Below are positions 1 to 64,000 of a stretch of DNA of 64,000 bases, piece by piece. Every line of letters begins with the position of its first letter. The first letter of the stretch is position 1. Both the position numbers and the translations under genes were made by a program. The notes beneath the pieces were generated by a model. That model was not told where the DNA came from, did no database searches, and saw only the letters and a program-made list of their open reading frames with translations. This stretch comes from Medicago truncatula (Eukaryota; Streptophyta; Magnoliopsida; Fabales; Fabaceae), in NCBI RefSeq assembly GCF_003473485.1, contig NC_053042.1, positions 8,393,501-8,457,500 on the forward strand. The letters are read 5' to 3'.

Positions 1-958
1 CACAGAAGTTGGCGGGGCATTGGACCTGACCTAGGAAAACCCAAACGGGAATACATCGTGAAAAAACTGTCCAAGTGGTACCACTCTAGACTATCCTAAC
101 AAAAAAACACAAATGACTGACGCAACCCAGCGAACCTGCGTCCGGACGCGAAACCAGGTTAAAAAAAACGTGAAAAGAGGACATCTACATAGAACGGTTA
201 GAGTTTAAACTAGGCGAATGGATTGACTGTCAACACGGAAACCAATCCAAGTGCCAACATCCCCCCGAATCAACAGCAGGCATAAAATGCTCTTTCAAGC
301 GAACAACGCGTAAAAACTCAGATCGAGGGATGAGTTCAATACGTCAGAAACCAGACCCTTTCGGGTTAATCAACCCAGATCCTTTCGGGTTAAACGAACC
401 AAGCCCTTTCGAGTTTTATGAATTTCAACCACTGCAAAAAAGTCCAGATCAGAACCCTCCCCAACCACTGGTGTACAATCACAAAGAAAACACAAAACAA
501 ACACATGATGCAACACGGCCACTGGCGCCCACCACAGCCACCTGCAAGAACAAACACAACCACCCCGATCCAAACGACGACGAACGATCCGGGAGCACGA
601 TGAGGGAGGATTAATCGTGGAGGAAAGTCACCACAATTACAGCCGCCGGAATCAGAACAACCAGTACCAACACCAGAACAAACGACCCTGAGCACAACAC
701 CTAAACAAACGAAACAAGAACAGAGAAAAAAAACAGCAGAAGTGCAAAACAGAGAACACAGATCCAGCTAAAGCTGCGACACAACCTTCTATAACGTTTC
801 TACCAAAACCAAATAGAACCCACCAACCACCGCTACTCAGAAGCTAGATCCGCAGCTGACGACGGTGGATCCAAGGGACGACACTGGACAAAAACAAACA
901 AAAGGCGACGAGAGCAACAACCCGAGTTGGAACGAAGATGGTGATGCCATTTTCAATA
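1..958. other. Unidentified GC-richer segment, possibly transposon-derived
   Basis: This stretch is clearly richer in G+C than the AT-rich DNA that follows. It ends abruptly at a MITE remnant at about 960. Read on the minus strand it is T/G-rich, like the untranslated leader of a plant retroelement or gene. Neither the + strand frame at 330-614 nor the overlapping minus frames match a family I recognise. A short three-unit repeat lies at 352-412. I infer a truncated repeat running in from the left edge, but cannot name it. Confidence 0.3.
352..412 (+). repeat. Three-unit short tandem repeat
   Basis: Three imperfect units of about 20-24 bp share the core ccctttcgggtt or a close variant. In the + frame they would encode a repeated Pro-Asp-Pro-Phe-Gly-Leu-like motif. 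The repeat is seen directly; whether it was ever translated is unknown. Confidence 0.6.
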
Positions 959-959
959 A

Positions 960-1213
960 AAAAGTGTCCCAAAATAAATGAGCCATTTCACTTTTCAATA
1001 CATCATTAATTACTTTTTTCCCTTTATAACTCTAATTAATACTACTTTCATCACTCTCAATTCAATATATTCCATTTTGCATTTATGATAGGGGAGAATA
1101 GACCAATACTTAACAAGAGCACTTAAAATTATTTTTCTCTCTCATTCATTTATACATTTGTCTTAAAATGTGTGATTTGAGCAAATGACTCCGTTAATCC
1201 GGGACGGAGGGAG
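960..1213. mobile_element. Stowaway/mariner-type MITE, left end degraded
   Basis: The right end reads gggacggagggag followed by TA, the classical end of the 'ctccctccgt' Stowaway-like MITEs. The left end keeps only the inner part of the inverted repeat (aagtgtcccaaaata). The interior is AT-rich with no coding potential, as expected for a non-autonomous element. The left boundary is uncertain. Confidence 0.65.
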
Positions 1214-1215
1214 TA

Positions 1216-1421
1216 TCATTTATGGAGGCTTAATCCTATTTTCTCTGTTTCAGCTTTCATGTAATGTTTCTTGTGTCTGTTTTTTTTTTTTGCGATTTGC
1301 CAAGTATTTTGACTGTGTATTGTTTCTGACACTTTGATGCGTTGTTTCTAGCACATGTTGTGCGGAAAACATCGTATCCTTGTTGATATATTATTCTTTG
1401 ACTTTTTCAAAAAAAAAAATA
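1216..1421 (+). mobile_element. Possible LINE 3' tail
   Basis: A T/G-rich non-coding stretch ends in a run of A at about 1410-1420 (tttttcaaaaaaaaaaa), like the 3' untranslated tail of a plant L1 LINE. No coding sequence is left and no target-site duplication was found, so the call is weak. Confidence 0.25.
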
Positions 1422-3447
1422 CTGTCATAGATAAATGGTCATAATACATTGTACTAAATATTTTTTTAATCGCTATAAAATTCTGATCTTTTAAGTTTAA
1501 TCCTTTTTAATTTTAATTGGTGTTTTATTTAATTAAATATGACAAAACTTTTTCATAAATTTTAATTGGTACTTATTAAAAACTAATTACATTATAAATG
1601 ATGAAAATAGAGAGGAAGGATAAGAGATTGATAAACTCCCCAAGTCTCGCCATCGTTGCACTCTTTTTACTCTACAATGTTTGTGTTTTATCATTGATTC
1701 TCTACTTTTTTTTTTCTTCAGTTTTTGATTGCTTCTAAAGGAAAGAGGTTCTAATAAGTTGGAGCTCGATCAGGAGATAAATAAGTTTAGTTAAAATTAT
1801 TTCAAACCAGAAATCGAACTCAAATTTTTTCGAACGATTCTTATATAGACACAAGTTAAAAAAAAAAAATATTGATCTTCATTTCAATTCCGATTCACAT
1901 AGGTCCAAACAACACTATTCACAACCTCCTTTTCTAAGGGTGGTGTGCTTGCAAGGCTGAGAGACCACTGATTCACACATTGAATCAGAACGTCTCTTGC
2001 CCCAATCAATCTGTAAGGCTTGATGGTTAAATACCACACCGTCTGTAATCGTCGACCAATGGCTACCTAGTTGTCATTACTGGAAATTTGTATCTTTAGT
2101 ATATAAAAGGACTTTCTCGGTCTTCTAAGGTACGAATTATTTTAGCCTTAACCCTCAGCGTTGCTCAATATAATTACTTGAGTGTCGATGAGTGCATGCA
2201 TGTACATCCCTCCAGCAAGCTCATCGCAACGAACGTCTTTCTCCTAATCAAATCATATCAATTATTAATCTTGGTTTGATTTTTTTGTTTAACTTGGTTG
2301 AATGAAAAAAAAAATAGTACAAGGGTCATAAGATTAACAAACAAAGTGGTGAGTGAGAGAATGATTCCATACATTATATTCTAAACTACGATAAGATGAT
2401 GACAAACAAAAAATAGTGGTTTTTCATTCATTAGATGTTAAAATAGAAACATAAAATATTTTTTGTAATGGCAGAGGATTATTTTAACACTTGGAAACAT
2501 GTGCTTCTTGTTATATGCTTTCAATTGTGGTCAAATTGTTTCCCTTACTTTGCACTTGTATGTTTCACACGTTGGCCATTTTTGTTTCCTATGGGGAAAA
2601 AACTGGAAACAGCTACATGATTTCTAGTCAAAAGAGAGATCAATGGTTGAATTTAGTGTGTAAACTTATAGAACATGAATATGGTATGGCATGTAAATCA
2701 GAACCAAAACAGTGTACTAAGTACTAACAGAACAATACCAACACTAACATGCATTAAAATGTAAATTATCTTACAATAAAAATTCTTGCAGCAATCTACT
2801 GCTAATGCTCCCTCCATTCAATCACCTTTTATTGTTTAGATGAGAAATGTTTTCCCACCTTTGTTTGTTTTTATAGCCAAAGGTGCGGAAAACAGTTCTC
2901 ATCCAAAAAAAATAAAAGATCAAAATCCAAAGGTGTTTGTATTTTCCTCAGCTTTTGATTTTGTTGAACTGATGATTGTGTGTTGCCAACCCTTCCTCAG
3001 CTTTTTATAAAGTTCAACTATAAAAGATTGTACAGTAGATAGATGATCGTGGTTGGGTTGGGTGACCAAAGAGTTACATAAAAATGGAATGTGGGTTTGA
3101 TAGAAGGGTTAAGTAGCTGTGCATCCGTTTTTGGGTAAGACTCTCATTTGTTTTATGAGTCAAAAACAAAATGTATTCACCTTTTTAAATATTCCAAGAT
3201 TTAACCAAGTGATTGAGCTCACGTGTTAATGAGCTTCAACTATAATGACCGTACGAGAGAACTTGAGTTCGATTCCTGAACAAACAAAAAAACATTCCAA
3301 GCTTTTCATCCATTTCTCTTAAATTACTCTTGGTTAATATTCTAAACTAAAGACTTGCTATGAGTGTGTTTGGATGGAGTAGACAAACTCATCATCATAA
3401 AAGCAAAAATGATCGTAGATTTTACAAAAGCTATAAAATGTATCTTC
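1422..3447. other. AT-rich intergenic DNA without a supported gene
   Basis: No reading frame here resembles a known protein. About 1900-2240 is less AT-rich and contains a TATA-like tract (agtatataaaagg, near 2098). It could be a fragment of a transposon regulatory region, but no matching partner or end repeats are visible. About 3195-3275 has a phrase (gagttcgattcctg) resembling a tRNA B box and may be a decayed SINE. Confidence 0.4.
2415..2496 (+). repeat. 82-bp direct repeat, copy 1
   Basis: Nearly identical to 3900-3981, with only a few differences near the 3' end. The two copies lie about 1.48 kb apart in the same orientation. The sequence is non-coding and of unknown origin. Confidence 0.85.
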
Positions 3448-3449
3448 TA

Positions 3450-3730
3450 CTCCCTCCGTCTCAAATTATATGTCGCTTTAGGGAAAAAAATTGTCCTAAA
3501 TTATATGTCACTTTACAATACCAATGCAACATTAATGTTATTTTTCCTATTATAACCTTAATTATTTATTACTCTCTATTCTTTCAATTCTTTCATTTAT
3601 CTTTCTCATATTATTTATTAAGGACAATTTTGTAAAACAACTCATAATATCTCTTTTCCACACAATATTAATTGTATTTCTTAATATGTGTGAAATGCTC
3701 AAAACGTCATACAATTTGGGACGGAGGGAG
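3450..3730. mobile_element. Stowaway-type MITE, complete, TA target duplication
   Basis: The terminal inverted repeats are ctccctccgtctcaaattat at the left and its near complement ending acggagggag at the right. The element is flanked by TA dinucleotides at 3448-3449 and 3731-3732. It is 281 bp, AT-rich and non-coding. This matches the Stowaway (Tc1/mariner-derived) type. The subterminal phrase 'aaattatatgtcactt' occurs twice near the left end. Confidence 0.9.
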
Positions 3731-3899
3731 TATAAAACAACAAACCAATCATATAAAAGCAAAAAATGCCAATAAATTTTATAAAATCACATCGGATCAT
3801 TGTGCTTTTAGCAAAATCATCATTATATCAAATATGCACTAAACATTTCAATATTTAATATCTTTGTTCAAACAATTCAAAATTCGTCTCTGTGAACTT

Positions 3900-3981
3900 A
3901 GTGGTTTTTCATTCATTAGATGTTAAAATAGAAACATAAAATATTTTTTGTAATGGCAAAGGATTATTTACACTTGGAAAA
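3900..3981 (+). repeat. 82-bp direct repeat, copy 2
   Basis: Second copy of the 2415-2496 sequence. Its right end coincides with the 3' edge of the LINE fragment that follows. Confidence 0.85.
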
Positions 3982-4790
3982 GGAGTTTATGGGTGGAAGA
4001 GCCCAACGCAGGGACCTGCCAACCGAGCACCAAAACCAAGAAAATAAACTGAAACCCCAAAAGATAAAGTGCACCCCACCCACACACCCAAAATAACACC
4101 TAACAACTCCACCAAAAAAAGGCTCACTCATGTTGAATCCATATTTGACGCCTACATCTCCCTATTAGTTTCAACAGAGAAAAGGCTCCACCCCTCCACT
4201 CATATAGAGAACGTTTATACCCAGAGTATCTAGCGAAGAACCACTTCTAGGAGAGGAATTGAATCCTATCCACTAGAAGCCCGACTTCCACCGGTTTTCG
4301 CCGCAAAAATAAAATCATTGTGGGCATTCCAGAGGGTCCATAGAGTTGAATGTCAGATCAAATTAAGACAACGCCTAATCCTAGCACTCCCATCTAAAGA
4401 CAGAAACAACTGAAAAATACCAAGCACGCTCTCCGGAAAAACCTACTCCCAACCCAGCCACCAACAAACACTATACCATATCCTAGAAGCAATTGAACAA
4501 AGAACAAAAATATTATCTATCGATTCTTTCCCTCCCTCACAGAGACCACATAACAAAGTAGTCGGGTCCTAGACAGGGATAACCCCGGAGGAAAAGAGAT
4601 TTTTTTTTGGTTGAAAGACGATTGAGAAGTAACTTCGAAGCAAAAACCTGAAGCATGGACGGGGTCCAACTCTTCCAAGACAAAGATAATGCAATCACCA
4701 CCTCCACGAGCCTCTCACCTTCCAACAAAAATGGCTTAGCCAACACTACATATGATGACCTAACCACCTACTAGTAATCTGGGTTGATGT
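3982..4790 (-). pseudogene. Decayed L1 LINE, ORF2 C-terminal part and 3' UTR
   Basis: On the minus strand the conceptual translation resembles the zinc-binding (zf-RVT) region after the reverse transcriptase of plant L1 elements. It contains a Trp-Lys-Ser-Trp...Lys-Leu-Leu-Leu-Asn-Arg stretch (about 4600-4700), then a Cys-rich piece. After that comes a Trp-Thr-Leu-Trp-Asn-Ala-His-Asn segment, and finally a Leu-Tyr-Glu-Trp C-terminus near 4190. The frame is interrupted several times. The 3' untranslated part runs to about 3982 and has no clear poly(A). The 5' part, with endonuclease and reverse transcriptase, is missing. This is a dead LINE scrap. Confidence 0.7.
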
Positions 4791-5042
4791 TGTTAGGATG
4801 ATAATAGAGTGTTATACTCATTAATCCTTTTCCAAATCTCTTCCTTCTTATTGGGCTCCTTCGTAAATCTCCTTTAACGATAATTTATGATTTAATATTA
4901 CTTCCTCTGATCTCGTATGTAAGCAACAACAAAATAAAATTGATGCTCTCAAATATAAACACAAGACTATTACAATTGTTATATTTAATTTTATTATTCT
5001 AAGTTTATCCTTAAATTAAATGTAGATTCATTATTCAGACTC
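4791..5042. other. Intergenic, nothing recognised
   Basis: AT-rich sequence between a LINE fragment and a MITE, with no coding or repeat signature that I can support. Confidence 0.4.
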
Positions 5043-5045
5043 TAA

Positions 5046-5394
5046 GGGTGTGTTTGTTTCAAGTTTATCAAATTTATTCCTAGGAATAACATTCCTTGGA
5101 ATATAAAGATGGGAATTTTATTCCAAAGAATTTAGGAAAAATATGTTTGGTTAGCTTTATAATATTCCTAGGAACCATAAAAATAGGGATTATAATAGGT
5201 AAACTATTTATGAATTTATTCTCATCTCCATGGGAACTTTATTCCCACCCTTTTCCTTGAAATTTTTTTTCTATTCCCAGGAACATTTTATACCCGGGAA
5301 TAAAATTTAGTAAACTTGCAACAAACATAGGCATATACATTCCAATCATTTTATTCCCGGAAATCAACAATTATAACTTGAAACAAACACACCC
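5046..5394. mobile_element. Tourist-like (PIF/Harbinger) MITE with TAA duplication
   Basis: The inverted ends are gggtgtgtttgtttcaagtt at the left and its exact complement, aacttgaaacaaacacaccc, at the right. They are flanked by TAA at 5043-5045 and 5395-5397. A 3-bp TAA/TTA target duplication is diagnostic of PIF/Harbinger elements. Length is 349 bp with no coding capacity. The interior holds repeated tattccc/gggaata phrases that extend the foldback. Confidence 0.85.
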
Positions 5395-5397
5395 TAA

Positions 5398-6245
5398 AGT
5401 CTCTAACAATAAAAGTCTCTAAAGTATAACATTTTTTCACTAAGTCTCTAAAGTATAATTAAAATTATCCAAAGTATATAAAATTTTCAACTTTCTTATG
5501 CTTTATTTAAATGGTATGGACTATATTTAAATAAATAAAAAATTGCAATTTTTTATTTTGGTACACATAAGTGGTTTGTACGCGTTAGCATGCACACGGT
5601 TGTAATTGTAATCGATCTTGGCTTATCATCAAAATAAGGAGCCCCTATCTTAAAACACAGCAACTAGCATGTTTTCTTCTTCTCCCTCTTTCTTCTCGAC
5701 ACAATTCCGAGTCAACTTCTCCCTCTTTATTTCTATCACTTTGGAAAATGTCCCTTTGATTGTACATTTGATTTACCCTTCGGAAGTTAGAGTGGTATTG
5801 TTATTGACCATATCGAGTGATATAAGTACCGTATAGAATGTGTAAGTCTAGAATAAATCCTACAATGCACTAAGACTCTAATACAAGTGTAACTTGGTTG
5901 TTTTATTCTGAGGATGTCATGGTTGATAACCTGCTTGTATAATTTTGGACAGTACCACGAAACATCTTAAAGATAGTGATCTAATCCGCTACTCATCCTA
6001 GTAAATTCTTCGGTGGTTGAAAAACCTTTTTGAACTATTTTTAAATATTATATTGTTCCAACAATAAATCTATTGTTTTTGGTTTTCAATTGTTTATAAT
6101 ACTAGTTATTAGGAGTAAATGGCTTAGGGTCGACCATCAACCCTTGCTATTAATAATCATGTTTGCTATGCTCTCATTAGTTTTCTTCAAAATTGGTGTG
6201 GGTTCATCCAATTGGGTTTGTTTCTTGCATTTGGTAGGAAAATTT
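5398..6245. other. Intergenic, nothing recognised
   Basis: No credible coding frame, hairpin element or RNA gene could be supported here. Confidence 0.4.
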
Positions 6246-6249
6246 CCAT

Positions 6250-7150
6250 TTATCTAATCTTTCAATTCGAAGAAGTGAAAGGACGACATGAGAAATTCTA
6301 GGGTCCTAGAGGTTGAAGGTTTCGACTTGATTAGAGGCACAAAGAAAGTAAAGTTGATATTGTGGGAGGAGATCGTTCCTACAAAGATAAACTCTTGGAG
6401 ATGGTGGGTGCACAAGATTTTGAAGTTGAGACCTCTTATATTGACTCTATTTTGAAGAAAAATGTCGAAGGTATGGAATCAATTGTTTAAGAGGATGCAA
6501 TATGGTCTAATATCAAACTAACGGGGGATGAGTTCAAATTACGGTGTTATCCTTGGAAGCACGCTTTAATGGTGTATCAACTCGTAAAGAAAATGGTGGA
6601 AAGTCAGTTCATGGAAGCGAAGTCACATAACTCATAGGCTAAGGAGGGGGCATCATAGTAATGGACCTTCCAAAAGATCATTATATGGTGCATTTCAATA
6701 TTGAGAAATAATATAATCATGCTCTTTTTTATGAATCGTGGTTAATTGTTGATCATTGTCTTATCGTTCAACGTTGGAGGCCTTTGTATGGAGCAACGAT
6801 AATTCCAACTAGACAATTATTGTATGGACAAGGATTCCTAATCTTCCAATGAAGCTTTATAATAGGAATTTTCTTTGGCGTTTTAGGGAGGCATTATGTA
6901 GTATGTTGAAATAGGTCTTGTTCTTACTCTTAAATGTGTAGGATTGCGTGTTGTGTGTTTTAGTTGTGGGAAATATAGCCACAATGCTGACATTTTTTCA
7001 AACATTGAGATTTTTAACGTGATTAAAGAGACAGGTAGTGTCCCAGTTTCTATTCCTGTGGGGTTTGCTCGCCTAAGGAGATGGATTTTACCACAAGATA
7101 TGAAAATTTGTCTATGGTTTGGGTTCCACAAGTGCAACGGCCAGTAAACC
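6250..7150 (+). pseudogene. Decayed L1 LINE ORF1 (DUF4283 plus CCHC zinc knuckle)
   Basis: The + strand translation is broken by many stops but keeps recognisable pieces. These are a 'KDKLLEMVG' segment near 6380, a 'WKHALMVYQLVKKMV' segment near 6560 that is typical of DUF4283, and a zinc-knuckle start (CFSCGKYSHNAD) at about 6955-6990. The last Cys of the knuckle is lost. In plants DUF4283 with a CCHC_4 knuckle is the ORF1 module of L1 LINEs. An endonuclease or reverse transcriptase does not follow. This is a dead fragment. Confidence 0.6.
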
Positions 7151-8860
7151 TAAAATCTACGGCGAAGATCGCTTTGGTTCATGAGAAAATTTTGCAAAAC
7201 GAATCAAAAATATATTCCATCAAATTTTGGTCCTTGAATGCTCTTCAAAAGTCATAGTAGGCGGAAGCAATTGAGTAGTGCAACTCAACCAAAATTTTAG
7301 GAGCAATAATATCATGAAGATACAAAAGGAAAAGAGCACAAGGTAAGTCCAAGAAAATTAATTAATATTTATATTTCCATTATCGATGAAGATTCTGTTA
7401 GTGGTGGTTCACGTGTTAGAAAACAAAAATTCCATTAGAGGAGGTTCTCATCAAATCTTCGTGGGTTAAAAGGAAATGATGATTTTCAACCCTTTGAAGT
7501 GTCTTAACTCTCAAACTAGGGTCTCCAATAAATTAGGAGGGAAAATCCTCATCTTAAGCCTGATTTAAGACATGTAAAATCCATTAATTATCATAATCAT
7601 TAAGGAATCAATTCATCCCCAGCTTAAGCCACATATTTTTATTTTTTTTTTGACAAAACAAGCCACATATATAACTTAGAATTAAGCCAAGAAGTAAATG
7701 ATATATTTATGTGATAATCTATTTTATTTTATTTTTACTTTCTTTTTTGTTCTATTGGATTAGGTTTATGTTCCCTAGAATTTTTTTCCCATAAATGAAT
7801 TTGTGCACTTAATAAAAAAAAATATTACTTACTAGTTTAATTTAATATATTTTTTTACCATTTCATATGTATCAAACATAATTGATCGTTGTTATTATGT
7901 AATATCTATTTTTTACTAATCATTTTATTTTAAAAAACTAATAAATCTAATTTTATAGTTTGCATAAAACCTATTATTTTACGCCATTCCTATATTTAAT
8001 AATAATAATAAATCAATTTGTAATTTGATATTAAAAAATTGATCTAAATTAAACCGCATTATATTGAATTAGATCGAGTTAGACTTTTTAAATTAATCAT
8101 CCAAAATTGATCCAAATATCATAAATTTATCTTTAGATTGAACGAGTTTTACTTCAAACCTATACAAACTGCACCGCTAAATATTAGAAATTTATGCAAA
8201 ATTTGAACATGGTTCTTTTTTTTGGTACAAATTTGGACATAATTTATATCAATTAATACCTTCATTTGTATGATACAAAAATTACCTTCTTGGAAAATTG
8301 AAGTCAAAGTTTTTTCGAATAGGCAAGATTATCAATTCAGTATTCACGTTAATTAAAAATTGATTTTTAGTCCACTGCACTACACATTTTTTGTTGGTAC
8401 AAACCACTGCACTATTTTATTTTGACAAATACATACATTGAATGAATTTGTAATATTAGGTCCCGTACAATGCATAACTGATAGTTAAAATTAAATTAAA
8501 CCATAGAAAATTGAAATGTTTAATTTGTACAAAATTGCCTTACTTACTTTTTGACAAAATATTTTTTATTGATATGTAAAACTAAATTGAAATATAAAAA
8601 TATAGCTTGCAGATTTGAAATCATTAATTGGGTTAATTAAAAAGTTGAATAGATATTTAAAAAAATATATAAAATATGCTTTTGAAGAAAATAATTAATT
8701 AAATTAAATTATATACCTATTGAGATTATTCTCGAAGACTAATATGAATATTATAATGTTTTTATATTTTTTATTTTGGTAACTAGTATTTTTTCCTTAA
8801 AAATTAAGGCGGATAAGAATTTAATCAGTATTACGTGTAATTATGACTAGATACATAGCT
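7151..8860. other. AT-rich intergenic and upstream region of the GDSL gene
   Basis: Very AT-rich with no supported gene. The last few hundred bases should contain the promoter of the downstream GDSL gene. Confidence 0.45.
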
Positions 8861-8867
8861 TAGTATC

Positions 8868-8875
8868 TATAAATA
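8868..8875 (+). promoter_or_regulatory. Probable TATA box of the GDSL gene
   Basis: tataaata lies 60 bp upstream of the chosen ATG at 8928, a usual distance in a plant gene with a short leader. Confidence 0.6.
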
Positions 8876-8927
8876 CCTGAATGTTGTTGACACTATATTG
8901 TAAGAAAATCAGAAAGCTAATAGTAAG

Positions 8928-10395
8928 ATGGAAAAGTTAATGTGGGTTAGATTGACAATTTTTATTGTTTTATTTGGCAGTAAAGTATCAAATATTGCAA
9001 TTGCACAAACTACGAATGCAGCAGCATTTCCTGCAGTGTTTGCATTTGGGGACTCAATCTTTGACACAGGAAATAATAACAACCTTATGACTATGTCCAA
9101 GTGTAATTTTCCTCCCTATGGAAGGGATTACTACGGAGGAAAGGCTACAGGAAGATTCGGTAACGGCAGAGTTCTATCAGATTTGATAAGTAAGTCTTAA
9201 CATTAATTAATAATTGATTTTGTAAATAAATTGATATTGTTATGACTGATTTATTTGAATTTAATTTGTATATATATAGCGTCGGCATTGGGAGTAAAAG
9301 ACACATTGCCAGCATTCCTGAACCCATCTTTAACATCTCAAGACCTTGTTACCGGGGTATGCTTTGCATCAGGTGGATCAGGGTTTGACGATATGACAGC
9401 AAACGCACAGGTAATTAATTAAGTACAAATTAAATATATAAATATATGAATCAATTATAATTATGAATATGAATATTGTACATGTTACTGCAGGGAGCAG
9501 TTTTGACAATGGGACAACAACTGAACTATTTCCAACAATACATAACAAAGTTGAGAGGAATTGTTGGAAATGAAAGAGCAGCTGATATCATATCTAAAGC
9601 ATTGTTTATAATATCATCAGGAAACAATGATGTTGCATTCGCTTATTCCTTTACTCCAAGGCACTTCTTGCCTTTCAATGTATATTCCAATATGTTAGTT
9701 TCTGCCGGCCAAAATTTCCTCAAGGTTTGTTTCTTTGTATCTCTCATCCAAAATTAATTCTTTCATATTAATTAACTTTGATTGTTAATCCTAATTATAG
9801 AGTCTATATCAATTGGGAGCACGACATGTGTGGGTTCTAAGTACACTTCCATTAGGGTGCTTACCTGCAGCTAGATCTACAATGGGAGGACCATTAAGGG
9901 TTTGTGTAGATTTTGAGAATGGGTTAGCAGCACAATACAATAACATGTTACAGCAGGGGCTTGCAACTGTTAAAGGCTCCCTTCCTGATTATGATATTAG
10001 ATTTGTTGATGTCTATACTCCTATGCTTCGTCTCATACAAAATCCTTTTCAATCAGGTTTCATTTCATTTCATTATATACTACAATGTTGGTATTGTTAG
10101 AATTATATATATATATTTGCGCTGATATATACATTAATTTTTAGGGTTTGTAAACGTGTGGACCGGGTGCTGTGGAACTGGAACATTTGAAATGGGACCT
10201 TCATGCAACACGTTCACGTTACAATGTCCAAGTACTGCATCCTACTTTTTCTGGGATGTTGCTCATCCTACAGAGAGAGCTTATCAAGCCACTCTTGCTC
10301 AAGTACTTCAAACTCACAACTATGATCTAAATAGTTACAACATTTCCCAAACTCTTCATCCTTTCAATGTATCAACTCTTAGTTTTAATTATTAA
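8928..10395 (+). CDS. GDSL-type esterase/lipase, secreted
   Basis: SGNH-hydrolase esterase/lipase expected to act outside the cell on acyl esters such as cuticle or wall lipids; the substrate cannot be read from sequence. Exons 8928-9189, 9280-9410, 9494-9724, 9801-10056 and 10145-10395 join in frame at GT-AG sites to give 376 aa, a normal plant GDSL length in the usual five-exon layout. A hydrophobic signal peptide covers about residues 1-26. Block I is [12 protein letters not shown] from residue 41, with Ser43 as nucleophile. Block II is [10 protein letters not shown] at about 116, and block III is GNND at about 174. Block V is DVAHP at about 331-335, with Asp331 and His334 completing the triad. 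The cysteines WTGCCGTG and CP are also kept. All catalytic parts are intact, so it is probably functional. Confidence 0.93.
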
Positions 10396-11160
10396 ATAAT
10401 TTGTCAAATGGATTATTACTTGTTTATCCAAACAAATTCAATGAATTTGCGTCATAACAAAGAAGATCAAATTCAATGAAATGGACAATTGCTTTTTAAT
10501 GTTATCTTATTCGATGAAATGTGTTACTACTTATCTTTTCTTTCCTTCCTTGTTATTTACCGGCCGGTCGCGAATTCTTGGCCCATAAAATAATAACTCG
10601 CTATTTATATTAAATCCACTTTTAATAAAATTGGCTTATAAGATATAATGAATTTGATTTTATTTTTTTTTAATAAGCAACACGATCTATTGAGTGCAAA
10701 AAGAAAACAAAAAGTATATATAATCCTTTGATATACTTAAAAAATGGATACCGTTACCGTATCATAAGACAATTGATGCAAATTTAATTTAGTTAAAAAT
10801 AACTGAATATACAAAAATTATATGGATATTAAAATAATTGATGTCGGGTACTGTAACTTAAAAATATTTTTAAGGTATGAGAAGTATTCGGGACAAAGTC
10901 AATTAAAGACTAAAATCCATATATACCTAAATATCTAGATGGTATGATATAACTTAAAAGAGAAGAACCAATCCTTTATATCAATGTTATATAACAACTT
11001 TAAATGGGATTGTATGTATGCTTTCAACATGCTTATCCTAAATTCACTTTCTAGAACGCAACAAAGATAAGATCCCAATTCACTCAATTAACAAACAAGC
11101 AAGGCTATAGATGACGGCGACAGAAGCTATAGAGAAAAACGCGATCGTGGAGGGGTAGCA
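10396..11160. other. 3' flank of the GDSL gene, intergenic
   Basis: AT-rich sequence; the first 100-200 bases probably include the 3' untranslated region and poly(A) site. No other gene is seen. Confidence 0.4.
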
Positions 11161-11161
11161 G

Positions 11162-11292
11162 TAGCACTTAGGTGATATAGAGTTGGTGACATTGGTCAAT
11201 CACAATGTCACAATGTTTGTGAAAGAGAGAGAAACACAAACATTGTGGCATTGTGATTGGTCAATGTCACCCAACTCTATGTCACCCAAGTA
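11162..11292. repeat. Near-perfect hairpin of about 130 bp (foldback element)
   Basis: The left arm (about 11166-11225) begins acttaggtgatatagagttg. The right arm (about 11233-11291) is its near complement and ends caactctatgtcacccaagt. The short loop is aaagagagagaaa. The arms pair over about 55-60 bp with few mismatches. It could be a tiny MITE or a small-RNA precursor; no target duplication is evident. Confidence 0.75.
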
Positions 11293-11526
11293 TTTTCCGT
11301 CGTGGAGAGAGATAGAAAGAAAAAACAAAGTTCCTCAGCTCAGGGACAAAATCAAAATTGTCAAATTGAAGACTTACTTCATATCCAAACCCACCGTGTT
11401 GTTTCTCGACACTCTTCTCTCTCTTCTTTTTCTTCTTCTCTTTCTCTATCCTACTGTTACTTATTTAAAAAAATAAAATGTTTAGAAACGGGATGATACA
11501 GTTAAGTTAGATGAATTAAAAAAGGG

Positions 11527-11690
11527 TTAATGTTAACCGGTGCTCTCGGGGCACGAAGACAAAAGAGGAAATTTTAAGCCAAAAAAAAAAGCATTTAATG
11601 TATTAATTATACAACTTTTAATGCAAATATTATTATATTTGACTTCTTAACCGGTGCTCCGTCGGTAGCATGACCCTTAAAAAAGGGAAA
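11527..11690. mobile_element. Small MITE with ends rich in 'aaccggtgct'
   Basis: The left end is gggttaatgttaaccggtgct. The right part contains aaccggtgctccgtc and ends in gcatgaccctt, which is partly complementary to the left end. The phrase aaccggtgct occurs once in each half. The class is uncertain. Boundaries are approximate because both sides are flanked by A runs. Confidence 0.5.
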
Positions 11691-11978
11691 CGCATCACTA
11701 ATTCTTATTAAGTGTGTTACAAAAGTTTTAATGAATGTACAAATATTATTTCTCTTAATTCAAAAGATTTTTTTCGTAGTCCACCAATAAAAGACTTAAT
11801 TAAGCTGACACTCTAGAATCCACCCATAAACAATACCAGTTCTACAAAAACACTTTAAACACAATTTAATTGTGTTTAGTTTTTTTAGTGGAGTTATGGT
11901 GTATAGTTTTTTGTTTTTGAATATTGTGTTTAGTTTTTTTTAGGAAGATTAATTGTGTTTAGTTTTTTTTAAGGATAT

Positions 11979-12129
11979 ATACCCTCCGGTCACTATTATA
12001 AGCAAAAATCTACATTTTAGATTCATTCATTTAATGATGCACATGATCTTTATTATAGACCACATACATCATTAAATAAATGAACCTAAAATGTAATCTT
12101 TTACTTATATTAATGATCGGAGGGTGTAT
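11979..12129. mobile_element. Stowaway-type MITE (same family as 25440-25590)
   Basis: The left arm is taccctccggtcactattat and the right arm its near complement, ending taatgatcggagggtgta. TA-type flanks are present. It is about 150 bp, and most of it folds back on itself. A related, better preserved copy lies at 25440-25590. Confidence 0.8.
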
Positions 12130-12972
12130 TATGTTTAGTTGTATTTTAAAAATAATTATTTGTATGTATTTGGTATAAAGAAATGTTTAACAATATTGCA
12201 TAAAAAATAAATATTTGAATTGCAATAATCCAACAAAAACACTACAGTTAACAAAAACATTGGAGTCAGACACATTGCTTTTAAGCAGCACCTCAAAGTG
12301 GCTCAATCGTAACTCCCGACCAACTATTTTCAGCAAAGTGAGCAATTTTAACGTTCTTAAAAACAATTTTTCGCCGATAAGCACCAATACCCAAGATTTA
12401 CAATCTAGAAAATGTCAAACTACAACCTAGGATTTAGTCAACAGAAAACGAAAATTGAAAATTCAACAATCCTTTCTTAAAAAGAAAACAATTACTGCAC
12501 AAAATAAAATGTAGAGTAGAACGTACACATAAAAAAACCATCAATCATATGCCATACAACACTCCATTCAACGAGAACAAAATTTCCAATACAACATCAA
12601 AAATTCAATTCATCCACCAAAAAAGTGTAGCACATTCCACCACAAACCATCTAAAAATAAGAGAAAAAATCCACAATAAATATAAACCTATACAAACCAA
12701 TGATCACATTAGATCCGACTCAGTCAAAACTCAAGCTTATGTCTAAATTCCCATTGAACTTTTTTTTAATCTCTAACCGTTCGTAATAATTGAGAATTCT
12801 TATTTGTTTGCACTACTTAATTTAAAATTGTTGTCAAAATCGAGTGACCGTTACAGCCTCTACTCCCTTCCCCACCAAAGAAAAGAATAAAAAAGATGGA
12901 CCATATCACTAAAATAAATTCTCAGCAGATGAAGCCAATAGCTCATGTAAGCTAGATAGTGCCAGTAGAGTT
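12130..12972. other. Downstream region of the LARP gene
   Basis: No protein family is recognised in the small + frames at 12215-12430 and 12549-12746. The right part (about 12780-12972) probably contains the 3' untranslated region of the minus-strand LARP gene. Confidence 0.4.
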
Positions 12973-14391
12973 TTAATTGATGTTACCGGCAACATCACTA
13001 CCATTTGAGAGTTGAGATTGTCGGGAAGACTCGCCTTCATCTTTAGTTGTTTTGTCCAGAGTAATAGTTTGAAAATCAGCAGTGAAGCTATTGTCCCTTG
13101 ATTCAATGGGTGAAACCGAACCAGCGTCAGCCTGGACTTGAGCAGAGGTCAACCGGTCTATCCAATTACGCCTCCTCAACTTGTCACCCTGCAACAAAGT
13201 TAACATAGAGAAATAAGCAGATATATGATAGAGACAGTGAATTGTAGCGATATACGTACAGAAAATGTGCTAAGTGCATAACATGAAAGTGACACAAAAT
13301 GTATTGAAAACTTACCTGGACATCCACAACATTTGAATTTCTCATCGAATCAAGTATCAATTGAATGTTGCTTGTCAAATTTTTAACCTTCAAAAAGATA
13401 TTCCATAAAACAAAAACAAAGCTCAGTGTGCTGCTACTGCTAAGTATTTTAAAAAATGAACATGTCAGGCATAAAAACTTACTTCCACATTACAAAATCA
13501 AATCAGTATGAAATAGTCACTAATAACTTCATAACCTATACTCCTACGGTATCCTCTAACACCTCTTGTCAAATTTTTAACATTCAAAAAGATATTCCAT
13601 AAAACAAAAGCAAAACTCAATGTGCTGCTACTGCTATGTATTTTGAAAAATGAACACATGTCAAACATAAAAACTTGATTTCCACATTACAAAATCAAAT
13701 CAGGATGAAATGCTCACTAAGAACTTCATAACCTATACTCCTATAGTATATCCTCTAACACCTCTTGTAACACAATTAGAAGCAGTGCTTTAGAGATTCA
13801 TATTGATTTCAGAGCATGATAACTCAGGTGTGAGGAAAGTTTTGTTAAAGAACGGCTTTTCAAAAGGACAAAATTCAATTTATTTTTCTATTCAAATTGC
13901 TGCACATCCATGCATACATAAGAACACTAACACATTTCATTTCAATCAAAAAGAAAATGTTGTCTTCACCCTCCAATTGTCATGCATTAATCCAGGATTG
14001 TCATCTATCCATCGAAAGTGTTGGACAATTTACATGTCTGTAATGACATTCAGTAACAAGTCTTTCTACTATGATCTCTCGCTCTGTTGTCAAAGCGGAA
14101 ACGCGGTGCAGCACGGCCACCCCAAAAATTGACGCGCCGCGGTATGCGGGCGCTATTACATGACGCGGACACTAATGTATTTAATACTAAAATACTATAA
14201 TGTTGAAAAAGAAATACTAAAACAACTTAAATATTACTCAATTCATGAAGTATTTCTATAATTTAAAAAATAACAGTCACAAGCCTTAAGCAAAACATAA
14301 AACATACTTGAATTAATTCATATAATTCATACTACATAAGTAAGTTTTTTTTTTGAAGGAACTACATAAGTAAGTTACAATTTGTATTTAG

Positions 14392-14425
<34 letters not shown>

Positions 14426-17400
14426 AATACTCATTAACTAATACAAATTATATACAATTAGTTTATATTACTATTCAATTATTGGTCTATTATTACTAAA
14501 TAATGTTAATTTTTATCTAATTATGTTACTATTTTGTTTTATGTAAAAAGAATCTACCATTGATTTTTTCTAGGATAAAAGGTATAAGAAAAAATGTTCA
14601 CAGTATTTATGTCCTTATTTTCCTTTTCTTGGTTAACCAGTTTTTAGATTGAAAAAAATAAAAGGTAAAAAATAGGTTAGGAAATGAAAGTCACGTGTTT
14701 TAGTTTAAGGCCATTTTCTGTTTTAAGTCTATTGAGATTGGGCCAGCCCATATACTTTTATTCACCAATATCTTAACCCGATTCATTTATGAAAGGTTTT
14801 CAAGGTTAGGTCAGATGTAATATAGTGCCGCCGCAAGCTTAAACAACCAGATCTGCAGAATCAGTCTTCTTTCCCAGATTTCTCCTCCTTCTTTCATCAT
14901 TTTTCTTTCATTTCTTCTCATTCTTCTTTCATTTCGACCTCAGATCCAGCTGTTCCGAGCTCAGATCCAGCTGTTCCGACTTTTGATATTACAATTTTGA
15001 CCCTGAAAAGTGGTTTTAAGTGAAATTGGCCGCCTTGACCCGCTTTTGGTCCGCCCCGCTCCACCGGATAGCGGCCGCGAAACCCGCTTTCTCCAAACGT
15101 GCTGCGCGGTGGCGTTGTAATGTGGCAGTCCATTTTTGGCCGCTCCGCGCCGCGATAGCGCCAGCAGCGGCCGCGTTTGACAACATAGATCACTCGTTAA
15201 AAGGAGTGAAAAAATATAATCAAGTACATGGGAGAAGTAACAATAAACAGTATTAATTGGGGCGTAAGTGATAAAGAATTCATTCACAATATTCAAAGTT
15301 ACGAAAGAGGAGGAGAAACAAAACATTAGCCAGGTGATTTCATTGAAGTTCCATTTTCATCACAAAGCTTATCATAAATTTATAAAAAAATCCTTCATGA
15401 AAATAGATGTTAAGGTTCTCCTTAATAAATGTTCTTATCTAATCTAATAACAGTTCCTTGAAGAAACCAGGCAAAATGTTTTATAAATAGTGTCAATTTG
15501 AAAAAATTTCAACTAAAATCAAATAGCGGCTGAAGTGGCCGCTATCCGCTCCGCTATGCCCGCTATAGCAGCTGAAGTAGCCACTATCTCATTCTGCACC
15601 GCCACGACGATTAGCGTAGCGGTTCGTCGCCGCTACGGTACGCTAAGTGTGGCCGCTATTGACTACTATGGTTTCTTCCCTCATCAATCCCCCCAACCAC
15701 GCGGAGCACTTAACCGTATGTTAGGTTAGTGAACCGCCGATATTCAATACCAGGAAAACCCACTGATTTCCGTTAGTTAATAATATAGTCAGTAAACAAT
15801 TTAAAATAGAATCCTATAACAATTTTGATGAACATATAGAAAGGAAGAAGTGGTCAAGCTATAAAATATCACATCTAAATTTCACTCGCTGAAGTCTATT
15901 GGTAACCATTAAGAAATTTTTTAATTATTTGATGGACGTTATCTTATTTATCTCCTGATTGTACCATTACACCCTAAAAAGTAGCTTTCCTATGTTTTTC
16001 TTTATGATACTGTAAACTAATATCTAAATCCTGAACTCTTTAAAGTTATTGTTGTGTGTGTCCTTTCTTTTTCTTGAAAAACAAATCAGAATGCTGGCAA
16101 AATTGATGGTGTGTGTGGTTATATTGCAAGAAAAATGCTAGGTCATTTAAAAGAAGGAAAACAAAACATAACTCCATGTGTATAAGGTACAGCAACAACA
16201 ATCAAGCCTTATCCCACTAAGTGGGATCAGATACATTGATCAAACGTCATAATGTTCCATCAAATACTATATTTCTATCCAACTCATTAATCTCTAGATC
16301 TTTATTAATTGTTTCTCTTATAGTTTTTCTAGGTCTTCCTCTATCTCTAGTGATTTGTCCTTACTACCAAATCCACAGGTCTTCTCTCTACATGCCCAGT
16401 CCACCTAAGCCTAGTTTCCACCATCTTTTCTACTAAAGGTGTTACCCCAACACTCTAATGTATAAGGTAAAATCCATCTAATCAATAAAACTACATATAG
16501 ATAGTAAGCTTCAGATTAGCTTTGTAAGTATGAATTCATCATTGCTAAAAATCAATATGAATAAAGATTTGTCAATAAATGACCAGTGCAAGTCTCTTTC
16601 AAAAAAAAAAAAAAAACTTTGACCAGTGCAAGTCAAAGATAAACTAAAAACAACCATTAAGTATAACATATTCAAAGGCTCTGCAGAAAATATTAGTGAT
16701 TAATCAAAGTAAATTTAACTTACTCGAGGGAAGTTTGCTATCAAGGTAATTGGAACCCAACCCTCTTCATCCATATTGGACTTTAAAAACTCATCATTCG
16801 CTAAATTAATATCACTGTCAAAAATAAATCAGCAATGAATGGAGAATCCAATTGTCAAGCATTATTGATAAACAAAAAGAACAGAAACATATTAAAACTA
16901 CCTAAAGTAATAATCAATCTGGTTGACTATCACATTGGACAAAGAAGATTCTGCAGCAGGAAAGAATGTTGCAGGAGAAGGCATGTGGGGAAAGACTGGC
17001 ATACCCCTAAAGGGATCCAACGGTACTGTTGGAAAGTAATAAAAGTCTACAATGACAGAATGAGGATTAGTAATATTAAATTTCGTAAAAACACAATTGA
17101 TGAATAAGAGACACATACTAACCAGGATAAGCAACAGGGGCTGGGAAGGGTCCAATGGTTTGAGGACCCAAAAATGCAGCAGTACTAGGTGGTGGGGGCC
17201 TCAATATTCCTCTGGGAGGCATCCTTGGTTGGGGTGCGTGAGCATCTCTAGTGTTCGCGTAATTTCCACGATCGTGTTCACGCCTGCTACTATAACTATT
17301 CTGATGATAGGAACCATCTCCTCGTGGATGGGACCCAAAATGACCCCTGCGAGAGGAACCCCCTACAAATGGTCTTGCATCCCAGTTATTGTTCCGGTGA

Positions 17401-19118
17401 TGATCTCTTGGAGAAGAGTCAGGGATGCTTGGCAACATATTCGGGTAGCTAACTGCTGGAGGGAGCTGATATACAGGATAGGGAGGCAGTGGTGGAGGAG
17501 TAGGAGGGTTGGATAAGCTGCTCTGAGCAGGACAAGGCCCAATGTTACTGCCACTTATGCGCCTCATAGGTCTTGGTCTATTGGGCAAATTATTGTTTGC
17601 CATAGAACTAGATTTTGTGTTACTAGTACTACCTTGTCTCTGAGGGGAGTGTGAAATTATAGGCCCCTACAAAACAATAGAAAGGTCATGCAAGCATATA
17701 AGACTCACCATTTACCGCACTAAAGTTTATATAAAATCCTTCTTGGCAAAGACATACCCTGTTTGACAATAGCATAGCATAATGCTGGATATAAACCCAT
17801 AAACAGAAATAGTGTTTTGTCATCATCAACTAGGGTTCAAGTAATATTGTTAAATAGCGGCACTATAGCCCTATAGCATAGCAGAATTTGAACAAACCAC
17901 TATTTTTCCACAATAAGCTATTTAGTACAAAATACCGTCATAGAGCAGCTAGAGTGCATAGCGGAATATTAACAAACTGCTATTTTCTGTGATCCGCGAT
18001 TAACAACACTGGGTTCAGCATAAGTGTTATGCATAACAAATCATACATAGACAGAATTATAAAATATTATCATATCTCTCAGATCCACGTTTATAATGTT
18101 CAATCATATCAATACACCTCTATATGCTGCCATATATAGGATTCTCAGTATACCGAATTCAACACAAACAACATTTACATCAACAAGAATTATATTCCTG
18201 GACTTAGCAACACAACAGAGAGGATTCCTCTTACAATCACTTTATAACTCAAATGAAAAAATAAAAAACAATAAAGTAAACAAAGATAATACAATAACAA
18301 CAAGCTTTAACCTACAAAGTGGAGTCAGTTATATTAATCAAATTACTCTAACGAAACTACAATCAATTGAACTTTTTTTTTTAATTACTAGTTTCGAAGC
18401 GTATGTGTGTCATGTCGGTGTGTCTATCATTTCAATTCATAAACCATATTTTGATCCAATTCATTAATCTCTAGAAAGTAAACAGAGAACATACCTGAAA
18501 AAAAAAATCATTTTAAGAAAATTAGGGAAAGTAATAGAACAAAACCTGAGAAGTGGAAGGTGATCCATCAACAGCAGCAGGAGGAGCAATCTTCGAAGAA
18601 GAGGATTCGGGTGGCAATTTACCAGGAATTTTGGCGGATTCAGACAAAGCAGGCCATGATTCAGCACCCATGACAGGACCAATTTCAACAGCGACGCCGT
18701 TCAAAGGTTGTTTGTTCCATGCAGGTTTCTTAGAACCACCTGCATTGCCACCATCACCACCATCAGAAGCTATCGTATTCGAATTCTTCTCCATCGGAGC
18801 CGGAAGCGGAGAAGATACCACTACCGCCTTTGGAGAAGAAGATACCACTGCAGCCTTTGGAGAATCATCAGACGGTGGAGGTTGGTCGACCGTAGTGAGA
18901 GAGGAGGAGGAGGAAGACGATGATGACGGAAGTGATTGATGAATTCCGGTGGGTGATTGTGATTGTGATTCTGTATCCCAGCCGGAGCCGCCGCGTACGA
19001 CTTGAGCCCACGGTGAAGGAAGGTTTTTCCGAATGAAATTAGGGTTGTTAGTTTCAGCAGAAGGCGGCGCCGGTGACGGAACACTCGTCGGAGAGTGATT
19101 ATTTTGAGTGGTAACCAT
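12973..19118 (-). CDS. La-related protein, LARP1 type (LARP1B/C-like)
   Basis: RNA-binding protein of the La superfamily; plant LARP1 proteins act in cytoplasmic mRNA stability and translation. Exons in coding order are 19118-18546, 17666-17123, 17046-16902, 16814-16724, 13387-13316 and 13188-12973, with GT-AG introns. They give 546 aa. The start is MVTTQNN at 19118; an upstream in-frame ATG at 19154 would add 12 residues. Residues 1-190 are Ser/Pro-rich and low complexity. Residues 190-370 are Arg/Gly/Pro-rich and disordered. The La motif lies at about 404-480 (NQIDYYFSDINLANDEFLK, then MDEEGWVPI). The C-terminus is short and lacks the DM15 repeats of LARP1A, which fits the B/C type. Intron 4 is 3.3 kb and full of repeats. 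Confidence 0.92.
13371..13763 (-). repeat. Tandem duplication (two units of about 195 bp) over a LARP splice acceptor
   Basis: Units 13371-13563 and 13564-13763 are about 90% alike by eye; each starts cttgtcaaatttttaac and ends near cctctaacacct. Unit 1 contains the first 17 bases of LARP exon 5 and its functional acceptor. In unit 2 the acceptor AG has been lost (aaccttc became aacattc on the + strand), so only the original site can be used. Confidence 0.8.
14095..15185. mobile_element. MULE-like element with GC-rich ends, possibly carrying host DNA
   Basis: The ends tgttgtcaaagcgg and ccgcgtttgacaaca are inverted copies. Both lead into GC-rich subterminal DNA (gcgg/ccgc phrases) that contrasts with the AT-rich interior. 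About 1.09 kb lies within LARP intron 4. No transposase is seen. About 14690-15000 looks like a plant promoter and pyrimidine-rich leader: G-box cacgtg at about 14693, gggccagccca at about 14739, then CT-rich DNA and a 21-bp tandem duplication at 14937-14980. Acquisition of host DNA is an inference. Confidence 0.55.
14395..14421. repeat. (TA)n microsatellite
   Basis: An uninterrupted alternating AT tract of about 27 bp inside the MULE-like element. Confidence 0.9.
15521..15664. mobile_element. GC-rich 'tagcggc' MITE
   Basis: The segment begins aaatagcggc and ends gccgctattga, in inverted orientation. Internal gccgctat/atagcggc repeats make it strongly self-complementary. It resembles 17848-18008 and the ends of 14095-15185. 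Probably a non-autonomous MULE relative, inside LARP intron 4. Confidence 0.55.
16200..16440 (-). pseudogene. RTE-type LINE fragment, reverse transcriptase C-terminus
   Basis: Minus-strand translation resembles the conserved end of plant RTE LINE ORFs: Lys-Met-Val-Glu-...-Leu-Arg-Trp, then a Gly-Arg-rich tract, then Leu-Ile-...-Asp-Pro-Thr. The + strand phrase ccttatcccactaagtggg marks the usual 3' end. The frame is broken and everything upstream is missing, as is typical for the 5'-truncated copies common in legume introns. Confidence 0.65.
17848..18008. mobile_element. 'tgttaaatagcgg' MITE in LARP intron 1
   Basis: The ends tgttaaatagcgg and ccgcgattaacaaca are inverted copies. The 161-bp interior repeats gcatagcgga/atagcagaa phrases. 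Non-coding. Such ends are those of a high-copy legume MULE-type MITE; the family assignment is from memory. Confidence 0.7.
18308..18475 (-). pseudogene. Second, older RTE LINE scrap
   Basis: The phrases acaaagtggagtcagttatat and ccaattcattaatctctag align with the 3' part of the fragment at 16200-16440, but with more changes and an internal insertion. No coding value is left. Confidence 0.45.
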
Positions 19119-19257
19119 TGATTGATAATTAGGGTTTTGAACCAAAAACACCAAAAAAAAATGATGAAATTGATTAGTATAGGATCAAAAACACGAATGA
19201 ATAAATAAAAAAATTGAGACAAAAAAGAATGATAAATTATGAGAATTTGGGTTATTC

Positions 19258-19300
19258 TCTCTAACTAGAACTAGAATTAATGTGAATATTCTAGTTAGAG
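19258..19300. repeat. Inverted repeat upstream of LARP
   Basis: tctctaactagaa and ttctagttagaga are perfect inverted copies around an AT-rich spacer, 140-180 bp upstream of the LARP start codon. It could fold in the leader or be a regulatory palindrome; no function is known. Confidence 0.6.
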
Positions 19301-19335
19301 ATGAAACCCTTTCTCTAAACAAAAATTTTCCGACC

Positions 19336-19378
19336 TCTCTCTCTCCTCTCTCACACTCTCCCTCTCTCTCTCTCGCCG
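19336..19378. repeat. CT-rich tract upstream of LARP
   Basis: Mostly tc/ct repeats on the + strand, hence GA-rich on the LARP sense strand. Such GA/CT tracts are frequent in plant promoters and leaders. Confidence 0.7.
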
Positions 19379-19612
19379 CTGTTGTTTCTTCTCGTCTTTT
19401 ACCACTCTACCACATAAACCTACTTTGTTACTCTTTTCTCATTTATCTATTTATTTATTTCATTTTTTAATTGATTAGAAAATGCAAATAAATGTTTTCA
19501 TTTCTTTTATTATTTTTTCTGGAAAAATGTTTTTTCGTTTATTATTAATTTAGGATTTATTTGAGTAAAACTAATTTAGGAATTTATTTCAGTATCAGTC
19601 TAGTTTTTTTTT

Positions 19613-19796
19613 GAGTAATGATACATAAATACCATTTATTCTCATACACCTTTGTACACTCCATGCATTAGGAAGAGAAAAAGAGGAGAGAAAAGAGAAA
19701 GTGTGCTTGTGCAGGGTCCACGTGACTACGTGTCAGATTTTTGTGTGGGTGTCAAATGGTGTATTGCCACCTAAAGGTGACTATGTATCATTACTC
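19613..19796. mobile_element. MITE with 'gagtaatgatacat' ends
   Basis: gagtaatgatacataaatac at the left and ctatgtatcattactc at the right are inverted copies. The 184-bp interior is non-coding and includes cacgtgactacgtg. It is flanked by T runs that hide any target duplication. A decayed relative lies at 48005-48190. Confidence 0.75.
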
Positions 19797-20436
19797 TTTT
19801 TTTTTTCCTTTAGAAAGAAGTATCGGTCAAAGTTTGAAAAGTTTTGGTCAAAAGAAATGAGATTAGGCTAACAAAATAATTTCATTTAAGTAAATTGTTT
19901 TTGAGCTAAAAAAAAATCCACATGTGAAGCTTTCTGTTTGGTCAAAAGAATTTAGTTTTTTTCTTTTTATGTGGGAAGAACTTTGAGGTTGTGTTATAGA
20001 AAAAACTTGTTTAGTTGCATTAGATTAATTTTGATACATATGAAAAATTTGGTTAAATAACTTTTCGGTCCTTTCAAAATTTTCAATTTTTGCTTTTTAA
20101 TACTTTAAAAAAATTTCAATAAGTTTTAGTTCTCAAAATATTTTCATATTTAGTAAAAAAAAAAAATCAATTTTGAATTATTTTTTACAATCAGTTTTAG
20201 TGCATTAGAGAAATTTTTTTTAGAAAAATTTTAATTGCTTATAAAAAGGGATGAATAGAATATGAATTTCTAAGTTATTAGCATTTAAAAATTCATATTT
20301 ATTTTGTATTCTCTTAAAAAAAAAATATGCGAGAGACTGATTTATTATAACCATTTTATAAAAATTTATTCAAAAATATGAATCGTATATATAAGTTGAC
20401 TTAATATGAATCGATGAAAAATCTTGTCAAAAAAAA
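19797..20436. other. AT-rich intergenic DNA
   Basis: Nothing recognisable except an 18-bp direct duplication (atgaatcgatgaaaaatc) at about 20406 and 20439. It abuts the left edge of the copia fossil. Confidence 0.5.
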
Positions 20437-21143
20437 AAATGAATCGATGAAAAATCACACAAGTAAATACTTGATGCGTGGAGTAAGTAATAATCAAGCA
20501 ACCAAACAAAGTATATGAAAGTTATAAACATAAGCAAAAGTAGAAAACAGCGATAGAAAGAAAGAGAGAACACACGAAATTTGTTTCCCTTGTTCGGTCC
20601 AAAACTGACCTAGTCTAGGGGAAAGAGCATCCCTCCGTTCCACTATAATAATGAGTAACTTTACAAAAGAGATATCAATGGGTTACAAGAATAAGTCTCC
20701 CGCCTAATTCTACTCAAAGTCTCAATCTCTTCCCGTGATCAAGAGACTCAATCATAATAGTGTTTCCTAAGGTGAATCAACCCTAACCTTGGTGTTTGTT
20801 GCCAAGAGCAATCTCTATACAAACCCTAGTTTTCTTGTTGACTTCTAAACCCTTGTTTCAACCCCCTCTATCTCAAGGTTTACATCTGATACAAGGTCTA
20901 TTTTATAGTAAAAGTACCCCTCATAAAATTGGAACAAATCTGACCCATAAAAATACGTTTTATTTTTATGTTGTTACGACAATTTGGGCGTCGATTTTGA
21001 CCATCCGGGCCTCGAAAAATGTCAAATAAAAAGTCTTCAAAAACATTCCAAATTCGGGCCCCGGACAACATCATTCGGGCCCCGATTTTGACTTTCCAGC
21101 AAATTTCAATTTCTCAGATTTTGAGTCACTTTCACAATAATCT
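20437..21143 (-). repeat. Copia fossil, 3' LTR
   Basis: Shares about 540 bp with 22216-22772 in direct orientation and has an extra outer (U3-side) part. Placed at the 3' end because the gag remnant reads toward it. Confidence 0.7.
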
Positions 21144-22215
21144 CCACCTTGACTCTAAATTAGTGATGATGCCAATTTAACATCAACCACCATGCTGCTC
21201 TTTCCCTTGCTTCCCACTACACCAAGTAGCTCCACAAGTTTACACCAAACCTCTTCAACCATCGGAATGCCTTCCGCCCATTTGAAGATTCTTGCATCCA
21301 CCGCCTCTCCAAGCTGACGTTTAGTGTTTAACGTCACTCTACCAGACATCACTCCCAAGGTGAGAAACATCACCTTCTTCATCCTCCAAACAACACACCA
21401 CAAAAGCACCCGCGTCCTCATAACCCTCAGAAACAATTTGTGCGGAGTTACCAATTAATCTCCGGACAATCCTTGATGAAGTGATCCATCTTGTTACAAT
21501 TAAAGCATTTAAACTTTGACTTGTTACCACTCTTTCTCTGGTTACCTCTACCTCCACCATTTCCTTTTGAAACACTTAGGCCTTCACTGTTTTCACCAAC
21601 TATCAAGTTCTTGGACTTGGTTAACTCCTTGGTTCTCAAAGCCGCTTGAACTTCTTCCAAGATAATAGTGCCTTATTTGCCATAGAGCATGATATCTTTG
21701 AACGATTCAAAAGATCTCGGTAGAGCACACAACAAGAGTATATCTTCATCCTCAAGATGCACCTCATTATTTTCCAAGTCATCAAAGATTTTGTTGAACT
21801 CCGTAAGTTGCTACATGATGGCCTTTGACTCCACCATCTTGAATGAGTAGAGTTGTTGCTTTAGGAATTGTCGATGTCCCAAAGACTTTGTCATATACAA
21901 AGACTCTAACTTTGACCACATCGACGCCACGGTTGGTTTCTTCGCTACTTCTTTCAAAACTTTATCCCTGAGGCATAAGACAATGACACTCATGGCCTTG
22001 TCTACCATCTCGGTCTTCTCCGTTCGTGACATGGTAACCGGTAATGCACCTTCACCCTTCAAAGCTTTCTCATATTTTTGCTGTATTAACATTGCTTCCA
22101 TCTTTACCTTCCATAACCCAAAATCGTTATCTCTAGTAAATTTCTCAATATTTCACTTCGAACCCATGATACTTGATTATCCTTTGATCATTGCCCCACG
22201 GTGGGCGTCAATTGT

Positions 22216-22772
22216 TGTGAATTCGATGAAAAATCACACCAATAAAAACTTGACGTGTGGAACAAGTAATAATCAAGCAACCAAACAAAGTGTATGGAAG
22301 TTATAAACACAAACAAAAGTAGAAAACAATTAGAGAAAGAAAGAGAGAACACACAAAATTTGTTTACCCAGTTCGGTCTAAAACTGACATAGTCTTGGGG
22401 AGAGAACAACCCTCTATTCCACTATAATGATGAGTAACTTAACAAAAGAGATACCAATGAGTTACAAGAATAAGTCACCCGCCTAATTCTACCTAAAGTC
22501 CTAATCTCTTCCCGTGACCATCAAACTCAATCCTAATAGTGTTTCCCAAGGTGAATAAACCCCAACCCTAGTGTTTGTTGCCAAGAGCAAACTCTATACA
22601 AACCTTAATTTTCTTGTTGACTTCTAAACCCTTGTTTCAGCCCTCTCTATCTCAAGGTTTGCATCTAATACAAGATCTATATTTATAATAAAATTATCCC
22701 TCATAAAATTGGAACAAATCTGACCCATAAAATTACGTTTTATTTTTATGTTGTTACGACAATTCGGGCAGT
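22216..22772 (-). repeat. Copia fossil, 5' LTR (incomplete)
   Basis: Direct copy of the 20437-21143 sequence that stops short at about 22772. The primer-binding-site region and gag follow on the minus strand. Confidence 0.7.
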
Positions 22773-23399
22773 GACGTGGAGTTCCATTTATGATCCTCTC
22801 ATTCTTTCTACTAAGACCAATTTGGACCAAGTGAAAATAATTTCCTCCTGCTATCAAGTCTTTTGTAAGAGTTAGGAACAAAGGTTAGCTTGGAGAAAAC
22901 CCCAAATATATTTTTCTATTAGTTTCACATGAATATCCGTACCGAAATAGTGAAGCTAGCCATTTTTAGAGAATATATATGAGGGTCTGCCTACATATGA
23001 TAGTCTGGGTAAGCAAGCACTTTCAACAACATCATGAATAAGATAAGATTTCTCTTCGAACAATTGGAAATCTAGAACCTACGCTATGCGATCTAATTTC
23101 CTTTCTCGAGCAATATGTGATGAAGATGGATGGCTGCTCTTTAGGCCTCATGGATTGTTCAAACTTGGAGGGTCTCACAACAATATGGGAGCCAAAAGAG
23201 CAACTACGGGTGGTGATGTTTGTAATCCAAAAGAATATCTTTGCTGCGACAGTATTATGTTGGCTATTTGTAAGCCCAGCATTCTGATTTGACAATTTCA
23301 AAATTTGTAGTGAACAGAAAAATTGTCATAAGCTAAAACATTTAGTCCTTGTTTGTTTAAGATTATAAAAATGACATTTAGTTGTTTTAGTTATGAGTT

Positions 23400-23575
23400 G
23401 TGTTATTTGAACATCCATATATGTGACAACTTTCGTGACAACCAAAATTTACAAAGGAAATAAGGTAGTGACACAAAAACCAAAGCAATAGAGAGAAAGT
23501 AAAAAGATCATGTGAGTATGAGAGAGAAAGTTGTCACAAAAGTTGTAAAAAATGGTTGTTCAAATATCATTTCTC
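23400..23575. mobile_element. MITE with 'ttatttgaacatcc' ends
   Basis: tgttatttgaacatccat at the left and atggttgttcaaatatca at the right are near-inverted copies. Inside, acaactttcgtgacaac pairs with gttgtcacaaaagttgt. About 175 bp, non-coding. The class is not certain. Confidence 0.65.
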
Positions 23576-24318
23576 TTTAGTTATTTTGTGTGTAAGGTAT
23601 TTCTAGAAATAATTTTGTTAAAAAAAATTACTTTTGGCTGAAAATGGAATATTCTATTTTGAAGAAAAACAATTTTAATAGAAGAGATAAATATTTTTTT
23701 TTAATTTTAAACAAAAACAAATAGTTTGTTTTTCTTAATTTTTTTTTAAAAAAATCTTTAAGTTATTTATATCAAAATCACTTTTATATAAATTTATAAC
23801 AAATAGACCATTACTTTTATTGGGAAAATTCTGTAGTAAATCACTTTAATACGTGTGTGTGGCAATTGGCAAAGCATGTAATATATCTTTTGAAAGTAAA
23901 AGTTCATGTATTTTTCGTCCTCACAGCCGAGTTGGTGTTTTGATGGATCTCGTTTGACAAAAATAATAGAAAATAAAATACTTGTGTTCAAAATTTAACT
24001 CATATTTTTTTTTTGTTGAATTGACACTAATCATATCAATGTCTCGTCCATAAGGACATGAGCTTCTTTTGGAGAACTTAATTTTTTTTTTTTTTTATAG
24101 CTGCTAAAATTTCAATTTTTTAAATATTTTCACCATAGATTATTGTAAGGTGAAAATAATGGTGACATGTTCAAAAAGTTGAAGCTCAAACTTGACATCT
24201 TAAGCCTACTAATTTAATCGTACCAATTTTTTGAAGTTATTGAAAGTACACTGTATATTAGTTTGAGACTTACACTTAATTTGTAAGTTTGTCATTCATT
24301 GTGTACAAAAAGAGTACG

Positions 24319-24350
24319 CAAATATAAATATAAATATAAATATAAATTAG
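24319..24350. repeat. (AAATAT)n microsatellite
   Basis: About five units of a 6-bp aaatat repeat. Confidence 0.85.
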
Positions 24351-25439
24351 ATACAAAAAGCACCCACCCAAAATTTGTCATATTGACTTGCATGTTCTGA
24401 AAAATATGGGTCATGTCATGTGGCATATGCTCCAAAATGAATTGTTAACTGCGTTCACATAAGTAGCTACTCAAAATATGGACTGATCAATAAAGACTTG
24501 TGACTTATTATATGAGAGAAATCAATTTCTTCTTTCACGTTCCTCGTGAAATACCTTTCAACCTTAAATATTCGTTCTTTATAGACTGTACGATGTTGCG
24601 ATGTTCTTTCCTATTAGCTTTTTTATGATGAAAACTTTCCTAGTAGTTTAACACCATTTTTTATTTATTTTTTAGTGAGTACTACTATATTTTGAAAACA
24701 AATGTTGCCACCAAAGTTGACACAAACATCTTATAAAAATATGGTTTTTGTTTAAATAATAGTTTTTCTCTTTTCTCATATTGCCTTTTTTCTTCCATCT
24801 TAAAATGCACACATACATATGATTAGTGTATTTTATATGATATCAACATATGATATATGATGATGTTGTCTTTCTTGTGTTCGAATAACACATTTGTTTT
24901 AAAATTGTGTGGGTAGTCTCCTCTCCATTCAACTATTAAGTGATCAAATTTTTAATGTAATCTGTGGGATCCCACATACAACAACCAACATTGCAACACC
25001 TTTCTAAAAATATTGTAAAGTTTTGTATATGTTGATGTTGATAGAACCACGTTATGATGTTACTAGGAGAGATTCCTAGTTTCTTCCATGAAATTCATTA
25101 TTTGCTCATAAATTAGACGCATACTCTTATCAAAAACTAAAAAAGAAATGCATTTTATCGAAAAGAAAAAAATAAATAAAGGAATGCATACTCTTATTAA
25201 AAATAAATACATAAATAAAAGAGAGATAGAGATAAAATAAGACGTTGAATGGATATAAAAAAGTTGATGTTCAAAAATCAATGTTAAATATTTTATGCTA
25301 TGTCATATTTTATATTATATTTTGGTCCAACTCATCCTTAGAAAATTAAAAATAGATTTATAATGTTGTTTTTTTTATAAACTATTACTATATTTTTCAA
25401 GTGGGAGCTAAGTTGTTCTCAATGTTTTAATTTTGAATA

Positions 25440-25590
25440 CTCCCTCTGGTCACTATTATAAGCAAAACTTCATTTTTTAGATACATTGAATGATTAATGT
25501 ATCTAATATTTATTATAGAATAAATACATTAATTATTCAATATATCTAAAAAGGGAAGTTTTGCTTATAATAATGACAAGAGGGAGAGAG
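25440..25590. mobile_element. Stowaway-type MITE, complete
   Basis: ctccctctggtcactattat at the left is matched in inverse at the right by ataataatgacaagagggag. TA flanks lie at 25438-25439 and 25591-25592. The arms pair over most of the 151 bp, so a transcript would be a long hairpin. Same family as 11979-12129. Confidence 0.9.
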
Positions 25591-25592
25591 TA

Positions 25593-26250
25593 CAATATAA
25601 GAGATCCTGAATTTTCTCTTGCTATATCGGAGTGCTTGAAAAGGTAATTGATTCATTAATAATATCTTGGTTTGATAATCAAACAATTGAGCTGAAATAG
25701 TTAATGAATTTCACCAAAAACAAATTGTCTAAGAGAATTTGAGATTACTGTGCGAAATAATTATTAAAGGGTTAAAAAAATATATTGATTTGACACAAAT
25801 CATAATTTTAGGGTAATAGAATTACTTTAATTTCTATATAAAAAATTTGTTTCTCAAACCCCAAAAAAGAAATTTAAGGTTTCTTACTAGACAAAAAAAA
25901 ATTATCATTTTTAGTTTTCAAGACAATAAGACCTTTTTCTTTACAATAATACCTTTCAATTAATATTATGTATACTATTGCTAAAATATTATTTTTTCCA
26001 TTGTAAACAAACCGATAGTTAATAAAAAGTTTTTGTCAAAAAAGAAAAATCTGGTCAAATATCATTAAAATATTTAATACTAGTATGTAAAAATCTTACA
26101 GTTAAGTAAGGAAATCAAACGACGTTGGCAAATCAATGAATATTTTATTTATGAGATATGGAAGGAGTATTAATTTGACGACTTGTTTTAGGTAAACGCA
26201 CAGAAAACAATAAACAGACATTTTATTACCGTGTGCAGTGTTCCATATCT
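25593..26250. other. Upstream region of the CAD gene
   Basis: AT-rich, with no coding frame. The promoter of the alcohol dehydrogenase gene should lie in the right part. Confidence 0.4.
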
Positions 26251-26253
26251 TGT

Positions 26254-26261
26254 CTATAAAT
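26254..26261 (+). promoter_or_regulatory. Probable TATA box of the CAD gene
   Basis: ctataaat lies about 80 bp upstream of the ATG at 26337, suitable spacing for a short plant leader. Confidence 0.65.
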
Positions 26262-26336
26262 GTGGAAGTTCCTACCTCAATCCAATTCCAAACCAACCTA
26301 GCTGTCTATCACTAACTCTGCGTCTGCATCATATCA

Positions 26337-28114
26337 ATGGCTAAGACTACTCCTAACCACACACAAACTGTATCTGGTTGGGCAGCTCATGATTCTTCCG
26401 GCAAGATTACCCCATACACCTTCAAAAGAAGGTAACTATCTTTTATTTATTTCATGCATTCTTGTATATATTGTAGTACCTTTTTGATCTTAACTCTTCA
26501 ATTTCAATTTCATGTATTAAGGGAGAACGGTGGTACTGATGTGACTATAAAGATATTGTATTGTGGAATTTGCCATACTGATGTCCATCATGCCAAAGAT
26601 GACTGGGGCATTACTATGTACCCTGTTGTTCCAGGGCATGAGATCACAGGGGTTATAACTAAGGTTGGTAGTGATGTGGAGGGATTCAAAGATGGAGACA
26701 AAGTGGGTGTGGGGTGTTTGGCTGCTTCATGTTTGGACTGTGAGTACTGCAAAACAGATCAAGAGAATTACTGTGAGAAGTTGCAGTTTGTATACAATGG
26801 TATTTTCTGGGATGGTAGCATCACCTATGGTGGCTACTCACAAATGTTGGTCGTAGATTACAGGTAATTGGATCTCATGGTTTAAAGCACACAACAGTAG
26901 TCGTTGAATATTAATTAATTAATTATTATTGTGCTTCAATGAGTAGTCACATCACATGTCTTGTTTTTTTTGTAAGGGACAAGTCGTTGTTTATTTTTAC
27001 TATTTTTAATACTAAAACTCATCTTTTTAAATCATCTGCCAAATGAAAATAATACTAATAATAAAAGGAATGATTCCGAGGTAGGTTTGGAATATATCAT
27101 TATTCCAGTTTTATTAAATACGATTTTATAGTACTAAACTTAGAAAAAAAAAACAAAAGAAACAGATCAACAGTGTGTGTAAATTTAAAATTTTAATACC
27201 CAATTTTTGAATCACTGTTCTACTAAATTAATCTAAGAGATACTCTAATATTTTGAGTACACACATGGTTCATGACATATTTTGATGTGAAGATATGTAG
27301 TACACATTCCAGAAAGCCTACCAATGGATGCAGCAGCACCTCTACTCTGTGCTGGAATAACAGTATTCAGTCCCTTGAAGGACCACGGTTTGGTATCAAC
27401 GGCAGGGAAAAGAATTGGTGTTGTTGGTTTGGGAGGACTTGGTCACATGGCTGTAAAATTTGGTAAAGCATTTGGTCACCATGTTACTGTCATAAGTACT
27501 TCTCCTTCCAAACAAGCTGAGGCTAAGGAACGTTTGGGAGCTGATGATTTCATAATCAGCACTAATCCAGACCAATTGCAGGTAACCCATGTGTATTTGA
27601 TTTATTAATTAATTGCCAATAGTATTTTAATGATATTTTATATTTTATGTTGTTGTTGACAGGCTGCAAAGAGAAGCTTAGATTTCATTTTGGACACTGT
27701 ATCAGCAGATCATGCTCTATTGCCCATATTGGAATTACTCAAAGTAAATGGGACTCTATTTATCGTTGGTGCACCTGACAAGCCATTACAATTGCCTGCA
27801 TTTCCATTGATATTTGGTAAAATTAATTATTGATTATTCAAGAGTAGATTAGTAGTAGTATTAAATACTAAATGCAATTTGTTGTTGTTGATTTATTATT
27901 AATTTTGACAGGGAAAAGATCCATAAAAGGTGGAATCATAGGAGGAATAAAAGAGACTCAAGAAATGTTGGATGTTTGTGGGAAGCATAATATCACATGT
28001 GACATTGAATTAATCAAAGCTGATACAATCAATGAAGCTTTTCAGCGTCTTTTGAAGAATGATGTTCGTTACCGTTTTGTCATTGACATTGCTAATGCTT
28101 CCCCTGCAACCTAA
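26337..28114 (+). CDS. Cinnamyl/mannitol alcohol dehydrogenase family protein
   Basis: Zinc-dependent medium-chain dehydrogenase of the CAD family: NADP(H)-linked interconversion of aldehydes and alcohols such as cinnamyl-type monolignol precursors, in the cytosol. Exons 26337-26431, 26522-26863, 27293-27581, 27663-27816 and 27912-28114 join at GT-AG sites to 360 aa, the usual length. Catalytic zinc ligands are Cys46 (in CGICHTD), His71-Glu72 (in PGHE) and Cys165 (in PLLCAG). Structural zinc cysteines are 102, 105, 108 and 116. The Rossmann glycine motif GLGGLG is at 191-196. All key residues are present. Wording such as [13 protein letters not shown] is closest to the SAD/mannitol-dehydrogenase-like class rather than the main lignin CAD; the true substrate is not decidable from sequence. 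Confidence 0.93.
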
Positions 28115-28137
28115 CCTAAAACCCTTTGCTTTGGGAA

Positions 28138-28162
28138 TGATATATATATATATATATATATC
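28138..28162. repeat. (TA)n microsatellite in the CAD 3' region
   Basis: An alternating at tract just after the CAD stop codon, probably inside its 3' untranslated region. Confidence 0.85.
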
Positions 28163-28776
28163 ATGGATAACTGTTTTGTTTTTGTTGTTGTAAGACTCAG
28201 TTCAAAAATACACCCTAGTCTATCTATTTTAATAAGATTACTTATCTATCCTATCCTATCCTTGAATATTACTCGGATTGGTCCTTTAATAATGGAGTAC
28301 TTGGTCATTCATTTTAAAAACTATCGGTTTTGGTCCCTTTCTTATAGTATTTTTATTTTTTTTTAAACTCAAAAAGGATGATTTTATATGTTTTATAAGT
28401 CATATAAATATAAATTTCAGGGGTTTGCATTCCAAGTTGGTTTACAAATTGAAAGTAAATTAAAACTTAAATTTAGAATCAAGACGAACAATTAAGATTG
28501 TCTGAATCCCTCTATGTTCCTGTTGGGTAATTTGATATCCTAAATAATATCAACTTTGTTCCTCTGTTCATGATACTAGTATTATCAAGAGTTTGACGCT
28601 AGTTAATTTCCTATGTCTAGATAAATTAATCAGAGAGCATTATATCTAGTTCTAGTTACAAAACCTAGTGTTAATTGTGATTTGTATTTTAAAATTAGTT
28701 TACAGTTGATCAAACAATAAAAATCATTCAACACAAGATAATGAATAAACATATTTATAGATTGCATTAAAGAGGA

Positions 28777-28778
<2 letters not shown>

Positions 28779-28832
<54 letters not shown>
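28779..28832. repeat. Long (TA)n microsatellite
   Basis: More than 50 bp of uninterrupted alternating ta, the longest simple repeat in the window. Confidence 0.95.
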
Positions 28833-28836
<4 letters not shown>

Positions 28837-29126
28837 ATGGTTTTAAACAGTACCATAGATGTTTATTATTCAATCATAATCTAATGAGTAATACATGCAA
28901 ATAGAGTGACGAGTTTTCAATCTTGTTGCCAAGGGTTGAAAATTGCCTCTTATGGTTGTTAGGATCACATCTTATGCCTTCACGGCTAAAAGCCTTATGT
29001 TAATTGGGTGGTAAATGATTATGCTGCTAGCTAGCTCTTGTGTGTAACAAATCTTAAAACAAATGGTAGTTTCTTATTAAATTTAGGCATACTAGCAAGG
29101 TAAGGTCACTAAAATTATAAGCAAGG

Positions 29127-29293
29127 GTCGGTCCAAGGGTAAGGTCACCAAAGCTCTGGCTTTAGACATACAAACAAACAAATATTTTTTATTAAATTTT
29201 ATAAGCAAAAAAATCTTATGTGGAGACAAAAAAAGCTTCATATAACAAAACTTGCTTTAGGCCTTAGTTAATTTTGAAGATTATTGGGCTGAC
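29127..29293. mobile_element. Decayed hAT-type MITE
   Basis: The left end gggtcggtccaagggt and right end attgggctgactc are weak inverted copies of the cagggccggccc-type ends seen at 47822-47997. The interior has paired gctttag/ctttaggcc phrases. Low preservation. Confidence 0.35.
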
Positions 29294-29495
29294 TCCCAAT
29301 GAAAGGAGGGGAAAATTAACCTTCATGTTCAAATAACACTTACATTTACATTTGCATCCCTACAAGGGCATTAGTAATAGTGTGATTCAAACCCGAGACC
29401 CGGGTTGTAAAATCTATCTTTTTATTACTAGACCAAACGTTTAAAATTTATAATTGTTAACTAGATATAAATTTGAAAGTTGTAGAAAAAACTAT

Positions 29496-29635
29496 CTGCA
29501 TGACCTTCAAGTAAAACTCTCTAACCTTTGAAAAATTTATGTTCCTGGAAATTGCTGACTTCGAGCGCATGACCTTCAAACAAAACTCTCTAACCTTTAG
29601 AAAATTTCTGGTTCTTGGAAATTGCTGATTTTGTA
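29496..29635 (+). repeat. Two-unit direct repeat of about 65 bp
   Basis: Each unit contains gcatgaccttcaa, then aaaactctctaacctt, then ggaaattgctga. The units are about 85% alike. Non-coding, of unknown origin. Confidence 0.75.
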
Positions 29636-30216
29636 TAGAGGGTTTTTTGAATTCAACTTGTCCAACCCAGATGATCTTCAATGAAAGTTGTCGTGATTTT
29701 GAGAAGCTAGATGTCCATAAGCAATCATTGAAATGGAAATCGTACAAACATTTCTTTAGTGCCATATAATGTTTTCTATTGGTAAAAATATTAAATGTGG
29801 TCATATCTTACTTACACTTACACACAAGCGCGTTGATTATATATATATATATCAATTATTAATGGGGCAAAAATCGAGCCTCACTACATCCATGCATTAT
29901 TAACTACTAATTTCTATAGTTAATTAATTACTAATTGATTGGTAATTGACTGAGCTTGTGGGAGGAGCTTCATTGATTGCCTGATGTCTACGTGGGAGAA
30001 CATTACACAACAACGTGTGAGATACACTCACTAACTTGCGTGCAAAGCTATTTCATTTTACCCATTTGTGGACTCACATATGTATGTATACACCGACCTC
30101 TTTCTCTCTATATATTATTATTGTTCAGAAGATTTCTTATTCCAGTTTTAACATCAAATTATATAATAAGTTCGAGTCTAAGCATATCAATATTTGTTAA
30201 ATCAATATTTTTCTAC

Positions 30217-31764
30217 ATGACATATTCTGGTTGGCTTTGTTATCTTCGAAGATCAGGTGAGTTTTATTTATTCATTTTCTACAACTCTAATTCTTATATA
30301 GCTTCCTTTGTAATCATAATTAATATATATGTATTCAATTCCATTTTTCTTCCCCGTACGTCATGTTCAAATCAATAATTAATAACTTAAACTAGTTTAA
30401 TTTGTCTTTCTTTGCAAAAAGAATTCTTCATTATGTTATATGCTTATAGCTTTAGTTTACTATATATGAAAAGAAATTTATAGAGGATGATCATGAATAA
30501 ACTACTATTAGAAAATTTTGAAGTAAATTACAAAAGATTAGAGATAGGAAAAAAGAAAATGAATCTAGTTATCAATTTTAACGTCGATATACCAATTAGC
30601 AATGAAATTAGAGAAATATTATTCTTTTTTGTTAATCCAATTTTATCTAGCAAATGATATTGATGAGTTGATTTTGTGGAAATAAATTAAGCAGGTAGAT
30701 CACGGAAACAATGTCATAAGGATGATAGCTTGTGTAGGAAGTCAAATGTAAATGAAGAATATTTTGAAGCATTTAGAACAAAGTCTTATATTGAAATATG
30801 CAACAAAGCAAAAGTGCAATTTGAGAAGACAATCAGCACCAAAAGACTCTCTACCTCTTGTTCAACATCTCTTCCTCCTATATGCATTAATCTCACCGAG
30901 TATTTGCTCGAACCCCGACAAGAAATAATAACAAACATGACACAAAATTTTAAGGTGCATCATCTTCTAGTTGACTATTTCGAAGCTAGCTTAGAAGCAT
31001 GTCGTTGTTGTGACACAATCCTTGAAGGAATCCACGCAACAAGACTTTCTTATACAAGAACTAAACGATTTGTTAAGTTAAGCAAAAGGGTGATTAATGA
31101 ACCAACAAAGAAAGATATCTATAGAGAACTTGCTTTATTTCCATCAAAATTACAAAACAATCCTTTGTCTGTTATTAGTACAATGCAATTCCATGACATT
31201 CGCAATAGGTACATGGAACTTCTTCAAAAACTAACATCAAAGAGAAGGAAAATTCAAAGAAGATTAACATTGATTAGTGTTTGCAAGAAAGTTGGAGGAA
31301 TTGCTCTTGTTACATCACATGCTGCTATTCTTATTGCTTTATTAGTGGTTTCTTTTCATAGTGTTGTTGGGTTAGTGGCTGCACCAAGTATTGTAGGTGG
31401 TTTAGTTGGTTTGTTCATAAAGAGAATAAAAAATAGAACTAATTGCGAAAGACTATGTGAACAACTTGATGCTGCTGCGAAAGGGGTTTTTATATTGATA
31501 AATGATTTGGATACTATGAGTAGGATGGTGAAGAGGTTGAATGATGAGGTGGAACATAGAAAAATGGTTGCTCAAGTTTGTGTGAAGAATGTTGGTAGTA
31601 AATGTGAAATATTGAAGAGGTTTATGAGTGAATTTAGTGATCAAGAGTCAAGATTTTTGGATGAGTTGGAAGAACTTGAAGAACATGTTTACTTGTGCTT
31701 TCTCACCGTTAACAAATCTAGGAGACTTGTTCTGCAACAAATTACAGAGAGATCACAACATTAA
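30217..31764 (+). CDS. UPF0496 family protein (DUF677-like)
   Basis: Member of the plant UPF0496 family, whose molecular function is not established; relatives are linked to stress responses. Exon 1 (30217-30256, 13 codons plus one base) and exon 2 (30695-31764) join at GT-AG to 369 aa, a normal family length. The short first exon is supported by frame continuity and a good donor (caggtgag), but is less certain than exon 2. Residues about 30-190 are helical and charged. Residues about 212-250 form two hydrophobic segments (GGIALVTSHAAILIALLVV, then a Gly/Val-rich stretch). The C-terminal 100 residues look like a coiled coil, with repeated Leu and Glu-Glu-Leu-Glu near the end. Probably membrane-associated. 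Confidence 0.85.
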
Positions 31765-32203
31765 TTATATTATATTATATTAATTTAGAAAAGAAAATAT
31801 GAGAGACATATTTTAAACTCAATTATATTGCTTACAAGTAATATTATAGAGGAAATAAATAATTCACGGACGTGATTTTCACACGTTGCTTGTTGTTTTT
31901 GTTTATTTCCTTTGGTTCTCCTAGACAGCATTATTCTCCCTTTACTTCACCCACATTTTTATTTTATTATTCTCTGTAAATTCACTCATTCACCTTATCT
32001 CTATTATTATCTGCTTGTAATGCTTTGATAGTAGATGAATAAATCAATTTTAGGTTTTTGAAACATGTACAAGAAAATAACTTGAAACAATTTTAGATGC
32101 AGTGAATATCATTTTCTTTTCTATTATCACCAATTCTATGCTACATCATTTGAAAATTACAAAACTGAGAATCTCTTTCGCAAATTTATGTATTCCCTGA
32201 TCA
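31765..32203. other. 3' flank of the UPF0496 gene
   Basis: AT-rich; the probable 3' untranslated region, with nothing else recognised. Confidence 0.4.
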
Positions 32204-32570
32204 TCAATTGGGGTAAAATACAGTGCGACCATTAAATTTGATTGATCGGATAGGCGAACCATGAGATGATACCTTATTACAAAATTTGTCGTCTTGTTCT
32301 ATGGAAATGTTTTCAAGAAGAGGAGCTTGTACGATAAGATCTTTTCTACCACACCAAATGCAGTTTTTAATATCAATTTTTTTTAGGAGTGGTAAACAAA
32401 GGATCATACACTCATTGGAGGGATCAATAGTAAAAAGAAGTGCTCTGCTAACAAAGTCTACAAATTGCTGCTCTTTTTCACCTGTTATGATTTATTCGTC
32501 TTCCATTTTGTCTTGCGCTCTTTGTCATAAACTGTGGCTGTTTGTCTCTAATATAACAACTAGAACATAT
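32204..32570 (-). pseudogene. F-box/RNI-like gene fragment
   Basis: On the minus strand a piece reads EEKEQQFVDFVSRALLFTID or close to it (about 32490-32430). It is followed by LPLLKKIDIKNC and a QAPLLENISIEQD-like stretch (about 32395-32280). These are typical of the start of the leucine-rich part of plant F-box/RNI/FBD proteins. The F-box itself, most repeats and the FBD domain are absent. A segment between the two pieces appears missing. It is a short dead relic of a large, fast-evolving family, or an exon of a gene lost by deletion. Confidence 0.55.
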
Positions 32571-33282
32571 TGTAACATTATACTACACCAAAATCACAGG
32601 AGTTAGTTACTTACTTAATTTACAATCAATGTTGATCTGGTGTAGAATATCAAACTAGCTTCGCAACAAGACCAGACGCCTGAATTTTAATTTATCCATC
32701 TCTTGGACAACACACAAGTTCGAACAGCATCTTTTGTCGGAAGTAAAGACATGATGCAACTTATAAGAGATTCATGATTATTAGCATAATCTAAATCGAT
32801 CAAAGTGTTTAATTTTTTTATTTTATTTTTTATCAAATTAGTTTATTTGTTAGAGATGGGTGATAGCACCTTGCAACTTGTTTGTGCGGCAGAGGTAGGA
32901 GAGGAGGAGTGTGTGAAAAGGTTTGAGAGATTATTAGGTCTGTGAAGAAGAAGTTTATAGGGGAGCTTTTTTATAACTTCTGAGGTTTCGTTTGGTTTTT
33001 ATAACTTTTGGAGCTTTTTTTAGTGTATATAAATTTTGGAGATTTTATTTTATTTTATTTGTGGGCTTGGGTCATCGCTTTGCATAATTATTTGAAAGTT
33101 TCTCTTTACAACTCCATGTTGATGATTGCCCTTTTGACCCCCACAAATGTGCAAACCGTTCAGGAGATAACTTTCGAATAACATTTTATGTTTTTTAAGG
33201 TTTTGATAGATAACTCTTGAAGGTTGTTTCTTAGGATAAGGAACAAATAGGGAGTCAAATAAACAACCATCCTCTATGTGAT
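32571..33282. other. Intergenic, nothing recognised
   Basis: AT-rich DNA with no supported gene or clear repeat structure. Confidence 0.4.
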
Positions 33283-33930
33283 AAGAGGCGGCCCTGGACA
33301 TAGGTCCAAGGTGCGACGGCCTAGAACCCATGTTTGTAGGGGCCCAAATATTTTTTATAGGGGATGTATATAGAAAAACTTGTTTTTATAGGGGTATTTA
33401 TATGAATTCTGCTCTTCTCCCAACACATTTTGCTCGCGCTCAACTGAACTTCCTAAAATATCCCTATGAGAGTTAAGTTGCGCACAGCATGTTAAGATGC
33501 GCTGATTTTAACACATGCGTTACTTAACTAATACAGGGGTATTTTCGATATTTCAGTTGGGTGCGAGTGAAATGTGTTGGGAGAAGAGAAGCAATCTATT
33601 TATATAGAAAATTGCACTAGGGGGTCAAACATGAATAGAGTTTTCAGCCCTAATGATATTTTTGCTATATACCCCCTAGCAATTGTTTTCATCCCTAAAT
33701 TTCACTGTCAAGTGAGCCATACAAAAAACTTGGAAATTTCAGATCATGAAAATAGAAAATTGATGATAATTCAAGTGTTATTGTTGATAATAGTGAAAAT
33801 CTTGGTGATGATTAAGAAAAATAAATTTCTCATTGTGATATTTATGATACAAGAAATTGGGGGAATCTAAATAATATGTTAGAGGGTGTTCTTATCAATC
33901 ATCTTAATGTCAATACATGATAAGCATCCA
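33283..33930 (+). pseudogene. hAT (TTF/DUF4371-type) transposon remnant, 5' part
   Basis: Begins with gcggccctggac and then ggggcccaaat, the subterminal style of plant hAT elements of the zinc-finger MYM/TTF kind. About 33740-33900 in the + strand, across frames, reads like a Glu/Asp-rich stretch followed by CDIYD..NWGNL, the typical N-terminal part of TTF/DUF4371 transposases. Stops and indels interrupt it and the catalytic part is absent. A small MITE (33412-33588) sits inside it. Confidence 0.5.
33412..33588. mobile_element. MITE inserted in the hAT remnant
   Basis: ctcttctcccaacacatttt at the left and aaatgtgttgggagaagag at the right are inverted copies. The match continues inward (gctcgcgctcaactgaa with ttcagttgggtgcgagt), giving arms of about 35 bp. 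177 bp, no coding capacity. Confidence 0.8.
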
Positions 33931-34357
33931 TTTCCTCAACACCTAAAAAAAATTACTAAAAATGTCCCATTAATAACTCTATGTCAATGCCTTTCAACAA
34001 CATTCATTTATTTCAATATAATTTGATAGCAATGTATTATGGTATAAATAACCAATGTAAGAGGGGGGAAATAAACTATTTTTCTATATTTATACCAAAA
34101 TACATTGTTTTTTTCTTGGTAAATAGTTTTTTTTTTATTTGCAAAATGATCATTAATTAGACTCATAAAATTAAGAAGATTGTGAGCTTAACCGCAATTA
34201 TTTATAAAATTTTGTTGAAGATTGAAGATTAATTGGACTATAAACAAAATAAATCACACTTACACACTCATTTAAATACAACATGATATGCTGGAAGAGA
34301 CTATGGAGATCCTTTTTTTTTTTTTTTCTCCATTTAAATACAACATATATATAGAGA
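33931..34357. other. 3' flank of the peroxidase gene
   Basis: AT-rich. The right end should contain the 3' untranslated region of the minus-strand peroxidase. A T run at about 34313-34327 lies within it. Confidence 0.4.
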
Positions 34358-35612
<1,255 letters not shown>

Positions 35613-35680
35613 GTTTCAAATCACAATTGAAATTAATTTGTTGTAATTATATGTTTGTGTAAGGAACAGTAATGAGAATG

Positions 35681-35690
35681 ATATTTATAG
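35681..35690 (-). promoter_or_regulatory. Probable TATA box of the peroxidase gene
   Basis: On the minus strand ctataaatat lies about 70 bp upstream of the ATG at 35612. Confidence 0.65.
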
Positions 35691-36139
35691 ATAAACTAAT
35701 TGGAGTTGTTACATGAATTTATGGTTGTTAAACATATTTGGTGATCTATTAGTGGAGTGGTGTGGTGTGTTTAAGCATCTTCTTTTAAATAAACAATAGT
35801 TGCATTTGGTATCATTGCTTTAGAAAAGCTATTATATATCAAAAGCAAACACAGGTATTTTATATGCACTGGAATTTTGTTCCTCTTTTCAGTTTAATTA
35901 TTATCTCACTTTGATTATAAATTTAAACATAAAAATGTTAATAACATGCTATTTAATACTGTTTACAGTGATTTTTTTATCTAAGAAAAGTCAATAAAAT
36001 CTGCAACACAAATAATGTTTAATCAAATAAGTCCGGACAAGTTTGGGTTGTAAGGATTAAATTTTTTTTTACTAGGGGATTGAATTGATTGAAAAATGGT
36101 TTAAAGATGATTGACTTGAAAATAAATTATATAAGTAAA
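35691..36139. other. Upstream region of the peroxidase gene
   Basis: AT-rich, non-coding. It separates the peroxidase from the pogo-like element. Confidence 0.4.
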
Positions 36140-36141
36140 TA

Positions 36142-37220
36142 CAGTAGAAACTCTATAAATTAATAATGTCAGGATCGGAGAAATTTATTAATTTAGAGAG
36201 TTATTAATTTATCGATAAATTAATAATTATTAATTTAAAGAGTTTTTAAGTAATTATACTGTACATACCAAACAAAAAGGCAAATTAGTCTATGTCTCTT
36301 AGAATTACGTTGCACCAAATATTGTCCAGCACATCCAAGAAATATTGAAGGGTTAAGAAACATTGAGTTGTTCTTCTTGCCACCCAACATGACATCAAAG
36401 ATTCAACCTTGCGATGCTGGGATAATAAGAGCTTTCAAGATGCATTACCGTAGAAGGTTTTACCGCAAAATATTGGAAGGTTATGAGGTGGGACAATCTG
36501 ATCCAGGGAAGATAAATGTCCTTGATGCTATCAATTTGGCAATCCCAACTTGGACGATAGATGTTCGAAAAGAAACAATAGCGAATTGCTTCCGACACTG
36601 TAAAATTCGTTCAGCTAGTGACGTTGTAGGAAATTTGGATGAATCCACTTTTGATGAAGAAACTCAAGACCTCCAGACTATGATCAATCAATGTGGCTAT
36701 CGTAATAAGATGGATATCGACAATCTAATGAACTACCCAGGTGAAAATGAAGCATGTTCGGAGGTTCAGAGTTTAGAAGATATTGTGTGTACTATCATTG
36801 AGAACAATGCAGAGGATGACGAACGAAGATGATACGGTGTCTTTGGAGCCTGTTACGCGAAAGGAAGCACTTATGGCGTCGAACACTCTTCACAACTTTA
36901 TGATACAATACAAAAATACAACACCTCAGCTATTGGATGCAATAAGAAAAGTTAGAGATGAGCTTCAAACAAACTTGAACTTTAAAGGAAAACAAACAAC
37001 TATTGAATCATATTTCAACAAAGTGTAATATATTTTTTTTTTTCAGTTTCTATGAATTATTAATTTATGATTTTCTTGGGACCGAAAATTATAAAGGAAT
37101 CTCCCAAAAAATTATTATCTTATTATTTTATCGAATTATTCAATTTTTTACACTGGCTCAAGTCGGGACCGGACAAATTTATTATTTTAGAGAGTTTATT
37201 AATTTAAAGAGTTTTTCCTG
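36142..37220 (+). mobile_element. Pogo-like (Lemi1/Emigrant-type) DNA transposon, internally deleted
   Basis: The left end cagtagaaactctataaatt closely matches the Emigrant/Lemi1 terminal repeat. The right end, aaagagtttttcctg, is its degenerate complement. TA target dinucleotides lie at 36140-36141 and 37221-37222. Subterminal 'aatttattaatttagagag' and 'attaatttaaagagttttt' occur at both ends. The 1,079-bp copy contains only the last part of a transposase. Lemi1 was described as a pogo-like transposon of Medicago that leaves either MITEs or partly deleted copies; this fits the second kind. Confidence 0.85.
36320..37028 (+). pseudogene. Pogo/Tigger-type DDE transposase, C-terminal remnant
   Basis: From about 36322 the translation reads CPAHPRNIEGLRNIELFFLP, then PPNMTSKIQPCDAGIIRAF, the region after the second catalytic Asp of DDE_1 (Tigger/pogo) transposases. 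The Asp-Asn normally preceding CPAHP is lost at the deletion point, as are the DNA-binding half and the first catalytic Asp. The frame runs to 36832. A one-base shift near 36810-36830 moves the remainder into the next frame, which ends GKQTTIESYFNKV at 37028. It cannot be active. Downstream of CPAHP the rest is well kept, suggesting a fairly recent loss. Confidence 0.85.
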
Positions 37221-37222
37221 TA

Positions 37223-37679
37223 TACGATTGAAGTTAAAAAGTTTGAATAAAAGTGCACGGACTTATAAAAGACTTGATCTTTTAAAGTTCTTTGTATGTA
37301 AAGACTTGAAAGTAAATTTGCATATTAAAGTAAATGAAGGGAAATGCTTAAATTCAAAATTCGACACATTTAATTTCTTGAATGATAATATTTTAGAAAG
37401 CTTGTTGTACAAAAAAAAAATTAGAAAGTTTTTGTCTTTTTTTTTTTAAACATGTTTGTAACATGGATAGTCATTTTAAAAATAATATTAATCTCCTAAC
37501 TCTCATCCTTGTGTTTTTATCATTTTATTTGACAAGTTTTTATCATTTCTTTACTTGATTTTTTTGGTTATTTTTAAAAGCAAAATTTAAAATTGCTGAA
37601 ATGGGAGAGATTATGATCGTTGATTATACATAAGCATAGTTAGGATTACGTAATCCGAACTGCAAAAGATATTTTTGAT
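37223..37679. other. Intergenic, nothing recognised
   Basis: AT-rich spacer between the pogo-like element and a SINE. Confidence 0.4.
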
Positions 37680-37812
37680 TTTTTTTTTTGTCAGGTAGCC
37701 TAGTGACTAGAATTCACCTTAAAAGGTGAATAAGTGGGGCGTTCGGGGTTCGAACTCCGACCCATACATATAATAATGCATTTTCCTACCAACTGAGTTA
37801 TGCTCACGAACA
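37680..37812 (-). mobile_element. tRNA-derived SINE (legume type)
   Basis: On the minus strand the element starts gtgagcataactcagttggt (RNA polymerase III A box). It continues with gtcggagttcgaaccccgaac (B box) and ends with cactaggctacctgac followed by an A run (T run on the + strand at about 37679-37690). This arrangement is the common Fabaceae SINE with a tRNA-like head. About 130 bp, seemingly full length. Confidence 0.8.
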
Positions 37813-37919
37813 TATATTTTGGAAAATTTTACAGGTACATAAGAGTATCATAAGATAGGAAAAGAAACAATCTAGAGAGTATTGGGTTACTATTACTAAG
37901 ATGCAGGTGATAAATAGAA

Positions 37920-38220
37920 GGTTAAAATATGGTTTTGATCCCTGCAAATATGTTTCGTTTTGGTTTTAGTCACTGTAATTTTTTTTTGTTGTTTTTGGTC
38001 CCTGCAAAATATTTTACTTTTGAAAATAGTCCCTGACTATTTTCAAAAGTAAAATATTTTGTAGGGCCCTTTTTAAAAATCAAAAGATTTTATAGGGACT
38101 ATTTTTTTAATAAATGAGTTCAGTCATCATGTGTCACGTGTGCAAATCATCACAAAAGTGGGGTCAGGGACGAAAACCAAAACGAGACATATTTGCGGGG
38201 ACCAAAACTATATTTTAGCC
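37920..38220. mobile_element. MULE-type MITE with 9-bp target duplication
   Basis: ggttaaaatatggttttgat at the left and aaaactatattttagcc at the right are inverted copies, and the match extends through ccctgcaaatatg and catatttgcgggg. Target duplication taaatagaa (37911-37919) versus taaatacaa (38221-38229), 8 of 9 matching, is the Mutator length. A second, perfect internal palindrome lies at 38005-38066. This 'ccctgcaaatatg' family is very frequent in Medicago. Confidence 0.9.
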
Positions 38221-38442
38221 TAAATACAAACAACTCTTATTGATGTGGTAATACCTAATAATTTTCACATAATCATTCGGTTTTATTAAAAATGAGTTCT
38301 ATTAATTTAAAGATCGATCAAGAAATAATTGAAATCTAACAAAAAAAAATTATCTCATTTGGTAATTAAAGTTTAATAATTAATTTTTTTGAAACAAATG
38401 ATCAAATATTGTTTTGGGTCTTGTTAACGAGTATCCCAGAGG

Positions 38443-38790
38443 ATAAGATGGTTTAACTGCAAGCAATTTTGTGACAACATCACTAGTAATTGTATTCATA
38501 TTCACAGAGAAGGCAATTTGGTGGCAGATGCTCTTGCCAAGAATGCTCAAAATCTTTCTTTATACTCCACTCAATGGTGGACCCCCCCCCCCCCCCCCCC
38601 CCCCCCCCCGCCCTTTTATTTCTTCTTTGCTTCGTAGGGATAGCTTGGGTTTGCCGGTTACTAGATTCACCATGCTTTGAGTTTCCCCCTTTCTACTGGT
38701 TGAGGGTTTTGTAGAACTTTGGATGTAATTGGTTCAGGCCTCTCCTGCTCATATTTGATTTCTAGCTTTATCAAAAAAAAAAAAAAAAAA
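38443..38790 (+). mobile_element. 5'-truncated L1 LINE tail, left copy
   Basis: The + strand encodes the end of a LINE RNase H domain (HIHREGNLVADALAKNAQN at about 38498-38555). A 3' untranslated part and a poly(A) run follow (38773-38790). It is bounded by a 16-bp target duplication: acgagtatcccagagg at 38427-38442 and acgagtgtcccagagg at 38791-38806. A poly(C) run of nearly 30 bases lies inside. Insertion happened before the 1.9-kb duplication, since both copies carry it. Confidence 0.88.
38582..38612 (+). repeat. Poly(C) tract
   Basis: Almost 30 consecutive C with one G, inside the short LINE tail. The matching tract in the right copy (about 46068-46090) is shorter and begins ctctccc. Confidence 0.9.
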
Positions 38791-39919
38791 ACGAGTGTCC
38801 CAGAGGCACTCTTTAAACATCCTAAATTTAATAATTATTCTTTTAAAAAATCAACTATTACAATCTTCAATGCATTCAATACATCATTTTTCAATAAAAA
38901 CTTACTATTTAACATGTTTAAAGAATCGGAGAAACTCGTTAACATTTTTCTATTGTTTTAGATGAAGTTAATTATCCACTTAAGATGAATCGGTGCAAGT
39001 ATAAAGCTACCTTATGCAGGGAAAAAGTGGCTACAATTTTATAAAAGGAACGAGTCTCGCTGAAGAAGCATGTTGACCCAGAAATAAATGATTGGGCGAG
39101 TTCTTTAACTCATGACATGTGTTTTAACTTTTAATCAAACAAAACAGTACTCTGTAATACTAATCCCTTGATTTTGGCACCAAATTGTACGTTAAACCAT
39201 ATATCTAACAAAACGATATCTAACAACTAGCATTAAAATTTGGTTTGGTAAAGACCTAAGTAAACATGACAAATCAATACGTACCTTGTCGATACATTTT
39301 TTTTAAGAGATACTTTGTTGATACGTATAGATAAAATCAGCTTCCTATTGTTTTAATGTAAAAATTTCACACATGAAAGAAACCTTAGCCAAAAAACTTT
39401 TGTTGTCATAGAGGAAGAAATTCTACATAGAATTAATAAATAAAAAAATATAGACAATGAACAAGACTCTATATAAATTTAAAATCTTAGGAAATCAATA
39501 ATTTCCCAATTCTTGCAGTAAAGCTAGAACAATAGTACTATTCATATTACAACAATGAGTTTAATAGTATATATATATAAAATATAGAAACTAGAAAAAT
39601 GCTTATTAATTTCTACATGCTTGATAGGATGATGATTGTCAATTCATGCGATGCAAGCCATATGGCTTAATTCTGAAGAAGGGTGGCGGGCTGCTCCAGT
39701 AAAATAAAAAAGCATGCCTCAGCCGTTCTGGTGATTGCTCAACCACCGTCCAAAAATGCGACATTTTATCGGAAGCACGCTTCTGATAGTATTTTTATTT
39801 TGAGCTGGGGCGAATTAAGAAATTTTCTAATGATTATGTGAAAATGTTGAATCCAAAATTAAACCCAAAACCCATAACTTTAGAGAACCCTTATCCTTAT
39901 GATTAATTTTGGGGGTTAT

Positions 39920-40226
39920 TTAGAACTGGATCTTGCTAGAGAAAGATTGACCAAATCCCCAATTGGAAGGAACAATGTCTTGGAAAGTTCTGGTTACTCC
40001 ATCGGTAGTTGTGACCTTGAAGGACATAGATTGAACATTCAAATAAGCATTGGATTGCCAATTTGCACCCCAATTTCTTGACATAGCCATCCAATCAGTT
40101 TTGGAACCTTTAATGGAAACAGATTGGATTGAACCAGCACCAGCCAAATTGCTGATCAACACTAACTCAAAGTAGTCCCTTCCATTCACACTGAACCTAA
40201 CTCCTCCATGCTTTTTGCAAGGAACC
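39920..40226 (-). pseudogene. Orphan alpha-expansin exon 3
   Basis: Duplicate of the third exon of the expansin gene at 47403-47709, with an intact 307-base frame and splice acceptor but no exons 1-2 upstream; the LINE lies there instead. It encodes the C-terminal cellulose-binding-like domain (WMAMSRNWGANWQ, then the Gly-Phe-Gly-Gln end). It differs from the other copy by Val in place of Gly in the 'YLNGQSMSF' motif, consistent with loss of constraint. It cannot make an expansin from here unless spliced across 8 kb. Confidence 0.88.
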
Positions 40227-40298
40227 CTGCCCAAAAATGTTCAAATATATATCATACTCATTAATCTTTTTTTTTTTTTTGACATAAACCAAGGTATT

Positions 40299-43200
40299 TC
40301 ATTGATAAAGAGGGAAATCCTTACATAAAGATGGATAGATTTGTTGAGGGACAGACCCCACCCAACATATATTTCCAACTGTTTTTGCCAATCCCACAAG
40401 GCTATGGGCTACTTGATTACAACTTCTTCCAGCAAAATTAACAGAACAAGTGCTAAAACGTGACAAATAATCTAAACAGTCTAGGATTAGAAACTCAATA
40501 GCTGCAATTTTCTTCCTACGAAGTAGGCAATGAACAACCTGTTCAGCATCAGTCTCTATACACAGGCTTGTGAATTGCTCCCCTTCCGCCCAGCTTAAAC
40601 ACCATCTAAGCGCAAGCCTCTCAGCCACGAGCGGGGTCACCATCATCTCTTCCTTACGAGTAGCAGAGAACAGAACAGCACCATGGTGATCTCTAGCAAC
40701 AAAACCCCAACCTGTGCTGCCATCTGTGAAAACTCCAGCATCCACATTGATCTTGACAGTACCTGTCTGAGGAGGGCACCACCGAGTGGGAGCGCGGGAG
40801 ATTGGATGACACGCTGCTTTTCTATTAGCCAAATTAAACTCTTCAACTAGAAGCACTGCTGACTGCGCAATTAAGGCAGGGTCAAAAGGTGAGTTCTTAA
40901 AAATCAATTGGTTCCTTCCCTGCCACAACCGCCAAAGGGTAATACCAAAAACCTGGACAGCTAGAGGGTCATCCTTCTTCAACCAAAGTTCCATCCACTC
41001 TCTACACATACTGTTGGGAGGAATATGAATTCCAAGTGGAGATGAAAACCAAACAGCTTTCGCAGCCGGACAGTGCAAAAAGAGATGATTCAAATCTTCC
41101 AGACCAGAGTTACAAAGAGGGCACGATTGGTCCAGAGATATACCTTTTTTACTGAGATTACATCTGGTAGGGAGAATGTTGCTAGCAAGCCGCCAAAGGA
41201 AATTTTGGGCGCTCCTGGGACCATTGAAATTCCATATCTGCTTCCAAATATCAGATCCTCTCACTGAGGAGGATTCAGCCACTTCTTTAGATTTGTTCTC
41301 ACACAGTAAGTGGTGGCCTGACCTAACTGAGTATTCACCTGATTTCTCCCATTGCCACGTAACTTTGTCATCAGGAAGTCTAAAAGAGATTGGGATGCTA
41401 AGGATTTTCTTCGCAATGAAGCTGTTGAATGAAGCCATAATTCTTTCTCTATCCCACGAACGAGTTTCGTGAACGATAAGATCAGCTACGACTGCATCCT
41501 CATCAACTGTACCTTCTGTTCTCTGAATCGGAGTACACCGTGTTCCAGGAATCCAGTTGTCTTTAAAAATCCGAACAGTTCTGCCGTTGCCAATCACCCA
41601 ATGAGCGTCGTTCTCCACCAGCTCTCTAGCTTTCATGAGGCTTCTCCATGCATATCTCGGTTGGAATCCCACCTTGGTGATAGAAATGCTTGTCCGGGGA
41701 AAATACCTGCTTTTCAGAATACTAGACATAAGAGAATTATTGTCAGCCAAAAGTCTCCAATATTGCTTTCCAAGAAGAGCTTTGTTAAAATCACTGAAAG
41801 ACCGAAAGCCCAAGCCCCCTCTCTTCTTGGTTTCTCCGAGCCTACCCCATCTCATCCAGTGAATTTTCCTCTTGTATTCATCAGAAGCCCACCAAAATTT
41901 GGCCAGCATTCCTTCCACAGCATCACAACAACCTTCTGGCAGCTTGTAACAACTCATGATGTAATTTGGGATAGCCTGAGCAACTGCTTTGATTAAAGTT
42001 TCTTTCCCAGCACGGGAGAGACATTTCTCTTTCCAGCCTTTGATCTTCTTCCACACTCTCTCTTGGACAAAGGAGAAAACCTCCTTCTTAGACCTACCAA
42101 AAATCACCGGCAAGCCTAGGTATCTGGAATGGGTATTCACAGTCTTTATATTAATCCTTTGACAGATGATTTCTTTATCATGATTAAGCACATTTCGACT
42201 ATATGAAACCTCAGACTTGTCCAAGTTCACAATTTGACCCGAAGCATCCTGATAAGTATTGAGAACAGAGATGATACATTGAGCTTCCTCCACACTTGCC
42301 CTGGCAAATAACAGGCCATCGTCTGCAAACAGTAAATGGGTGATCTTTGGCGCATTCCTAGCTATCCGGATTCCATGAATTTTGTTGTCCTTTTCTTCTT
42401 TCTTAAGGAGACCCGAGAGCACATTTGCACACAAAATGAAAAGATATGGGGACAATGGGTCACCCTGGCGCAATCCCCTTTCTGGAAAGAACCTACGACT
42501 TGGTTGGCCATTGATGAGAATTTGATACGAAACTGTGGAGATACACTGCAAAATAGTGTTAATGATATTCTCAGGGAAATTCATAGATTGAAGCATGGAT
42601 TTTACAAAGGACCACTCTATCCGGTCATATGCCTTGGCCATATCGAGTTTCATCGCCATCACCCCTTTCTTTCCTTTAGTTTTCTTTTTCATCCAATGGA
42701 AGCACTCCATGGCAATAATAGCATTATCAGTAATAAGCCTCCCTTGAACAAAGGCGCTTTGCTCCTCATCCATAATTTCCGGAAGGATTGGCTTTAACCG
42801 GTTGGCAATAGTTTTAGTAACAATTTTCATCACCACATTACATAGGCTTATGGGGCGGAATTGGTTAGGAGAGGATGGGTTCTTACATTTAGGAATCAAA
42901 GCTATGAAAGTTTTGTTGATGCATTCTGTTGATTTTCCTTCATTAAGAATACCCAAGGCTAGAGAAACAACCTCACTCCCAACTATGTACCAGTACTTTT
43001 GAAAGAAAAGAGCAGGTAAACCATCCGGGCCAGGAGCTTTAAGAGGGTGCATTTGATCAATCGCATCCTTGATCTCAGCTGGGGAGAAACTACGGTTACA
43101 CCACTCCACATGCTCAGGAGAGAGCCTATCTTTAACCACTAAACAAGTCTGATCCACTGTTGTTGGATTTGAAGAAGTGAATAATCCAGCAAAATAATCA

Positions 43201-44393
43201 ACAAGCACCTTCTCCACCTTATCTCTACCATTCCACCAAACACCCCTGTCATCCTTGATCTTTTTTATTGAGTTAATCTTGCCTCTCTGTTTCGCTTTTG
43301 CATGGAAGAACTTAGAATTCTTATCCCCTTCCTTCAGCCACGTTGCTCGACTCCTCTGCCGCCACATAGTCTCCTCTGTTTGGAGCAGCTCCGAATGTTT
43401 AGCTTCCAACTCTCTGAACTTTGTAATATTATCAGGAGAACCATCCCAAGAGGCGTGGTTATTGAGTTGGGTTTCAATCTCCAACAGCTCCTTTCTGATT
43501 TCAGATGTTATGTACTCTTTGAACTTAGAGTCTAGGGATTGCATGGCTTCAATCTTGCTAGCCAAACCTGTTGCATTATTCCAGGAGCCTCTAACCATTG
43601 CTTCACATCTGTCATCATCAGCCCAACACTTTTCAAACCGGAACACATGAAGCTTTTTCTTATGCGCATCCTCCAAACACACATCCAACTCAATAGAAAT
43701 AGCAGCATGATCAGACCCAAATCTTGCCAAGTGATTGATCTGAATGGGGGAAAACCGTTTGATAAATTCATCAGAAGCAAAAACCCGATCCAATCTACAT
43801 TAAATTCTACCACTTCCATGTCTGCCATTTGACCATGTAAAAGGGTAACCATTAAAGCCCAAATCAAGAAGGTTGCAATCTTCCACCGCATTTCTACTCA
43901 AGGACAGTTGCAAAAAACTTCTAATATTACCACCGGCCTTCTCTTCATTTGAAAGGATATCATTGAAATCCCCGCAACATAACCACATATCCTCCTCAAC
44001 CGGAGTAAGACTTCTCAGCAAATCCCATGTTTTCTTTTTATTTGTTTCATCCGGGTACCCATAAATTCCAGTAATACTCCAATATTTGCCACTTTCAACA
44101 TCTTCAATCCTCCCCATAATATGGTTTAGAGAGTAAGATCTAATTGACAGGTTTACACTATCCATCCACAAAAGCGCTATATCACATGCCCTTTCTTTAC
44201 CAAAACCATCACAAGGAACAAACAAACCAGAAGAGAATCCACAATTGATTCTGACTCTCTCCATTTCATCAGACTTTAATCTAGTTTCCATTAAGAAAAC
44301 TACTTGAGGATTTTGGATACGGATGAGCCTTAACAAGGCTCGAATTGCCCGAGGGTTCCCCAACCCCCTACAATTCCAACTTAAGAGTTTCAT
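40299..44393 (-). pseudogene. L1 LINE ORF2: endonuclease, reverse transcriptase, RNase H
   Basis: The polyprotein would nick DNA and copy LINE RNA into the target. Endonuclease part 44393-43800 starts MKLLSWNCRGLGNPRAI and has the GDFND motif. An in-frame TAA at 43800-43802, in a context where related elements carry Gln (CAA), separates it from the rest. The 1,164-residue frame then follows from 43793. Reverse transcriptase spans about residues 240-600, with the catalytic FADD at about 489-492. The zf-RVT domain (CPLCNSGLEDLNHLFLHC) is at about 900-930. An RNase H domain (NVDAG, AERLAL, ETDAEQV) spans about 1010-1130. Apart from the single stop the protein looks complete. Confidence 0.92.
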
Positions 44394-44531
44394 TGGGGTA
44401 GGAGGTGTTGGTCATCCAACACCCCCTCTGGTTTATTGATATCAATCTCCATAGCTACAAGATATCTCTTTTTCTCAGCACCTCCCATCACCTCCACAAC
44501 ACTATCTGTGACAGTAGCTACACATAACTGC

Positions 44532-45638
44532 CTAATTCCCTCCTAATTTCTTCCCTTTATCTTGGGCTTTTGGCTTTTGAATTTTGGGACCCTTTTGGCG
44601 ACTCCACTTCTTTCTCACCTTAGTTTCCTGCTTCTTATCCTTCGCACCAGTAGCAGACTTTTGAGATAAAGAAACCGAGTCTAGAGTTTCAGCTACACCT
44701 TCAATAGCCTTGCTTGTTTCTTCAGACCTTGCATCCAACGCAACATTTTGTTTTTCCCCCACAGGGGTCTCTGCTTCGTCAGCAACAAGCGCTTTTGAGG
44801 TTTTCTCCTCTCCTGCTTCAGAACACTTACTTGAACTAGTTGAGGAGAAAAGTGACTTACTGCACGTACCAGTGTTAGGTTCCTTCTTGAATTCCAACTG
44901 AACCTTTGGTAATGGAGAAGCTCTCATCCAAGAACCATAGGCTTGATCCTGTTCTTCCACGTCTGTATACCCTTCACTATCTTGTCCCGTTTCCTCTTCA
45001 CATTCCTTCATCTGATGGCCAATCCTCCCACATTTGTAGCAGAAGTTGGGTAATCTTTCGTACTTGAAAAAAATTCATAGGTTTCTTTTCTGGTATTTCA
45101 GCACAGTACCTCGCTTCAAAGGGTTCCTCAGATCTATCGCCACTTTGATTCGAATAGATTTCCCCATTCTGTTGTTGTCTCTTGGATCCACTTCAAGGAA
45201 TTTTCCTACTAGATCTCCAATTTTTTTTGCCATTAAATCATACCTCAGCTTAAGGGGAAGATCATAAATTCTCACCCAGAACTGAACAGTGTGTAAATCC
45301 AGCTCTGAGGGTTGTTCCTCTCCTGAAATCGTATCCAGAATCAGAAGGTTACGGTCGAAGCTCCACGGACCTGATTGAAGGATGTTTTCAGCATCTCTGC
45401 GTGAGGAGAACTTGAACAGGAAGAGATTTTTATTCAGATCTTGAATCTCAACAGTGTTCTTCAGTCTCCAAGCTTGGATCATTGTCTGCTTAAAAGCTCT
45501 CACATTGTACGGAACATCGGTCCAGATCTTTCCTACTAATGTGCGACCGAAAGCTTCACCCTCTGTAATGACATCTTCCTCTACTGTGATTCCTTCACCC
45601 TCTTCCTCCATTAACCGCGCGACCCTTTCTTTGTCCAT
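44532..45638 (-). pseudogene. L1 LINE ORF1 (DUF4283, CCHC knuckle)
   Basis: RNA-binding ORF1 protein of plant L1 elements. It starts MDKERVARLMEEEGEG at 45638. The DUF4283 fold follows (about residues 30-170, including GKIWTDVPYNVRAFK and GPWSFDRNLLILD). A frameshift in a T-run near 45070 comes next, then the knuckle FCYKCGRIGHQMKECEE (about 45050-45000) and a Ser/Glu/Lys-rich tail ending at 44532. A second frame extension upstream to 45722 lies in the leader and lacks conservation. Confidence 0.85.
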
Positions 45639-45683
45639 CGCAAAAACCACGAAACCACACCCCGCACAAACCACACAAAAAAA

Positions 45684-45848
45684 ACAACCTACACTAAGGA
45701 AAGGGGCACAACCAGTAATCAAGACTAGAGAAGAGCCACCAAGGAGATGGGTGTAGCCAGAATGGATCTGGGAGGTCCCACCACATAACCCTAGCAGAGC
45801 AAGAGTTGGGGTACAACCTACACTAAGGAAAGGGGCACAACCAGTAAT
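45684..45848 (-). repeat. Partial tandem repeat in the LINE 5' leader (129-bp period)
   Basis: The 36-bp sequence at 45684-45719 (acaacctacactaaggaaag...) recurs at 45813-45848 at the very 5' edge of the element. This gives 1.3 units with a 129-bp period. The edge ends in gtaat, which is also the first five bases of the flanking 1.9-kb duplication. Confidence 0.85.
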
Positions 45849-47749
45849 TAAAGTTTAATAATTAATTTTTTTGAAACAAATGATCAAATATTGTTTTGGG
45901 TCTTGTTAACGAGTGTCCCAGAGGATAAGATGGTTTAACTGCAAGCAATTTTGTGACAACATCACTAGTAATTGTGTTCATATTCACAGAGAAGACAATT
46001 TGGTGGCAGATGCTCTTGCCAAGAATGCTCAAAATCTTTCTTTATACTCCACTCAATGGTGGACCTCTCCCCCCCCCCCCCCCCCCCCCCCTTTTATTTC
46101 TTCTTTGCTTCGTAGGGATAGCTTGGGTTTGCCGGTTACTAGATTCACCATGCCATGAGTTTCCCCCTTTCTACTGGTTGAGGGTTTTGTTTTTTTGTTT
46201 TATGTTAGAACTTTGGGTGTAATTGGTTCAGGCCTCTCCTGCTCTTATTTGATTTCTAGCTTTATCAAAAAAAAAAAAAAAAACGAGTGTCCCAGAGGCA
46301 CTCTTTAAACATCCTAAATTTAATAATTATTCTTTTAAAAAATCAACTATTACAATCTTCAATACATCATTTTTCAATAAAAACTTACTATTTAACGTGT
46401 TTAAAGAATCGGAGAAACTCGTTAACATTTTTCTATTGTTTTAGATGAAGTTAATTATCCACTTAAGATGAATCGGTGCAAGTATAAAGCTACCTTATGC
46501 AGGGAAAAAGTGGCTACAATTTTATAAAAGGAACGAGTCTCGCTGAAGAAGCATGTTGACCCGGAAATAAATGATTGGGCGAGTTCTTTAACTCATGACA
46601 TGTGTTTTAACTTTTAATCAAACAAAACAGTACTTTGTAATACTAATTCCTTGATTTTGGCACCAAATTGTACGTTAAACCATATATCTAACAAAACGAT
46701 ATCTAACAACTACCATTAAAATTTGGTTTGGTCAAGACCTAAGTAAACATGACAAATCAATACGTACCTTGTCGATACATTTTTTTTAAGAGATACTTTG
46801 TTGATACTTATAGATAAAATCAGCTTCCTATTGTTTTAATGTAAAAATTTCACACATGAAAGAAACCTTAGCCAAAAAACTTTTGTTGTCATAGAGGAAG
46901 AAATTCTACATAGAATTAATAAATAAAAAAACATAGACAATGAACAAGACTCTATATAAATTTAAAATCTTAGGAAATCAATAATTTCCCAATTCTTGCA
47001 GTAAAGCTAGAACAATAGTACTATTCATATTACAACAATGAGTTTAATAGTATATATATATAAAATATAGAAACTAGAAAAATGCTTATTAATTTCTACA
47101 TGCTTGATAGGATGATGATTGTCAATTCATGCAATGCAAGCCATATGGCTTAATTCAGAAGAAGGGTGGCGGGCTGCTCCAGTAAAATAAAAAAGCATGC
47201 CTCAGCCGTTCTGGTGATTGCTCAACCACCGTCCAAAAATGCGACATTTTATCGGAAGCACGCTTCTGATAGTATTTTTATTTTGAGCTGGGGCGAATTG
47301 AGAAATTTTCTAATGATTATGTGAAAATGTTGAATCCAAAATTAAACCCAAAACCCATAACTTTAGAGAACCCTTATCCTTATGATTAATTTTGGGGGTT
47401 ATTTAGAACTGGATCTTGCTAGAGAAAGATTGACCAAATCCCCAATTGGAAGGAACAATGTCTTGGAAAGTTCTGGTTACTCCATCGGTAGTTGTGACCT
47501 TGAAGGACATAGATTGACCATTCAAATAAGCATTGGATTGCCAATTTGCACCCCAATTTCTTGACATAGCCATCCAATCAGTTTTGGAACCTTTAATGGA
47601 AACAGATTGGATTGAACCAGCACCAGCCAGATTGCTGATCAACACTAACTCAAAGTAGTCCCTTCCATTCACACTGAACCTAACTCCTCCATGCTTTTTG
47701 CAAGGAACCCTGCCCAAAAATGTTCAAATATATATCATACTCATTAATC
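45844..47749 (+). repeat. 1.9-kb direct duplication, right copy
   Basis: Partner of 38362-40266. Beyond 47749 the sequence continues without a break into expansin intron 2. This copy is therefore joined to the rest of the gene, while the left copy joins the original left flank. Confidence 0.95.
45925..46282 (+). mobile_element. 5'-truncated L1 LINE tail, right copy
   Basis: Same insertion as 38443-38790, duplicated. Both 16-bp target repeats (45909-45924 and 46283-46298) read acgagtgtcccagagg here. The left copy has one changed base in the first repeat. It has about 17 extra bases (a T-rich phrase) in the 3' part relative to the left copy and a shorter C run. Confidence 0.88.
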
Positions 47750-47821
47750 ACAACACAATTTGTGTACAAATATACACTTGAAAATCGTCGTTAACCACTT
47801 TAAAATTATGGCTAATTGTGT

Positions 47822-47997
47822 TACAAGGCCGATCTAATACTTTTTAAAAATAAGTGGGGCCTAAAGCAAGGTTGAATATATGGTGCCTTTTTATTAGAAT
47901 ATGAGGTCTTTTTCCTCGTAAAATCTAATAAAAAATAACTTTTTTGTTGGGGGCCTAAAGTGAGGGTTTTGGAGGCTTTACCTTTAGACCGGCCCTG
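47822..47997. mobile_element. hAT-type MITE in expansin intron 2
   Basis: caaggccgatcta at the left and tagaccggccctg at the right are inverted copies of the cagggccgg hAT end type. The interior repeats ggggcctaaag phrases. 176 bp; target duplication not clear. Confidence 0.65.
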
Positions 47998-48004
47998 CAG
48001 TATG

Positions 48005-48190
48005 AGCACTTATACATAGACCACCTTAGGTGGCATACACGTGAAATCCACACAATTGTGACATGTAGCAAAAATAGTAAAACTCATCCAAAAAAAAAGG
48101 TGATGGTGTGACGTGAAATGACTAAAATACCCCTTCCATATGAGGGTGTACATGAGTGGTACATAAAAAAAAAGGGTGTAAACCTATCAT
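48005..48190. mobile_element. Decayed MITE related to 19613-19796
   Basis: gagcacttatacatagacca followed by ccttaggtggcatacacgtg parallels the complement of the right half of the 19613-19796 element. The other end is poorly preserved. Inside expansin intron 2. Confidence 0.4.
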
Positions 48191-49061
48191 TTTTCATGCA
48201 GTATTGAGTGCATAGTTAATGAAGGGTAACAACTTGTTATATTAACCACATATTTAAAATGCGATAACCATCTAATTTGGTGTGAAAATATAATTTTTTT
48301 TTAGAGGGATGTCATTGGTCTTATTATAAGGATATTAACATTTATAATTATTAAAACAAGACAAGATATAGCACAGATCAAAATTCTAACCTTTGAAATA
48401 AGACAGGGACGATCCCTCCTCTATAGATTCCAATCTTTTCCCAAGCAGGTTGTGCCATATCAAAATGCTTTAGAGGTGGGTTGCACCAACCTCCATCGTC
48501 GTTTGGAAGATCAAAATTTGGAGGACAGAAATTTGTGGCTGTTATGGTAATAGATCTTCCTTTTATGCACCATCTTGGGTCTGTCTTATAATCACAAATG
48601 ATTTTGTAGCATTGCCCACATGAAGCTCCATCATTAAACAAAGCAGTACTTAATGCAGCTGTTCTTGTCCCATACCCTTGTGAATACAGATTCCCATAAC
48701 CACAAGCTCCTCCTGAATCACACATATTCAAATTATCGTTACCGATTTACAACTAATCATGACTAACTTATGTAAAGACCTTAAACAATATTCGACTAAT
48801 TCTAACATGATTATATATATACAGAAAATTACACATGAATGGAAGGCATCGCTACAAATAAAAGAAATCTATAAAAAAAAAACTAGAAATAAAATGTTGA
48901 AAAGTGGTGTGACAAGGGCTTACCCATAGTGCCTTCCGCATCACTACCCCATAAAAAGTTGCATGAGCATTGGTCCATCCAGAAGCTTTGAAGGCATAGG
49001 AATTTATTGTGAAACAACATAGTCCAATGAGTGTGCCCAAAATAAACATAACTTTGGTCAT

Positions 49062-51604
49062 TTTGATCTTGCTAATTAATATGTTGAATGCTTAAAACCC
49101 AATGTGAAGGATTGTAGAAGGATACAATACAAAAATGGAATTTGTAATTGTATTTACATATATTGTTTGTTATTTGAATCCACAAAAGGTTTGGGTTTAA
49201 ATAAGGGAACAGAGGGTCTAAGGTAACGATGGAACATGTGAGGTACTGCAAGATGAGATAGCTAAGAAATAATTTTAATTTATGAATGAGTGCAAGAATA
49301 CAGAGTTTTGAAGGTTATTGAATTATTTCCATGTTCTCTTCAGACTTTGTCTTCCAACCCACATGCCAACGTAAGAGCCGTAAATGAATCAAAACCCACA
49401 ACCACCATTTGGTCCTCTTTTTTATTTTCTCCCCCTTAATTTTTGCTCATACCAGATCCCAATGTCAACTTAGTTTAATAATAATTCTAATTTATAATTA
49501 CACTAAAATCCTATCCTATTTTGCTCCAAAAAAAAATCCTATCATATTGCCTAACAAGCACAACCAATCAAACAATAATTTTTAGTGTAACATGCAATTA
49601 ATACACGGAGAAGACTGACATTGCCCTTTGGATATTGGTTAAAGTATTAAAATAAGTAAGTTTGCATAAAAAAAAAATGGTGTAATTATTGTTAGAAAAA
49701 AAGTAAAAACTTATATTTCCAAAATAAAATTTCTATTAATGAAATTCTTAACAATTGTCCTTATAGCTAGTAAGACCCTTAAAACAATAATACAATGAGT
49801 AAATTATTCTTTTCCCCTTCAAAAATAATGTGATATCACAAATTACAACCATCTCCTCTCATGTTTTATGACATACACAATCCTCCCAAAAATGCAAAAT
49901 TATATATTTTGATCCGAATATATATTTTTCCGTTAACACTTTTGTTCACCCTGGTTAAACAATTTTTTATTTTATCAAAATGACCTTCTTTGTCCCAATT
50001 TTTTTTTCTTCGCTTTCATGTCTTCCATCTTCTTCATTTCATTGTGGAGAGTTCATCACTCAACCATCATCATGTTTGATGTTAATATATTCTCTTAATT
50101 TTTAACAAATTATGCAAAAAAGATAGTACATTTTGCTATTGTTGTGTTTGTGTTGGAGCTTGAAAGGAAGTGGAGAGTAATTTACTCTAATATAAACGAT
50201 AATGAAAAAGTTTTGTTGAAAAAACAGTGCTCTTTGCTATTGTTGCTTACATAATTAAAATGTGAACAACTATTTATAATAAATTTAAATAAAATAATAT
50301 TTTTATTATCAATTTTTTATGATTATAAAATATATTTTTTTTACCAAAAAGAGTAAAAATCTATCTTTTAACTACTTTTTAGTGGTTTATATTAGACACA
50401 ACTTCAATACAAGTCTTATTTATTTATTTAGTTTTGTTTTACAGAGGTATTTATTAGTGATGAATGTGTATCCACACATGAATTCTTCGAGTGTACTTCT
50501 TTCGTCCTATATAGATCTCTTGGTTTGTAGATATTTGCGGATAAATTGAGAGAATAGTTTAGTTTAATGAAATGGGACAAGAGGCATAGATCATAACACA
50601 CACTGTCACATGGAAATGCATGACAATGTCGTTTTTGGTAAGCTACATCCACATGTCCCATTTTAGCTATATAGATTGTCAGTTGTCTGTTTGCAAGCAA
50701 CTATAAAATAATCACCGATTATTCATTCAATCTGTGAGAGATGTTTATCCAAGTAAATAAATAATTCACTCGATTGGACACTAAACATTTATTCATAACA
50801 CTATATACGAGTCCTTCTAGGCCATCACTGCACCGACATGCAAATTCATGTGACAAGGAAGTTTATCACAAGTCTTACATACGTACGTATATAACAATTG
50901 AAATGCAACATTATTGATCTGTCGTTATTTTATGCTTTTCTTCAATGAAATGATTTTAGTAGAAGAGACCAACCTCCCATTACATGACGAACTAAGTTTA
51001 AATTCCAAATGAAAAATGTCCACATTAAATAACCAACAGTGCTAAAAAAAATACCCATTGCAGCATAATAGAGAATATTTATGAGTAAAATGAAAAAGGA
51101 AAGGATCTAAAATCTCAACAAAACTCGAAATAGGAATTTGACCCACGCATTGCAGCAGCATTTCAATATTATCACATATGGTTTTCAATGTATCAAACAT
51201 TATCTCTAATCATACAATAAAGAACCGGAAAACGTTCTACATATTCAAACCCGCAATTCCTTACTTCTCAGCACCAGGTGTGAGTTTTATCGATAGACAT
51301 AGCCATAGATAATTAGTGAAAACTCAATTACTCATCTTATCAACAAAAAAGGAAAACTCAATTAGTCATCCGCAATAATTAAGTACTTCCATTGTTTTTG
51401 GCCAATGAGTAAATTCTTTTTCCACAATGATTGGAAATAAATAGTGAATATTTCAGGGATCTTCCATCTAAAAGGTAAAGTAAACCCACGTTTCACAAAG
51501 ATGGTATTATGGAAGTTCTCCACATGATAAACAGTTCTCCACACGAGGGAGCAAATGGAGAGATCCTGACAGAAATTGGTAAGATAAAAATAATATCATC
51601 ATCA
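49062..51604. other. Intergenic between expansin and RPN3
   Basis: AT-rich without a supported gene. A TATA-like tract (ttatttaaac on the minus strand, near 49195) may serve the expansin gene. The last 200-250 bases should be the RPN3 3' untranslated region. Confidence 0.45.
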
Positions 51605-54600
51605 TCAGAAGTCATCATCATCATCTTCCTCCTCAATATGCTTTGCCAGTTCTTGCTCTTGCTGTTGCCTCTCTCTCCGCTTCTCAGCAATTTCTTTCTC
51701 CTTGTGTGTGTTTTTTGGAAAACGCAGTGCTTGAACAGCCTCATTGTGCATGTTAAGACAGAAGGCAATCCGAGAATTAAAGGCCAACTGAGGCTCATTT
51801 GTAGAGTAAATATCTCCAATTTCCTTGGACACCATCCATCCATTAGCATGATCCAATGTCGCATCAATTGCCCCATCACGGATAGCCTTTGATATAATGC
51901 TTTCAGCATCAGCAATGGGATCTGCAGAGCTCAACCTCAATTTCTGAGCTACATCGGCCAGTGAGATGCGAGAATACGATATACTGATGTTACGCAAACC
52001 AGTCCTGATGACATTATGGCGCAATCGAACGATCAAATTATTGGTTCCGTCTGTATTGAAAGTAGTAGCATACTTCTCTGCAACATTCCTAAAGAGCTCT
52101 AAATCACCAATCCTAACAGCCTGAAATTCCACAACATATACAAACATTACCACAAAGAAGCACGACAGTAAATAATGTATTATGGTTATCAAAAGCTTTC
52201 ATGTTAGATTTGGAAGAGACATCAAAATTGAATAAAAAATAGTGGATTAAGATTTAGAAAACGAAAACAAATAACTTCTAAAATGTGTCTTATTACAGAA
52301 TTTCAACAAAAGGATAATTGTTTCAGGTAATTCAAATTTTAACTACCACAACTTCCAAAATCCTCTACCCTAAGGTGCATCTCAACAGCACGGAAGATGC
52401 ACCGAAAACTGAGTTAACTGAACACAATATACTACAGGGCGCTAGCCTGCAGGCAAGGAAGAAAGTGCATACACAAATATTTATGAGGATATAAATTGGC
52501 TGCATAAATAGTCACATGTTCTCAAAAAACTGAGTTAAACTATATTCAAAAAAAATAAAAAATGACATAGCATTTAAGTGGGTTTTCTATTTTAAAGCTC
52601 TAGTCAACCTTATTTGTGTAAGAAATGATGCCTGTCATTTAGCTTCCTTCAAATTTCATAATAAATCAGTTACATTTTCTCAATTCGAAGTTTGTTTATA
52701 ATATTTTAATTTGATGCAACTCTTTGATAAAATTTGATGACTGCAATGAGGAGAGTAATTCAAAAGCCAACAGTATTATATTTGAAATGATGTTTGTCAT
52801 TAGCTTCTCTCATGTTTCATAATAAAGCAATCTGATTTCTCAATTTGATGTTTTGTTTACAAAATTTTGCTTTGATGTAATATAACTCTACAATGAAATT
52901 TGCCACCTGCAATTTAGAGAGTAATTCAAAATTGTTGTGTATATTCTATTTCATAATAGTCAAATAGTACAATATATGAAAAGATGCACACAAAGGCCTC
53001 ACTTCATTCAGTAGAGTGAATAGCACCAATAATTGAGTAAATCAACTGACGAAAAATAAATAGAATAGCAATAAAAGACAAGGATAAAAAAGTGGATCAC
53101 AAGACGACCTGTTGGGGCTAAAAATGGTACAATTTTTTAATTCACTTTCCAGAATTGTCTGACTAGAACATTTAGTTCCCATAGGTTCAGCTTATTCTGA
53201 AATACATCAACAAGATTTGGATTCTTCCAGATTAAATTTATTTCTAATTGAGTACTTTCATCAACCAATATTTAGAATAAGGTGTATGTTTCAATTGGCC
53301 TACATTCTGGCGAGGCCAAACGACAAAGAACTATTGAGTTTAGGGCAGAGCAAGACTACACTACATCTTTCAATGAAATCTGCCTGAATGCAGCACCTAA
53401 ACTTATTGGTTCACAATTTTGCTATTTATGTCAAAATTTTGGTTAAAAAACATCTGTGAACGCTTTCTTGGCCAATACAGTAAAAATTAAGGCTTTGGAG
53501 TTTAATAATTAAAGAGATAATAAAGAATAAATAAAGAGTACATAGGGTGGAATAATGTGGCAAAGGCACCGGTAAAAAAAAGGAGGGTGCATGTGTCAAA
53601 AAGTTTGGCTACACCAGACCAGTCATGTGATCAATATTTTCTTCAACTGACACTTCATAACTTAAGAGTTATAAAATAGGATAACAGCAACTAGATATCA
53701 GAAAAAAGGAAATTACTAAAAGAATTATATCAAAATAAGAAGCTACAGAAATGACATTTATGATCAAACCAATAGAATAAGTTCACTTTTACTCTGGACT
53801 TTACTATAACTAAGTATAGTTGAAAATGTAAACTTACATTAGTAAGTTCAAAGTAAGGCCTCAAAGCTTTCTCCATTCCTTTCTGGACAAAGATAGTCCT
53901 CTCAGGAATTTCTCCCAACAGTAAACGAACTATAATGGCCCACTTGTTACACTGAATCCGAAACCCCTGTGCTGCAACTGGTGCTTTACGAGCAGCCTGC
54001 AGGAGAGACTCTTTTGCATCGGTATACTCCAACTGAATGGTCCGAATTTTCCCGAGGTAGAAGAGATAGCGACAGAACTAAAACAGAATGCAACAAATGT
54101 AGACATGTCAAGAAAAGAGGAACAAAAAATGAATTTTGACCAACAATTGATTAAACCAAATGAAAACTAAAATATAGAATCATCAAGAAAGATCAACACA
54201 ATATACCTGCTGGTTTGAATGTGCCTCAAATCGTGGAGCCTTCGACCTCAACTTCTCTGCCTGATCATATAGGTTGTAGTGGAGGTAGTTACGAAGTAAC
54301 AAATTAAGAAGTGTTTCCTGCATGACATCACCAGATAAGTATTATGATCCAAAACCTTTACAAATAGCACCGCCAAGCAAGTCAACACCAACCTGACCAA
54401 GCTCATCATGGCGCAAGGTAGCAATCCGGTGCAACTGAAAGAGGGTACTGAAAATAAAGATGCCATTTGGTTAGAAATATGTCAAATCACATTCAGTTGC
54501 AAATCTCACTACGTGTTCTGTTAAACACATATGGATAAGCATCCAGCTCTGAATTCATTTTTAAATTGCATAAACAAGCACCCAACTCACCCTCGAATTT

Positions 54601-56460
54601 CAGCAAGATCTCCAGTAAGCTCATAGCTATATGAGTAATAAAAGTATAGTCTCGAAGCAATAACATCAACAGTTCTTCTATTCAAGTTCTTGAGCCGATC
54701 AATGCTAGCTGAGGAACAAGCTTTGGCCTAAATTGAAAAATTAAAGCAACCTCAGCATATAATCAATCATCAGTGGTCAATTAACATATTTGAAAACAGT
54801 ATCCATTCTAACCTCATTGTATCGTTTCTGATCAATCAGAAAAAGAAGCACGAGGAAGTAACAGTAGATTTCTAGCTCTGGCAACAAGTGCTTGGCTGGA
54901 GTTTGAATAGCTGCAGATGTTGCAGTGTCCACTTCCATCTCATGATCACCACCCTATACACCCAATAGAAAAGAACAAAGCTTGAAGACCAAACTATAAA
55001 CTAGAAAATAAAATGGCTATATTAAAAGTATCATGTGTCAAAGGCAGTGAGTGACACATGCAGTTAATTATAAACTAGAGTAAAAATGTATCTCGTATCT
55101 CAACTCTCCAGTAGCGTTTTTAATAGGAACTGTGTCTCTTTATAAATAACTTAATTGGGGGCCCTGTTTGGATAAACAACTTGGTGTGCGTTTGGTTCGA
55201 CTTCTGGAGGAGTCAAAATTGATTCTAGAGGTATAAAATTGATTTTGACATGTTTGGTTCCTCAAAAGCAGAATTGATTCTACTTGAAGCTAGAAATTGT
55301 AGCCTCTAGTTCTAGAATTGATTTTTACATTCAAGTTTATTGTTCAACTCACTTTTATATTAGCTTCAACTTAATTTTTGCCATAATCAATTCACGTAAT
55401 AAATTTTTCTCACTGCAGAACCAAACATACGCTTAATTTGTCACTGATACCATAAACGCTTATCCTATGTATAAGTTGTTTCTGCAACAAAAGATGGAAT
55501 AAAGGTAAAAAAAATCATAAAAGCTATAAGCTGTTTTAGTATGTGTTTGGTTTAGAGTTTTCCAATGGCTGCCGCACGTTTTGAAGCCTTTTTGCCGTGA
55601 TTCGGAAAAGCTACTATACGTAGCTTCACTGCAAACGTGAGTTCCTGCCGTGATTTTGGCTTGATGTGGAAATGGCACCGCACAGCCAAACATAGGCTTA
55701 ATCAGTTATATCGGAGAGCATGTCTGTTTTCATAAGTTCTCTCAAAGAGTCTCACAAATGCTTATGTCAGACCAATAAGCCAATCCAAGTGTGTATAGCA
55801 CAAATCTAATATCTACTCTCCTTACTACATAATCTACAAATCTTCTCTCTGCATGTTCAAACCACATAAGTCGAGTATATCATAACCATGAATAGCATAA
55901 GGGCTTATCATCTAAGAGCTTATTGGCATGTTTAGATAAACAGCTTATTTGCAGCTTATAGGCACAAGGGCTTAGCTTAAGTATAAGCTTATGTGAGTAG
56001 ATAAGGTCAAATAAGGCAATCTAAAGAGGATCTATGCTATTTCCATAAGGTATTTGAAACATTGTGAGTAATAAATAAGGTGAAAAAAGTAAATATAAAG
56101 AGAAAAGGAATTACCTTTGAATTGGGAAGATAAGAAGATAAGGTAGAATGAGGAGGAAGAACATAATGAAGGAAAGAAGAGAGAACAGGAGCAGTGAGTT
56201 TGGACCTTAACGCCAAAGTAAGGCGCACAGCACGAGAAATTTTGCGAACTTCCTTCAAGTTGGAACCAGTTTCAATGATCGATGCTATTTCCTTCAAATC
56301 TGAAATCAAAAAAGAATTATTTTTTCAGTAAAACAAAAGCATAAAATTTGTGAGAGAAAGTAGTTTTGATTTGAGTGAAGATAGAGTTACTACGTTGCAA
56401 TGTGGAAGGAATAGATTGAGAAGGTGTTGGGAGATCTTTCATCTCTTCGTCTTGAGTCAT
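51605..56460 (-). CDS. RPN3: 26S proteasome regulatory subunit RPN3 (PSMD3 type)
   Basis: Non-ATPase lid subunit of the 19S regulatory particle, which recognises and processes ubiquitinated proteins; cytosol and nucleus. Eight exons in coding order: 56460-56394, 56299-56115, 54953-54813, 54727-54591, 54447-54393, 54317-54207, 54077-53838 and 52120-51605. They join at GT-AG sites to 483 aa, close to the plant RPN3 length. Landmarks: [15 protein letters not shown] near the N-terminus, [18 protein letters not shown] at about 145, then TPR-like helices. The PCI domain at about 285-420 includes [17 protein letters not shown] and [14 protein letters not shown]. The tail is acidic (EEEDDDDDF). No lesion is seen. 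Intron 2 carries nested MITEs and intron 7 a degenerate duplication. Confidence 0.95.
52614..52935 (-). repeat. Degenerate two-unit duplication in RPN3 intron 7
   Basis: About 52614-52764 and 52784-52935 share the order aaatgatg, tgtcatt, tagcttc, tttcataataaa, tttctcaatt, gagagtaattcaaaa. Identity is about 75% by eye with small indels. An old tandem copy, non-coding. Confidence 0.65.
55184..55434. mobile_element. MITE nested in the outer hAT MITE (first)
   Basis: gtgtgcgtttggttcgactt at the left and cagaaccaaacatacgctta at the right are inverted copies. The interior is rich in aaaattgatt repeats. About 250 bp. Confidence 0.7.
55536..55700. mobile_element. MITE nested in the outer hAT MITE (second)
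   Basis: tatgtgtttggtttagag at the left and cacagccaaacataggctta at the right are inverted copies. The GC-richer interior holds gctgccgcac and gtggcaccgcac-like pairs. About 165 bp. Confidence 0.65.
55794..55890 (-). pseudogene. RTE LINE scrap in RPN3 intron 2
   Basis: tctactctccttactacata and aatcttctctctgcatgttc match the same RTE reverse-transcriptase end as 16200-16440, in the same orientation. Short and non-coding. Confidence 0.5.
55925..56023. mobile_element. Second, deleted copy of the 'aagcttat' MITE
   Basis: gcatgtttagataaacagctt at the left and gtagataaggtcaaataagg at the right match the two ends of the outer element at 55157-55793, with most of the middle missing. Confidence 0.5.
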
Positions 56461-56489
56461 CTTCTTCTTCTTCTTCTTCTTCTTCTTCA
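56461..56489. repeat. (CTT)n microsatellite in the RPN3 leader
   Basis: About nine cttc/ttc units directly upstream of the RPN3 ATG. On the sense strand this is a GAA repeat in the 5' untranslated region, ending one base before the start codon. Confidence 0.9.
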
Positions 56490-56689
56490 GCAAAGAACCC
56501 TAATACGGTGGAGTGGTGGATACGAAGACGATGGAAACAAACAATTCCCAGCGTTTTTTGTCAAACAAACAAAGACTAAAGTCAGAAGCATATATAACCC
56601 ATGGGCTTTCTCTCTAATTAATTCATTATCGTAATAGTTGTTAAATCTACCCCCAACAATTCAATTGCATTATTTTTTATTTATTTTTA

Positions 56690-57539
56690 AGTAAATAGTC
56701 AATTTTCCCCCTGAAATTAACAAAACTTCAATTATCCCCCTGAAATTTCACAACGTTAGTCAATTTACCCCCTCCGTCAAATTTTTATGTTAGTGAACAT
56801 GACGTTTTGCAAATACCCCCCCCTGAAGTTTTGCACTTATGTGCAAAATGTCCTCCAAACTTCAAAATTTATATTATTTTTTTCTTAAAAACAAACAATT
56901 AATAGTTAAATATTAAAGCTAACTATTAATTTTGGAGTTTCGAAAAACTACATACATATATACATCAAAATAGGGAAAAATGTGTATTTTTAAAGTGACA
57001 ATAATGATTATTTATAATAGATAAATTATTATTTTTAGAGGTTTATAAACAAATTAATAATCAGATTTAAATTTATATTTTCTCCTTCACCATCTTAGTC
57101 TTTTAACTCCTCCAACTCCTTCAACAATTTGCTCAAACCATTTAAACTACACCACCCCCAATATTAATCCACAAATCATCCCATTATTGTCGCTTTCAAA
57201 AATACATATTTTTTCCCATTTTGGAGCCTATTTTGATGTATATATGCATGTAGTTTTCCCAAATTCCAAAATTAATAGTTAGTTTTAATATTTAACTATT
57301 AATTGTTTGTTTTTAAGAAAAAAATAATATAAATTTTTAAGTTTGGGGGGCATTTTGCACATAAGTGCAAAACTTCAGAGGGGGTATTTGCAAAACGTCA
57401 TGTTCACTAACAGAAAAATTTGATGGAGGGGGTAAATTGACTAACGTTGTGAAATTTCAGGGGGTAATTGAAGTTTTGTTAATTTCAGGGGGGTAATTGA
57501 TGAAACTTACAATTTCAGGGAAAAAATTGACTATTTACT
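56690..57539. mobile_element. Foldback element with inverted arms over 320 bp
   Basis: The left arm (56690-57010) starts agtaaatagtcaattttccc. The right arm (about 57185-57539) is its complement and ends ttgactatttact. The arms are about 90% alike. The right arm has one extra 26-bp repeat of a 'aatttcaggg' unit near its tip. Only about 175 bp of unique loop is left. No coding frame. Arms this long suggest a MULE-type or foldback element; no clear target duplication is seen. Confidence 0.85.
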
Positions 57540-57552
57540 CTTTTTTTTATTT

Positions 57553-57625
57553 GCTCTCGTGAGCTTAGTTCAGTTAGTATGAATAATGTATAATATATGC
57601 AAGGTTCGGGTTTCAATCAACTCAA
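57553..57625 (+). mobile_element. SINE fragment, 5' half
   Basis: cgtgagcttagttcagttag (A box) and gcaaggttcgggtttcaatc (B box) match the head of the SINE at 37680-37812, here on the + strand. The 3' half is gone. Confidence 0.6.
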
Positions 57626-58479
57626 AAAAATTATTATTTTGGCTGAGTAAATAGTGTTCCAATTCAAAATAGACTTACAAGAATAGTAATTACAAATTTT
57701 AGATCTAAAGTCTATCCTTTTATCACTAGATAGATAAAAACATTGGAGTTTGCATGCATTATTCCATTTTTCAGAAGATAAAAAAAATATTATTCTCTAT
57801 GTTTTTCTTTATACGTTTGAGTTATATTGAAATATGATCCCTCGAGTATGGTTTTTACTATGAATATTGTAGATACAAAAACAATATGGTTGAAATTAGA
57901 GATCCTATAAAAAATAGTCTCACGACTTTACTTCAATAAATATATTTTTTAATTATGGTCTAAAAAATTTAAAATTTCAAGAGAAAATAAAATGACAAAC
58001 TATATATCTATGAAGGTTAAGAGACTAATACAAACATGATATGCATGATTAAAAACAAGTTATATTTGTAAAAAGAAAAAAAAAAAAAACTACAAAATAT
58101 AATGAAAACTAAAACAAATAAACACAACTTGATAGCATGATAAATATTTGTAAGACTTACAATGTAGTGTTGTGTGTAGATAAATTGACAACCACCATCT
58201 AAAACTCACACATGCAACTAAAATGTTTAAAGCCTAAAAATATTGATATTGTGATATGAGTTAAGAAGCCTTATGGATTTTATAGTGTCTATAATTCCAA
58301 TTTAAAAGAGCAAATAAAATAATAAATGGGGCGTGTATAAGAAATATGAAGGGTTTAGAAGAAAGCCCAAGACAGCAAACAAGAAGAGAGGGTTCCTAAT
58401 CCCTTCTATCTAGCCGGCTAGCTACAATGGGAACTTGACAAACAAGACGACAGACATTGATACATACGGAACATAAAAC
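57626..58479. other. Upstream region of the OTP51-like gene
   Basis: AT-rich and non-coding. The short leader and promoter of the PPR gene should lie in the last 150 bases; no clear TATA box is visible. Confidence 0.4.
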
Positions 58480-61153
58480 ATGGTGTTGAAAGCACCAGTT
58501 GTTCTTCCTGTTTCTGTTTCTGTTTCTGTTTCAATTTCAGTCACAACATTTTCCTTAAACCCTAACTTCTTCTCCTCTTCAATGCGTTCTACCTTCACAC
58601 TTTTCCGCAGTCTCACCCTCTCCACTCTCCAACTACCTCGCACCCTCCCTTCCCTCCTCCACCTCCGCCGCTTTCCCCGCAACTGCGTTCCCAACGCCGA
58701 ACAATGGCTTCTTCATGAAGACCTTCCTGACAATAACGATAACGATATTTTCCATTTCTCTACGGTGGAGGCTGATGAGAAAAGGCGGCTACCACGTCCG
58801 GAGGTTGAGGTGAAGGAGTTGAGTGAGGTGCCGGAGCTATGGCGGAGGTCCAGAGTTGCTTGGCTTTGTAAGGAGTTACCGGCACATAAGGCGGGAACTC
58901 TGATTAGGATTCTGAATGCGCAGAGGAAGTGGTTGAGGCAGGATGATGCTACTTATATCATTATGCATTGCTTAAGGATTCGCGAGAACGAAACCGCTTT
59001 TAGGGTCAGTAGTATTCTCTTTTCCTTTCACTTTCACTTCTCTACATTTTTGTGTGTTTGGTTATGCAGTGAGAATAAATTATTGTTATGTTATGTGCGA
59101 CTATTCTGACTAAAATTGAGTTTATTATGAAATCAGTCTGTTGTCCCTCCAGGTCGGGTATTAGTTGATTATTATGTGCTTCCTTCTACTGTTTGGAATT
59201 AGTATATGTCTGCTATTATTTATTTGCTTGATTGCTTAAGTTGAACATATTAGAAAGTATTACCTTAAGCTGTAATTTGTTCCCAAATTTAATTATTTTT
59301 CCTGCTTAAAGGTATACAAATGGATGATGCAACGGAGTTGGTATCGCTTTGATTTTGCTCTTTCTACTAGGCTAGCAGATTACATGGGTAAAGAGCGCAA
59401 GTTTACAAAGTGCCGTGAGGTATTTGATGATATTATCAATCAAGGACGTGTTCCCAGCGAGTCAACGTTCCATATATTGATTGTGGCTTACCTTAGTTCT
59501 TCTGTTCAAGGTTGTTTGGATGAAGCATTTGGCATATTCCACCAAATGATTCAATTGGGTGGATACCAGCCACGTCTTAGCTTGCATAATTCCATCTTCA
59601 AAGCTCTTATAAGTGAACCAGGGAACTTTTCAAAGCAGTACCTTAAGCAAGCTGAGTTTATATATCATCGTTTGGTTACAAATGGACTTGATGTGCATAA
59701 AGATATTTATGGTGGCTTAATTTGGCTGCATAGCTATCAGGATTCCATAGACAAAGAAAGAATAGAAGCATTGAGGCAAGAGATGCTACGCGCTGGAATT
59801 GATGAAAGCCAAGAGGTGTTAGTATCGATCTTGAGGGCCTGCTCAAGGGAGGGGGAGGTGGAGGAAGCAGAGAAAACTTGGTGCAAACTTTCGCAGTTTG
59901 AAAGCAACCCCCCATCACAGGCTTTTGTGTACAAAATGGAAGTCTACTCTAAGGTTGGTATGCCTATGAAGTCCTTGGAGATATTTAGAGAAATGAAGTT
60001 GAAACTAGGTAAGACAAGTGTTGCAGCATATAATAAAATAATTGAGATTCTATGCAAAGCACAAGAATCCGAATTTGCAGAATCAATCATGACAGATTTT
60101 GTCAAGAGTGGTCTGAAGCCCCTTACACCATCATATGTTTATTTACTAAACATGTACTTCAATATGGAATCACATGATAAATTGGAAGAGGCGTTCTCTC
60201 AATGCCTCGAGAAATGCCATCCTAATAGTGCTGTATATAGTATATATTTAGATTCTTTGGTGAAAGTTGGTAAAATTGACAAGGCTGAGGATATCTTTAG
60301 CCAAATGTTTCGTGATACGAGTATTGGTGTCAGTGCTCGATCATGTAACATCATCTTAAATGGATATCTATATTCAGGAAATCACTTAAAGGCAGAGAAG
60401 ATCTATGACTTAATGTGCCAAAAGAAGTATGAAATTGATGCCCCATTAATGGAAAAACTTGAATACATCCTGAGTTTGAGAAGGAAAACTATTAAAAAGC
60501 CAATGAGCATGAAGTTAAATAAAGAACAGAGAGAAATACTGATTGGGATGCTTTTAGGTGGTTTGCAAATTGATTCTGATGACAAAAATAAGAACCATAT
60601 TATCCATTTCAATTTTGATGGCAATTCTGTGAGTCATTACGTCTTGAAGAGTCATATACATCGCCAGTTTTATGAGTGGCTACCTCCTACTTCTAAGCCA
60701 AGTGGTGACAGTGAGAACATACCAGGTAAGTTTTGCACCATTCCAAGCTCTCATTTTGGCTTTTACGCCGATCAGTTTTGGCCAAATGGTCAACCTACAA
60801 TTCCAAAACTTGTTCATAGGTGGTTGTCACCTTGTGTTCTTGCATACTGGTACATGTATGGGGGGCATCGAAATTCATCGGGGGATGTTTTGCTGAAGAT
60901 TAAGGGAAGTCGTGAGGGTGTGGAGAACATTGTCAAAAAGTTCAAAGCCATGTCCATTGATTGTAAAGTCAAGGGAAAGGGAAAGGTATTCTGGATTGGT
61001 ATTCTGGGAAGCAATACAACTTGGTTCTGGAAATTGGTTGAGCCATATATTCTTGAAGATGTAAAAGATTTCTCTAAGGCTGGTGTGAATACGATGGGAC
61101 AGGATTTAACGGAAACTCAAGACATTAACTTCAGTAGTGAATCAGACGAATGA
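58480..61153 (+). CDS. OTP51: PPR/LAGLIDADG chloroplast splicing factor, OTP51-like
   Basis: In Arabidopsis OTP51 is needed for splicing of a group II intron of chloroplast ycf3. Exons 58480-59004 and 59312-61153 join at GT-AG to 788 aa, a little shorter than Arabidopsis OTP51. The first about 60 residues are Ser/Thr/Arg-rich and look like a transit peptide, with a hexamer repeat coding for Val-Ser repeats. An alternative Met lies at residue 35. Residues about 110-200 are the conserved N-terminal part (WLCKELPAHKAGTLIRILNA). PPR motifs follow from about 195 to 560. A LAGLIDADG-type domain occupies about 575-770, with helix REILIGMLLGGLQIDSD at about 580 and the second half around WLSPCVLAYWYMYGG. 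No lesion is seen. The name rests on the PPR plus LAGLIDADG combination. Confidence 0.92.
58510..58542 (+). repeat. (TTTCTG)n repeat in the transit peptide
   Basis: About four hexamer units tttctg plus degenerate ones, coding for alternating Val-Ser. In-frame length changes would be tolerated. Confidence 0.85.
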
Positions 61154-64000
61154 AAAAAGGTGATACGGCAATATGATCATAGTTGGACTCAAGGAAAAGC
61201 TTTGCTTAGTAGTATGCCGGACTAGGTTATGCTTTTATACTGGTGGCTAGAAGCTGAAAACATGTTTGACTTTTGTACTTAATGGTTTGTTTGGGGCTTA
61301 AGTAACTTCCACGGTTGTAAAAATGAAAGCCTTCTTGAATATTTTGATCACTATCCTTTGATATATCTTATTGTATATTCCTAATTTTCAATGCAAATGA
61401 GAGTTAGAAAGTAGATATTTTACTTTGTTGTCAAGTTAGTGATGTTTGATTTGGTGTGCCAAAAATTCCAAACCAGCCCAGATGGTGCTATGGGGGTTCC
61501 AAATGCCACTGTAGTTACTCTGCATAATAGTTAGCTTATGTTTCCTTTCAACTTATGTGCTACCAAAACATTTTTAACACTTTTTCAACAATTGAAGTAC
61601 TATTAGCCCTTGAAGTTGAAGATCACTCTTATATAAACACCGTAGGCACCTAACTTTAGCTTAACCCATGCTTGAAAATGGAACATTTCTCACATAATCT
61701 CTCTGTTGGGAGTAAAACAGGATTGTTTGCGGGATGCTGATGCCCAAATGGTGGTTAAAGTGATAATTTGGGAGCCTTGAAGAAACTATTACCATGTATT
61801 TTTTATTTTCCTATCTATTTAGTTTAGTTTTTTCATATTAGATTTTGTTTTGCATATATAACCCATAGCATAAATCAGATTTAATTGTATATATTTATGA
61901 ACATTTTATAAGTGGATGCTGTATTGATTATGCTCATCCATCCATCTATGATCTATCTATTACACTAGTAGAGCACTAAACCCTTTTGAGACACATTACT
62001 AGTTCTGGTGCTTCAATTTCCCACATAACTGATACCAATCTGGGGAAGTACACGCCATTTTAGGTTGTTATATGTCTTTCTATTATTCTTGTCAAGTGAG
62101 TCCTAATGATATTCTGATTCCTTCTGTCCTAGTCGTATTTACTTTAGTTACTTTTCTTGTGTTGGATTTTGTCTTTCCAGTGATCTTCAAAATATTATTA
62201 TGACGCTATTTCATCTATGTAGCCAACCCTGCCTAGTTGGATGAAGCTTGGTTATTGTTGTTGGGGTCTTCATAATCTTTTTTGAGTTTTATAAGGTATG
62301 AAATGTTGACAGGTGTTAGTTGCATTCTTTTACTATTGCATTTACATTGGAGAGTTTTCGAAAAATGATTGCTTTTGGTTTGGCTCATAATATCTGGGGA
62401 CTTTCAGCGAGTTTATCTTTTTGTTTGTCTTGGGTTTTGGTTTGTTTAATGACTATCATATGAACAAGGTCCTTGGCTTTAGGAATTGGCATAACTATTT
62501 GATTGGAGAATTATGATGTTCTGTATCTTCTGTAGGATCTTATGAAGACTGGTAAATGTTTTTAAATCTACTGGAAAGATAGTCAGAAGTGTGGTAATTC
62601 TTGCACTTCGAGTCCAGGGATTAAATTTATGTGTCTGGTGAAAAGTTGAAGTGTGATTAAAATGACATGTTCTATAACACTGTTTCTTTTTTTACTTTGT
62701 TAAGATTTTTTTACTCAATTACTCTTGTTTCATTGAATAGTTTCCTGTCCAGAAAACACAGCGAGGTGGTGGCTGTAAATTTAGGAAGTCTTACAATTAC
62801 ATGGGTCGTGATATTGTCGTGATCATACATATTCCCCATGATGATAAGCATTACCCTCTAAACAAACTAACAACAATCTTCAAGACGTTCATGGAGTAAA
62901 AAAACTGTGATAGAAGCCAAAAAATCTAGTGATTTGGTTAGTTTTTCCTTCTAATTGTAGACATTATTTCGGCAATACATGCACTATGGTATACACTGCA
63001 TCAAATCAGATTGATTACGTTTGTGACATACTTCAAACTCCCTCTACTCTCGTGAAATATTATGTGGTGTGTGAGAATCCATCGTTAAAATTTTCTGTAA
63101 GTTTTTCAAATTTCGTTGTCCATGTCTTTTAAATTGGAGTTCTCTATTTCTTTTGAGAAATGGACATGATCCTGATCCCACATCAAATCAATATAACCAC
63201 GTAGACGGATTGATTATGATATAAAGTGGAAAATGAATGAAGTCTTATTGTGAACCCTGTTTCAGCAATCCTGCTACCTCATTGTGGGCACAGAACCAAA
63301 ACCAAACATTTTGTAAATTCTCACGTCAAAATATATGTGGTTTATTACATTGTTATAGTTTTAAAGAATTAATAAATGGTTGAAGTCAAGTGGTTTATAA
63401 GTTTAGTTAAAAGGAATATATTGTCTTACATATAATATCATTGCACAGTATTAGTTTATTGGTAATTTGAGTATTTGCAATGAAATTAGTGATATGCGAG
63501 AATAAAGATTTCTCTCATTCCACCCACTATAAGATCACTCTTTTCAAGTTAGTCAACGCAGCTAAAACTTTTGAGATGCCTCTTCTAGTATACATTTTCC
63601 ATTCTCAAATCCCAATCCCACTTGACTATTGTTATTTCAAAGCACCATAAAATGAATCAACAGATTCCTCATCAACCAACCCTGTATATTAGCAATGCAC
63701 ACCCACAGCACAAGTTTAATGTTCATACAGTGTCATTCAAAATCATCGGCTCCTAGCAACAATTGATGGATCAAAATGGCAAGTGGAAGTAGCATTTGGC
63801 GTAAAGGAAACCCGATGCATAGAAAAAGTATCATTTTAAAGCATCTTTACAGACAAACATGTGAATGTGATACTTGATTGGTTAATAATTTCTAAGGAAT
63901 TAACGTACGAGTGCAAGATAAACTAAACAAATCACCAGTTGTATGCATTAGTGTTGCAACTTGGTGCAAATCGGATATCATTTGCATGTAACTGTAGAGG
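61154..64000. other. 3' flank of OTP51 and intergenic DNA to the window edge
   Basis: The first 200-300 bases are likely the OTP51 3' untranslated region. After that I see no frame with family resemblance; the + frame at 62929-63132 is not recognised. The last 300 bases are less AT-rich and could be the edge of a gene outside the window. Confidence 0.4.

Follow-up and report, generated by a model that had tools for sequence, protein, structure and literature searches.

An L1-type LINE of Medicago truncatula between two direct 1.9-kb copies that carry the last exon of an expansin gene

The second-strand cut at which a LINE cDNA is joined usually lies 10–20 bp away. Published target-site duplications (TSDs) of L1-clade elements peak at 13–15 bp in several vertebrates (PMC4245944), and those given for plant L1-like retrocopies are of 13 and 15 bp, with 17 and 33 bp for poorly matching ones (PMC4838847). 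Much longer duplications are on record from human cells deficient in nucleotide excision repair, in which L1 TSDs ranged from 5 bp to 5.3 kb with a median of 1,495 bp, exceeded 100 bp in 47 of 58 cases (4/7, 21/23, and 22/28) and exceeded 1 kb in 18; complemented cells gave TSDs of 2 bp to 1.6 kb with a median of 14 bp (3 of 9 above 100 bp), and its authors put forward a second nick at a distance and point out that exons could be duplicated (PMC5223499). Furthermore, a 1,228-bp TSD accompanied 1 of 25 insertions of the LINE ZfL2-2 in wild-type chicken DT40 cells (PMC2666801), and an L1-bridged tandem duplication of 22.6 Mb in an oesophageal tumour was explained by the joining of cDNA to a 3' overhang of the sister chromatid (PMC7058536). 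Among the matches listed in the open-licence literature, a corpus that leaves most subscription papers outside, no kilobase-scale LINE TSD from a plant was found.

The locus described here lies in a window of 64,000 nt of M. truncatula DNA, to which all coordinates refer and which has a GC content of 34% and genes of plant type. It is arranged as follows:

38362..40266, no strand assigned: copy A of the duplication, left of the LINE (self-BLAST and global alignment)
40267..45843, minus strand: L1-type LINE of 5,577 bp, with poly(A)14 at 40267–40280
45844..47749, no strand assigned: copy B of the duplication, which runs on into the rest of the expansin gene (self-BLAST and global alignment)

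The published long LINE TSDs have the same anatomy as this locus (PMC5223499, PMC2666801). As in repair-deficient human cells, a kilobase-scale target duplication stands on either side of the element, although those insertions were made by a marked L1 in cultured human cells and the present one is a natural germline copy in a plant (PMC5223499). The TSD of ZfL2-2 in DT40 cells is likewise of kilobase scale, there in wild-type cells, but this element belongs to the L2 clade and was studied in cell culture (PMC2666801). The tumour case also has one L1 insertion between two copies of the duplicated stretch, whereas its duplication is about ten-thousand-fold larger and somatic and its L1 insert is small (PMC7058536); the rotifer R9 elements, judged by the title cited in PMC7943196, are non-LTR retrotransposons with an exceptionally long TSD that differ in being specific to rDNA. 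What the locus seems to show is a known type of aberrant LINE integration, here as a natural example from a plant, and not a new type. The unprecedented extreme implied by the first-pass annotation of this DNA is contradicted by the kilobase-scale LINE TSDs already published from cell culture (PMC5223499, PMC2666801), and its proposal of LINEs as a route for exon duplication, already suggested by one group, is not new as an idea (PMC5223499).

The two copies form a single direct-repeat match in the self-BLAST of the window, with 1,921 columns, 97.24% identity, 22 mismatches, 5 gap openings, and an E value of 0, the next longest repeat listed being of 552 columns. Global alignment of 38362–40266 with 45844–47749, as the first-pass annotation had suggested, gave one block with 22 substitutions in 1,890 aligned columns (1.16%; 15 transitions and 7 transversions) and four indels: one in a poly(C), one in a poly(A), a T-rich one of 16 bp, and one of 9 bp. 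Exon 3 of the expansin gene lies in the duplicated block together with 40 bp of intron 2 and about 1.56 kb of DNA downstream. The expansin gene, alpha-type by our reading and on the same strand (minus) as the young LINE, is made up of the following parts:

48924..49061, minus strand: exon 1, single-copy in the window; its reading frame apparently shifts by one base close to the 3' end
48391..48712, minus strand: exon 2, with a DPBB_1 domain, one copy in the window
47403..47709, minus strand: exon 3 of copy B, with an Expansin_C domain, joined to the rest of the gene
39920..40226, minus strand: orphan exon 3 of copy A, with a splice acceptor and one G-to-V difference from copy B

Self-BLAST bears out the earlier view that the remaining exons, 1 and 2, are single-copy in the window. 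The LINE had been placed inside the expansin gene; the expansin domains are verified and the poly(A)-side site does lie in intron 2, but the other site is located about 1.56 kb beyond the stop codon.

The element between the copies is L1-type by its domain content, as the first-pass annotation had it, with Pfam domains in both open reading frames:

44532..45638, minus strand: ORF1, with DUF4283 in its first half, one premature stop, and no frameshift
40299..44393, minus strand: ORF2, with Exo_endo_phos, RVT_1, zf-RVT, and RVT_3, one premature stop, and no frameshift

ORF2 carries the apurinic-type endonuclease, reverse transcriptase, zinc-binding, and RNase H domains of plant L1-clade LINEs (Exo_endo_phos, 5e-12; RVT_1, 5.3e-36; zf-RVT, 1.2e-17; RVT_3, 3e-17), and the corresponding features of ORF1 and of the 3' end are present as DUF4283 (1.1e-27), which we take to be a marker of plant LINE ORF1, and as a poly(A). 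The ORF1 stretch 44532–45011 had no Pfam match. Since 14 A's at the 3' end adjoin copy A and 205 nt stand before ORF1, the young LINE is probably full length. In the non-plant collections searched for its relatives, a query of 1,164 ORF2 residues had 7 pattern matches among viral contigs, none of them a relative, and a 22-nt motif of the LINE 5' end gave 0 matches in viral contigs and 0 in genome contigs; in collections of this kind, such misses carry little weight.

In the global alignment, the left flank reads ...CTCATTTG/GTAATTAAAG and the LINE 5' end ...GCACAACCA/GTAATTAAAG, while the right boundary reads ...CATTAATC/TTTTTTTTTTTTTT on the poly(A) side of the LINE and ...CATTAATC/ACAACAC on the copy B side, and the match between the copies ends at all four boundary points. 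The direct repeats thus adjoin both ends of the LINE to the base, with the poly(A) end exactly at the right end of copy A (40266/40267) and the 5' end exactly at the left end of copy B (45843/45844), in agreement with the first-pass annotation save for a 5-nt ambiguity at the left end; these nucleotides, GTAAT, are also the expected continuation of the LINE judged by its internal repeat. Read directly, the sequence at both ends of the young LINE holds no additional short TSD of 10–20 bp. The presence of an ordinary TSD was rejected, the 1.9-kb block being the sole duplication seen at both LINE ends. Because both ends of the duplication are both ends of the LINE and no other TSD is found, one event is indicated, and we hold it to be probable, and the best explanation, that a single retrotransposition event yielded both the LINE copy and the 1.9-kb duplication.

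Had the LINE inserted later and independently, an ordinary short TSD would be expected, and the lack of one speaks against such a scenario. Tandem duplications are common in plant genomes, and such a duplication could have come first and received the LINE at its junction later by chance; the LINE would, however, have had to strike one exact base in about 3.8 kb, and a TSD of 10–20 bp is not seen at its ends, which makes this course of events extremely unlikely. The same arrangement without a short TSD is expected if two haplotypes had each carried a LINE of the same family and orientation, at sites separated by 1.9 kb, and unequal crossing-over between these had left one chimaeric LINE between two copies, a comparable rearrangement having been discussed for HERV-K sites (PMC5488345). 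Such a pseudo-TSD demands that two LINEs inserted independently in the same orientation less than 2 kb from each other and that a crossover fell within them. Self-BLAST lists no second stretch of the young LINE in the window, and we judge a pseudo-TSD very unlikely.

The orientation of the LINE fits target-primed reverse transcription (TPRT), with the poly(A) end at the primed site and the 5' end at the distant site. In a single-event insertion, a nick in the plus strand of expansin intron 2 (after ...CATTAATC, 40266/47749) would prime reverse transcription from the poly(A) of the LINE RNA; we infer priming at this site from the known TPRT pathway, and the adjoining poly(T) is observed. The far end of the cDNA would then connect, via a 5-nt microhomology (ATTAC/GTAAT), to a 3' end of the bottom strand that lay about 1.9 kb upstream (38361/38362), and fill-in, or copying of the sister chromatid from the joint, would leave one 1.9-kb copy on each side. 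The last step may have involved strand displacement from a distant nick, or else a switch of template, and the sequence fits both. The one-step insertion with a joint about 1.9 kb away, as proposed beforehand, is partly supported, its geometry being as predicted and a short TSD being absent. The primed site, CTCATTAATC/ACAACACAAT (CATTAATC/ACAA), is not of the TTTT/AA type expected of the endonuclease, which makes canonical endonuclease priming less likely as the start; the priming 3' end may therefore stem from another kind of nick or break. A microhomology of at least the length seen at the LINE 5' joint occurs at 9 of the 3,905 nearby positions examined, the true site being one of them; the count leans on the internal LINE repeat for the LINE sequence that would precede the joint. 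In human tumours, microhomology of 1–5 bp is reported for 47 of the L1-mediated deletions among 63 whose 5' joint was resolved (PMC7058536).

This microhomology would suit a joint made by repair no less than one made by insertion, and exactly the same final structure would result from two steps: an ordinary insertion of the LINE with a short TSD and, later, the repair of a break at the 5' junction of the element, in which 1.9 kb was copied from a LINE-free allele or sister and the short TSD on that side was absorbed. This sequence of events requires that a second break fell precisely on the LINE 5' end and that a template without the LINE was still present. Indeed, copy B continues into the right flank without any LINE, so that its template must have lacked the element; such a LINE-free flank is automatic during insertion, and guaranteed only then. 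We consider the two-step course unlikely.

The 5' end of the LINE itself carries a short repeat:

45813..45848, minus strand: 36-nt LINE 5'-terminal segment, identical to 45684–45719, its first 5 nt (45844–45848) being common to the target
45684..45719, minus strand: internal copy of the 36-nt segment, 129 nt further into the LINE

Between these two copies, the best match to their core is 16/23, equalled by 5 of 2,000 base shuffles, and Tandem Repeats Finder at its default score reported no array at the LINE 5' repeat. Weakly related repeat units at this end may be native to the element and, since only a weaker related match stands between them, the exact 36-nt copy could be either filler from a template jump during this insertion or a feature of the LINE family. 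Short insertions of 1–33 bp are described at 9 of the 63 resolved 5' joints of L1-mediated deletions (PMC7058536). A HeLa study cited in PMC2912911 gave TSDs of 10–17 bp for each of 6 full-length inserts, and extremely long TSDs accompanied 5'-truncated inserts; it is therefore atypical for an apparently full-length element to have a long TSD. A more speculative scheme, which we rate as somewhat unlikely, would have serial template switches: once synthesis had reached the 5' end of the LINE RNA, it would have jumped back into the 5' region of the element, giving the 36-nt repeat, and then by the ATTAC microhomology into the sister or the upstream target 1.9 kb away, replicating through the exon. 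The ends of LINE cDNA would thereby initiate microhomology-mediated replication in the germ cells of plants and regularly give rise to small duplications of exon scale.

Both copies of the block contain the 3' end of an older, 5'-truncated LINE:

38427..38806, plus strand: older LINE 3' end in copy A, with a poly(A) and 16-bp TSDs at 38427–38442 and 38791–38806 that differ by one mismatch
45909..46298, plus strand: older LINE 3' end in copy B, with identical 16-bp TSDs

A short open frame in this relic matches weakly the last 20 positions of RVT_3, below the Pfam cut-off (E = 0.0084), and its target site, placed by hand at CTCGTT/AACA, is of the TT/AA type. Since the older element with its 16-bp TSD occurs in both copies, the sequence indicates that an ordinary LINE insertion with a normal TSD preceded the duplication at this locus.

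The divergence of the copies amounts to 0.59% per lineage (0.36–0.88%), which predicts 1.2 premature stops in the LINE ORFs (0.75–1.81 over the 95% range), and 2 are observed. The ages of the LINE and of the duplication agree, in a test of low power, given that the 2 stops alone allow 0.12–3.5% per lineage. At a plant substitution rate of 6.5e-9 per site per year, the duplication would be about 0.9 million years old. With respect to the pattern expected after error-prone copying, we also asked whether the substitutions cluster: 8 of them fall in the 355 bp of older-LINE sequence (38436–38790, an interval set by hand), and the remaining 1,550 bp hold 14 (Fisher p = 0.048). The higher density in the older LINE is marginal and is not itself predicted by a single-event insertion; it could equally reflect faster change in a methylated transposon relic, and no conclusion is based on it.

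Regarding the coding sequence, two changes separate exon 3A from exon 3B: one is silent, and the other alters an amino acid, which is V in 3A and G in 3B. The nearest solved relatives of exon 3B are Phl p 1 (E 1.4e-6) and beta-expansin 1a (E 9.3e-6), and its glycine is also found in 3 of 3 solved relatives among the alignments listed. This glycine and the slightly lower Pfam Expansin_C score of exon 3A (100.3 bits versus 103.3 bits for exon 3B) suggest that 3A is a decaying copy. Exon 1 shows an apparent one-base frame break ahead of its donor site. The automatic splice model of this exon (end at 48884) was rejected, as it omits the canonical donor. As a consequence of the frame break, the expansin gene as assembled is either disabled or mis-sequenced, and no useful role is claimed for the extra exon; a second last exon downstream of the gene is probably of no use to it.

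If the frame break in exon 1 is a sequencing error, it would mean an imperfect assembly, and the 1.16% divergence is plausible as a haplotype difference, so that two haplotypes (about 1.2% apart) or two paralogous contigs could have been joined at the LINE. Such a false join would have had to fall exactly at the LINE 5' end with 5 nt in common, too short for the usual overlap joins, and would also have had to remove the true right flank of the LINE; we find it quite unlikely. Repair after insertion and assembly error are the serious rivals of a single insertion event.

The kilobase-scale LINE target duplications found in print come from cell culture and tumours. A single insertion event predicts a simple presence/absence pattern among alleles, and it provides a signature that can be counted in plant pangenomes, namely otherwise unique sequence present as two direct copies with a LINE exactly between them. 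If this reading is true, the locus, with its nearly intact LINE and two readable joints, would represent a natural and inherited plant case, and the process would contribute to exon duplication in evolution.

The first exon of the expansin gene (48924-49061, minus strand) shows an apparent offset of one base, located at a run of G: the signal peptide is encoded in one frame and the continuation into exon 2 in another. Either the gene is disabled or the homopolymer contains a sequencing error. Upstream of the expansin gene and on the same strand lies the 3' portion of a gene for a proteasome subunit (51608-52198; Rpn3_C and PCI domains). Further along, an ORF at 59324-61153 combines PPR repeats with a LAGLIDADG_2 domain, the layout seen in proteins that process organelle RNA, OTP51 among them.

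Several other repeats are found in the window. Two direct repeats of 550 bp (20440-22769), 89% identical, each starting with TGAAT and lying about 1.2 kb apart, enclose a sequence judged by eye to be retrotransposon gag-like, and the whole is probably a deleted LTR element. The inverted repeat at 56699-57500, whose arms are 94.6% identical over 276 columns and separated by about 250 bp, is a fold-back element. Furthermore, imperfect hairpin elements occur at 11977-12129 (81% self-complementary) and 25440-25586 (86%); their alignment with one another, 137 columns long, shows 74% identity, and they probably belong to a single MITE family.

Both copies of the 1.9-kb duplication contain the older truncated LINE, whose 3' part carries a run of 28 C's in copy A (38582-38609) and 23 in copy B (46069-46091), a feature that strikes us as unusual. 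To the left, the duplication begins about 1.5 kb beyond a DDE_1 transposase fragment (36368-36832) and about 290 bp beyond a palindrome-like inverted repeat of 70 bp (38000-38069, 91% self-complementary). Since palindrome-like sequences can be break-prone, this repeat may be relevant to the distant second-strand nick proposed at the left duplication boundary, about 1.9 kb from the primed site.
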